Below are positions 1-46,519 of a stretch of DNA of 46,519 nucleotides, one piece after another. The position numbers and the translations under genes are program-made. The notes under the pieces are model-generated. The model did no database searches. It saw only the letters and a program-made list of their open reading frames with translations, and had not been told where the DNA came from. Source of the stretch: Chloroflexota bacterium (lineage in GTDB: Bacteria > Chloroflexota > Anaerolineae > Anaerolineales > Villigracilaceae); contig VGNO01000003.1 of the NCBI GenBank assembly GCA_016865985.1, positions 1-46,519 of the forward strand, in the 5' to 3' direction. Each line of letters starts with the position of its first letter. Position 1 is the stretch's first letter.

Positions 1-3
1 TAT

Positions 4-1164
4 GTGAACCGGGTGGTCATCCCGACCGTGCCGCCCCTGTTCATCCCCACCGCCACCGCCACCCGCGACCCGGAGACCTACGTCACCGAGGCCGAGGCGC
101 TCTATAACGAGGGTAAATTGCTCCAGGCAATCGATGTCTACTGGCAGGCGGTGCGCGCCCGCCCGGACGATGAGACGATCTACATCGCCCTGGCGCGGGT
201 ACAGGTCTTTGCCGGCCAGTACGAAGAAGCCCTGGCCAGCGCCGAGAATGCCCTGCTGCTCAACCCCAACAACGCCACCGCCTATGCGGTGCAGGGCTGG
301 GCGTTCACCTTCCTGGGAAATTACATCGGAGCGGACGAGTCGATCAAGGAAGCGCTGCGGATGGACCCGCTCAACCCGCTGGCGCACGCCTACTACGTGG
401 AATTGCTGGTAAGTTCGGGATCGTATGAGTCGCTCTTGCTGGCAATCGACGAGTCGCGGGTGGCGCTCGACCTGGCGCCGAACTCATTGGAAGCCCACCG
501 GGCGCGCGGCCTGGTGCTGGAAGTGACCGACAACCGCGAGGAGGCGGCGCTGGAGTACCAGAAGGCGATCGAGATCAACCCCAACATCCCGGACCTGCAC
601 CTGGCGCTTGGGCGGACTTACCGCGCCCTGGGGGCGGGGGACCTGGCGCTGGAGGAGTTCACCAAGGCCAATACCCTCAACCCCTCCGACCCGACCCCGG
701 AACTTTTCATCTCCCGCTACTACGCCACCATCGGTGAATATGCCAAGGCCGAACAATATGCCGAAGCGGCCGTCCAGGACGACCAGACCGACCCCTACCT
801 GCGCGGCAACTGGGGCGTGGTGCTCTATCGCCTGCCGGACCTGCCGGCGGCGGCAGTGCAGTTGTCCCTGGCAGTCAACGGCGGCCTGACAGAGGCTGGG
901 GAGACGGTGCTGCCCATCCGCCTGACCAGCGATATCCGGGTGGTGGAGTTCTTCTCCATCTACGGCTTGTTGCTGGCGAAGACCGGACGCTGCCCTGAAG
1001 CCCTCCCGGTATTCCAATTGATCCTGGCAAGCGTGCCGGATGACGAGACGGCTGTTTATAATGCAGGAGTTGGGCAGGATCTTTGCGAGAACAGCCTGAA
1101 AACGCCGTCGCCAACTCCCACCGTCCCGGTTACCGCCACACCCACAGCCACAAGCACGCCATGA
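4..1164 (+). CDS. TPR-repeat protein with Pro/Thr-rich C-terminal tail (probably 5'-truncated by window edge)
   Basis: Repeated TPR-like helices (e.g. AYAVQGWAFTFLGNYIGADESIKEALRMDPLNPLAHAYY) and tail SPTPTVPVTATPTATSTP; the frame appears to continue upstream of the window. Confidence 0.8.
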   Translation: MNRVVIPTVPPLFIPTATATRDPETYVTEAEALYNEGKLLQAIDVYWQAVRARPDDETIYIALARVQVFAGQYEEALASAENALLLNPNNATAYAVQGWAFTFLGNYIGADESIKEALRMDPLNPLAHAYYVELLVSSGSYESLLLAIDESRVALDLAPNSLEAHRARGLVLEVTDNREEAALEYQKAIEINPNIPDLHLALGRTYRALGAGDLALEEFTKANTLNPSDPTPELFISRYYATIGEYAKAEQYAEAAVQDDQTDPYLRGNWGVVLYRLPDLPAAAVQLSLAVNGGLTEAGETVLPIRLTSDIRVVEFFSIYGLLLAKTGRCPEALPVFQLILASVPDDETAVYNAGVGQDLCENSLKTPSPTPTVPVTATPTATSTP

Positions 1165-2564
1165 ATGTCCCGCCCAGGCGTCCGCTTTTCAATAAAAAGA
1201 CGAATTCGAACATCTACCGGGTTTTCCTGATGGTCGTGCTGATCGCGACCGTCTACTGGACCTGGTTCCAGTTGGACGTGGGAGCGCTGGTCAACCCCTT
1301 CTCTGCCACGCCGACGCCGACCCGCACCGCCTACTCCTATGTTCTGGAAGCGGATGCCCTCTTCACCGCCGGGCAACTGGAAGGCGCCATCCTGGCTTAC
1401 CAGGAGGCAACCGCGCTCGATGCCGGTGATGCCGCAACCTGGACCAAGTTGGCGCGCGTCCAGACCTATTCCACTGCCTCGCTGACGACCGACAAGCAGC
1501 GCCGGGAGCGTTTGCAGGATGCCTTGTTTGCCATCAACCAGGCAATCGAACTGTCGCCGGACGATGCCAATGTCCATGCCATCCGCGCTTTCGTATTGGA
1601 CTGGAACGCCACCGCCCTGGGCGGGGAGAACGCCGAGGATTACCTGCTCCAGGCCGAGCAGGCTGCGGTGCGCGCCCTGCAACTGGATAACCAGAACGCC
1701 CTGGCGATGGCTTTCTATGCCGAGATATTAATCGACCAGCAGAAGTGGCCGCAGGCGCAGCAGGTGATTGCCCAGGCATTGGTCGCCGGCCCGGAGTTGA
1801 TGGACGTACACCGGGTATACGCCTATGTGCTCGAATCGACCCTCCAATACAGCCAGGCCATCGAGGAATACCTGGCGGCGATCGAGATCAACCCGAACCT
1901 GACCTTTTTATACAACTCGGTAGGTTTCAATTACCGGGTATTGGCTTTGAAAAGCGGCGACGAACTGATCGCCAATGCGCTCTACGAGAATGCCCTGGAG
2001 TATTTCGCCCGGGCAGTGTCCTTGAACGAGCAGTTGGGCATCCTCGACCCCGTCCCTTATATCGCAATTGCAAAAACCTATGCCCAGCAGGGTGAGTTTT
2101 TCATTGCCGCTCGCAATATCCAGAAAGCGCTGGCGCTCGATCCCACCAATGCCAATACCTATGGCGAACTGGGCGTCATCTATCAACGCTCGCGCAACTT
2201 CGAAGGCGCCATCCCGGCCTTGAAATGCGCCGTGCGAGGCTGTACCGCCGCCGAGGCCTGCGACGTGCGCCAGTGCGGAGACAGCGACCCGCGGGTGGCG
2301 GTCGTTGGCATGGCGCTCTCAGAGAATACGATCGTCTATTACTACACCTATGGTTCGCTGCTGGCTGCCTTGAGCCGGCCGCAGGACAACCGGTGTCCCG
2401 ATGCGCTGGAGGTTTTTTCGGAAGTCAGCGCATTCACCAACGATGTCACCGTCGCCGCCATTGTCGATGCCGGGGTCCAGATCTGCAATTCGCTGGCGGT
2501 CTCCCTGCAGGAGACCCCGACCCCGGTCCCCACGCCGACTGCCATCCCGACCCCGGGGCCGTGA
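1161..2564 (+). CDS. TPR-repeat protein with N-terminal TM segment and Pro/Thr-rich tail
   Basis: Start chosen at ATG 1161 (MNVPPRRPLFNKKT...), overlapping the upstream stop as ATGA; TM segment VFLMVVLIATVYWTWF; TPR repeats. Confidence 0.8.
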   Translation: MNVPPRRPLFNKKTNSNIYRVFLMVVLIATVYWTWFQLDVGALVNPFSATPTPTRTAYSYVLEADALFTAGQLEGAILAYQEATALDAGDAATWTKLARVQTYSTASLTTDKQRRERLQDALFAINQAIELSPDDANVHAIRAFVLDWNATALGGENAEDYLLQAEQAAVRALQLDNQNALAMAFYAEILIDQQKWPQAQQVIAQALVAGPELMDVHRVYAYVLESTLQYSQAIEEYLAAIEINPNLTFLYNSVGFNYRVLALKSGDELIANALYENALEYFARAVSLNEQLGILDPVPYIAIAKTYAQQGEFFIAARNIQKALALDPTNANTYGELGVIYQRSRNFEGAIPALKCAVRGCTAAEACDVRQCGDSDPRVAVVGMALSENTIVYYYTYGSLLAALSRPQDNRCPDALEVFSEVSAFTNDVTVAAIVDAGVQICNSLAVSLQETPTPVPTPTAIPTPGP

Positions 2565-2612
2565 CCCATGCAGGGGGATTGTCAGAGTTTTGTTAATGGC
2601 CGGATTCTTCCC

Positions 2613-2641
2613 TTGACGGCTTGTTGGAAGTTATGTATGAT
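2613..2641 (+). promoter_or_regulatory. sigma70-type promoter of groESL
   Basis: TTGACG (2613-2618), 17-nt spacer, TATGAT (2636-2641), immediately upstream of CIRCE. Confidence 0.75.
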
Positions 2642-2645
2642 AGGT

Positions 2646-2672
2646 TTAGCGCTCACAAGGATAGAGCGCTAA
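2646..2672 (+). promoter_or_regulatory. CIRCE operator (HrcA binding site)
   Basis: TTAGCGCTC-N9-GAGCGCTAA, perfect 9-bp inverted repeat matching the CIRCE consensus (TTAGCACTC-N9-GAGTGCTAA) with a compensated change on both arms. Confidence 0.93.
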
Positions 2673-2699
2673 TTCGTCAACATTTTTCAGGAGGATCAT

Positions 2700-2996
2700 A
2701 TGGCACTTTCCCTAAAACCCCTTGGCAGCCGTGTGCTGGTCGAGCCGATCGAGCAGGATGAAATCACTGCCGGCGGCATCGTCCTTCCGGAAACGGCCAA
2801 AGAGAAACCCCAGCAGGGTCTTATCCTGGCCATCGGGCCTGGCGCACGTGACGAGGACGGAAAACGCATCCCAATGGATGTGGAAAAAGGCGACAAGATC
2901 CTGTTCGCCAAGTATTCCGGCACCGAGATAAAACTGGATGGAAAGAAGTACCTCATCCTGCGCGAAGAAGATATCCTTGCCATTGTCGGCAAATAA
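2700..2996 (+). CDS. groES: co-chaperonin GroES
   Basis: [45 protein letters not shown] upstream. Confidence 0.97.
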
Positions 2997-3015
2997 CCTA
3001 CTGGAGGAATGAACT

Positions 3016-4656
3016 ATGGCAGCAAAACAACTTGTTTTTTCCGAAGATGCCCGCCGTCGTTTGCAGCAGGGCATTGACACTGTCGCCAACGCCGTTGCCA
3101 CCACCCTTGGACCGAAGGGGCGCAACGTGGCGCTCGACCGCAAGTTTGGCTCCCCCACCATCACCCATGACGGCGTGACGGTCGCCAAGGAAATCGAACT
3201 GGAAGACCCGTTCGCCAACATGGGAGCGCAACTGCTCAAGGAAGCCGCCACCAAGACCAACGACATCGCCGGTGATGGAACCACCACCTCGACCGTCCTG
3301 GCGCACGCCATCGTGACCGAGGGTCTCAAGACCCTGGCCGCCGGGGCCAACCCGATGCGCCTGAAACTCGGCATCGAGCAGGGCGTGGACGCGGTTGTCG
3401 CCGCGCTCAAGAAGATGTCCCAGAAGATCGAGACCAAGGAAGAGATCGCTTCCGTCGCCACCAACTCGGCCGCCGACGGCGAGATCGGCAAGTTGATCGC
3501 CGATGTGATGGACAAGGTCGGCAAAGACGGCGTCATCACCGTCGAGGAATCCAAGTCCCTGCAGTTCGAGACCGAGTATGTGGAGGGGATGCAGTTCGAT
3601 CGCGGTTACATCTCGGCATACTTCATCACCGACGCCGAACACATGGAATCGGTCATCGCCGAACCCTACATCCTGATCTACGACAAGAAGATCTCCGCCG
3701 CCCAGGACATCGTCCCGGTGCTGGAGAAACTCGTCCAGATCGGCAAGCGCGAACTGGTCATCATCGCCGAGGATATCGACGGCGAAGCCCTGGCCACCCT
3801 CGTGTTGAACAAACTGCGCGGCATGCTGAACGTGCTGGCTGTCAAAGCCCCCGGCTTCGGCGACCGCCGCAAGGCCATGATGCAGGATATCGCCACCCTG
3901 ACCGGCGGGCAGGTCATCTCCGAAGAGACCGGCCGCAAACTGGAGACCACCACCCTGACCGATCTCGGCAAGTGCGAGAAGGTCGTGGCAGACAAGGACA
4001 ACACCACCATCGTCGGCGGCAAGGGCGAATCCGCCCAGATCAAGGGCCGCATCGACCAGATCCGGGTCGAGATCGATAAGTCCACCAGCGATTACGACAA
4101 GGAAAAACTCCAGGAACGCCTGGCCAAACTCTCCGGCGGCGTCGCCATCATCCGCGTTGGCGCAGCCACCGAGACCGAACTCAAAGAGAAGAAGCACCGC
4201 GTCGAAGACGCCCTCTCTGCCACCCGCGCTGCCATCGAAGAAGGTATCGTGCCCGGCGGGGAGATCGTCTTCATCAACGCCATTTCCGCCCTCGACAAGG
4301 TCAAGATGGACGGTGAGGATGAAGCCATCGGCGTGAACATCGTCCGCAAGGCGCTCGAAGCCCCGATCCGCAGGCTGGCGCAGAATGCCGGCCAGGACGG
4401 CGCGGTCATCATCGAGAATGTCCGCCGCCTCGCCAAGGAACAGAACAACAAACATCTCGGCTATAACGTCATCAGCGGCGACTACGGCGACATGCTCAAG
4501 GCTGGCGTCATCGACCCGCTCAAGGTCGTGCGCGGCGCCCTCGAGAATGCCGCTTCCATCGCCGCCATGATCCTGACCACCGAATGCCTGGTCACCGACG
4601 TGCCCGAAAAAGAGAAACCCGCCCCCATGCCCCCCGGCGGCGGAATGGATTACTAG
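3016..4656 (+). CDS. groEL: chaperonin GroEL
   Basis: [52 protein letters not shown]-terminal PPGGGMDY. Confidence 0.98.
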
Positions 4657-4671
4657 TCCCCCGCAACAGAA

Positions 4672-4706
4672 CAGGGACAGGCAGGCGCCTGTCCCTGCTT
4701 TTTTTT
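4672..4706 (+). terminator. Rho-independent terminator of groESL
   Basis: CAGGGACAGGC-aggc-GCCTGTCCCTG followed by a T8 run. Confidence 0.9.
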
Positions 4707-4741
4707 GATCTCCTTGCATCGTTGAATTGTTCGTGGGGGAA

Positions 4742-4990
4742 TCACACAGGAGTGACAGCCTTTTCCATAGCCAGGCAGGCAAGTTCCTTTAGCAGCAATG
4801 GCAATTCCAGGTCGTAATGTTGGGCGGCCTCTTCCAGCGTGCAGTAGGGCGCAACCGGGCAGCCGACACAGTCCGTATTGTATTTCAGGAATAGTTCGAT
4901 GGCCTGCGGCCAGGTTTCCAACACCCTGGCGACGGTTGTGCTGGGAAGGATGCCGGCTGTTCCTCCGTTCGGTTTCAGATCCATAATCAT
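4742..4990 (-). CDS. DUF1858 domain protein (redox-disulfide CxxC type)
   Basis: STTVARVLETWPQAIELFLKYNTDCVGCPVAPYCTLEEAAQHYDL matches the DUF1858 pattern. Confidence 0.75.
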   Translation of the reverse strand: MIMDLKPNGGTAGILPSTTVARVLETWPQAIELFLKYNTDCVGCPVAPYCTLEEAAQHYDLELPLLLKELACLAMEKAVTPV

Positions 4991-5031
4991 GATGTGTTTG
5001 TTTGTGCTGTGGACATTCTATCTGCGCAATC

Positions 5032-5240
5032 CTAGTAGATATCGTTCACCGTGTTATAGACATTGAACTTGCCGGTGGGGGTGACCAGGTTTTCGATGCG
5101 CGCCTTCTCTTCCAGGGTGGCGTCATCGTAGATGACAATCTCGCCGGTCTCACCGGGTTTGCTGGCGTCGCCCCACAGGCTGACCCACACTTCGGTCCCG
5201 TCCCGGTTGTATTCGAAATGCACCGCCCGGCCATACGGCG
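5032..5240 (-). pseudogene. nirS: C-terminal remnant of cytochrome cd1 nitrite reductase (NirS-like)
   Basis: Frame giving YGRAVHFEYNRDGTEVWVSLWGDASKPGETGEIVIYDDATLEEKARIENLVTPTGKFNVYNTVNDIY-stop, the distinctive NirS C-terminus (…TPTGKFNVYNTxxDxY). No start or upstream NirS sequence; preceded in another frame by a Crp/Fnr gene. Confidence 0.8.
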
Positions 5241-5747
5241 GCCCACCTGTGCCACCAGCCGCAGCAGGGCACGCGCCACCCGCTGTTGGGTGCGCTCGGT
5301 GGCAAGTTCCCGGTAACGGTCCTGTATTTCCTGGATGTAGGCGCTCATCATGCTCATCAGGTCGAATGCAACCCCCGTCTTGTTCCCGCACAGGCGTTTG
5401 AAAAGACCTGTCTCCCAGGCCAGCGCCTGGCTGTCTTCGGAGGCTTCGGCGCTGATCGGGTAGGCGGCTCCTGGTTCCGTCAGGCCGATCGCCCCAAACA
5501 TCTGGCCCGGCGCGATGACACGCAGGATGATCTTCTGCCCGTCCACAGTCACCTGGCTCAGGCGGACACACCCGCCGACCAGGACATACAGGTGGGTGGC
5601 CGGGTCTCCCTGCTGGAAGAAGTAACAGTCCTCTTCCACCAGGCGCAGTTGCCCGGCAGCCCGGATGTTTTCCAGTTCATCAGGGGAGAAGCGCCGGAAG
5701 AGTGCAGTGCGGCAGAGGATGGCGGAAAAGCCTGTTACCGGGAGCAT
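5046..5747 (-). pseudogene. Crp/Fnr-family regulator, C-terminal HTH domain missing (fused out of frame to nirS tail)
   Basis: cNMP-binding domain and dimerisation helix (…LFRRFSPDELENIRAAGQLRLVEEDCYFFQQGDPATHLYVLVGGCVRLSQVTVDGQKIILRVIAPGQMFGAIGL…RTQQRVARALLRLVAQVGRR), then non-homologous residues from ~5245 downward; no HTH. Confidence 0.8.
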
Positions 5748-5778
5748 GTTTCTCCGGAGTATATCACCAACCCGGATA

Positions 5779-5809
5779 TTTACGGCATTATGGATAAATG
5801 AAGTATAAT
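5779..5809 (+). promoter_or_regulatory. possible promoter of cytochrome/ACIII operon
   Basis: TATAAT at 5804-5809, weak TTTACG at 5779-5784 with a 19-nt spacer. Confidence 0.35.
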
Positions 5810-5844
5810 TTAATCTAACCCAGATGATCTAATAGCGGAGGAGG

Positions 5845-6819
5845 ATGCTTGTTATGAGGCTGTGGAAACTGATCGGATTGTCCCTGTTGCTGGCGACAGC
5901 CGGCTTTGCTTTGGCAGAATTCCCCAGTGTTCGAGCGCAGGCTGAGCCCCCCGCCGCGTCCGATATCATCCGTGGGGCGATCCTGTACGATAACTGGTTC
6001 GCCGCCTTGGGCGTGGATGCCCCGCCGGGCGACATGCCGATCTGGTCCCGCCAATCCACCAATTCCCGCTCCGGTCCCGATACCTGGCGCTGTGTGGAAT
6101 GTCATGGCTGGGACTACCGCGGCGCGCAGGGGGCTTATGCCTCCGGCTCGCATGCAACCGGTTTCCCGGATGTGATGGCGCTTGCCGCTGAAATGGGCGA
6201 GGCGGATCTCCTGCTCCACCTGGGAGGGGAGAATGACCCGGCGCACGACTTTTCCCCCTGGCTCGAAGAGACTTCCCTGCGGCAACTGGCCGCCTTCCTG
6301 AAAAACGGGTTGATCGACGACAGCCTGTATATCGATGTCGTTTCGCTCAAGGTAATCGGCGGGGATACCGAGTATGGCAGGAGTTTGTATGATTCCACCT
6401 GCGCTTCCTGCCATGGCCTGGACGGGGAGCAGATCGTCTTCCGAACCGAGGGTGTGGATGAGACCCTGGGGAGCATCGCCTACCGCGACCCCTGGCGCTT
6501 CCTGCACCGCACCCGCTTCGGCGTGGCGGGGACCGAGATGCCGGTCGGCGCGGAACTCGGCTGGTCGGCGGCCGACGGGCGGGACGTGCTGGCGTATGCC
6601 CAGACCTTCCCCGGAGGGCGGGAGGCGCAAGTCCCGGACCCGGCGTCGGAACAGGCCGAACCGGCGCTGCAGGTGGGAGGTCCGGCTACGAACTGGTGGA
6701 CCGGCATCCTGACCGGCCTGGGGGCGTTCCTGGGAGCCATGGGCTATGCCCTGGTTTTCATCGGCGGCTTTATCCTGATCGGTTTCATCGTCGTCACGGT
6801 CCTGCGCAGGCGGAAATAG
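5845..6819 (+). CDS. diheme cytochrome c, signal peptide and C-terminal TM anchor
   Basis: CVECH and CASCH heme c motifs; C-terminal hydrophobic helix ending VVTVLRRRK. Confidence 0.85.
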   Translation: MLVMRLWKLIGLSLLLATAGFALAEFPSVRAQAEPPAASDIIRGAILYDNWFAALGVDAPPGDMPIWSRQSTNSRSGPDTWRCVECHGWDYRGAQGAYASGSHATGFPDVMALAAEMGEADLLLHLGGENDPAHDFSPWLEETSLRQLAAFLKNGLIDDSLYIDVVSLKVIGGDTEYGRSLYDSTCASCHGLDGEQIVFRTEGVDETLGSIAYRDPWRFLHRTRFGVAGTEMPVGAELGWSAADGRDVLAYAQTFPGGREAQVPDPASEQAEPALQVGGPATNWWTGILTGLGAFLGAMGYALVFIGGFILIGFIVVTVLRRRK

Positions 6820-6829
6820 AGGAGTACTT

Positions 6830-7405
6830 ATGCTCGAACGTTTCAAGATATCGAACCTGCTCGAAAAGGGGGGAAGGCTCATCCGTAAACCGTCGTTCCT
6901 GGTTGGGATGGGTGTCCTGTTCATCCTGTTGTTCAGCGCGGCCGGGTACGGGGTGTGGACGACCCAGCAGCCCCCGCCACAACCGATCCAGTTCAACCAT
7001 TCGATCCACGTGGAACTGGGCGCCCAATGCCTGTACTGTCACCCGGGCGCCTGGCGCCAGGCTTCTGCTGGATTGCCGACGACTGCCAAGTGCTGGGGTT
7101 GCCACCAGCAGATGCCGAATACCAAACCGGAACAGCAGAAGTTGGTGGTGTTCGTGGAAAGAGGCGACCCCATCCCGTGGGCGCCGGTCTTCATCCAGCC
7201 GGATTTCGTCTATTTCAACCACCGCCCGCACATCGCCGGGGAGGTGAACTGCGAGACTTGTCATGGGGAGATCAGCCGCATGACGGTCGCCCAGCCCAAC
7301 CCGCGCCAGAACATGGGCTGGTGTCTCGAGTGTCACCGCGCCACGGCCGGAGACGACCCCGATAAACTGGCGCGCCTGACGGATTGCGTGACCTGTCACC
7401 GGTAG
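6830..7405 (+). CDS. pentaheme cytochrome c, ACIII subunit ActA-like
   Basis: Five CxxCH motifs: CLYCH, CWGCH, CETCH, CLECH, CVTCH; N-terminal TM; first gene of an ActABCDE-like order. Confidence 0.85.
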   Translation: MLERFKISNLLEKGGRLIRKPSFLVGMGVLFILLFSAAGYGVWTTQQPPPQPIQFNHSIHVELGAQCLYCHPGAWRQASAGLPTTAKCWGCHQQMPNTKPEQQKLVVFVERGDPIPWAPVFIQPDFVYFNHRPHIAGEVNCETCHGEISRMTVAQPNPRQNMGWCLECHRATAGDDPDKLARLTDCVTCHR

Positions 7406-7496
7406 CGTGTTCCGGTGTCGTATTTTCCAGTGTCATGTTGATCGAGCGGAACATTCAATTTTCATCCCTTTCATCCTTTCCTGGTAAGGATTCTTC

Positions 7497-9674
7497 ATGA
7501 CAGATAAACTCACTCGACGAGATTTTCTCAAACTGGCGGGGACCGGCGCGGCTGCCACGGCCATCCTGACCGGCTGTGGCCCGGCTTCGCGTTATGTGGT
7601 GCGCGAGCCGTACACGCAGATGCCCGAATACACTTACAACGGCCAGAGCGCACACTACGCCACAACCTGCCGTGAATGCCCGGCCGGCTGCGGGATCGTC
7701 GTCCGCACCCACCAGGGACGCGCCATCAAGGTCGAAGGCAACAAGTTGCACCCGGTCAACCTGGGCAGGACCTGCGCCCGCGGCCAGGCATCCCTGCAGG
7801 GACTCTACAACCCCGACCGCGTGCAGGGTCCCGTCCGCCAGAATGGACGGGCGAGCGGCGCTTTCACCCCGCTCTCCTGGGAGGAGGCTGTTACCGTTGT
7901 CCGCGATGCGTTGACGGATGAAGGCCCGGGCGAGATCGCCTTCCTGCTCGGTTTGGCCCCCGACCACCTGGCTGACCTCGTGACCGGGGTCGCGGCTGCC
8001 CTCGGCGCGCCGGCCCCGATCCGCTATGGGGCATACAGCATGTTCGAGGCGCGTAATACCCTGGCCGAGGCAACCGGGCGGATGTTCGGTGAACGCCGCC
8101 TGCCGGTCTTCGACCTTGCCAATGCCGCTGTGACAGTCTCTTTCGGGGCCAATTTCCTGGAGACCTGGCTCTCACCCGTCGCCTACACGCGTGCCTATGC
8201 CCGTATGAGGCGCGGCGCGGCGGGAGAGCGCGGCCGCCTGGTACAGTTCGAGGCGCGCCAGTCGCAGACGGCTGCCAAAGCCGATGAATGGATCCCGTGC
8301 GTGCCGGGAACGGAAGGATCGCTGGCGCTCGCCATCGGGCGGCTGATTGCCGAAAGCCGGGGCGGCGCCATGCCAAAAGCCTTCCAGGGCGTGGATGCAG
8401 TTGCCAATGCGGCGGCAGCCGGCGTGGACGATGAAACCCTGGGGCGCATGGCGTCCCTGCTGGCCGGGGCAGACCGCCCGCTGGTCATCCCCGGCGGGGC
8501 GGCGCTCGGACAGAGCAACGGGCTGGAGACGGCGGAAGCCATCCTGGCTTTGAATGTCCTGCTCGGTAACTTGGGGCGGCCGGGCGGCGTTTTCCTGACC
8601 CCCGACCTTCCGGTCCATGCTGCGCATAACCGGCTGTCCGGTACGTTGGTGGACCTGGCCGGCCTGGTGGAAAAAATGAAAACCGGCCAGGTGAAATCCA
8701 TCTTCGTGCACGGTGTCAACCCGCTCTTCGAGATCCCGGCTGCGCTCGATTTCGCCGCCGCACTGGCACACGTGCCGCTGGTTGTCTCGTTCGCATCCTT
8801 CCCGGATGAGACTTCCGCTGAATCCGATTTCATCCTGCCCGACCACGCCTCCCTCGAATCGTGGGGCTACCAGTTCGCCGCCCCGGCCGCCGACCGACCG
8901 GCGCTCTCTGCTTCGCAGCCTGTTGTCATACCTTTTTACGATACGAAGGCTACTGCCGATGTGCTCCTGGCGGCCATCCAGTCCGCTGGGGGATCCCTGG
9001 CTGCCGCCGTCCCCTACCAGGACGAAGTGGCTTTCATCCGGGAATCTGTGCTCGCCCTGGTGACCGAAAGTGGGTACTTTAACGCCCCGGAGATCAATAC
9101 CTTCTGGGCGCAGTGGCAGCAGTACGGCGGATGGTGGAAGGCGGGATCCGGGCTGGGCGCTCCCCTGGCAGCCTCCGCCCTGGACCGGAGCCTGCAGGTC
9201 CCGCCGGCCGAATTCGAAGGCCAGGGAGAGTTCCTGTTCCTGGTTTACCCGTCGGCGTTGATGGGCGATGGGACGGGCGCCAACAAACCCTGGCTCCAGG
9301 AAACGCCCGACCCAATGACGACCGTCATGTGGAACTCGTGGGTGGAGATCAACCCCCTGACTGCGGATCATCTCGGCTTGAAGGACGATGATCTTGTCCG
9401 CCTCGTCTCTCCATACGGGGAACTGGCAGCGGTTGTCTACCGCTATCCGGCCATCCAGCCGGGCGTGGTTGCCATGCCGTTCGGGCAGGGGCACTCCACC
9501 TATGGCCGCTACGCGGCGGGGCGGGGCGCCAACCCGGCGGCGCTGCTGCCCCTCAAGAATAACGGCGCCGGCGACCTGGCTTTCGGGGCGGTGCGGGTCG
9601 ACATCCTGAAGACCGGCAAGTCCCAGCCGCTGGCGCGTAACGAGAGCCGCCTGGGTGTCTACGGCGAGGAGTAG
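7497..9674 (+). CDS. molybdopterin oxidoreductase-fold subunit, ACIII ActB N-terminal part (B1-like); Tat-type signal
   Basis: LTRRDFLKLAGTGAAATAILTGC (Tat motif plus lipobox-like LTGC); CRECPAGCGIVV…RTCARGQ motif; molybdopterin oxidoreductase-like domains. Confidence 0.85.
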   Translation: MTDKLTRRDFLKLAGTGAAATAILTGCGPASRYVVREPYTQMPEYTYNGQSAHYATTCRECPAGCGIVVRTHQGRAIKVEGNKLHPVNLGRTCARGQASLQGLYNPDRVQGPVRQNGRASGAFTPLSWEEAVTVVRDALTDEGPGEIAFLLGLAPDHLADLVTGVAAALGAPAPIRYGAYSMFEARNTLAEATGRMFGERRLPVFDLANAAVTVSFGANFLETWLSPVAYTRAYARMRRGAAGERGRLVQFEARQSQTAAKADEWIPCVPGTEGSLALAIGRLIAESRGGAMPKAFQGVDAVANAAAAGVDDETLGRMASLLAGADRPLVIPGGAALGQSNGLETAEAILALNVLLGNLGRPGGVFLTPDLPVHAAHNRLSGTLVDLAGLVEKMKTGQVKSIFVHGVNPLFEIPAALDFAAALAHVPLVVSFASFPDETSAESDFILPDHASLESWGYQFAAPAADRPALSASQPVVIPFYDTKATADVLLAAIQSAGGSLAAAVPYQDEVAFIRESVLALVTESGYFNAPEINTFWAQWQQYGGWWKAGSGLGAPLAASALDRSLQVPPAEFEGQGEFLFLVYPSALMGDGTGANKPWLQETPDPMTTVMWNSWVEINPLTADHLGLKDDDLVRLVSPYGELAAVVYRYPAIQPGVVAMPFGQGHSTYGRYAAGRGANPAALLPLKNNGAGDLAFGAVRVDILKTGKSQPLARNESRLGVYGEE

Positions 9675-9677
9675 AGA

Positions 9678-10418
9678 ATGAGAGAAGAGAAAATCCATCA
9701 ATACCGCGCGGAATGGAGCGAGGCCGAACAGGGGAAATGGGGGCTGGTGGTGGACCAGGACCTGTGCACCGGCTGCCAGGCCTGCGTGACCGCCTGCGCC
9801 ATGGAGAACAACATCCCCTTCGTGGGCGAGGAGGACACAGCCTACGGGCGCGCCATGCACTGGATCCGGCTGGAGCGGTTCTGGGAAGGCGAGTATCCGG
9901 AAGTGAAAGCGACCCCCTTCCAGGCGGTGATGTGCCAGCAGTGCGGCTCCGCGCCGTGCGAACCGGTCTGCCCGGTCTTTGCCTCGGTACACAGCCAGAA
10001 CGAGAAGTTGAATGTGCAGGTCTATAACCGCTGTGTGGGGACGCGCTACTGCGCCAACAACTGTCCCTACGTGGCGCGCACCTTCAACTGGCGGGATTAC
10101 GACCGCCCTGAGCCGCTCAATAACCAACTCAATCCCGATGTGACCGTGCGGCGGCGCGGCATCATGGAAAAGTGCACTTTCTGCGTCCAGCGCATCCGTA
10201 TGACAGAGGACCAGGCACGCGCCGATGGGCGTGAAGTGTACGATGGCGAGATCGAACCGGCCTGCGTCCAGGCCTGCCCGGGCGAAGCGCTGGTCTTCGG
10301 GCGGATCGACGACCCGCAGAGCGCGGTCAGCAAGCGGATGAAAAATGGGCGCGCCGTCAAACTGCTCGAAGAACTGGGCGCCCAGCCGCGCGTCACGTAT
10401 CTCAAGGGAGGGGCATAA
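9678..10418 (+). CDS. 4Fe-4S dicluster ferredoxin subunit, ACIII ActB C-terminal part (B2-like)
   Basis: CTGCQACVTACAMEN; CQQCGSAPCEPVCP; CVGTRYCANNCPYVARTFNW; CTFCVQRI…CVQACPGEAL. Confidence 0.9.
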   Translation: MREEKIHQYRAEWSEAEQGKWGLVVDQDLCTGCQACVTACAMENNIPFVGEEDTAYGRAMHWIRLERFWEGEYPEVKATPFQAVMCQQCGSAPCEPVCPVFASVHSQNEKLNVQVYNRCVGTRYCANNCPYVARTFNWRDYDRPEPLNNQLNPDVTVRRRGIMEKCTFCVQRIRMTEDQARADGREVYDGEIEPACVQACPGEALVFGRIDDPQSAVSKRMKNGRAVKLLEELGAQPRVTYLKGGA

Positions 10419-11842
10419 TGACAGAAGCGCTCGAACATTCCCCCGGCCACGAACTGGAGCGCCTGCGCCAGGAACACCTGATGCTGGACCCCAGGCCGCG
10501 CGGCGAGATGAATGCGCTGGTGATGGAAGCCATGCACACGACATCCTGGAAGTTCAAGATGGTCTTCGCCCTGCTGTCGGTCGTGGTGGCCGTCTGCCTG
10601 TTCGGGGTCTGGGGCTACTTGATCGCCGAAGGGATGGGCGCGGCCGGCCTGACCGACCCCGTCTACTGGGGCATTTTCCTGGTCAACACCGTCTTCTGGA
10701 TCGGCATCAGCCACGCCGGGACCTTCGTTTCGGCCCTGTTGCGGGTCTTCAAGGCTGAGTACCGCCGACCGTTCACGCGCGCAGCTGAATTGATGACCAC
10801 TTTCGGCCTGGTGCAGGCCGCTTTGAGCGTTTTCATGCACATGGGGCGTGTCTGGCTCTCATACTGGTTGTTCCCCTATCCCAACGAGCGCGGCCTGTGG
10901 CCCAATTTCCACTCGCCGCTTTCCTGGGATTTCCTGGCGATCAACACCTACCTGCTGGCCTCCACCATGTACCTGTTCCTGCCGCTCATCCCGGACCTGG
11001 CGATGGCGCGCGACCGCTCCACCGGCTGGCGAAAAACCCTCTACCGCATCCTGTCGCTCGGCTTTCGCGGCGCCGAAGGCGAGTGGACACACCTGCGGAC
11101 CGCCATGAACATCTTCGCCTTCGCCATCCTGCCGGTCATGTTCAGCGTCCACACCATCGTTTCGTGGGACTTCGCGGCGGCCATGCGCCCGGGTTGGAAC
11201 TCGACCATCTTCGGACCGTACTTCGTGGTCGGCGCGCTGCACTCCGGCATTGCGGCGGTCGCCATGGTGCTGGTGGTTGTGCGCGCCACGATGAAGAATA
11301 TGAAATACTTCATCCGCCCGGAGGTCTTCGATGCGCTCGGTAAATTGATGCTGATCGTTTCGATGGGATGGGCATATTTCTTCTTCAACGATTACATGGT
11401 GCAGTGGTATGGGGGCGATAGTTTCACCGATACCCTGCTGCATTTCCACGAGAACGGGCCGCTGGGCTGGATGTGGTTTTCGATGCTCATCTTCAACGTT
11501 GCCGTCCCCTGGCTGACGCTCTGGAACAGGCGGGTCCGCCGCAATCCGTGGGCGCTCTTTGGCATCGGCCTGTTCATCAACATCGGCATGTGGTTCGAAC
11601 GCTATATCATCATCCCCACCTCGTTGACGATCAACTTCATGCCTTTCACCTGGCGGGAATACGTGCCCGGAGTCGAGGCGCCGTTAGGCATCGGGACACT
11701 GGCCTTCTTCATCCTGCTCTACATGGCTGCCAGTAAACTGGTACCGCTCGTGCCGGTCTGGGAGGTGCAGGAAGGCCAGATGGCGCACAGCCTGCGCAAG
11801 GTCGGCAAAGAGACAATTGTCTCGGTGGCAGAAATGGAATAG
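10418..11842 (+). CDS. NrfD/PsrC-family polytopic membrane subunit, ACIII ActC-like
   Basis: Multi-TM protein with NrfD-like sequence (NTVFWIGISHAGTFVSALLRVFKAEYRRPFTRAAELMTTFGL); overlaps upstream stop. Confidence 0.9.
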   Translation: MTEALEHSPGHELERLRQEHLMLDPRPRGEMNALVMEAMHTTSWKFKMVFALLSVVVAVCLFGVWGYLIAEGMGAAGLTDPVYWGIFLVNTVFWIGISHAGTFVSALLRVFKAEYRRPFTRAAELMTTFGLVQAALSVFMHMGRVWLSYWLFPYPNERGLWPNFHSPLSWDFLAINTYLLASTMYLFLPLIPDLAMARDRSTGWRKTLYRILSLGFRGAEGEWTHLRTAMNIFAFAILPVMFSVHTIVSWDFAAAMRPGWNSTIFGPYFVVGALHSGIAAVAMVLVVVRATMKNMKYFIRPEVFDALGKLMLIVSMGWAYFFFNDYMVQWYGGDSFTDTLLHFHENGPLGWMWFSMLIFNVAVPWLTLWNRRVRRNPWALFGIGLFINIGMWFERYIIIPTSLTINFMPFTWREYVPGVEAPLGIGTLAFFILLYMAASKLVPLVPVWEVQEGQMAHSLRKVGKETIVSVAEME

Positions 11843-11850
11843 GAGGCGGT

Positions 11851-12375
11851 ATGACCGAAAAAATTTCCCTCCTGGCGCTTTTCCCCGATATCGACCCGGC
11901 AGCGCAGGCAGTCGAAAAACTGCGCGGCATGGGGCTGACGGACGACGATATGAATGTCATCTCCGGTACCCCGGCGACGGAGGCCATGCTCGGGCGGCCG
12001 CACCAGTGGTCGAATGTGCCGCGCCTGGCGCTGGGCGGCGCGCTGGGCGGGTTCCTTATCGGCGTGTTCTTCGCCTTCGGGACCCCCTACCTGTACCCGA
12101 TCGAGGTGGGCGGCCAGCCGCTGATACCGGTCCCGCCCAGCGTGGTCGTCCTGTTCGAGATGACGATGCTGGGTTTGCTGGTGGCCACCTTCCTGGGCGT
12201 CTTCCTCGATAGCCGCTTCCCTTCCTATGCGCCCAAGGAATATGTACCGCAGATCAGCGACGGGAAGATAGCCGTTTTCTTCGAGTGCCCGGTTGAAAAG
12301 CGAAAAAAGATCACGGATGCCCTGGCTGCCCTCGGAGCGGAATCCATCCAGCCTGCGGAGGCGCAAAAACTATGA
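11851..12375 (+). CDS. DUF3341 membrane protein, ACIII ActD-like
   Basis: LLALFPDIDPAAQAVEKLRGMGLTDDDMNVISGTP, two TM helices; position after the NrfD subunit. Confidence 0.85.
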   Translation: MTEKISLLALFPDIDPAAQAVEKLRGMGLTDDDMNVISGTPATEAMLGRPHQWSNVPRLALGGALGGFLIGVFFAFGTPYLYPIEVGGQPLIPVPPSVVVLFEMTMLGLLVATFLGVFLDSRFPSYAPKEYVPQISDGKIAVFFECPVEKRKKITDALAALGAESIQPAEAQKL

Positions 12376-12878
12376 GCCTGACCAACCGCCTGCTCCTGGT
12401 CGGCAGCGTTGTGGTGATCCTGTCCGGCGCGCTGCTCCTGTTCACCTACGATGTCATCAAGATCGACTGGATCTCCTTCATGGAAATCCAGCCATCCTAT
12501 AAACCAATGGAAAATCCGCTGCCCGTCCCGGCGCAATCCATCCCGGTCGAGGGCGCGGCTTATGTTCCAGGCATGGGAGCGCCGGCCAACCCCATCCCGG
12601 CCGACGAAGTGTCGCTGGCGCGCGGGGCGCAATTGTACAGCATCAACTGCGCCCACTGCCACGGGACGGGCGGACAGGGTGACGGTCCAATTGCTCCTTT
12701 CCTGGCGGTAAAGCAGCCGGCCGACCTGACCGGCGACCTGGTGCAGTCCAAGAGCGACGGAGCCCTGTTCCTGGTCATCTCCACCGGGGTGACGAATACC
12801 ATGCCGGCCTTGAACGAGAACCTGTCGGTGCGCGAGCGCTGGGACGTGGTCAATTACCTGCGGACGCTGCGGCCATAG
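12372..12878 (+). CDS. monoheme cytochrome c, ACIII ActE-like
   Basis: N-terminal TM; CAHCHGTGGQGDGP heme motif; overlaps upstream gene by 4 nt. Confidence 0.85.
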   Translation: MSLTNRLLLVGSVVVILSGALLLFTYDVIKIDWISFMEIQPSYKPMENPLPVPAQSIPVEGAAYVPGMGAPANPIPADEVSLARGAQLYSINCAHCHGTGGQGDGPIAPFLAVKQPADLTGDLVQSKSDGALFLVISTGVTNTMPALNENLSVRERWDVVNYLRTLRP

Positions 12879-12896
12879 GGCTGGAGGGACAGAACC

Positions 12897-13532
12897 ATGA
12901 AACGAGATTTCAATACTTGGATGTTGTTCCTGATCTTCGGGATGCCTGTGCTCTTCCTGGCATTCATCGCCGGGTTGTACTTCATCCCGTGCGGTTTGAA
13001 CAACGATTGTTCGCAAGCCACACTGCCGGGAGTTATCCATACTCCGGTCCCGACCATCATCCCGGCAACCATGGTCGCGCCTGAGCCGGGTGAGGCGGCG
13101 GTTGGCAGTGGATGCTCCGTATCAGCGCGGACGCTGCTGCAGGCCTGGGCTTCCAGCGGCTCCCCGGATGTCGGCCCCTTCGAGTTCATCGACGCCAGTG
13201 GGACGGTCTGTACCGCGACTTATGCAGATGTCTCCCGGTTATTTAGTGAAGCCAACCTGTGGTACCCTGGCGCGCTGGCCTGCATAACCTGCCACCATTC
13301 GAACCTGTCTGCGGCTTCGGCCCAGTTGGACCTGAGCGCCTATGCCGGGATGGCGGCCGGTTCGCGGCGCGCGACCGCTGGCGCCTTGGGGAATGACATC
13401 CTGGGCGCGGGCGAGTGGGATTCATCCATCCTCAACCGGCAGTTATTCGTGTTGAAAGTCATGCCCTTCGGCCGCCCGCCCGGGCTGGTCAGTGAAGAGG
13501 GTCCGACTATCCTTGCAGGGAAACCAAAATGA
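12897..13532 (+). CDS. membrane-anchored putative monoheme c-type protein, terminal gene of the ACIII-like operon
   Basis: N-terminal TM, single CITCHH motif; followed by a strong terminator. Confidence 0.65.
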   Translation: MKRDFNTWMLFLIFGMPVLFLAFIAGLYFIPCGLNNDCSQATLPGVIHTPVPTIIPATMVAPEPGEAAVGSGCSVSARTLLQAWASSGSPDVGPFEFIDASGTVCTATYADVSRLFSEANLWYPGALACITCHHSNLSAASAQLDLSAYAGMAAGSRRATAGALGNDILGAGEWDSSILNRQLFVLKVMPFGRPPGLVSEEGPTILAGKPK

Positions 13533-13540
13533 CAAAAAAT

Positions 13541-13572
13541 CCCCCGGCCATCTGTTCAGCCGGGGGGTTTTT
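13541..13572 (+). terminator. Rho-independent terminator of the cytochrome operon
   Basis: CCCCCGGC-N10-GCCGGGGG followed by GTTTTT. Confidence 0.9.
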
Positions 13573-13573
13573 G

Positions 13574-13661
13574 TGGCGGAGAGGGCGGGATTCGAACCCG
13601 CGAACCTTGTGGGTTACACGCTTTCCAAGCGTGCGCGCTAAGCCAGCTACGCGACCTCTCC
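13574..13661 (-). tRNA. tRNA-Ser(GGA)
   Basis: Minus-strand GGAGAGG…CCTCTCC G CCA; anticodon stem-loop CACGC-TTGGAAA-GCGTG; long variable arm; GGTTCGAATCC T-arm. Confidence 0.95.
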
Positions 13662-13689
13662 AGTAAGGCGGGCGAATTATACCGTATTT

Positions 13690-14925
13690 TCAACCGGTGG
13701 TCACGGCTGCCAGTTTGAGGGCCTCGGGTTTGCCGGGATCCGCCTTTTCACTGCCGCCCAGCGGCTCGGTGCGTTTCTTGAGAGGCGCGGATGGCGCCTG
13801 GCGCGGCTCGATCATACCCCAGCGACTGGCGCCCAGGTAGAGGATCTCCAGGATCAGGTCTGTGTAGGAGATGCCGTGGGCGTTGGTCTGGAGACAGAGG
13901 TCGCTGTAATCGGGCGTCAGGCCGGGCAGGGTGTAGATCTCGGTGGGGGGCGGCTGGCCTTCGGCGTCCAGGCGGATGTCGGTGCGTGAGACATCCAGCG
14001 CGCCGAGCACCACATGCGCCCGCCAGGCCAGGTGGTGGAGTTTACGGGTCAATTCCGGGTCGGTTGGGGCCGGGCAGAGGTAACCGGGCGCGCCTTCCGA
14101 ACCGATGGACTGCGCCTTGGCTTCCAGTCCATAGATGCTGGGGGTGACCGAGCGGCTGTTGTCCAGTTCGAGCACCGGCAGGCGCAGGGAGCCGTCCTTT
14201 TCGTACCATTCCGGGTGGCGGGAGTAGAGGGCGGCGTCGCGGCGGCCGAGCACACCGACGGTGAATTCGCGCCCGGGCAGGAAAACCTCCACCAACGCCG
14301 GCTGGTTGTACATGCGGATGATGTACTCGACCCGCTCGCGCAACTCGGTCTCGTTGTTGACGATGGCGCGCGTGTCCACCCCCATACCGGTCCCTTCGCG
14401 CGCCGGTTTGACGAACAACGGGAAGTGCCTGATCAACTCGGGGCGTAACGGCTCGTCGTTGAAGGTGAATTCCTGGAAAGGCGCCACCGGCAGGCGGCGG
14501 TCACGCCAGATGCGCTTGGTGAGGGTCTTGTCGAGCGAGATGGCGTTCGTCAGGACGCGCGAACCGGTATATGGGATCTGGAGAAGTTCCAGCAGGGCGG
14601 GCGTCAGGGCTTCCCGGGCATCCCCGCCCAGCCCTTCGGCGATGTTGAAACAGATGTCGGGGCGGGATTCCTGCAGGGCAAATGGCAGGTTCCGGTCAGC
14701 CTGGATGAAGATGGTCTGGTGGCCGTCGGTCTCGATCGCCCCCCGGATATGGTCGATGGTTTCGATGTAATCGTAATCCGCGCCGGTATCGGGGGGGGCA
14801 TCGGGCGGCAGTTCGCGGTCGTGCTCCTTGATGTTGGCAAGCACGGCCACCCGCCACGGAGGTGACGGGCGCGGGGTGGAACTGGGAGGTTTTTCGTTTT
14901 CCTTATCCTGCATGGTTGAGTTCAT
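13690..14925 (-). CDS. ATP-grasp / D-alanine-D-alanine ligase-like protein
   Basis: FNIAEGLGGDAREALTPALLELLQIPYTGSRVLTNAISLDKTLTKRIW; FPLFVKPAREGTGMGVD. Confidence 0.8.
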   Translation of the reverse strand: MNSTMQDKENEKPPSSTPRPSPPWRVAVLANIKEHDRELPPDAPPDTGADYDYIETIDHIRGAIETDGHQTIFIQADRNLPFALQESRPDICFNIAEGLGGDAREALTPALLELLQIPYTGSRVLTNAISLDKTLTKRIWRDRRLPVAPFQEFTFNDEPLRPELIRHFPLFVKPAREGTGMGVDTRAIVNNETELRERVEYIIRMYNQPALVEVFLPGREFTVGVLGRRDAALYSRHPEWYEKDGSLRLPVLELDNSRSVTPSIYGLEAKAQSIGSEGAPGYLCPAPTDPELTRKLHHLAWRAHVVLGALDVSRTDIRLDAEGQPPPTEIYTLPGLTPDYSDLCLQTNAHGISYTDLILEILYLGASRWGMIEPRQAPSAPLKKRTEPLGGSEKADPGKPEALKLAAVTTG

Positions 14926-15015
14926 CTTCGTTCCTCTACTTTGTAAGTATTCTTGCGGGCGTAGTATAAAACAAACTGTCCAGATGACAAGAGGTCAATT
15001 GCCCGTTCGAAGGTT

Positions 15016-15058
15016 GGCGCCCGGCACAGAAAAGGGACGACTCTGCCTGCCGGGCGCC
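15016..15058. repeat. 11-bp perfect inverted repeat (hairpin) in intergenic region
   Basis: GGCGCCCGGCA (15016-15026) and TGCCGGGCGCC (15048-15058), 21-nt loop. Confidence 0.8.
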
Positions 15059-15175
15059 TTCCCGAGGGCGAATCGATTCGAAACTAGACAAGCGTGCGGC
15101 TTTCAGGTATCATATGTCCGTTCTGCCGCCAGCCGGCAGGCGTAAACTGAATACATTTGGAGAATTCCATTTCGC

Positions 15176-15367
15176 ATGGACTTGTTCGAGCGACAAAAAG
15201 ACCTGACCGAAGCCCATGGCGTGCCCGGATATGAGAAACCTATCCGGGCAAACGTTCGTAAATACCTGCAACCATTCGGGGGACCAGACCCAGATGGGTC
15301 CGGCGGCGTGACCTGCCAGCCAGGAAATTCGTTTAATCCCACTCCAGCGTGGAGGCGAAATGTCTGA
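15176..15367 (+). pseudogene. N-terminal fragment of M42-family aminopeptidase
   Basis: MDLFERQKDLTEAHGVPGYEKPIRANVRKYLQPFG resembles M42 N-termini (LTEAxGVxGYExxxRxxIRxxLxPy); the rest of the enzyme is absent and the ORF ends at the atpA start. Confidence 0.65.
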
Positions 15368-17021
15368 CCTTATCAAGCAAATTACCAGCGACCTCAAGAA
15401 GCAGATCGACCAGTACCAGCCGGAGGTCAGCCTGAGCGATGTCGGCGCCGTGACGGAGGCCGGCGACGGCATCGCGCGGGTGGCCGGTCTGGCGAACGTA
15501 AAATCGCAGGAACTGGTGCAGTTCCGGAACGGCGTGATGGGGATCGCCTTCAACCTCGAGCGGGATAGCGTCGGCGTCATCATCATGGGCGAGTATTCCG
15601 AGATCGCCGAAGGCATGAACGTGCGCGCCACCGGGCGCATCGCCTCGGTGCCGGTCGGAGACGGGTTGGTCGGGCGGGTGGTCAATGCCCTGGGCGATCC
15701 GATCGACGGCAAGGGGCCGGTCCAGTTCAGCGGTTACCGCCCGATCGAACGCATCGCGGCCGGCGTGGTCGGCCGCCAGGACGTGGACACCCCGGTCCAG
15801 ACCGGCATCAAGGCCATCGACTCGATGACCCCGGTCGGGCGCGGCCAGCGCGAACTCATCATCGGCGACCGCCAGACCGGCAAGACAGCCATCGCCATCG
15901 ACACCATCATCAACCAGAAGGGCAAGGACCTGGTCTGTGTCTATGTCGCCATCGGCCAGAAGAAAGCCGCCATTGCCCGCACCGTGGCCCTGCTGGAGCG
16001 TTTCGGGGCGATGGAGCACACCATCGTGGTGGTGGCCTCGGCCGACGAGGCGGCCGCCCTGCAATACATCGCCCCCTACGCCGGCTGCGCCATCGGTGAA
16101 GAGTTCATGGAAACCGGGCGCGACGCGCTGGTGATCTATGACGACCTCTCCAAGCACGCCTGGGCGTACCGCCAGGTCTCGCTGCTCCTGCGCCGCCCGC
16201 CCGGACGCGAGGCCTATCCCGGCGACATCTTCTATCTCCATTCCCGCCTGCTGGAGCGCGCCTCGCGCCTCGCCAACCAATATGTCATCGCCGGCAGGGA
16301 TTACAAAGGTTCGACCGCTGGCGCCAGCGACGGGGTCAATGGCAGGGTCTATGGCGGCCCGCGCTCGGCGCACGACGCCGAACAGGCCCGCAAGGCGCTC
16401 AAGAATCCCGATGACTATAAGATCGTCAAACTGGCGGGTTCCGGCGGATCCCTGACCGCCCTGCCCATCATCGAGACCCTGCTGGGAGACGTTTCATCCT
16501 ACATCCCGACCAACGTGATCTCGATCACCGACGGCCAGATCTACCTGGTAGGCAACCTGTTCAACGCCGGCATCCGCCCGGCGGTGGATGTGGGCATCTC
16601 GGTCTCACGCGTGGGCGGCGCGGCGCAGACCAAGGCCATGAAACAGGTGGCCGGAAAACTGCGCCTCGACATGGCTTCCTACCGCGAACTGGCGGCCTTC
16701 GCCCTGATGGCCTCCGACCTCGACAAGTCCACGCAGGCGCAGTTGACGCGCGGCCAGCGCATGCAGGAGATCCTCAAGCAGCCGCAGTATGAGCCGATGT
16801 CGCTCGAAAACCAGGTGATGGCGCTTTTCGCCGGGACGCAGGGCTTCGCCGATGCAGTGCCGATCGACAGGGTGAAGAAATGGGAATCCGACCTGCTGCG
16901 ATACATGGCCACATCCCACCCCGAAGTGGGCCGCGACATTGCTGAGAGGAAGCAGATTACTCCCGAAAACGAGAAGGAACTGCGCGAGGCGCTCGACATT
17001 TTCAAATCGACCTGGGCATAA
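15360..17021 (+). CDS. atpA: F1 ATP synthase subunit alpha
   Basis: [56 protein letters not shown]. Confidence 0.97.
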
Positions 17022-17058
17022 CCCATCAGGTTTGTGATTAGAGACGAGAGACTAACCC

Positions 17059-17961
17059 ATGGCTTCAGCCCGTGAAATGCGGCTCCGCATCCGGAGCGTA
17101 AAAAATATCTCACAGGTGACACGCGCCCTGGAGGCCGTCTCGGCCAGCAAGGTGCGCAAGGCGGTGGCAGCCGTCACCGCCACCCGCGCTTATGCCACCA
17201 AAGCCTGGCAGGTGCTGACGCACGTGGCAGGCCAGCCGGGTCGGGCCAACCTGCACCCGCTCCTGGTGGGACGGAGCGAGGTGCGGAAGGCGCTGGCGCT
17301 GGTCGTCAGCGGCGACCGCGGCCTGGCCGGCGCGTACAATACAAATATCATCCGCTATACGGCGCAACAGTTCGACCGCTACAAGGCGCCGGTGGCGTAC
17401 ATCGCTGTAGGTCGCAAGGGTCGCGATATGTTGCTGCGACGACGCAAGGATGTGACCGCCGAGTTCAGCAACCTGCCGGCCGCCCCGGAGTTCAAGGATG
17501 TCTCAGCCATCGGCCGCCTAGCGGTGGATGAGTTCCTGAAGGGCGACGCGGACGAGGTCTGGCTGGTCTATACTGATTTCGTCAACATGGGCAGGCAGGA
17601 GGCGGTGGTCAAGAAACTGCTGCCCCTGGATGTGGAAGGCGGCGAGCGGGTGCAGGATTTCGAACACAGACCGCACCTGACTGCGGCCTACATCTACGAA
17701 CCGGCGGAACGTGAGATACTGGACGAGATCATCCCGCGCTTCACGGCGCTGCAGGTCTACCAGGCGATCCTTGAATCGCAGGCCAGCGAGCACGCCGCCC
17801 GCATGGTGGCCATGCGCAACGCCACCGACAATGCCCTGGAACTGGTCGATTCCTTGCAACTCGATTACAACAAAGCGCGCCAGCAGACGATTACCAACGA
17901 CCTGCTGGATATCGCCGGCGGGGCGGAAGCCCTGGCGCGTACACTCTCTCGGAACTTATAG
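17059..17961 (+). CDS. atpG: F1 ATP synthase subunit gamma
   Basis: REMRLRIRSVKNISQVTRALEAVSASKVRKA; C-terminal ITNDLLDIAGGAEAL. Confidence 0.95.
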   Translation: MASAREMRLRIRSVKNISQVTRALEAVSASKVRKAVAAVTATRAYATKAWQVLTHVAGQPGRANLHPLLVGRSEVRKALALVVSGDRGLAGAYNTNIIRYTAQQFDRYKAPVAYIAVGRKGRDMLLRRRKDVTAEFSNLPAAPEFKDVSAIGRLAVDEFLKGDADEVWLVYTDFVNMGRQEAVVKKLLPLDVEGGERVQDFEHRPHLTAAYIYEPAEREILDEIIPRFTALQVYQAILESQASEHAARMVAMRNATDNALELVDSLQLDYNKARQQTITNDLLDIAGGAEALARTLSRNL

Positions 17962-17986
17962 AAGCAATCAATTTCGGAGGCTCTAA

Positions 17987-19390
<1,404 letters not shown>

Positions 19391-19404
19391 TCTGGACAGA
19401 TCCT

Positions 19405-19848
19405 ATGCCGATAAGATGTGAGATTGTCTCCCAGGACCGGATGGTGTACGAAGGCGACGCCGATATGGTGTTGTTGCCGGGCGCCGAAGGTGAAATGGGC
19501 ATCCTCCCCAACCACTCACCGCTCCTGACCACCCTCAAGTTTGGCGTGATCCGGGTGCGCCTGGGCGCCACGGAGCAGGTCTTCACGGTCGCCGGGGGTG
19601 TTGCCGAGGTCCAGCCGGAGATCATCACCATCCTGGCGGACGCGGCGGAAAATGTGGACGAGATCGACATCGCGCGCGCCGAAGCCGCCCGCAGGCGCGC
19701 CGAGGAGTTCCTGGCGCGTGGCGCGCCGCCCGATACTGATGCCTACCTGGCGATGGAAGCGGCGCTCCGCCGCTCGAACCTGCGGCTGGATGCAGCCAAG
19801 CGCTACCGGCGCGGGACCCAGCCGCGCCGCCCGAAGGACGAGGCGTAG
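19405..19848 (+). CDS. atpC: F1 ATP synthase subunit epsilon
   Basis: CEIVSQDRMVYEGDADMVLLPGAEGEMGILPNHSPLLTTLKFGVIRV. Confidence 0.95.
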   Translation: MPIRCEIVSQDRMVYEGDADMVLLPGAEGEMGILPNHSPLLTTLKFGVIRVRLGATEQVFTVAGGVAEVQPEIITILADAAENVDEIDIARAEAARRRAEEFLARGAPPDTDAYLAMEAALRRSNLRLDAAKRYRRGTQPRRPKDEA

Positions 19849-19853
19849 AAGAC

Positions 19854-20861
19854 ATGCCTCCCATTGCGAGAGACCTCGGGATCGACTTGGGGACGTTCTT
19901 CACCCGCATTGCCGATTCGTCGCAGGTGCTGGTGGATGAACCGACCATTGTGGCGATCGCCACGGACGAACAAAAGATCGTCGCCCTGGGGAGGGAAGCG
20001 CGCGAAATGGAAGGCCGCGTGCCCGAGAACATCGAGGTCGCCCGACCGCTCAAGAACGGGGTCGTGGCAGACTACGAGATCAGCGAGTCGCTGCTCAAGT
20101 ACCTGATGCAGCGGGTGAGCGGACCGCTGCGCATCTTCCGCCCGCGCGCCATGGTCTCCATCCCGTATGGCGTCACCAGTGTCGAGAGCCGAGCCGTGCA
20201 CGAAGCCGTGCTGCAGGCCGGCAGCCGCGAAGTCTTCCTGATCCAACAGCCGCTGGCGGCTGCCCTGGGGATCGACCTGCCGATCAGTTCGCCTTCCGGC
20301 AACATGGTCATCTGCCTGGGCGGCGGCGCAACCCAGGCGGCGGTCATCGCCCTATACGGCATCGTCTCGGCCGAAACGATCCGCGAGGGCGGCGTACACC
20401 TGGACGAAGCCATCATCACCTATGTCCGCCGCAAATATGGCGTCATCATCGGCCAGCCGACTGCCGAGCAGTTGAAGATCAAGATCGGCGCGGCAGTCCC
20501 ACAGGACAAGGAAGCGAGCATGGAAGTCCAGGGACAGGATCAGGTCTCCGGCCTGCCGCGCCCGGTAACCCTGGCGACGGGCGAGATCGTGGAAGCCCTC
20601 GAGGAACCGCTCAAGCGGGTGATCGAGAACGGCCGGCGCGTCCTGGAAAAGACCCCGCCCGAACTGGTCTCGGACATCATCGACCGGGGCGTGGCGCTGT
20701 GCGGCGGCGGGGCGATGCTGCGCGGCATCGATAAACTGTTGACCAAATCGCTTGGCATCCCGGCCTACCTGGTGGACGACCCGCAGACCCGGGTGGTCGT
20801 TGGGGCCGTCAAAGCGCTGGCGATCTACCCGTTGATCAAGCGCAACCTGCCCCCGGTTTGA
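19854..20861 (+). CDS. mreB: MreB-like actin-family cell-shape protein
   Basis: ARDLGIDLGTFFTRIADSSQVLVDEPTIVAI; PRAMVSIPYGVTSVESRAVHEAVLQAGSREVFLIQQPLAAALG; CGGGAMLRGIDKLL. Confidence 0.9.
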   Translation: MPPIARDLGIDLGTFFTRIADSSQVLVDEPTIVAIATDEQKIVALGREAREMEGRVPENIEVARPLKNGVVADYEISESLLKYLMQRVSGPLRIFRPRAMVSIPYGVTSVESRAVHEAVLQAGSREVFLIQQPLAAALGIDLPISSPSGNMVICLGGGATQAAVIALYGIVSAETIREGGVHLDEAIITYVRRKYGVIIGQPTAEQLKIKIGAAVPQDKEASMEVQGQDQVSGLPRPVTLATGEIVEALEEPLKRVIENGRRVLEKTPPELVSDIIDRGVALCGGGAMLRGIDKLLTKSLGIPAYLVDDPQTRVVVGAVKALAIYPLIKRNLPPV

Positions 20862-20877
20862 CCCATCCTGTACGCGG

Positions 20878-20905
20878 CCGCAGAGATAGAATCTCTGCGG
20901 TTTTT
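20878..20905 (+). terminator. Rho-independent terminator downstream of atp-mreB
   Basis: CCGCAGAGA-tagaa-TCTCTGCGG followed by T5. Confidence 0.85.
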
Positions 20906-20908
20906 CTT

Positions 20909-21709
20909 ATGCTGAAAGCCCTTCCGCCCCAATCCCACCTCCCGGCCGCCCCCGACCTGGGGCGGCGCATTTCGCTCCACCTGGCGCGTCGCCGCGGGCG
21001 CGGCCTGTGGTTTGCCCTGGCGCTGTCCATGCTGGCAACCGGGTCTGCCGCCCTGGTCCTTGGCTTGCAGGGAGGTTACGCGGCATACCGCACATTCGGC
21101 CCGGCGGCGGTGGGCGGCGCCATTTTCGGGCCGGGGATGTTGATGTTCGCCGCCTGGGGATTGGGGGGGATGTTCCTGTGGGCCGGCGCACGGCGCGACC
21201 CGCGCGCCGCGGCCGTATTCGAAGGCGGGCTGGCCCTGCGCGACCGGGACGGGGAGTACGCCTGGCCCTGGCGGGACGTGACCGCCGTCACCGCCAGCGC
21301 GACCCGGCGGGAGTTCCTGGGCTTGCTGCTGGGCGACAGTCGCCGCTATGCCATCCATTTCCGGGACGGGAGGCAGGCGCTGCTGGGTGACGCCTGGACT
21401 GATGCCGGGCAACTGGCGGGATCCATCCTGTGCCGGAGTTTTCCCGCCCGTTACGCGCAGGCTGCCGCGGAACTGGAAGCCGGGAAGCCGGTCTCGTTTG
21501 GTCCCGTCACACTTGGCCGCGAAGGCCTTCATCTCAAAGAGCGCAGCCTGGGCTGGGACGACATCGAGTCGCTGGTCATCCGGCGGGGGTGGCTGCGCCT
21601 GGCGCAGCCGGGCGGCGCCCGGGTCCGCCTGGATGCCGGGCGGGTGCGGAACCTGGATGTACTGCTGGCGCTGCTCGAACAACAGATCCCGGTGCAGGTG
21701 GAGCCTTAA
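20909..21709 (+). CDS. hypothetical membrane protein (two TM segments)
   Basis: Start re-assigned to ATG 20909 (MLKALPPQSHLPA) because the ORF-track start lies upstream of the terminator; hydrophobic segments around GLWFALALSMLATGSAALVLGL and GAIFGPGMLMFAAWGLGGMFLWAG. Confidence 0.55.
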   Translation: MLKALPPQSHLPAAPDLGRRISLHLARRRGRGLWFALALSMLATGSAALVLGLQGGYAAYRTFGPAAVGGAIFGPGMLMFAAWGLGGMFLWAGARRDPRAAAVFEGGLALRDRDGEYAWPWRDVTAVTASATRREFLGLLLGDSRRYAIHFRDGRQALLGDAWTDAGQLAGSILCRSFPARYAQAAAELEAGKPVSFGPVTLGREGLHLKERSLGWDDIESLVIRRGWLRLAQPGGARVRLDAGRVRNLDVLLALLEQQIPVQVEP

Positions 21710-21772
21710 TACATGTCCGAAAACAATGTGGTTGGGGCTCCCATGCCCTAGCGGGACGGCGTGCGAGCCGAT

Positions 21773-21804
21773 AAAAAACGGATAGGCTCCCAGCGGAGCT
21801 ATCC
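21773..21804 (-). terminator. second (distal) Rho-independent terminator downstream of rex
   Basis: Minus strand GGATAGCTCC-gctg-GGAGcCTATCC then GTTTTTT. Confidence 0.75.
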
Positions 21805-21820
21805 CTGGACCGGCTATATG

Positions 21821-21859
21821 AAAAAAGACGGCTCCCGTGCCAATATCCAGCACGGGAGC
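21821..21859 (-). terminator. Rho-independent terminator downstream of rex
   Basis: Minus strand GCTCCCGTGC-N9-GCACGGGAGC then CGTCTTTTTT. Confidence 0.8.
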
Positions 21860-21887
21860 AGTTTTCACCAAATAAGGCAGCGATAGT

Positions 21888-22520
21888 TTATTCCAGGTAA
21901 TAGGTCATGCGTTGCAGGCCGATGGAGGGATCCAGGTACTGGAGCCGCACCCCCGGTGTGACGCTCAGGCTGATGGGGGCGTAGTTGAGGATGGCTTTCA
22001 CCCCGGCCTCGATCAACAGGTTAGCCACCGCCTGGGCTGCCGCAGCCGGGACAGTCAACATGGCGATCTTGATTCCCGCATTGCGGACAGTCTTCACGAT
22101 GTTCGAGGCGTCCAGCACGGTCAGGTCGCCGATCTGCTCCCCGATCTTGGCCGGGTCGTTGTCGAAGACCATTGTGATATGGAATCCCCGGTTGGCGAAA
22201 CCCTGGTAGCGCGCCAGGGCGTGCCCCATGTCGCCGGCGCCGACCACCGCCACTTCCCACACTTTTTCGATGTTCAGGATCTCGCGCAGTTTGTCGACCA
22301 GGAAGGAGATGCGGTAGCCGGTGCCCTGTTTGCCGAACTCGCCGAACTGGGATAGGTCCTTGCGGATCTGGGCGGCCGAGATCCCGATCCGTTCTCCGAG
22401 TTCCTGCGAATTGGTGGTTTGCTGGCCGGTCTCCTGCATATAACGCAGGGCGCGCAGGTAGATGGGGAGTCTGCCAATAATGATATCCGGGATCGGGTTC
22501 GTATTCATGTCGCGCTCCAT
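21888..22520 (-). CDS. rex: redox-sensing transcriptional repressor Rex
   Basis: LPIYLRALRYM…SQELGERIGISAAQIRKDLSQFGEFGKQGTGYRISFLVDKLREIL; Rossmann motif VVGAGDMGHAL. Confidence 0.95.
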   Translation of the reverse strand: MERDMNTNPIPDIIIGRLPIYLRALRYMQETGQQTTNSQELGERIGISAAQIRKDLSQFGEFGKQGTGYRISFLVDKLREILNIEKVWEVAVVGAGDMGHALARYQGFANRGFHITMVFDNDPAKIGEQIGDLTVLDASNIVKTVRNAGIKIAMLTVPAAAAQAVANLLIEAGVKAILNYAPISLSVTPGVRLQYLDPSIGLQRMTYYLE

Positions 22521-22572
22521 ACCAATGGGTTAAAGTTGATGCAATGTACCATAAAAAGAACAATTGTGCAAT

Positions 22573-24450
22573 TCACGGCTCCAGCGCCTGCACCTCGTGG
22601 TCCCTGTGCCGGAGGATCTTGTGGATATTGACCGGCTCGCGTTTCCCACGCACCTGGGTGGATTCGATGAACTCCGTCTCGAACTCGCCCTGGATGGCCC
22701 GGGCCGTACTTTCGCTGATGATGATCGGCCAGGCATAAGCCTTGGTCAGGTCCTGCAACCGGGCGGCCAGGTTGACATTGTCGCCGATGACCGTATAGTT
22801 GATCCGTTTTTCGGAACCCAGCAAACCCACGAAAGCCTCGCCGCTGTTCAGGCCGATGCCGATCTCGAACCTGCCCGGCAGGCGGCCTTCCGCTTCCCAC
22901 TGTCTGCGCAACCCGGCCAGGACGACCCGCATCTCGACCGCCGCCCGCGCCGCCCGCAGGGCGTGGTCTGCATAAGGGACCGGTTCCCCGAAGAAGGCCA
23001 CGATGGCATCGCCTTCGTACTTGTCCACCGTCCCGCCGTATTTGTGGACGACATTGGTCATCGCCTCCAGGTAGGGGTTGAGCAGCGCCACCACCTGCTC
23101 CGGGGCCAGTTGTTCGGACATGGTGGTGAAACCCCGGATGTCCGAGAACAGGATGGTCAGTTCAGCGCGTTTGTTGAGACTGGCAATATCACGGGTGGCG
23201 AGCAACTGGTCGACCATGGTGGGCGAAATGAAGCGGGTGAACATGTCGCGCACGCGGCGTTTTTCCAATTCCTGCGATACAGCCTGCTCGAGGGTCGGCA
23301 GGACGACGCCCAGGAAGAGCATCAGCACCGGGCTGGCGGTCGGGAGGTACAAACTGAACTGGACGAATACCAGGTAGGCTACCCCGCCGTAAGCCAGCAT
23401 GGCCCCGCCCATCAGGGCCAGCGCCAGGCTGGGTCGTTTCAGGCGGTTGATGAGGGCTGCCAGGAGCGCCATTACCGGGGTGAAGAGCAGGCTGGCCCAC
23501 GGCGGCAGGGTGTGGATGTACAGGTTGTGCAGGATGGTGGCGATGGTATTGGCAACGATCTCCACCCCGGGTGTCTGGACGGAGGCTGAGAAAGGCGTCG
23601 GGTAGACATCCTGGAGCGTCATCGTCGTGGCGCCGATCAACACGATCTTGCCGTCGAACAGCGCCGGGTCGTAATCGCCAAGCACGACCCGCGCCGCCGA
23701 ATAGGTCGGGAAGGCGCCGGAAGGCCCGGCATAGTTGATGAGCAGCCTCCCGCCCTGCAGCGGCGCCTGCCGGCCGGCGAAACCGACAGCCTGCGGGGTC
23801 AGAGCGGAGGCCGGGTCGATGTCCAAATAGAGGCGGGCGATCTCGAACGCCCAGTGGATGTAGGCCTCCTCGCCGTAGACCTGGTAGGCCTGCACCGAAC
23901 GGGCGATGGCATCATCGTCCCGCCAGATGGAAGTGATGCCGGTACTATCCAACGCCGGCCGGTAGACCGCCAGTGGGAGTTTGATCGTCCGCGTTACCAC
24001 GTACTGCCCCGGCGAGACTTCCTCGCGGTAATCGTAGATCTGGATCACATTGACGGAGTCCTGGGCGCGCTCGAGGGCGGCGGCCAGCGCCTCATCCCCG
24101 CCCGGGGCCGGGTCGGCCTCGAACAGGAAGACATCCAGGCCGATGACCTGCGCCCCGGCCTCGTTCAACCAGTCCACGATCTCGGCCAGGTAGGCGCGCG
24201 GCCAGGGCCACTGGTAACCGGTCCAGTTGAAGGAAAAGTCATCGATGGCTACGATGACGATCTCCTCCGCCGGGACCTGTTCGCCGCGCAGGCGGAACAT
24301 GGCGTCACGCGCCGCCAGTTCCACCCTTTCGAGCGGCGAGGCGCTGTCGTTGAAGATGCCGGTCACCTCCAGCGCCACCAGCAGGAGGACGATGGCCGGC
24401 AGGAGCAGGCGGCGCAGGGAAAGCCCAGATTTATTGGAGGTTTGGATCAT
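22573..24450 (-). CDS. CHASE2-domain class III adenylate/guanylate cyclase
   Basis: Extracellular CHASE2-like domain, three TM helices, then ELTILFSDIRGFTTMSEQL…VDKYEGDAIVAFFG…INYTVIGDNVNLAARLQ. Confidence 0.92.
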   Translation of the reverse strand: MIQTSNKSGLSLRRLLLPAIVLLLVALEVTGIFNDSASPLERVELAARDAMFRLRGEQVPAEEIVIVAIDDFSFNWTGYQWPWPRAYLAEIVDWLNEAGAQVIGLDVFLFEADPAPGGDEALAAALERAQDSVNVIQIYDYREEVSPGQYVVTRTIKLPLAVYRPALDSTGITSIWRDDDAIARSVQAYQVYGEEAYIHWAFEIARLYLDIDPASALTPQAVGFAGRQAPLQGGRLLINYAGPSGAFPTYSAARVVLGDYDPALFDGKIVLIGATTMTLQDVYPTPFSASVQTPGVEIVANTIATILHNLYIHTLPPWASLLFTPVMALLAALINRLKRPSLALALMGGAMLAYGGVAYLVFVQFSLYLPTASPVLMLFLGVVLPTLEQAVSQELEKRRVRDMFTRFISPTMVDQLLATRDIASLNKRAELTILFSDIRGFTTMSEQLAPEQVVALLNPYLEAMTNVVHKYGGTVDKYEGDAIVAFFGEPVPYADHALRAARAAVEMRVVLAGLRRQWEAEGRLPGRFEIGIGLNSGEAFVGLLGSEKRINYTVIGDNVNLAARLQDLTKAYAWPIIISESTARAIQGEFETEFIESTQVRGKREPVNIHKILRHRDHEVQALEP

Positions 24451-24530
24451 ACAGCCCTCTCCAGGGACGGGATGATGGATACGCCGTTATTATACGTGAG
24501 ATGGACGCCGAGCGCAGCCCCAGGGATGAC

Positions 24531-24559
24531 AAAACAGGAGCGTCCGGCGCTCCTGTTTT
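24531..24559 (-). terminator. terminator of FecR-domain gene (bidirectional-looking)
   Basis: AAAACAGGAGCG-tccgg-CGCTCCTGTTTT perfect 12-bp inverted repeat. Confidence 0.8.
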
Positions 24560-24580
24560 AGGGATCGATCCTGCGGTTGA

Positions 24581-26062
24581 CTACGGCACGCCGTAGCAGT
24601 TGCTCCCGCCAACGTATGTAAATTCATACAGGGGCGAGGTCGGGTAATAGGCGCTCTTGCCTTTGGCGTCGATGACCCAGAACCACCAGGCGATATGCCA
24701 GTTGGGGTTCATGGTGATGGTCAGGTCGCCGGCATAGGTAATGCCGCCGGTATTCGATAGGTGCTGGTAGGAACCGTTGTAGACCGGGTTGCCGCCGCCG
24801 TCGAAGGCCTTGTATTGCACCTTGACGTACTGGATGCCGTCCGGGTCGGTCACATCCGCCTGGAAATGGTTGGTGCAGGTGGTGATCGAGGAACCGGTCG
24901 GGCCGTTGATGTTGGCGAAGGTCGGTTCGCTGTTGGAGGCGCCGGTCGAGGTCGGCTTGGGGGTGGCGCTGGGTTTCGGGGTGGCGGTGGCGGTCAGCAG
25001 CAATGCCGGCTTGCTGAAGGTGAACGGGCCGGCCATGCAGAGCGGGAGGCGGTTGACATCCAGGGCGGTGACCTGCCAGGAATACATCCCGCCCATCGTC
25101 AACGACCCGAGGTAGATCAAGTGCGAAGTTTCACCGATTTTGAGAATTGTACTGACCTGGCTGTTCGGGGCGGTGATGGCGATCTCGTATTTGTACGCAC
25201 CCGGCTGGGCTTCCCATTGCAACAGGAGTTCACCGGTGACCGGCAGGCTGGCGCCGTCCAGCGGTGAGAGCAGGTGGAAACATTCCGCCGGCGGTGTGGC
25301 GGTGGGCGAGGGGGTCTTGGTCGGCTCGTCCGGCTTGTCGGTGGCTGTCGGTTTTGGGGTGCGGCTGGGCAGGAATGGCAGGGCGGAGGCGGTGGCGATC
25401 ACCGCTCCCATCACCTGCTGCGCCTCCGGGTTGTTGGCGACGAATTCGTCGATCTCCTCCTGGGTCAGGTAGCGCAGTTCGGGCGGCGGCGGTGGGACGT
25501 TCGAATCCAGGTTGAACTCGTACAGGATGGCGCCCTCCCCTGCGATCATATCCAGGGCGGCGGCCGGGTTCTCAGCCTGGCACCAGCCTTCCAGGCAGGT
25601 GACCCAGACATCGTTCGTGAGCGGATCGACCCAGACCGAGAGATACGAACCGCGCACCGAAGCCAGCCCGGAGGGAGTCTCCACTTCGAGCGAACCGCCA
25701 TGCAGCGAGACCCAGATGCGCCCGGCTTCCATCACCAGACGGGTGAACAGGCTGCCTCCGCTTTCATCGTTACTTTCCAGGGTGAAGAGGGTCTGCGGGG
25801 CGACGCGGATGATTGTACCGGTCGAGAGGTCGAGCCGGGCGCGCCCGTCCTCCCCGGTGCGCACCTGTCCCTGGATTTGCAGTACCATGCCATCCGAGGC
25901 GGCCACGAATGCGGCCTGGCCGGGGTTCTTGATCTCCACCAGGCCCGCCAGTTCGCTCAGGCTGGCTGCCCATAACGGCCCATCGGCCGGGACCAGCCCG
26001 TTGCAGGCCGCCAGCAGCAAGGCGGGCAGAATGACGATTGTCAGGATTCGGTAGGTTTTCAA
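24581..26062 (-). CDS. FecR-domain lipoprotein-like secreted protein with Pro/Thr linkers
   Basis: Lipobox-like ALLLAAC; GQVRTGEDGRARLDLSTGTIIRVAPQTLFTLES; EVETPSGLASVRGSYLSVWVD typical of FecR. Confidence 0.85.
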   Translation of the reverse strand: MKTYRILTIVILPALLLAACNGLVPADGPLWAASLSELAGLVEIKNPGQAAFVAASDGMVLQIQGQVRTGEDGRARLDLSTGTIIRVAPQTLFTLESNDESGGSLFTRLVMEAGRIWVSLHGGSLEVETPSGLASVRGSYLSVWVDPLTNDVWVTCLEGWCQAENPAAALDMIAGEGAILYEFNLDSNVPPPPPELRYLTQEEIDEFVANNPEAQQVMGAVIATASALPFLPSRTPKPTATDKPDEPTKTPSPTATPPAECFHLLSPLDGASLPVTGELLLQWEAQPGAYKYEIAITAPNSQVSTILKIGETSHLIYLGSLTMGGMYSWQVTALDVNRLPLCMAGPFTFSKPALLLTATATPKPSATPKPTSTGASNSEPTFANINGPTGSSITTCTNHFQADVTDPDGIQYVKVQYKAFDGGGNPVYNGSYQHLSNTGGITYAGDLTITMNPNWHIAWWFWVIDAKGKSAYYPTSPLYEFTYVGGSNCYGVP

Positions 26063-26163
26063 GGCGTCTCCTCCGGAACCACAGGATGATTGGATTATAA
26101 ACCGACAACGGCGCGCTGCCCGGCGGGATGGCGCGCCGTAGGAATAACGGGGGAGACCCGCCT

Positions 26164-27306
26164 TCAGGGCAGGTTGCGGACGGTCAGGGTGTAGGGCGTC
26201 AGGCGCAGGCCGGCGCCCGGGGCGGCTTCCAGGCGGAACTGGTAGGCCGCCCCGGCCGCAAGCAACAGGGGTTCATCCCGGTCCCCGCATTCCAGGCTGC
26301 CCCAGCCTTCCACATCCGTCCCGTTTTGCAGCAGGTGGACCTGGAGTTCCCCGCTCCCGCCGCAGGACAGGCTCAGGCTGAGTCGCGCCGCTTTCCCGGC
26401 TTGGCTGGCGAAAGGCGTGAAAGCCACCCAGTCGTACAGGTCGCCGTCGGGGGCGGATACGGCATTGTTGTAGGTGAAAGCCCGCGCCGCCAGGGGCGAA
26501 AAGACGACCTGCAGCCCGGGTTCTTCGAGCGAGTCGCCGTCTGCCAGCGCCGGGCCGAGGGTCGGCGTTGGGGAGAGCGGGACGGCGGTCGCGCCGCCGG
26601 TCTCCACCGGGATGGGTGTGCCGGATTCATCCAGCGCCGGCAGCACGCTCATTTCCGTGACCTGGATATAAGCCACCGCCACCCAGCCCAGGCCGGTCGG
26701 GCTGGGGTCGTAGGCGACTTGCAGCCAGGAGCCGATCTGGTTCTTGCCGGTCAGGATGACCGTGGCGGGCGGTTCGATCATGCCCAGGATGGCGTAATCC
26801 AGCCCGGGACCGGCGCGCACGTTCAGCCGCTGCAACACGCGGGCTGTGTTGGCTGCCTCTCCGCTGGAGGTTTCCAGCCCGATGACCGGCAGGCTGTCCG
26901 CATCCGCCGTCTGGACATATGTGGACACGATCCAGGCCCTGCCATTCAAGCCTTCGGGGTAGAGGATCTGGTACCATTCCCCTCCGGCGTCGCGCCCGGT
27001 CAACTGCACCACCTGGCTGTGGTTGATCAGGCCGATGGTATCGTAGTTGGTGCCGGGGCCGGTGCGCACGTTGACCTGGTAGTTGGTGAACCCGTCCACC
27101 GGGGTGAAGGTGGGAGGCGGCGTCTGGCTGGGCGGCAGGGGCGTGTTGCTCGGCGTCGGGGAGGGGCTGGCTTCCGGCGACGGGCTTTTGGTGGGCGGGG
27201 CGGTTCCAGCAGTGACGGACGGCGTCCCGGTTGGTAACGATGGCGGGACATTGCCGCAGGCGGCCAGCAGCAGCGCCAGGACCAGGCAGGGGAAATGGGT
27301 TTTCAT
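26164..27306 (-). CDS. secreted lipoprotein with two bacterial SH3-like domains
   Basis: LALLLAACGN lipobox; NYQVNVRTGPGTNYDTIGLINHSQVVQLTGRDAGGEWYQI; LNVRAGPGLDYAILGMI. Confidence 0.85.
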   Translation of the reverse strand: MKTHFPCLVLALLLAACGNVPPSLPTGTPSVTAGTAPPTKSPSPEASPSPTPSNTPLPPSQTPPPTFTPVDGFTNYQVNVRTGPGTNYDTIGLINHSQVVQLTGRDAGGEWYQILYPEGLNGRAWIVSTYVQTADADSLPVIGLETSSGEAANTARVLQRLNVRAGPGLDYAILGMIEPPATVILTGKNQIGSWLQVAYDPSPTGLGWVAVAYIQVTEMSVLPALDESGTPIPVETGGATAVPLSPTPTLGPALADGDSLEEPGLQVVFSPLAARAFTYNNAVSAPDGDLYDWVAFTPFASQAGKAARLSLSLSCGGSGELQVHLLQNGTDVEGWGSLECGDRDEPLLLAAGAAYQFRLEAAPGAGLRLTPYTLTVRNLP

Positions 27307-27331
27307 GGGGGGATTGTATCAAAAAACCGAC

Positions 27332-27355
27332 AAAAAAGAGCCTCGCGCGAGGCTC
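27332..27355 (-). terminator. terminator downstream of tRNA-Arg
   Basis: GAGCCTCGCGCGAGGCTC palindrome followed on minus strand by TTTTTT. Confidence 0.8.
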
Positions 27356-27356
27356 G

Positions 27357-27431
27357 TGGCACCCCTGCGCAGACTCGAACTGCGCTCTTTGGCTCCGGAG
27401 GCCAACGCTCTGTCCACTGAGCTACAGGGGT
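27357..27431 (-). tRNA. tRNA-Arg(CCG)
   Basis: Minus-strand ACCCCTG…CAGGGGT G CCA; anticodon arm TTGGC-CTCCGGA-GCCAA; T-arm CGCAG-TTCGAGT-CTGCG. Confidence 0.95.
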
Positions 27432-27512
27432 GGGCGGCTGAATTTTACCATAGACCCGCACGGCTTACCCGGGGACATTCCTGTTGGCCGTGGCTTTATG
27501 GATTGGATTATC

Positions 27513-27589
27513 TTTTACCGCGGAGAGCGCAGAGTTCGCGGAGGAAAAACAAAGGGCTTCTCTGTGTTCTTTGCGTGCTCTTCGGTAAG
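27513..27589 (+). repeat. 77-bp dispersed imperfect hairpin repeat, copy 1
   Basis: TTTTACCGCGGAGAGCGCAGAGTTCGCGGAGGAAAAACAAAGGGCTTCTCTGTGTTCTTTGCGTGCTCTTCGGTAAG aligns to the reverse complement of 37245-37321. Confidence 0.85.
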
Positions 27590-27613
27590 AAATCCCAGAA
27601 GAAGCCCATGAGA

Positions 27614-29380
27614 CTAGCGACTCCCATCCTCTTCCAGGCGCGGGGAGCGCGCTTCCAGGTAATCGGCAGCGCGCCGCCCGAGACGGTCCAGGATCTGCTG
27701 TACCAGTTCGTTCGTGTCCAGGCGCCGGTGGTAGGCGGCGGCTTGTTTGCCGAGCGTCTCCGCCACCGCCAGGGCGTATTCGGTGAAGGCGATGTCGAAG
27801 GAGAGCATCTTGTAGGTGTTGCTCTCGAGGCCGGCCTCGCGCTCGGCGGTGCGCAACTGGGGATGGTCGCGATTGAGGCTGATGACGCCCGTCTCGGCTT
27901 CATACTGCGCCCGGGACGATTTCACCCCGCTGCGGACATAGCGGATCTCGAACTCGACCGGCGCGCCGCGCGGCAGACGCGGCGGGGCGGGTGGGCGGCG
28001 TTTCTCCAACCCCAGCAGGCGGCGCAGCCAGGCCAGTCCCCGCCTGGCAAGCGAGGGCCGGCGCGGGTCCTTGCGCCTGCCGGCGGCGGGACGCGTCTTG
28101 CTGCTGGCGGCGTCCGAGGCCAGCGCCGGTTTGCGGGCGACCGGCAGGCTGGCCCATGGCAGGGATTCCTGGATGGATTGGAAATCCTCGTCCAGGAAGT
28201 TCTTGATCCGGCCGGCCACCCGGCGCAGCAGGCGCTGCTCACGCGCCTTCTGGCGACGGCGTTCGCGTTCGGCCAGTTCCCGCAGCGCTTCATCGATGCA
28301 GGCGCCCAGCCAGGTTTCCAGCGCCTGGACTTTCGGGTTCTGCGGGTTGAGTCCCAGGCTGCGGGTGTTGTCAAAGGCCGGGACGGGTCCCGGGTCGTCA
28401 TCCAGCCCCGGGACTTCCACCTCGCCGAAGATGTACTCGGCGAGCGGGGCGCGGCTGCGGCCGGCCAGGGTGGTGGCGTGCAGGTAACCGTGGCACAACA
28501 CGGCGATGGCGTTGTCATCGCGTTCCAGTTCGTCCGGCGCAACGCATAGTTTGCACGTTGCCTTGCCAATCACGGCGCCCAGTGTCTCCGGCGGCTTGAA
28601 GGCGAAGGTCAGTTCGGCTTTGGGCATATGGTAGCGACAGAGGCGCCCGTTGACGCGCACCTTGTGCCGCCGCAGGTGCTGGCCGAGCAGTTTTTCCAGG
28701 TAGGCGCGCACTGCCTGTTCGTCCGGGTCGCCTTCCAGCAGGTCGCGGATGCGGATGGTGGTGCCGGGCGGGGAATCCGGGGCCGGGCGGTCGACCGCCG
28801 TCTCGCGCAGCGGGATGGGCTGGCCGTCGCGCGCCGACTCCACGTCGGCGCGGCGCAGTTCGACGATGTTGCGCCGCCCGTCCTTGACTGTATCGATGAC
28901 CAAGGTATTGGCGATGCCGAAGGCGGCCGATTTGCCGGTGCCGAACTTGCCGCGCACCGTCCGGCCGCGCTTGCGCTGGATGTTCTCGCCGTGCATCTGG
29001 AAGAAGTTGGAGAGTTCGGCGTAGGTCATGCCGCTGCCGTCGTCGGCGATGGTAACTTCTTCTTCGGCCAGCGTCACTTCGCAGGTCACCGGTTTACCGG
29101 GCGCGGCGCTGTCGATGGCGTTGGTGACGTACTCGGCGGCGGCCTTGGGCAGGGTGTTGAAGTAGGCCGCATTCTGGAGCAGGTCGCGCGCCACGTGCGA
29201 AGTGACCTTCAGGCGCGGCTTCTCTGGAAGGGGAATTCTTTTCTTCAGCGGTCTCGGGGGGGCGGGTGTGGGCCGGGGGGCGGGGGCCGGCGCGGGCGCC
29301 GGTGGCGGCGGGGCAGGCGGTTTCCTGCGGAACAGGTTCAGGATGCCGTTGACGGCTTTGCTGATGGGGTCATCATCCAT
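27614..29380 (-). CDS. standalone GHKL (HSP90/MORC-like) ATPase protein with Pro-rich N-terminal linker
   Basis: AAAEYVTNAIDSAAPG; VTIADDGSGMTYAELSNFFQMHGENIQRKRGRTVRGKFGTGKSAAFGIA are Bergerat-fold motifs. Confidence 0.85.
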   Translation of the reverse strand: MDDDPISKAVNGILNLFRRKPPAPPPPAPAPAPAPRPTPAPPRPLKKRIPLPEKPRLKVTSHVARDLLQNAAYFNTLPKAAAEYVTNAIDSAAPGKPVTCEVTLAEEEVTIADDGSGMTYAELSNFFQMHGENIQRKRGRTVRGKFGTGKSAAFGIANTLVIDTVKDGRRNIVELRRADVESARDGQPIPLRETAVDRPAPDSPPGTTIRIRDLLEGDPDEQAVRAYLEKLLGQHLRRHKVRVNGRLCRYHMPKAELTFAFKPPETLGAVIGKATCKLCVAPDELERDDNAIAVLCHGYLHATTLAGRSRAPLAEYIFGEVEVPGLDDDPGPVPAFDNTRSLGLNPQNPKVQALETWLGACIDEALRELAERERRRQKAREQRLLRRVAGRIKNFLDEDFQSIQESLPWASLPVARKPALASDAASSKTRPAAGRRKDPRRPSLARRGLAWLRRLLGLEKRRPPAPPRLPRGAPVEFEIRYVRSGVKSSRAQYEAETGVISLNRDHPQLRTAEREAGLESNTYKMLSFDIAFTEYALAVAETLGKQAAAYHRRLDTNELVQQILDRLGRRAADYLEARSPRLEEDGSR

Positions 29381-29547
29381 AATGGGGCATTATGCCATAT
29401 TATGAAGAATGTGGGACATGGGCGGCATGGGAGCCGTCCCTGTTAGGAGTATTGGATGGGTTTTAAGTGTACCCGTGGGATCAGGGACGGGCTAGATGGT
29501 CGAGACAGGCGAATGGGGAGCGAAGGTGATGGGTGTATAATACCGGC

Positions 29548-29805
29548 ATGACCACAAATCGGATTGTTGTCGATCCCAAGATATATGGCGGTAAACCCTG
29601 CATCCGCGGGACGCGCATAACGGTGACCATGGTGCTGGAACTGCTGGAAGACGGGATTACATTTCAACAGGCAATCACAGAGTACTACCCGCAAATGACC
29701 AAGGAAGACATCAAGGCCTGCCTGCAATACGCGCGCGCCCTGGTTGAGGGGGAAGAGATCCACTTCCTGGAAGAAAAAACGCAGCATGAAGCTATTTTCG
29801 GATGA
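29548..29805 (+). CDS. DUF433 antitoxin-like protein
   Basis: MTTNRIVVDPKIYGGKPCIRGTRITVTMVLELLEDGITFQQAITEYYPQMTKEDIKACLQYA. Confidence 0.92.
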   Translation: MTTNRIVVDPKIYGGKPCIRGTRITVTMVLELLEDGITFQQAITEYYPQMTKEDIKACLQYARALVEGEEIHFLEEKTQHEAIFG

Positions 29806-29917
29806 GTGTGTCTATTCCGCGACTGTAAACCTGCTACGTTCTTGGGGTCAGGATACTCTTCCAAACCGTGGTCTCACCTCACCTGAACGACCGCAGGTCT
29901 CAAACCGACAACCCTGA
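29786..29917 (+). pseudogene. truncated DUF5615 (PIN-like) toxin
   Basis: Overlaps the DUF433 stop by 20 nt; MKLFSDECVYSATVNLLRSWGQD matches DUF5615 N-termini, then unrelated TLPNRGLTSPERPQVSNRQP-stop. Confidence 0.75.
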
Positions 29918-29926
29918 GACCTTCGG
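29891..29926. repeat. REP-like palindrome at the island edge
   Basis: CCGCAGGTCTCA-aaccgacaaccc-TGAGACCTTCGG (one mismatch in 12-bp arms); further GGTCTC/GGAGACC units on both sides. Confidence 0.7.
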
Positions 29927-29990
29927 GCAGCGGTGGGCGGGGTCGGAGACCAACGCCCAACGATTTCTTAATTAGGCAGGAAATAAAGGG

Positions 29991-30983
29991 CTATTTCTCA
30001 GAGATCCTGGTAAATATTTCGCCGATCCCAGGATCAAGTATTTCACCCTGTGGTGGTTGTAGTTGCATTAAAGGAACTTTTTTCGCCATGAATAGTTCGT
30101 ATTGACATGCGAATCTTTCATCTTGTTCATATGTCCACTTCCCATTCACTACCCCCGCCCATTGCTCGATATATTCTATATCTTTTTCACATTGTTCACG
30201 ACACTGGGGAAGGGCTTTTCCGCGGACATCATAGAGCATATGTAATAATCGGTGCCCCATCGTGTGAGCAAGGCGCTGAGCAACAGAAGGAAAATCTCTC
30301 CCACGGGAATTTACCGCAGTGGCTGTACCATCAGGAGAAGAAACTATTGTTCCACAAAGAGGGTTATCTATTAAACGAGCGATGTTTTGGATTTTACTTT
30401 TATTGGCCAAACATGCTGCAAGAACTTTTTTGCTTATTTCACAATCTGGATCGAAAGCTAATCGTTTCCGTGCATAGTCAGCAGCAAGAGATATTTGCCC
30501 ACATCTCATGTAAACAGCCGCGATATCCCTATGCACACCACTGATCATAGTATTATACAGACCGTCATCGATATCAGAGGATTTGGGAATGCCAAGAGCC
30601 TTTTCGTATATAGTACGAGCTTTTGAATAATCTTGTTTATTTTGAAAAAATATCAAACCCAGATTTGCATACCATTCGATGAGTAAGTACCCGCTGCCCT
30701 CTGGCGGATTCTCTATATTTACCTCAAACCATTCAATCGCTTTATCTATATCGCCCTTTAGCAGGGCAGTTGTTCCAATCAGAGTAATTGCAGGTAAGTA
30801 ACGATATTTCTCAAAGGACTCAATTAATAGTTTATATGCTTTTTCATATTCTCCTAGATTCCGATAGGATATCGCTTCATCCGCCATCATTTTCCCCTCT
30901 AATTGTTTCTTCATTCTTTCAAATATTCTTTCAACTCCTTTCGGTGGTTTTTTTTCTTTTCGAGAACCGTTTTGGACACTCAT
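29991..30983 (-). CDS. TPR protein with C-terminal ImmA/IrrE-like (degenerate zincin) region
   Basis: Start at ATG 30981-30983 preceded by AGGAGG; TPR-like helices; C-terminal AQRLAHTMGHRLLHMLYD…YEQDERFACQYELFMAKKVPLM resembles COG2856 (AHExGHxLLH…E.xAN.FAaxLLMP). Confidence 0.65.
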   Translation of the reverse strand: MSVQNGSRKEKKPPKGVERIFERMKKQLEGKMMADEAISYRNLGEYEKAYKLLIESFEKYRYLPAITLIGTTALLKGDIDKAIEWFEVNIENPPEGSGYLLIEWYANLGLIFFQNKQDYSKARTIYEKALGIPKSSDIDDGLYNTMISGVHRDIAAVYMRCGQISLAADYARKRLAFDPDCEISKKVLAACLANKSKIQNIARLIDNPLCGTIVSSPDGTATAVNSRGRDFPSVAQRLAHTMGHRLLHMLYDVRGKALPQCREQCEKDIEYIEQWAGVVNGKWTYEQDERFACQYELFMAKKVPLMQLQPPQGEILDPGIGEIFTRISEK

Positions 30984-30993
30984 ACCATCCTCC

Positions 30994-31908
30994 TTAAAGC
31001 GATTTAATAATCCGTAATATATCTTTGTAACACTGAATTCGTTTTTCAAGTTGAGGATGAATCATTAACAGAATAGCCTCTGGAAATTTCCTAGAACTAT
31101 AACCGGAAAGTATTTTTTTTGCGGCGAAGTAATACTCGCCGTTCACTAGCTGATTATCAATTGGTTTCGATATATTGTAAGGTAATTCTCCAGTAAGTAT
31201 TTCGAAAAACACAATCCCGAAGCTAAAGATATCTGCACTAATTGTTGAGGAATAGCTCAATAGTCTTTCTGGCGCCATATAAGGTAAGGTTCCAAATCCC
31301 ACCATTGTCTGAAATGTAAACTTTGAAGATATTAGAGATGCTTTTGATAAAAGGTTTGCTTGTAAATTTGCGATGCCCCAATCGCTTAAAAATATACTGA
31401 TGTTTTTCCCATCCTCGAAGCATAAAAGATTCTCAGGCTTAATATCTTGGTGAACAAGCCCCTTTGTTATATGGATATTTGATAATCCAGTTATTGGCGC
31501 AATTAACAATTTTGCTAGTTCTGTTTTGCCGATAACTTGAGAACGGAGTAGATCTCGTAAACTATATGAATACCGAGGCATTAGGGCATATATAATCCCA
31601 TTAATCTTTGCCACTTTTAATAAAGGCGCAATACCAACTCCATTCAAACCCAGCCAAATTATGCATTCCCTTTCAAAATCTCTCAATAAGCTATTTTCTT
31701 TTATTGTTTTCGCCGCCAGTTTTTTTCTATATGGGAATTTAAAGGCATCTTGTAAAAAACTTTTTTCATAGAGATTATTATCGAGAGAAGATTCTCCTAT
31801 ATTAGATTTTCGCGTAAGTAAATAAACCCGCCCCATTCCTCCTTCGAGAACTTGATCAATCTCGTATTTATAGAGTTGGTCAACAATTAAAATGCTCTTC
31901 TTCTCCAT
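30994..31908 (-). CDS. Hanks-type Ser/Thr protein kinase
   Basis: GGMGRVYLL; KLAAKTIKE; GLVHQDIKPENLL; LSDWGIA; GTLPYMAPERL; SFGIVFFEILTGELPY. Confidence 0.9.
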   Translation of the reverse strand: MEKKSILIVDQLYKYEIDQVLEGGMGRVYLLTRKSNIGESSLDNNLYEKSFLQDAFKFPYRKKLAAKTIKENSLLRDFERECIIWLGLNGVGIAPLLKVAKINGIIYALMPRYSYSLRDLLRSQVIGKTELAKLLIAPITGLSNIHITKGLVHQDIKPENLLCFEDGKNISIFLSDWGIANLQANLLSKASLISSKFTFQTMVGFGTLPYMAPERLLSYSSTISADIFSFGIVFFEILTGELPYNISKPIDNQLVNGEYYFAAKKILSGYSSRKFPEAILLMIHPQLEKRIQCYKDILRIIKSL

Positions 31909-32198
31909 CGCATCCTGTTCTTATGTGACCGAACATATAACGGATAGAAGACAAAATGCTATAAGATTCCAACAACGAGGCACCACTGGATTCGTTGTTT
32001 TCCGTTCATCTTTTCAGTCTCCAGTTTTTTTAGGCCATCTATTTGTTACATCTTAACGAGAATGGAACACATTTCTTTCAGAGTTGGTCGTCTGGATAAA
32101 ATGTGTAAACAACTTTTGTGATTACTGCTCTCCGGATTTTTCATAACAGCCAACTTTGGAAATTCTATCACGAAACAATATCTGGTAGTCCGCGCCGC

Positions 32199-33353
32199 CT
32201 ACCCCAACACGTACGCCTGGTAATTCCCTGGGTGGATGACGGTGAAACTGCTGCCGGGGTAGGCTTCGAGCCAGGCCTTTGGGGCCGTGGGCGGTTTGGC
32301 CTGCGACCACTTGAATTCGCAGCCGTGCAGGACACCGCCATATTCTTCAACCAGGTCGATTTCCTGCCCGCTGTAGGTGCGCCAGAAATAGGTATTGGCA
32401 TACAAGGGGTGATAGGCGCGGTATTTCAAACGTTCGCCGAACATGAAATTTTCCCATAACGCGCCGGTATCGTTGCGCTGGTCGAGGCCGTTGAATTGGG
32501 CGATGACGGCATTGCGGATTCCATTGTCGAGGAAGAAGTATTTCGCCTTGTTGGTTACTTCGTTGCGAAGATTGCGGCTAAATCCGCCCAACCGGGTGAT
32601 GACGAACGCCTTTTCGAGCAGGTCCAGATAGCGTTGGATCGTTTTTACGTCCATGCCCAGCTGTGTTGCCAGTTCATTGACAGAGACCTCGCTGCCAATC
32701 TGGAAAGCGAGCAGTTTCAACAGGTCGAGAAGCGTGCGTGAATTCTTCACCCGGTCGAAGGCCAGGATATCCTTGAGCAGGTAGGCATTGGCAATCTCGG
32801 TCAATACTTCGATGCGCGCCGCTTGCGATGGCGCCTGGAAGACTTCCGGGTAGGAGCCGAAGACCAGGAAATCCGCCAAACGTTCGCGCAATTCGAATTT
32901 GTTGTACCCCGACAATAATTCGGACTGCGCCAGGGGGTACAGGCTGAGGGTGAATTTCCTGCCTGTCAGCGGCTCGCCGACCTGCCCGGCCAATTCGAAA
33001 GAGGAAGAGCCGGTAACGATCACCCGGATGCCGGGAACCTGGTCAACGATGATCTTCAACCCGATGCCGATATTGGGGATGTTCTGCGCTTCATCGATGG
33101 CAATTAGTTCGTAACCCTCGACATAAGACAGGATCAGGTTGAAATCCTGCGAACTGAGCAGCTGCCGGGTGCGGATGTTATCGCCGGAGTCCAGTTTATA
33201 TTTCAGGTTTGTCCGGTTTAGAAAAGCCTGCAACAAGGTGGTTTTTCCAACCCGCCGGGGTCCGTAGATCACCAGTACCTTGTTGGCGTGCAGGTGGGGA
33301 TCAAGAGGTTCGTAGGCGCGTGTGAACATAGAATCAGTATAAGCCAACTCCAT
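32199..33353 (-). CDS. AAA ATPase with DUF4143 domain
   Basis: NKVLVIYGPRRVGKTTLLQAFLNRT (Walker A); ELIAIDEAQNIPNIG (Walker B); VIVTGSSSFELAGQVGEPLTGR; start taken as ATG 33351-33353 (next candidate 33329). Confidence 0.88.
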   Translation of the reverse strand: MELAYTDSMFTRAYEPLDPHLHANKVLVIYGPRRVGKTTLLQAFLNRTNLKYKLDSGDNIRTRQLLSSQDFNLILSYVEGYELIAIDEAQNIPNIGIGLKIIVDQVPGIRVIVTGSSSFELAGQVGEPLTGRKFTLSLYPLAQSELLSGYNKFELRERLADFLVFGSYPEVFQAPSQAARIEVLTEIANAYLLKDILAFDRVKNSRTLLDLLKLLAFQIGSEVSVNELATQLGMDVKTIQRYLDLLEKAFVITRLGGFSRNLRNEVTNKAKYFFLDNGIRNAVIAQFNGLDQRNDTGALWENFMFGERLKYRAYHPLYANTYFWRTYSGQEIDLVEEYGGVLHGCEFKWSQAKPPTAPKAWLEAYPGSSFTVIHPGNYQAYVLG

Positions 33354-33391
33354 AAATTTGTCAAAATTTATGGAGTTGAACTCCATAAATT
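33346..33391. promoter_or_regulatory. inverted plus direct repeat overlapping the start of the AAA/DUF4143 gene (candidate operator)
   Basis: AACTCCATAAATTT-gtca-AAATTTATGGAGTT (perfect 14-bp arms), followed by a third unit AACTCCATAAATT at 33379-33391. Confidence 0.7.
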
Positions 33392-33493
33392 CATGGAAAT
33401 CTTCGAAATAAAGGGTGGTCGCGTTGCTAAACACCCCTGCCCGGTCTGCCTGGTGGCGCACGGAAGCTGGCATCCGGGCCAGGGTTGGGTTAG

Positions 33494-33526
33494 AAAAAAG
33501 CAGGTCACGTTTCAAGCGTGGCCTGC
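33494..33526 (-). terminator. terminator of PrsW-family gene
   Basis: Minus strand GCAGGCCACG-cttgaaa-CGTGACCTGC then TTTTTT. Confidence 0.8.
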
Positions 33527-33532
33527 TGCAGT

Positions 33533-34522
33533 TTATACCTGTACGCCGGGCGCCAGTTGCGCCAGTTCGGCGCGGTAGCGGGCGATGATGGCGCTGTTTT
33601 CCTCCTCTTCGCCAACCTTGATGCGCTGTTCCTTCTTGTGCGCCAGCTCAGCGCATACCTGGTAGAAGCGCCGGGTGGCCTTGAAGCGTCCGTTGAAGAA
33701 GGCCGCCAGGCGGGCAAAAGATGCCAGCCAGGCCGAAGTGGCCGTGCGGTAATGCGCCTGCGTCATCGCCCCACTCTGCACTTCCTCCCACAGGTGCAGG
33801 CGCAGGTACTTCTGCTCGCGCCAGACTGCCCACAGGATGAACAGGAACATGAAGAACCAGCCGGTCCAATCGAGCAGGGTGCCGGCCGCCAGCCCTCCCA
33901 ATCCCGGCAGGATCGAGGCCAGGGTATTGTGGATGCCGTGGGCAAACATGGCAAAGGAAAGCCCGGCCAGCGGCGCCAGCGCCTTGATAAAACCCGAGCG
34001 GCTGAGGCGCGCCACGGCCAGCCCAATGCCGAAGAAGGCGGTGTAGAACGGGTGCTGCCAGCCGACCAGCGCCACCCGCACGAAGACCAGGAACCAAAGT
34101 CCCTCCCAGCCGCTTTCGAGGAAGCCGTGGTTGTAGATATAGTAAACGTTCTCGGTGGCGGCGAAGCCCATGGCGGCCACCCCGGCGTACAGGATGCCGT
34201 CGAAGATCGAGTCGAACTCCTTGCGGAAGACCAGGAAGACTCCCAGCACCGCCAGTCCCTTCAGGATCTCCTCCACCAGCGGGGCGACGATCGAGCCGGT
34301 CGCCAGGTCGGTGGCGAAGGTGTCGTTCGTCACCGCAAAGATGCCGATGCCGAGCACGGTATTGATGATGAAGGCCCCGCCTGCGGCGACGATCGCGCCC
34401 CACAGGAAGACCCCGCCCAGCAGCAGTTTCGGTTCCTTTTCGTAACGGTCCAGCCAGTACAGGATGGCCGCGAAGAGCAGCATGGGCGCGAACCCGAAGA
34501 AAATGGACACCAGGAATGGCAT
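33533..34522 (-). CDS. PrsW-family intramembrane metalloprotease
   Basis: Polytopic; LYWLDRYEKEPKLLL; APLVEEILKGLAVLG; FDGILYAGVAAMGFAATENVYYI; GWQHPFYTAFFGIGLA. Confidence 0.88.
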   Translation of the reverse strand: MPFLVSIFFGFAPMLLFAAILYWLDRYEKEPKLLLGGVFLWGAIVAAGGAFIINTVLGIGIFAVTNDTFATDLATGSIVAPLVEEILKGLAVLGVFLVFRKEFDSIFDGILYAGVAAMGFAATENVYYIYNHGFLESGWEGLWFLVFVRVALVGWQHPFYTAFFGIGLAVARLSRSGFIKALAPLAGLSFAMFAHGIHNTLASILPGLGGLAAGTLLDWTGWFFMFLFILWAVWREQKYLRLHLWEEVQSGAMTQAHYRTATSAWLASFARLAAFFNGRFKATRRFYQVCAELAHKKEQRIKVGEEEENSAIIARYRAELAQLAPGVQV

Positions 34523-34563
34523 GGCAATCTCCTCTTGTGATCAGAATGTATTGATTCTAGCCA

Positions 34564-35234
34564 TTATTGTAAAAAAATCAAGCAGGTCCTTTCGATGCGG
34601 GCCGTCTCCAATGGAATGTCGAGGGCGGCCAGGACTTCCTCCGGGCGGCCGGTCGCGCCGGCGCGCGCCGCCAGCCGCATCGATACCATCATCCCTGATC
34701 CCTTTTCCTCCGGGAGCCCCACAGGGGCGCCTCGCGAAGAAACAGGGCTCAGGGAGAGCGACAGGATCAAAGGCCGCAGGTCGTAGGGCTTGCCGCGCCG
34801 CACCCGCGGCAGGGAGGCGGCTGCCATCAGGGCGGCCAGGCGCCGGTCCAGGCCGGGCGCGGGGGGTTCGAGCAGCGTGACCTCGTATTCGGCGGCATCC
34901 ACTCGTGTCTGCAGGGGCGCGGCGGACCCGTCCACAGTTTCTATGGAAAGGATGGTCAGCCCGGGCGGGGCGGCGGATTGCAGCCTTTCCATGATCCCGC
35001 GACCTGGGTCGCCGGACTCCATCTCCAGCCACATATCCAGCGCCTCGGCCCGGCCGCTGAAACCGAGCGGAAGGGCGGCCGCGATCTGGATCTTCGGCCC
35101 GGGGTGGAACCCCTGGGTGTAGGCCAGCGGCAGGCGGGCGCGGCGCGCCGTCCGTTCCCAGATCTGGTGCAGGTCGAGGTGGCCGGCGTAACGCAGCGAG
35201 CCTGTCTTGGAGAAGGTGATGCGGATACGCATGG
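34564..35234 (-). CDS. DUF2344 / TIGR03936 radical SAM-associated protein
   Basis: MRIRITFSKTGSLRYAGHLDLHQIWERTARRARLPLAYTQGFHPGPKIQIAAALPLGFSG; start likely at 35232-35234 or 35247-35249. Confidence 0.85.
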
Positions 35235-35243
35235 TGTGTCCGT

Positions 35244-37157
35244 TCATGCGGCCTGGCTGGCAGCCTTGCGGCGGCGGGGGACTTCCGGGCATTTCCACGC
35301 CTCGCCGGGGTTCTCGCGACGCAGGGCGTTGAAGGTTGGCAGGATGCCGCAGGCGTAACACTGTTCCCGGCAATCCGGGCGGGTCTCCCCGGCCTGGGAT
35401 TGCAGGTAGTCCTGGTACAGGTATTGCTTACGGACGGCGGTGGAGATGTGTTCCCAGGGGAAGACTTCATCGGCCGGGCGCGGGCGGTGGGTGTAGAAGG
35501 ACGGCTCCAGCCCGACCTCGTTAAAGGCCTCCGCCCAGGCCTGCCCGTTGTGCTGGTCCTGCCAGGCGTCGAACTTCGCCCCGCGCCGCCAGGCGCCCAG
35601 GATGACCTGCGCCATGCGCCGGTCGCCACGCGACAGGAATGCCTCCAGCAGGGTCTCCTGCGGTTCGTTCCAGGTCAACTTGATGTTCTTGTCACGCAAC
35701 GCCTGCTTCAGCAGGCTGATCTTGGCCTCGATCTGTTCGACCGTATCGCAGGCCGTCCATTGGAAAGGCGTGTGCGGCTTGGGGACGAAGGTGCTGACCC
35801 CGGCGTGGACTTTGGCGCGCCCGCCGATGGCGCGCCGTCCCTCGGCCAGGACGCGCCTACACAGGTCGGCGATGGCCTGCACATCCTCGAGCGTTTCGGA
35901 AGGATGCCCGATCATGAAGTAGAGTTTGATGTTCGTCCAGCCGCGGGCGTAGATCTCGCGCGTGGTCGCCAGGATCTGCTCATCGGGGATGAACTTGTTG
36001 ATGATGCGCCGCATCCGTTCCGTGGCAGCCTCCGGCGCCAGCGTGAAGCCGGACGAGCGCCGGTCCTTGAGCGCTTCCATCAGGTCAACCGAGACGGATT
36101 CGATCCGCAGCGATGGCAGCGAGACGGTCAGGTGGCGGCCGCGGAACCGGTCGCTGACGGTTTTCACCAGTTCCAGGATGTGGGTGTAATCCGAGGACGA
36201 GAGGCTGAGCAGCGCCAGTTCCTCGAAGCCGGTGGCGGCCAGGGCTTTTTCGGCCGCCTCCAGTACTTCGGCCACGCTCCGTTCCCGCACCGGGCGCGCC
36301 ACCATCCCGGCATGACAGAAACGGCAGCCGCGCGTGCAGCCGCGCATGATCTCGACCGTGACGCGGTTGTGGACGATCTCGATGTTGGGCACGATGAAGT
36401 TCGTTGGCGGCGGGGGGAGTTTGGCGCAGATGCGCTTCTGGACTATCTGCGGGGCTTCGGCGATGTTTGGGGTGATGGCCGCGACCGTGCCATCCGCATG
36501 GTGGGACACGGCGTAGAAGCGCGGCACATACACGCCGGGGATTTTTGCCAGTTCCTTGAGCACAGCGCTGCGCTCACCGCCCAGGTTGCCAGCCTGTTTG
36601 GAGCGGCCGATGACATCGATGACCTCGTGGATCGCTTCCTCCCCTTCGCCGATCACGAAGGCATCCACGAAGGCGTGCATCGGTTCCGGGTTGAAACAGG
36701 CGTGTCCCCCGGCGATGACCAGCGGGTGAGTCCCGTCCCGTTCGGCGGACAGGAGCGGGAGGCCGGCCAGGTCGAGGGCATCGAGCAGGTTGGTATACAA
36801 CGTCTCGTAGGGCAGGGTGAAGCCGAGCAGGTCGAAATCGGCCAGGGCGTGCCTGGTCTCCAGCGAGTAGAGCGGGATGCCGCGTTCGCGCATCTGGGCT
36901 TCCATGTCCACCCAGGGCAGGCAGGCGCGCTCGGCCAGGGCATCGGGACGCTGGTTGACCTGGTCGGCGAGTATTTTCAAACCGATATTGGATACGCCGA
37001 TATCGTAGATGTCGGGGAAGACCAGCGCCACCCGCACCGGGATCCCCTCCCAGTCCTTAACGACCGCGTTGACCTCGCCGCCCACATAGCGGCCGGGTTT
37101 CTGGACTTTCAGGAGCACGCGCTCGAGGCGGGCTTCGATCTCGGCAGGGGGAATCAT
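35244..37157 (-). CDS. TIGR03960-family B12-binding radical SAM protein
   Basis: VEIMRGCTRGCRFCHAGMVARPVRERS (CxxxCxxC); FPDIYDIGVSNIGLKIL; C-terminal CREQCYACG. Confidence 0.92.
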   Translation of the reverse strand: MIPPAEIEARLERVLLKVQKPGRYVGGEVNAVVKDWEGIPVRVALVFPDIYDIGVSNIGLKILADQVNQRPDALAERACLPWVDMEAQMRERGIPLYSLETRHALADFDLLGFTLPYETLYTNLLDALDLAGLPLLSAERDGTHPLVIAGGHACFNPEPMHAFVDAFVIGEGEEAIHEVIDVIGRSKQAGNLGGERSAVLKELAKIPGVYVPRFYAVSHHADGTVAAITPNIAEAPQIVQKRICAKLPPPPTNFIVPNIEIVHNRVTVEIMRGCTRGCRFCHAGMVARPVRERSVAEVLEAAEKALAATGFEELALLSLSSSDYTHILELVKTVSDRFRGRHLTVSLPSLRIESVSVDLMEALKDRRSSGFTLAPEAATERMRRIINKFIPDEQILATTREIYARGWTNIKLYFMIGHPSETLEDVQAIADLCRRVLAEGRRAIGGRAKVHAGVSTFVPKPHTPFQWTACDTVEQIEAKISLLKQALRDKNIKLTWNEPQETLLEAFLSRGDRRMAQVILGAWRRGAKFDAWQDQHNGQAWAEAFNEVGLEPSFYTHRPRPADEVFPWEHISTAVRKQYLYQDYLQSQAGETRPDCREQCYACGILPTFNALRRENPGEAWKCPEVPRRRKAASQAA

Positions 37158-37244
37158 GCGCCGGATTATACCTGAACCTGTCCGATTTTACCCGGCGCGC
37201 ATGGGCGGGGGAGCGTCTAACACGGTGGGTTATCCTATTTTCTT

Positions 37245-37321
37245 TTTACCGCAGAGTACGCGATGTGCGCAGAGATTTTCCTTTGATTTTCTCCGCGAAC
37301 TCCGCGCTCTCTGCGGTTAAA
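37245..37321 (-). repeat. 77-bp dispersed imperfect hairpin repeat, copy 2 (opposite orientation)
   Basis: TTTACCGCAGAGTACGCGATGTGCGCAGAGATTTTCCTTTGATTTTCTCCGCGAACTCCGCGCTCTCTGCGGTTAAA; termini ACCGCAGAG/CTCTGCGGT are inverted. Confidence 0.85.
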
Positions 37322-37366
37322 TGTTTTTAACCCACTTTATTCGCCACTCCCCTGGGCGGGGGGTTG

Positions 37367-38053
37367 TTACGTCCGGTTGCGGCGCGGGCGCTTGGTGATC
37401 ATGGATTTGAGCAGCCGGACGGCGGTCTCGTGCCCGGCCTCCTGCGCCATGTCCAGCGCCGTCCGCCCGTCGTCGCACTGGGCTTGCAGGTCGGCGCCGT
37501 TGAGCAACAGCAGCCGGATCATGTCCTCCTGCCCGTTCTGGGCGGCGGCGTGCAGCGGCATGAATCCGCCCGACTGGCGCAGGAGCGGGTCGGCGCCGTT
37601 CTCCAGCAGCAGTTCCGCCAGCCTGGTGTGCCCCCCGGCGACGGCAGAGTGCAGCGGGGCGACCTTGAGCGGGTTGCGGGAGGCTTCGTTGACCGGCGCG
37701 CCGGCTTTCACCAGGTATTCGGCCGCCTCGAAACGCCCGAAGAAGGCTGCCAGCCCGAGCGGCTGGAAGCCGTCCTCGGCACAGGCATGGACCAGTTCGG
37801 GATGCCTGGCAAGCAGGCGGACAATGTGGGGCAGGCGGCCAATGGCGGCCGCTTCGAAGACGCTCAACAGGGCGCTGCGGTTGGCGATCAGTTCGGCGAT
37901 CTCCGGCTGCTGGTGGTAGGCGGCCACCATCAACGGCGACAGGCCGTTCTCGTCGCTCTCCTGCGCCAATCCGGGATCGGCCTCCAGCAGGCGTCCCACC
38001 CGTTTGATGTCGCCGGCCTGGATGGCCCTCAGGAAGATGGGGTCGATGGACAT
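37367..38053 (-). CDS. ankyrin-repeat protein
   Basis: NGLSPLMVAAYHQQPEIAELIANR; GFMPLHAAAQNGQEDMIRLLLLNGADLQAQCDDGRTALDMA. Confidence 0.92.
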   Translation of the reverse strand: MSIDPIFLRAIQAGDIKRVGRLLEADPGLAQESDENGLSPLMVAAYHQQPEIAELIANRSALLSVFEAAAIGRLPHIVRLLARHPELVHACAEDGFQPLGLAAFFGRFEAAEYLVKAGAPVNEASRNPLKVAPLHSAVAGGHTRLAELLLENGADPLLRQSGGFMPLHAAAQNGQEDMIRLLLLNGADLQAQCDDGRTALDMAQEAGHETAVRLLKSMITKRPRRNRT

Positions 38054-38063
38054 GGCGCCTGCC

Positions 38064-39164
38064 CTAGATGACCAATTTGCCGTTGGAATAGAATCGTTCG
38101 CCGTTGGCCAGCATCTCGGCGTCGTTCATGTCGCACAGCATGTCCCAGTGGATACCGGACTCATTCTTCGAGCCGCTCTCCGGGTAGCCAGCGCCGACCG
38201 CCAGGTGGATGGTGCCGCCCATCTTTTCGTCGAAGAGCATGTTCTTGGTGAAACGGGTGATGCCGTAGTTGGCGCCGATGCCGAATTCGCCCAGGTAGCG
38301 AGCGCCGGCGTCCGAGTCGAGCATGGTAGTCAGCAGTCCCTGGTTCTTGCTGGCGGTCTCCCTGACGACCCGTCCCTTCTCGAACCATAGTTCGATGTCG
38401 CTCACTTCCTGGCCGTACTCGATGGCCGGGTATTTGAAGCGGATCCAGCCCTCGACCGAGTCCTCGACCGGGCCGGTGAACATCTCCCCGTCCGGGAAAT
38501 TTTCGTGCCCGGCGCACGGGATGAAGGCGCGGTCTTTGACCGACATCCGCAGGTCGACATTGGCGCCTTTCAGCGCCACCTGGTCGCGCCCCTTGAGCCA
38601 GTCCACCAGCCGGCGCTGGCGCGTCTCCTCCGCCTTCCAGTAGGCCAGCGGGTCGTCGTCGTTCAAAATCCCGGCTGCGAAGACGAACTCGCGGTAATCG
38701 TTCAGGCTCATGTCGGCTTCCTGCGCCATGGCCTGGGACGGGTAGGCGGTGAGCGTCCAGCGCAGTTCGCGGCGGGCGGCGCGCTCGAAGAACTTTTTTG
38801 TCAAGTCCGCCCCGGCCTTGCTGACGCGGGCGATGCGCTTCGGGTCGACCCCGCTCAACTCGCGGGTGTTATGTTCCGTCCGCAGGTTCAGCACCGCATC
38901 GAAGGTCTCGGTCACCAGTTTCCGCACCGGCGAAATGTAGTCCAACTGGGCGTCGGAGGCGTATTTGAAGAAGACCTCGTCCGCTCCTGGGACGGCGTTT
39001 TGGATGAAGACATAGGCCCCGGCCCGGATGGCTTCTTCGTAGACAGCCAGGGTCAGGTCATCTGCGATGGGGTGGGTGCGCAATTGCAACTGCTGGCCGG
39101 ATTCGAGGCCAAGCGAGTAATGCACCAAGATCCTGGCGAGTTTACTTATGCGTGGGTCTGGCAT
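38064..39164 (-). CDS. M29-family aminopeptidase
   Basis: LARILVHYSLGLESGQQLQLRTHP; PCAGHENFPDGEMFTGPVEDSVEGWIRF; LGEFGIGANYGITRFTKNMLFDEKMGGTIHLAVGAGYPESGSKNESGIHWDML. Confidence 0.9.
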   Translation of the reverse strand: MPDPRISKLARILVHYSLGLESGQQLQLRTHPIADDLTLAVYEEAIRAGAYVFIQNAVPGADEVFFKYASDAQLDYISPVRKLVTETFDAVLNLRTEHNTRELSGVDPKRIARVSKAGADLTKKFFERAARRELRWTLTAYPSQAMAQEADMSLNDYREFVFAAGILNDDDPLAYWKAEETRQRRLVDWLKGRDQVALKGANVDLRMSVKDRAFIPCAGHENFPDGEMFTGPVEDSVEGWIRFKYPAIEYGQEVSDIELWFEKGRVVRETASKNQGLLTTMLDSDAGARYLGEFGIGANYGITRFTKNMLFDEKMGGTIHLAVGAGYPESGSKNESGIHWDMLCDMNDAEMLANGERFYSNGKLVI

Positions 39165-39256
39165 GGGGAGTCCTTTCGGATTTGGTTTCACCATCGATGA
39201 TACGCTACTTGCGCCAGTTTGTCATCCTCCCGGACGGTCAGAAAGGAGGCTTGCCC

Positions 39257-39286
39257 TTGACGGGCGGCAGGCTAATAATTTAAAAT
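39257..39286 (+). promoter_or_regulatory. candidate promoter of HTH regulator-MFS operon
   Basis: TTGACG (39257-39262), N18, TAAAAT (39281-39286). Confidence 0.5.
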
Positions 39287-39288
39287 AG

Positions 39289-39320
39289 TTCAATCGTAGA
39301 AATATATTTGAACGATTGAA
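39289..39320 (+). promoter_or_regulatory. candidate autoregulatory operator
   Basis: TTCAATCGT (39289-39297) and ACGATTGAA (39312-39320), perfect 9-bp inverted repeat just before the HTH gene start. Confidence 0.7.
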
Positions 39321-39329
39321 GGAACTGGA

Positions 39330-39947
39330 ATGGACAAACTGGACGATGTCTTCCTGATCAAGGACCGTGAGACACTCAAGGTGGTCGCCGACCCCCTGCG
39401 GGCGCAGGTAATGGACACGGTCACGAACGAAGCGCTGACGGTAAAACAGGTCGCCGACCGGCTCGGCCTGGCTCCCGGGAAACTATACTACCACATCAAC
39501 CTGCTGGAGAAGTACGGCCTGATCCGCATTGCGGAGACGCGCCAGGTCGGCAACCTGATCGAAAAGACCTACCGGGCAGCCGCCTCCCGGCTCGATATTG
39601 CCCCGGCATTGATGACCGTTTCCACCCCGGAGGGCAAGGACAGCCTCTACGACCTGGTCACTTCCACGCTCGACACCACCCGCGAGGACCTGCTGCGGAG
39701 CCTGCAGGCACGCTACCACCAGATCGACCAGGGCGCCAGGGAGAAACCGCGCCAGGTGGTAATCAATCGGGACATGCGCTACATCCCAGACGAACGCGCC
39801 GCGGCTTTCGCCGGGCGGGTCAAGGCGCTGCTGGAGGAGTTTGGCACGCTCGAGGCGCCGCCCGGGACGCACGGCGCGATGAACTACGGCCTGGCGGTCG
39901 CATTCTACCCATGTTTCTACTTCGAAGAGGACGCCAAAAATGGCTGA
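39330..39947 (+). CDS. ArsR-like winged-HTH transcriptional regulator
   Basis: LKVVADPLRAQVMDTVTNEALTVKQVADRLGLAPGKLYYHINLLEKYGLIRIAETRQVG. Confidence 0.88.
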   Translation: MDKLDDVFLIKDRETLKVVADPLRAQVMDTVTNEALTVKQVADRLGLAPGKLYYHINLLEKYGLIRIAETRQVGNLIEKTYRAAASRLDIAPALMTVSTPEGKDSLYDLVTSTLDTTREDLLRSLQARYHQIDQGAREKPRQVVINRDMRYIPDERAAAFAGRVKALLEEFGTLEAPPGTHGAMNYGLAVAFYPCFYFEEDAKNG

Positions 39948-41274
39948 TACCTCCCTCCCCGCCCCGGTCCGCGGCGGGATGCGCACTTTCCTGCTGATCT
40001 GGGCCGGGCAATTGTTCTCGATCCTCGGTTCCGGCTTGTCCGGTTTTGCGGTCGGGGTCTGGATCTACCAGCAGACGGGACAGGCGACGCCCTTCGCCCT
40101 GACCGTCCTTTTCGGCAGCCTGCCGCCGCTGCTGGTCATGCCGTTTGCAGGTTCGCTGGCCGACCGCTGGAATCGGCGTCTCATCATGATCCTGGCCGAC
40201 ACCGGCGCCGCGCTGGGGACGGTCGCAATCGCCATCCTGCTGTTCATGAACAACCTCCAGGTCTGGCATATCTACATCATCGTGGTCTTTTCCTCGATGG
40301 CTTCGGCTTTCCAGGAACCGGCCTACATGGCGTCCATCACCATGCTCGTCCCCAAGAAGGATTTTGCCCGCGCCAATGGCATGATGCAAATGGGACAGGC
40401 CATCGGTTCCATCATCACGCCGCTCCTGGCGGGGGTGTTGTTCGTGGCGATTGGCCTGAAGGGCATCATCCTGATCGATCTGGCAACGTTCTTCTTCGCG
40501 GTCACGCCGCTCCTGATCGTCCGCATCCCGCAGCCGGAACTGAAGGAGACGGCCGAGGAGAAGCGCAGGCGGAACGTGCTTTCCGACCTCGCCATTGGCT
40601 GGAATTTCATCCGCTCGCGGGGTGGACTGCTCGGCCTGCTGCTCTACTATGCCATGGTCAACTTCCTGCTGAATTTCTCCTGCGTGCTCATGTCTCCGAT
40701 GATCCTGTCCGCCCACTCGCCTGCCGCCCTGGGCGGGGTGCAGACCGTCACCGGGGCGGGGATGCTGGCGGGCGGCCTGCTGATGTCCACCTGGGGCGGG
40801 CCGAAAAACCGGCGCATCCCGGCGGTGATCGGGTTCATCACCCTGGCTGTGATCGGCCTGGCGGTGGCGGGGTTGCGCGCCAGCCCGGTCTTCCCGGCGG
40901 TGGGATTCTTCATCATGATGCTCTTCATCCCGATGGCTTCCGGCGCCAGCATGGCGGTCTGGCAATCGAAAGTCATGCCCGAGGTGCAGGGACGGGTCTT
41001 CTCGGTGCGGGCCATGATCTCCCGCTCGATGATGCCGCTGGCTTACCTGAGCGCCGGGCCGTTGGCCGATCACGTTTTCGAGCCGCTGATGCGGGAAGGC
41101 GGCGCGCTGGCGAACACCTTCCTCGGTCCGCTGCTGGGGATCGGGCCGGGGCGCGGCATCGGCCTGATGTTCGTCATCTCCGGCCTGGCGGCGGCGCTCG
41201 TCAGCGGTTTGGCCTACCTGACCCCGCGCCTCCGCAATATCGAGACCGAACTGCCGGACGCCGTCCCGGGTTGA
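39940..41274 (+). CDS. MFS transporter
   Basis: 12-TM-like protein; FGSLPPLLVMPFAGSLADRWNRRLIMILADTGAA; overlaps the regulator by 8 nt. Confidence 0.9.
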   Translation: MADTSLPAPVRGGMRTFLLIWAGQLFSILGSGLSGFAVGVWIYQQTGQATPFALTVLFGSLPPLLVMPFAGSLADRWNRRLIMILADTGAALGTVAIAILLFMNNLQVWHIYIIVVFSSMASAFQEPAYMASITMLVPKKDFARANGMMQMGQAIGSIITPLLAGVLFVAIGLKGIILIDLATFFFAVTPLLIVRIPQPELKETAEEKRRRNVLSDLAIGWNFIRSRGGLLGLLLYYAMVNFLLNFSCVLMSPMILSAHSPAALGGVQTVTGAGMLAGGLLMSTWGGPKNRRIPAVIGFITLAVIGLAVAGLRASPVFPAVGFFIMMLFIPMASGASMAVWQSKVMPEVQGRVFSVRAMISRSMMPLAYLSAGPLADHVFEPLMREGGALANTFLGPLLGIGPGRGIGLMFVISGLAAALVSGLAYLTPRLRNIETELPDAVPG

Positions 41275-41285
41275 TGAGTGGACGC

Positions 41286-41322
41286 AAAAAGAGGCCGCGC
41301 AAGCGTTGCGGCCTCTTTTTTT
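41286..41322 (+). terminator. bidirectional Rho-independent terminator
   Basis: AAAAAGAGGCCGC-N9-GCGGCCTCTTTTTTT. Confidence 0.9.
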
Positions 41323-41336
41323 ACCCACCGCGCCGC

Positions 41337-41519
41337 CTAATGCTCGTGCTTCGGCGGCTGGACATGCTCCATGCCGGGCAGTTTGTCCGCCAGGTTGGCC
41401 GGTTTATGGATCAACACCGGCAGGCATTGCGGGCAGATGAAAACATCCGCACCCTGGTAGCGCAATGAGAGCAGGGGGACATGCTGTTCGTTCTTTTCGC
41501 AGTTCAGACAGGTATTCAT
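41337..41519 (-). CDS. small zinc-ribbon-like protein
   Basis: 60 aa with CLNC and CPQC motifs and HVQPPKHEH tail. Confidence 0.7.
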   Translation of the reverse strand: MNTCLNCEKNEQHVPLLSLRYQGADVFICPQCLPVLIHKPANLADKLPGMEHVQPPKHEH

Positions 41520-41540
41520 AAGCCTCCAGGTTGGATTGGT

Positions 41541-42332
41541 CTACATTGTACCTTTATACATCCCGCCGTCCACGGTCAGCATCACGCCGGTGACGTAACT
41601 GGCCGCGGGCGAGACGAGGAACACAGCCGCGTTGGCGAACTCTTCGGGCGACCCCATCCGCCCGAGCGGGCTGTCCTTCGACTGCTTCGCGATCTCTTCT
41701 TCGACCGTTGTCCCGTTCTGCTTCGCCCGGAAGGTCATCAACTCGGTGACGCGCTCGGTCTCGGTCCAGCCGGGCAGGATGGAGTTGAAACGGATGCCGT
41801 CCCGTCCCAGTTCCAGCGCCAGGCTCTTGGTCAGCCCGACGGTGGCGGCGCGGATGCTGTTCGAGAGCGCCAGGTTGGGGATCGGCTGTTTGACCGAGTA
41901 CGAGGTGACGGTCAGCACACTGGCGGCTTTCGACTGGCGCAGGTGCGGCAGAGCGGCGCGAATGAGCCGGACGTGACTCATCAGCGAGAGGTCGATCCCC
42001 TTCTGCCAGGCGGCGTCATCGAACGACTCGAAACTCCCGGCCGGCGGCCCTCCGGCGTTGGTGACGAGGATGTCGAGGCCGCCGAAGGCGCGCACCGCCT
42101 TTTCCACGAGCCGGGCGGGAACAGCCGGGTCGGTGACATCGCCTGCAATCCCTGATACCTGTGTCCCCGTTTCCTTCGCAAGTGTCTCCGCCGCCGGGTC
42201 TATCCTGCTTCTCTCACGGCTGTTGACCGCCACCCGGCAGCCTTCACGGGCCAGCGCCAATGCCACGGCGTAGCCCAGTCCGCGCGAGGCGCCGGTGACG
42301 AGAGCGCGTTTGTCTTTCAGGTGCAAATCCAT
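41541..42332 (-). CDS. SDR-family oxidoreductase
   Basis: KRALVTGASRGLGYAVALALAREG; VTNAGGPPAG; YVTGVMLTVDGGMYKG; start moved to ATG 42330-42332. Confidence 0.93.
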   Translation of the reverse strand: MDLHLKDKRALVTGASRGLGYAVALALAREGCRVAVNSRERSRIDPAAETLAKETGTQVSGIAGDVTDPAVPARLVEKAVRAFGGLDILVTNAGGPPAGSFESFDDAAWQKGIDLSLMSHVRLIRAALPHLRQSKAASVLTVTSYSVKQPIPNLALSNSIRAATVGLTKSLALELGRDGIRFNSILPGWTETERVTELMTFRAKQNGTTVEEEIAKQSKDSPLGRMGSPEEFANAAVFLVSPAASYVTGVMLTVDGGMYKGTM

Positions 42333-42399
42333 ATTTCCTCCGGCAGGGGCGGACGCCGTCCGCCCGGATTCTTTCAAGCAGGACGCACGCCTTTCGTCC

Positions 42400-42681
42400 C
42401 TACAATAATTCTATTTTTGTATCCAGCACATCCCCGTCCGTCCAGTTGGCCTCGGCCCATTTACGGACCGTCTCGAGTGCAGACTGCAAGTGTGCGGCGT
42501 CATTGCCGAGCATGGCGCAGCCGATGACCGCTTCCTGCCACCTGTCCTGCAAATCCATCTCGGCCGATGAGACGTTGAATTCGCGGTGCAGGCGGTGGAG
42601 CAGCGGCTTGAGCCGTCTGCGCTTTTCTTTCAGCGAGGCGCAGGCCGGGAGGCGGAGGCGGAGGGTGAGCAGGCCTATCAT
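42400..42681 (-). CDS. DUF503 (YlxP-like) protein
   Basis: LRLPACASLKEKRRRLKPLLHRLHREFNVSSAEMDLQDRWQEAVIGCAMLGND. Confidence 0.9.
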   Translation of the reverse strand: MIGLLTLRLRLPACASLKEKRRRLKPLLHRLHREFNVSSAEMDLQDRWQEAVIGCAMLGNDAAHLQSALETVRKWAEANWTDGDVLDTKIELL

Positions 42682-42953
42682 CAGAGGTCGCGGTAAGCGC
42701 TGCCGCGCGTGGAGATTTCGAGCACGAGGATAATCAGTCTGTCATCTTCGATGGCATAGATGATCCGCCAATCGCCCACGCGGATTCGGTATAAATTGTC
42801 GTAACCGGACAGTTTTTTAAAACCCGTTGGGCGCGGCTCAGATGCCAGGCCGCGAATGGCGCGCTGGATGCGTTCCAGCACATCGCCATCCAGTCGCCTG
42901 AGAATTTTCTCTGGTTTGCGATGGATGATGACTTGCCAGGGCGCCTCGCTCAT
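42681..42953 (-). CDS. RelE/ParE-family toxin
   Basis: WQVIIHRKPEKILRRLDGDVLERIQRAIRGLASEPRPTGFKKLSGYDNLYRIRVGDWRIIYAIEDDRLIILVLEI. Confidence 0.93.
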   Translation of the reverse strand: MSEAPWQVIIHRKPEKILRRLDGDVLERIQRAIRGLASEPRPTGFKKLSGYDNLYRIRVGDWRIIYAIEDDRLIILVLEISTRGSAYRDL

Positions 42954-43225
42954 CCAGTGTTTCCGAGTTCCGCATCCACCTCATCCCATGGACGGGCAAC
43001 GGACGGGTTGCGTTTCCATTCCTCGTATGCGACGGCAGCATGACGGGCAGCGCGCATATCTTCGAGTGTCTCCTGGATTTGTGCATAATCCACTGCCGGG
43101 ATGATGACCGCCACGCTCTTGCCGTTGCGCTCGATCATCACATCCCCTTCACCGGTCAATACCTGGTCGAGCAGGTCACGAAATTTCGAGCGCGCCTCGC
43201 CGCTCTTGAAAGTTGACATAATCAT
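42950..43225 (-). CDS. Phd/YefM-family antitoxin
   Basis: STFKSGEARSKFRDLLDQVLTGEGDVMIERNGKSVAVIIPAVDYAQI; overlaps toxin start by 4 nt. Confidence 0.92.
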   Translation of the reverse strand: MIMSTFKSGEARSKFRDLLDQVLTGEGDVMIERNGKSVAVIIPAVDYAQIQETLEDMRAARHAAVAYEEWKRNPSVARPWDEVDAELGNTG

Positions 43226-43240
43226 ATATCTGTCACTCCT

Positions 43241-43275
43241 TTGTATAAAACGTACAGTTTGTACAAAGTATACAA
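43241..43275 (-). promoter_or_regulatory. nested palindromic operator of the TA operon
   Basis: TTGTATA-aaac-GTACA-gtt-TGTAC-aaag-TATACAA, 35 bp, directly upstream of the antitoxin. Confidence 0.8.
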
Positions 43276-43332
43276 GCGCCAGAAGAGTATGTCAAGCGAG
43301 GGCATGTGGTTATCGGAGGGTGTAGATTCCGG

Positions 43333-43614
43333 TCATTTCACAGCGATCAGTTCGCGCACCTTGCGCGCCACGTCCATGTTTTGGAGGGCGGTGGCGGCGG
43401 CGATCAACTCGGCGGAGGCGCCTTTTTTGGCCAGTTCGCCGGGCAGGGCTTTCGCCATGGCCTGCGCCTGGACCGCGGTCCCCACCATCATGCCTTTGAC
43501 GATGGCGGCGAACATCGGGTCCATATCCATGAATTTCATGATCGCTGCAACGGCTCCATCGACATCCACGGCAGATTTGGGTTTTCCGAATATACGACTC
43601 TCCTTTTCTGACAC
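43333..43614 (-). CDS. small conserved-looking hypothetical protein
   Basis: 93-aa ORF, Ala/Met-rich helical sequence, no recognised family. Confidence 0.55.
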   Translation of the reverse strand: MSEKESRIFGKPKSAVDVDGAVAAIMKFMDMDPMFAAIVKGMMVGTAVQAQAMAKALPGELAKKGASAELIAAATALQNMDVARKVRELIAVK

Positions 43615-43667
43615 GCAGCGGAATCCTCTTGCACTCCATCTAGCCGCCGATTACAATGCTTTCACAT

Positions 43668-44999
43668 ATGGACACGGAAACCGCCTACAACAACGCCCTC
43701 GATTACCTCTATTCCTTCGTGGATTATAGCCTCAAAAAAGCCTCCGAACTGGCCCAGGCCGACTTCAACCTGGACCGGATGCGGGAACTGATGTCCCTGC
43801 TCGGCGACCCGCAGGAGAAGTATCCCACCCTGCACGTGGCCGGGACCAAGGGCAAAGGCTCCACCTCGGCGTTGATGGCCTCGGCCCTCACTGCTGCCGG
43901 GTACCGTACCGGCCTCTACACCTCGCCGCATTTGGAAGATTACACCGAGCGCATCCAAATAGACGGTCGGCAGGTCTCACATGTTGAATTGGTCCAATTG
44001 GTCGAAATGGTCAGACCGCATGTCGCCAAAATTCCCATGCTGACGACATTCGAAATCACGACCGCAATCGGCTTCTTGTACTTTGCCCAACAAAAAGTGG
44101 ACGCGGCGGTGATCGAGGTCGGCCTGGGTGGGCGGCTGGACGCCACCAACATCGTCACGCCGCGCGTGGCGGTTATCACCTCCCTTTCCTACGACCACAT
44201 GGCGGTGCTTGGCAACACCCTGGCGCAGATCGCCCGCGAAAAGGCCGGCATCATCAAGGCCGGCGTGCCGGTCGTCTCCTCGCCGCAAAAGGACGAAGCC
44301 CTGGCAGTCCTGGAAGAAGTGGCCGCAGAACGCCGCGCCCCGCTGACCCTCGTCGGCCGCGAAGTGACCTTCGAGGCGGGAGAGCGCTCGCTCGATGGAC
44401 AAACTCTGGAGATCGTCCACCGTCCACCGTCCATCGTCCATCAAAAACCGCTTCTTCTCCGCATCCCCCTGCTGGGCGCCTACCAGGTCGAGAATGCCGC
44501 CACGGCCTATGCCGCTCTCCATGCCAGCGGGTTGGACCTGCCGCAGGAGGCTGTCGCACGCGGCTTTTCTGAAGTAAAATGGCCTGCCCGTTTCCAGGTG
44601 GTGAGCCGCAGGCCGCCGGTCGTCTTCGACTCGGCCCACAACCAGGACTCGGCTGAAAAACTGCGCCAGGCGCTGGATGACTATTTCCCCGGAAAGCAGG
44701 TCATCCTCATCTTCGGCGCTTCGGAAGACAAGGATATCGCGGGCATGTTCGCGGCCTGGAGGTCACGCCTGGGCCGGATCATTGCCACCCGCGCCGACCA
44801 CCCGCGCGCCCTCGACCCGGAACGGGTCCTCGAACTGGCGCGCCAGGCTGAAGTCCCGTGCGAAGCGGTCACCCCGCCGGCGGCCGCCCTCGAACGGGCG
44901 CTGGGACTTGCCGGGGAACAGTCGGTCGTGTTGGCGGCCGGCTCGATGTTCGTCACCGCCGAGGCGATGACTGCCTGGCGGAAAAGGAAACTGGAATGA
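43668..44999 (+). CDS. folC: folylpolyglutamate synthase / dihydrofolate synthase
   Basis: [78 protein letters not shown]. Confidence 0.94.
44414..44441 (+). repeat. four tandem heptanucleotide units (CGTCCAY)4 inside folC
   Basis: CGTCCAC CGTCCAC CGTCCAT CGTCCAT. Confidence 0.9.
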
Positions 45000-46519
45000 A
45001 TTATTCGGATTGGAACGAAGACGAGAACATCTCCTCGGCCATCACCCAGCGCACGGAGGAACTCTACCGGGTGCCGAACCTGACCGCCGATGATGACGGG
45101 ATCATCGAAGCCCTGGTGCTGCCGCTGCGCGACCTGGTCATCTTCCCGCACATGGTCACGCCGGTCTTCGTGGCGCGCCAGGCCTCCCTGCTGGCGATCC
45201 ACGAAGCCCAGTCTCGCAACCAGACCGTCATCGGCCTGACCCAGCGCGACCCGGAACTCGAGGAGCCGGCGCCGGGCGACTTTTTACCCACCGGCGTCGA
45301 ACTGGCGGTCGGACGGTTGCTCTCGATGCCCGACGGCTCCAGTTCGGCCCTCGTGCAGGGGCGGCGGCGGGTGCGGGTGGTTGAATACACCCGCCTGGAA
45401 CCGGTCATCAAGGTGCGGGCGCGGGTCGTGGAGGAACCGCCCGAGGCCGACCGGCAGACCCAGGCCATGATGCGCACCGCCGTCGACCTCTTCGACCGCT
45501 GCGTCCAACTGGACCGCTCCATCCCGGAGGAAGCCCACCTCTTCGCCATCAACATCTCCGAGCCCGGCTGGCTGGCGGACATGATCGCCACCGCCATTTC
45601 CATCACCCTGGAAGAGAAACAGAAACTGCTCGAGATGTTCAACCCCCGCCAGCGGCTGCAGCGCGTCAATAAACTGCTGGCGCAGGAACTGGATGTACTG
45701 GAACTTGAGGACCAGATCCATACCAAGGTCCAGAGCGAGGTGGATAAGAGCCAGCGCGAGTTCTACCTGCGGGAGCAGATGAAAGCCATCCAGACCGAAC
45801 TGGGCGAGGGCGACATCTGGTCGCGCGACCTGAACGACATCCGCCAGAAGGTGGAGAAGACCGACCTGCCGGACGAGGCCCGGGCGGCGGCGATGAAAGA
45901 GATCGACCGCCTGAACCAGATGCCGCAGATGGCGCCCGAAGTGGGCATCATCCGCTCCTACCTGGACTGGATCGTGGAACTACCCTGGCGCAGCATGACC
46001 GAGGACAACCTGGACGTGCGCCACGCGGGGCGGGTGCTGGACCGGGACCACTACGGCCTGAAGAAGCCCAAGGAACGCATCCTGGAATACATTGCCGTCC
46101 GCAGCCTGAAGCCGAAGAAGGAACGCCAGCCGATCCTGTGCTTCGTCGGTCCGCCCGGCACCGGCAAGACCTCGCTGGGGCGCTCCATTGCCGAGGCGCT
46201 GGGGCGCAAGTTCGTGCGCGTCTCGCTCGGCGGCGTGCGGGACGAAGCCGAGATCCGCGGCCACCGCCGCACCTATATCGGCGCCCTGCCGGGCCGCATC
46301 ATCCAGACCATGAAACGCGCCGGGACGGCCAATCCGCTCTTCATGCTGGACGAGATCGACAAACTCGGCAACGATTTCCGCGGCGACCCATCTTCGGCGC
46401 TGCTGGAAGTGCTCGACCCGGAACAGAACCACGCCTTCAGCGACCACTACCTGGAACTGGCCTTCGACCTCTCGAAGGTGATGTTCATCACCACCGCCAA
46501 CACCCTGATGACCATCCCG
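44996..46519 (+). CDS. lon: ATP-dependent Lon protease, 3'-truncated by window end
   Basis: Not in the ORF track because it has no stop in the window; [23 protein letters not shown]…[20 protein letters not shown]…[59 protein letters not shown] overlap with folC stop. Confidence 0.96.

Follow-up and report, generated by a model that had tools for sequence, protein, structure and literature searches.

The window, a 46,519-nucleotide stretch of the genome of an uncultured Chloroflexota bacterium (contig VGNO01000003.1), carries on its minus strand the front part of a Crp/Fnr regulator gene abutting the 3′ end of nirS, the gene for cytochrome cd1 nitrite reductase, followed by an intact DUF1858 gene, whilst an ACIII-type cytochrome operon runs divergently from the regulator (Table 1). 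The Crp/Fnr frame opens with an ATG at position 5747 and stays open to 5046, giving 233 codons. In a profile search the encoded protein matched the N-terminal cNMP-binding domain (PF00027, E 1e-17) and no HTH family, the C-terminal DNA-binding domain being absent, which bears out the preliminary description of a Crp/Fnr protein without its HTH. Only the first ~170 residues are Crp, and the ~60 out-of-frame residues that follow matched no protein family above the cut-off. The nearest orthologue found (72% identity over residues 1–172) lies in the Chloroflexi metagenome-assembled genome JACQYE010000011.1 (locus L048, taken as genome G099 as the match coordinates are identical) and is intact, with PF00027, HTH_Crp_2 (E 2.7e-17) and the Crp HTH.

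Table 1 Features at the crp–nirS locus (window coordinates).
Feature	Position	Strand	Evidence and remarks
DUF1858 gene, intact, third member of the crp-nir-DUF1858 module	4742..4990	-	PF08984, E 3e-10; 66% identity to G099
nirS 3′ end, last 67 codons and TAG stop, startless, undecayed	5032..5235	-	PF02239 positions 316–368, E 5e-17; 88% amino-acid identity to G017 NirS; 0/35 invariant columns changed
233-aa open-reading frame	5046..5747	-	crp remnant plus ~60 out-of-frame codons through nirS DNA
Putative deletion junction	5235..5240	-	crp match ends at 5238, nirS match begins at 5237/5235; a few shared bases at most
crp/fnr remnant, HTH missing	5239..5747	-	N-terminal cNMP-binding and dimerisation part; PF00027 only; 72% amino-acid identity to intact G099 Crp up to residue 172
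Intergenic region separating the crp remnant from the divergent ACIII-type cytochrome operon	5748..5844	.	Arrangement as in G099 (L048)
Intact membrane c-type cytochrome gene that opens the divergent ACIII-type operon	5845..6819	+	PF00034/PF13442; 77% identity to G099

The nirS tail is read in a frame different from that of Crp and translates into 67 residues (YGRAVHFEYN...NVYNTVNDIY), its stop lying 41 nt ahead of the DUF1858 gene. A NirS C-terminus after the frame switch had been predicted at ~63 codons; its identity stands, its size is 67 codons plus the stop. Its match to the C-terminal part of the d1 propeller scored 58.9 bits (E 5.1e-17) against a cut-off of 25.5 bits, and the 88% identity to the G017 protein covers residues 738–805 of the latter. 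At the DNA level, over 203–205 bases, it is 87% identical to the intact nirS of G061 and 85% identical to that of G017, both from other genera. Whether the tail resembles a cd1 nitrite reductase had been named beforehand as a point on which the description could fall, and both PF02239 and intact NirS proteins were matched. Judged from the strength of these alignments, the Crp and NirS matches cannot be chance. What precedes the tail in a complete enzyme is missing: PF02239 positions 1–315, the cytochrome c domain and the heme and active-site histidines are absent, with no other part of NirS in the genome.

The switch of frame also exists as described, though at 5235–5240, where the DNA homologies end, and not at about 5236–5245. 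In the DNA search, Crp matches stopped at query base 510 (window position 5238) and nirS matches began at 511–513 (5237–5235). Before the junction the nirS of the closest relative reads ...ACGTACGGCCGG and the window ...CCGTATGGCCGG, in which a CG is perhaps common to both. The window contains no N bases, and G+C is alike on the two sides of the junction (0.63 and 0.59). Comparison of 100-base stretches around the would-be deletion ends in eight relatives carrying crp and nirS together revealed shared words of at most seven bases, which is far short of the overlap needed by an assembler. Deletion via a direct repeat was considered and rejected, given these short words and the presence of GGCCG still on both the crp side and the nirS side.

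Intact counterparts of the arrangement, as expected of the relatives of a pseudogene, were found in 13 related genomes in which crp, DUF1858 and a nitrite reductase occur together (loci L039, L042, L044, L046, L048, L091, L092 and L096–L101). The fnr-nirS-DUF1858 operon proposed as the ancestral state is present in exactly that order, which is also the order of the window, in G031 and G022, whilst five genomes (G017, G010, G096, G094 and G109) have crp-DUF1858-nirS, five have crp with nirK (G099, G004, G014, G020 and G082), and G157 carries both enzymes in tandem (crp-DUF1858-nirK-nirS). The matched crp stretch of G096 was flagged with an internal stop, yet its aligned translation shows none. 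In G099, the genome with the closest Crp, the ACIII-type operon of the window likewise runs divergently from the intact crp, which is followed by nirK, a 361-aa gene and DUF1858. The points that match the two junction ends lie 2173–2235 bp apart in G031 and G022, 2734–2819 bp in genomes with an intervening DUF1858 and cupredoxin-containing nirS, and, in G157, 4317 bp. Across the 13 genomes, NirS and NirK are exchanged at the same place of the crp/DUF1858 module. A separate observation concerns the divergent intergenic region, where, upstream of the ACIII-type operon, GATAAATGAAGTATAATTTAAT in the window (5748–5844) and GATAAATGATGTATAATTTAAT in G099 (L048 5269–5390) differ in a single base, a possible conserved promoter going by this comparison.

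The abutting homologies and the intact crp-nirS-DUF1858 order in relatives support the single deletion proposed earlier to have joined fnr/crp to the 3′ end of nirS, and we consider the locus to be the scar of one such recent event with a probability of about 0.74, a figure that includes the case of a deletion carried by only part of the population. The ancestor would have possessed a crp-nirS-DUF1858 nitrite-reductase module divergent from the ACIII-type cytochrome operon. The deletion would presumably have occurred in the cells themselves, without long homology at its ends, and have spanned ~2.2–2.8 kb if nirS alone lay between, and up to ~4.3 kb if nirK did too. It would have removed the Crp HTH, the nirS start and nearly all of nirS, sparing the last 67 nirS codons and DUF1858. 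As the cut is out of frame, it would have left a nirS tail lacking start and heme ligands and a piece of Crp expected not to bind DNA, and control of nir would presumably have been lost.

Neither remnant shows relaxed constraint. Among 31 NirS tails, the 35 columns that do not vary in the others are unchanged in the window as well, and the dN/dS of its tail against G061 is ~0.06 (0.042/0.694); the Crp remnant has changed at two of 27 otherwise invariant sites, compared with 0–3 in intact Crp proteins. Assuming the branch of the window to be half of dS, full neutrality along it would have given ~28 amino-acid changes, set against none at the 35 invariant residues, and the time without constraint is less than ~11% of the branch (95%). 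Relaxed constraint would be expected in an old pseudogene only, a recent event not yet showing decay, and the undecayed tail therefore implies either a recent deletion or an assembly join. A decayed tail could have shown the deletion to be real, but no decay was found, which only bounds the age of the event.

So young an event would suit a deletion that is real yet polymorphic, with the assembled strain deleted and others in the population retaining an intact nirS. The bin (G000) holds no intact allele, however, and we regard this form of the deletion as a minority possibility. The main rival reading, likewise unlikely, is that the organism has an intact crp-nirS-DUF1858 module in which a chimeric read or the assembler fused two sites 2–3 kb apart. 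The bin is a draft, metagenome-like assembly of 421 contigs (93.6% completeness, 5.2% contamination), most relatives bearing the module have it intact, and the undecayed state of both the tail and the Crp part is as compatible with an artefact as with a young deletion. Against an artefact, there is no gap in the window, no long repeat at the corresponding sites in relatives (no shared word >7 bp), and no trace of the removed part anywhere in the bin, even at E values up to 10, although the missing 2–3 kb could lie in an unbinned contig.

The single-deletion reading also has a larger variant, in which a tandem nirK and nirS were lost together. The gene order of G157 offers a model for it, and G099, whose Crp is the closest, has nirK at this site, but the order in the window, with DUF1858 last, occurs with nirS alone in G031 and G022, and we find the variant rather improbable. 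Finally, that the truncated Crp or the nirS tail still functions, for example as an HTH-less sensor partner or a new fused protein, is very improbable: the Crp frame is open and its N-terminal part conserved, yet the ~60 residues appended to it come from nirS read out of frame and match no family above the cut-off, the tail lacks a start and a heme-binding domain, and the short time since the deletion explains the conservation.

The bin was searched for another nirS, as the preliminary description had suggested, and contained none, nor any nirK or nosZ. A full-length NrfA is encoded at G000:C86:8365–9489 (PF02335, E 9e-125); its contig could in principle be foreign, given the 5.2% contamination, and an NrfA-type match is found in most sampled relatives, so that this copy is unremarkable. 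The earlier statement that the lineage lost nitrite reduction is therefore too wide, as the loss concerns the NO-forming route and not all nitrite reduction. By gene content, NO-forming nitrite reduction is missing and ammonification is encoded, and the organism would presumably rely on NrfA to reduce nitrite to ammonium. Heme d1 genes (nirF, nirJ), proposed as a further test of lost denitrification, proved uninformative. Among sampled genomes of the order with a full cd1-type NirS (G002, G008, G010, G017, G022, G023, G024, G031 and G036), none had a full second PF02239 hit of NirF type, the single-contig G008 included, none had a siroheme decarboxylase (PF17805) beyond one sub-cut-off hit in G031, and none had a NirJ hit reaching the cut-off. 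The absence of these heme d1 genes from the bin thus says nothing on loss, because the intact nirS-bearing relatives examined lack them too. Schwartz et al. (PMC8756737) found no other denitrification genes at distances up to 20 kb from nirS genes of this kind.

The closest known counterpart of the nirS remnant is the C1-C2-NirS fusion nitrite reductase of Chloroflexi (Schwartz et al. 2022, PMC8756737; clade 1g of PMC10999283), with whose C-termini the 67-codon tail aligns end to end, the nearest at 87% DNA identity. By sequence, the NirS proteins of the relatives carry the N-terminal C1 cytochrome fused to C2-NirS, a part that falls in the deleted region of the window, which retains only the last 67 codons, without start, cytochrome domains or heme ligands. 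We also observed the C1 cytochrome fused to NirK in L097 (G157) and L057 (G007), with 48% identity to the C1 domain of NirS. Such a fusion was suspected to be an assembly artefact (PMC8756737), but it is probably real because two genera carry it with different sequences.

The regulator, for its part, recalls Crp/Fnr regulators of nitrite reduction of the DNR/NnrR type, as crp in the relatives likewise adjoins nir and DUF1858, with the difference that the copy in the window has lost its HTH. DNR (3dkw) gives E 6e-15 against the intact orthologue of G099, other Crp/Fnr structures scoring higher, and the lost Crp may have activated nir in the manner of NnrR/DNR. The NnrR regulon of Bradyrhizobium includes a DUF1858 gene adjacent to nnrR as well as a nearby nirK (PMC6710368), so the association extends beyond Chloroflexota; our literature search found no Chloroflexi paper linking crp, DUF1858 and nir. 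The crp-DUF1858-nirK loci of related Chloroflexota (G099, G004, G020, G014 and G082) share regulator and DUF1858 with the window, and G099 the adjacent ACIII operon as well, but at the position of the nirS remnant they encode the copper NirK. It is conceivable, if doubtful, that within this bacterial order unrelated nitrite reductases (NirS, NirK or both in tandem) replace one another at crp-DUF1858, the pair acting as a fixed regulatory dock, the window then representing a lineage just after the joint loss of enzyme and regulator, with NrfA ammonification kept.

As biology, the loss is ordinary. Scoring above the Pfam cut-off, the short nirS tail would lead automatic annotation to call the genome nirS-positive, which is a warning. 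As a dated scar, the locus would record the loss of NO-forming nitrite reduction from a genome in one step, along with its regulator. Comparison with relatives shows a single regulated locus serving both NirS and NirK in this clade; the feature is moderately useful as an annotation warning and as a marker when the two genes are compared at one site.
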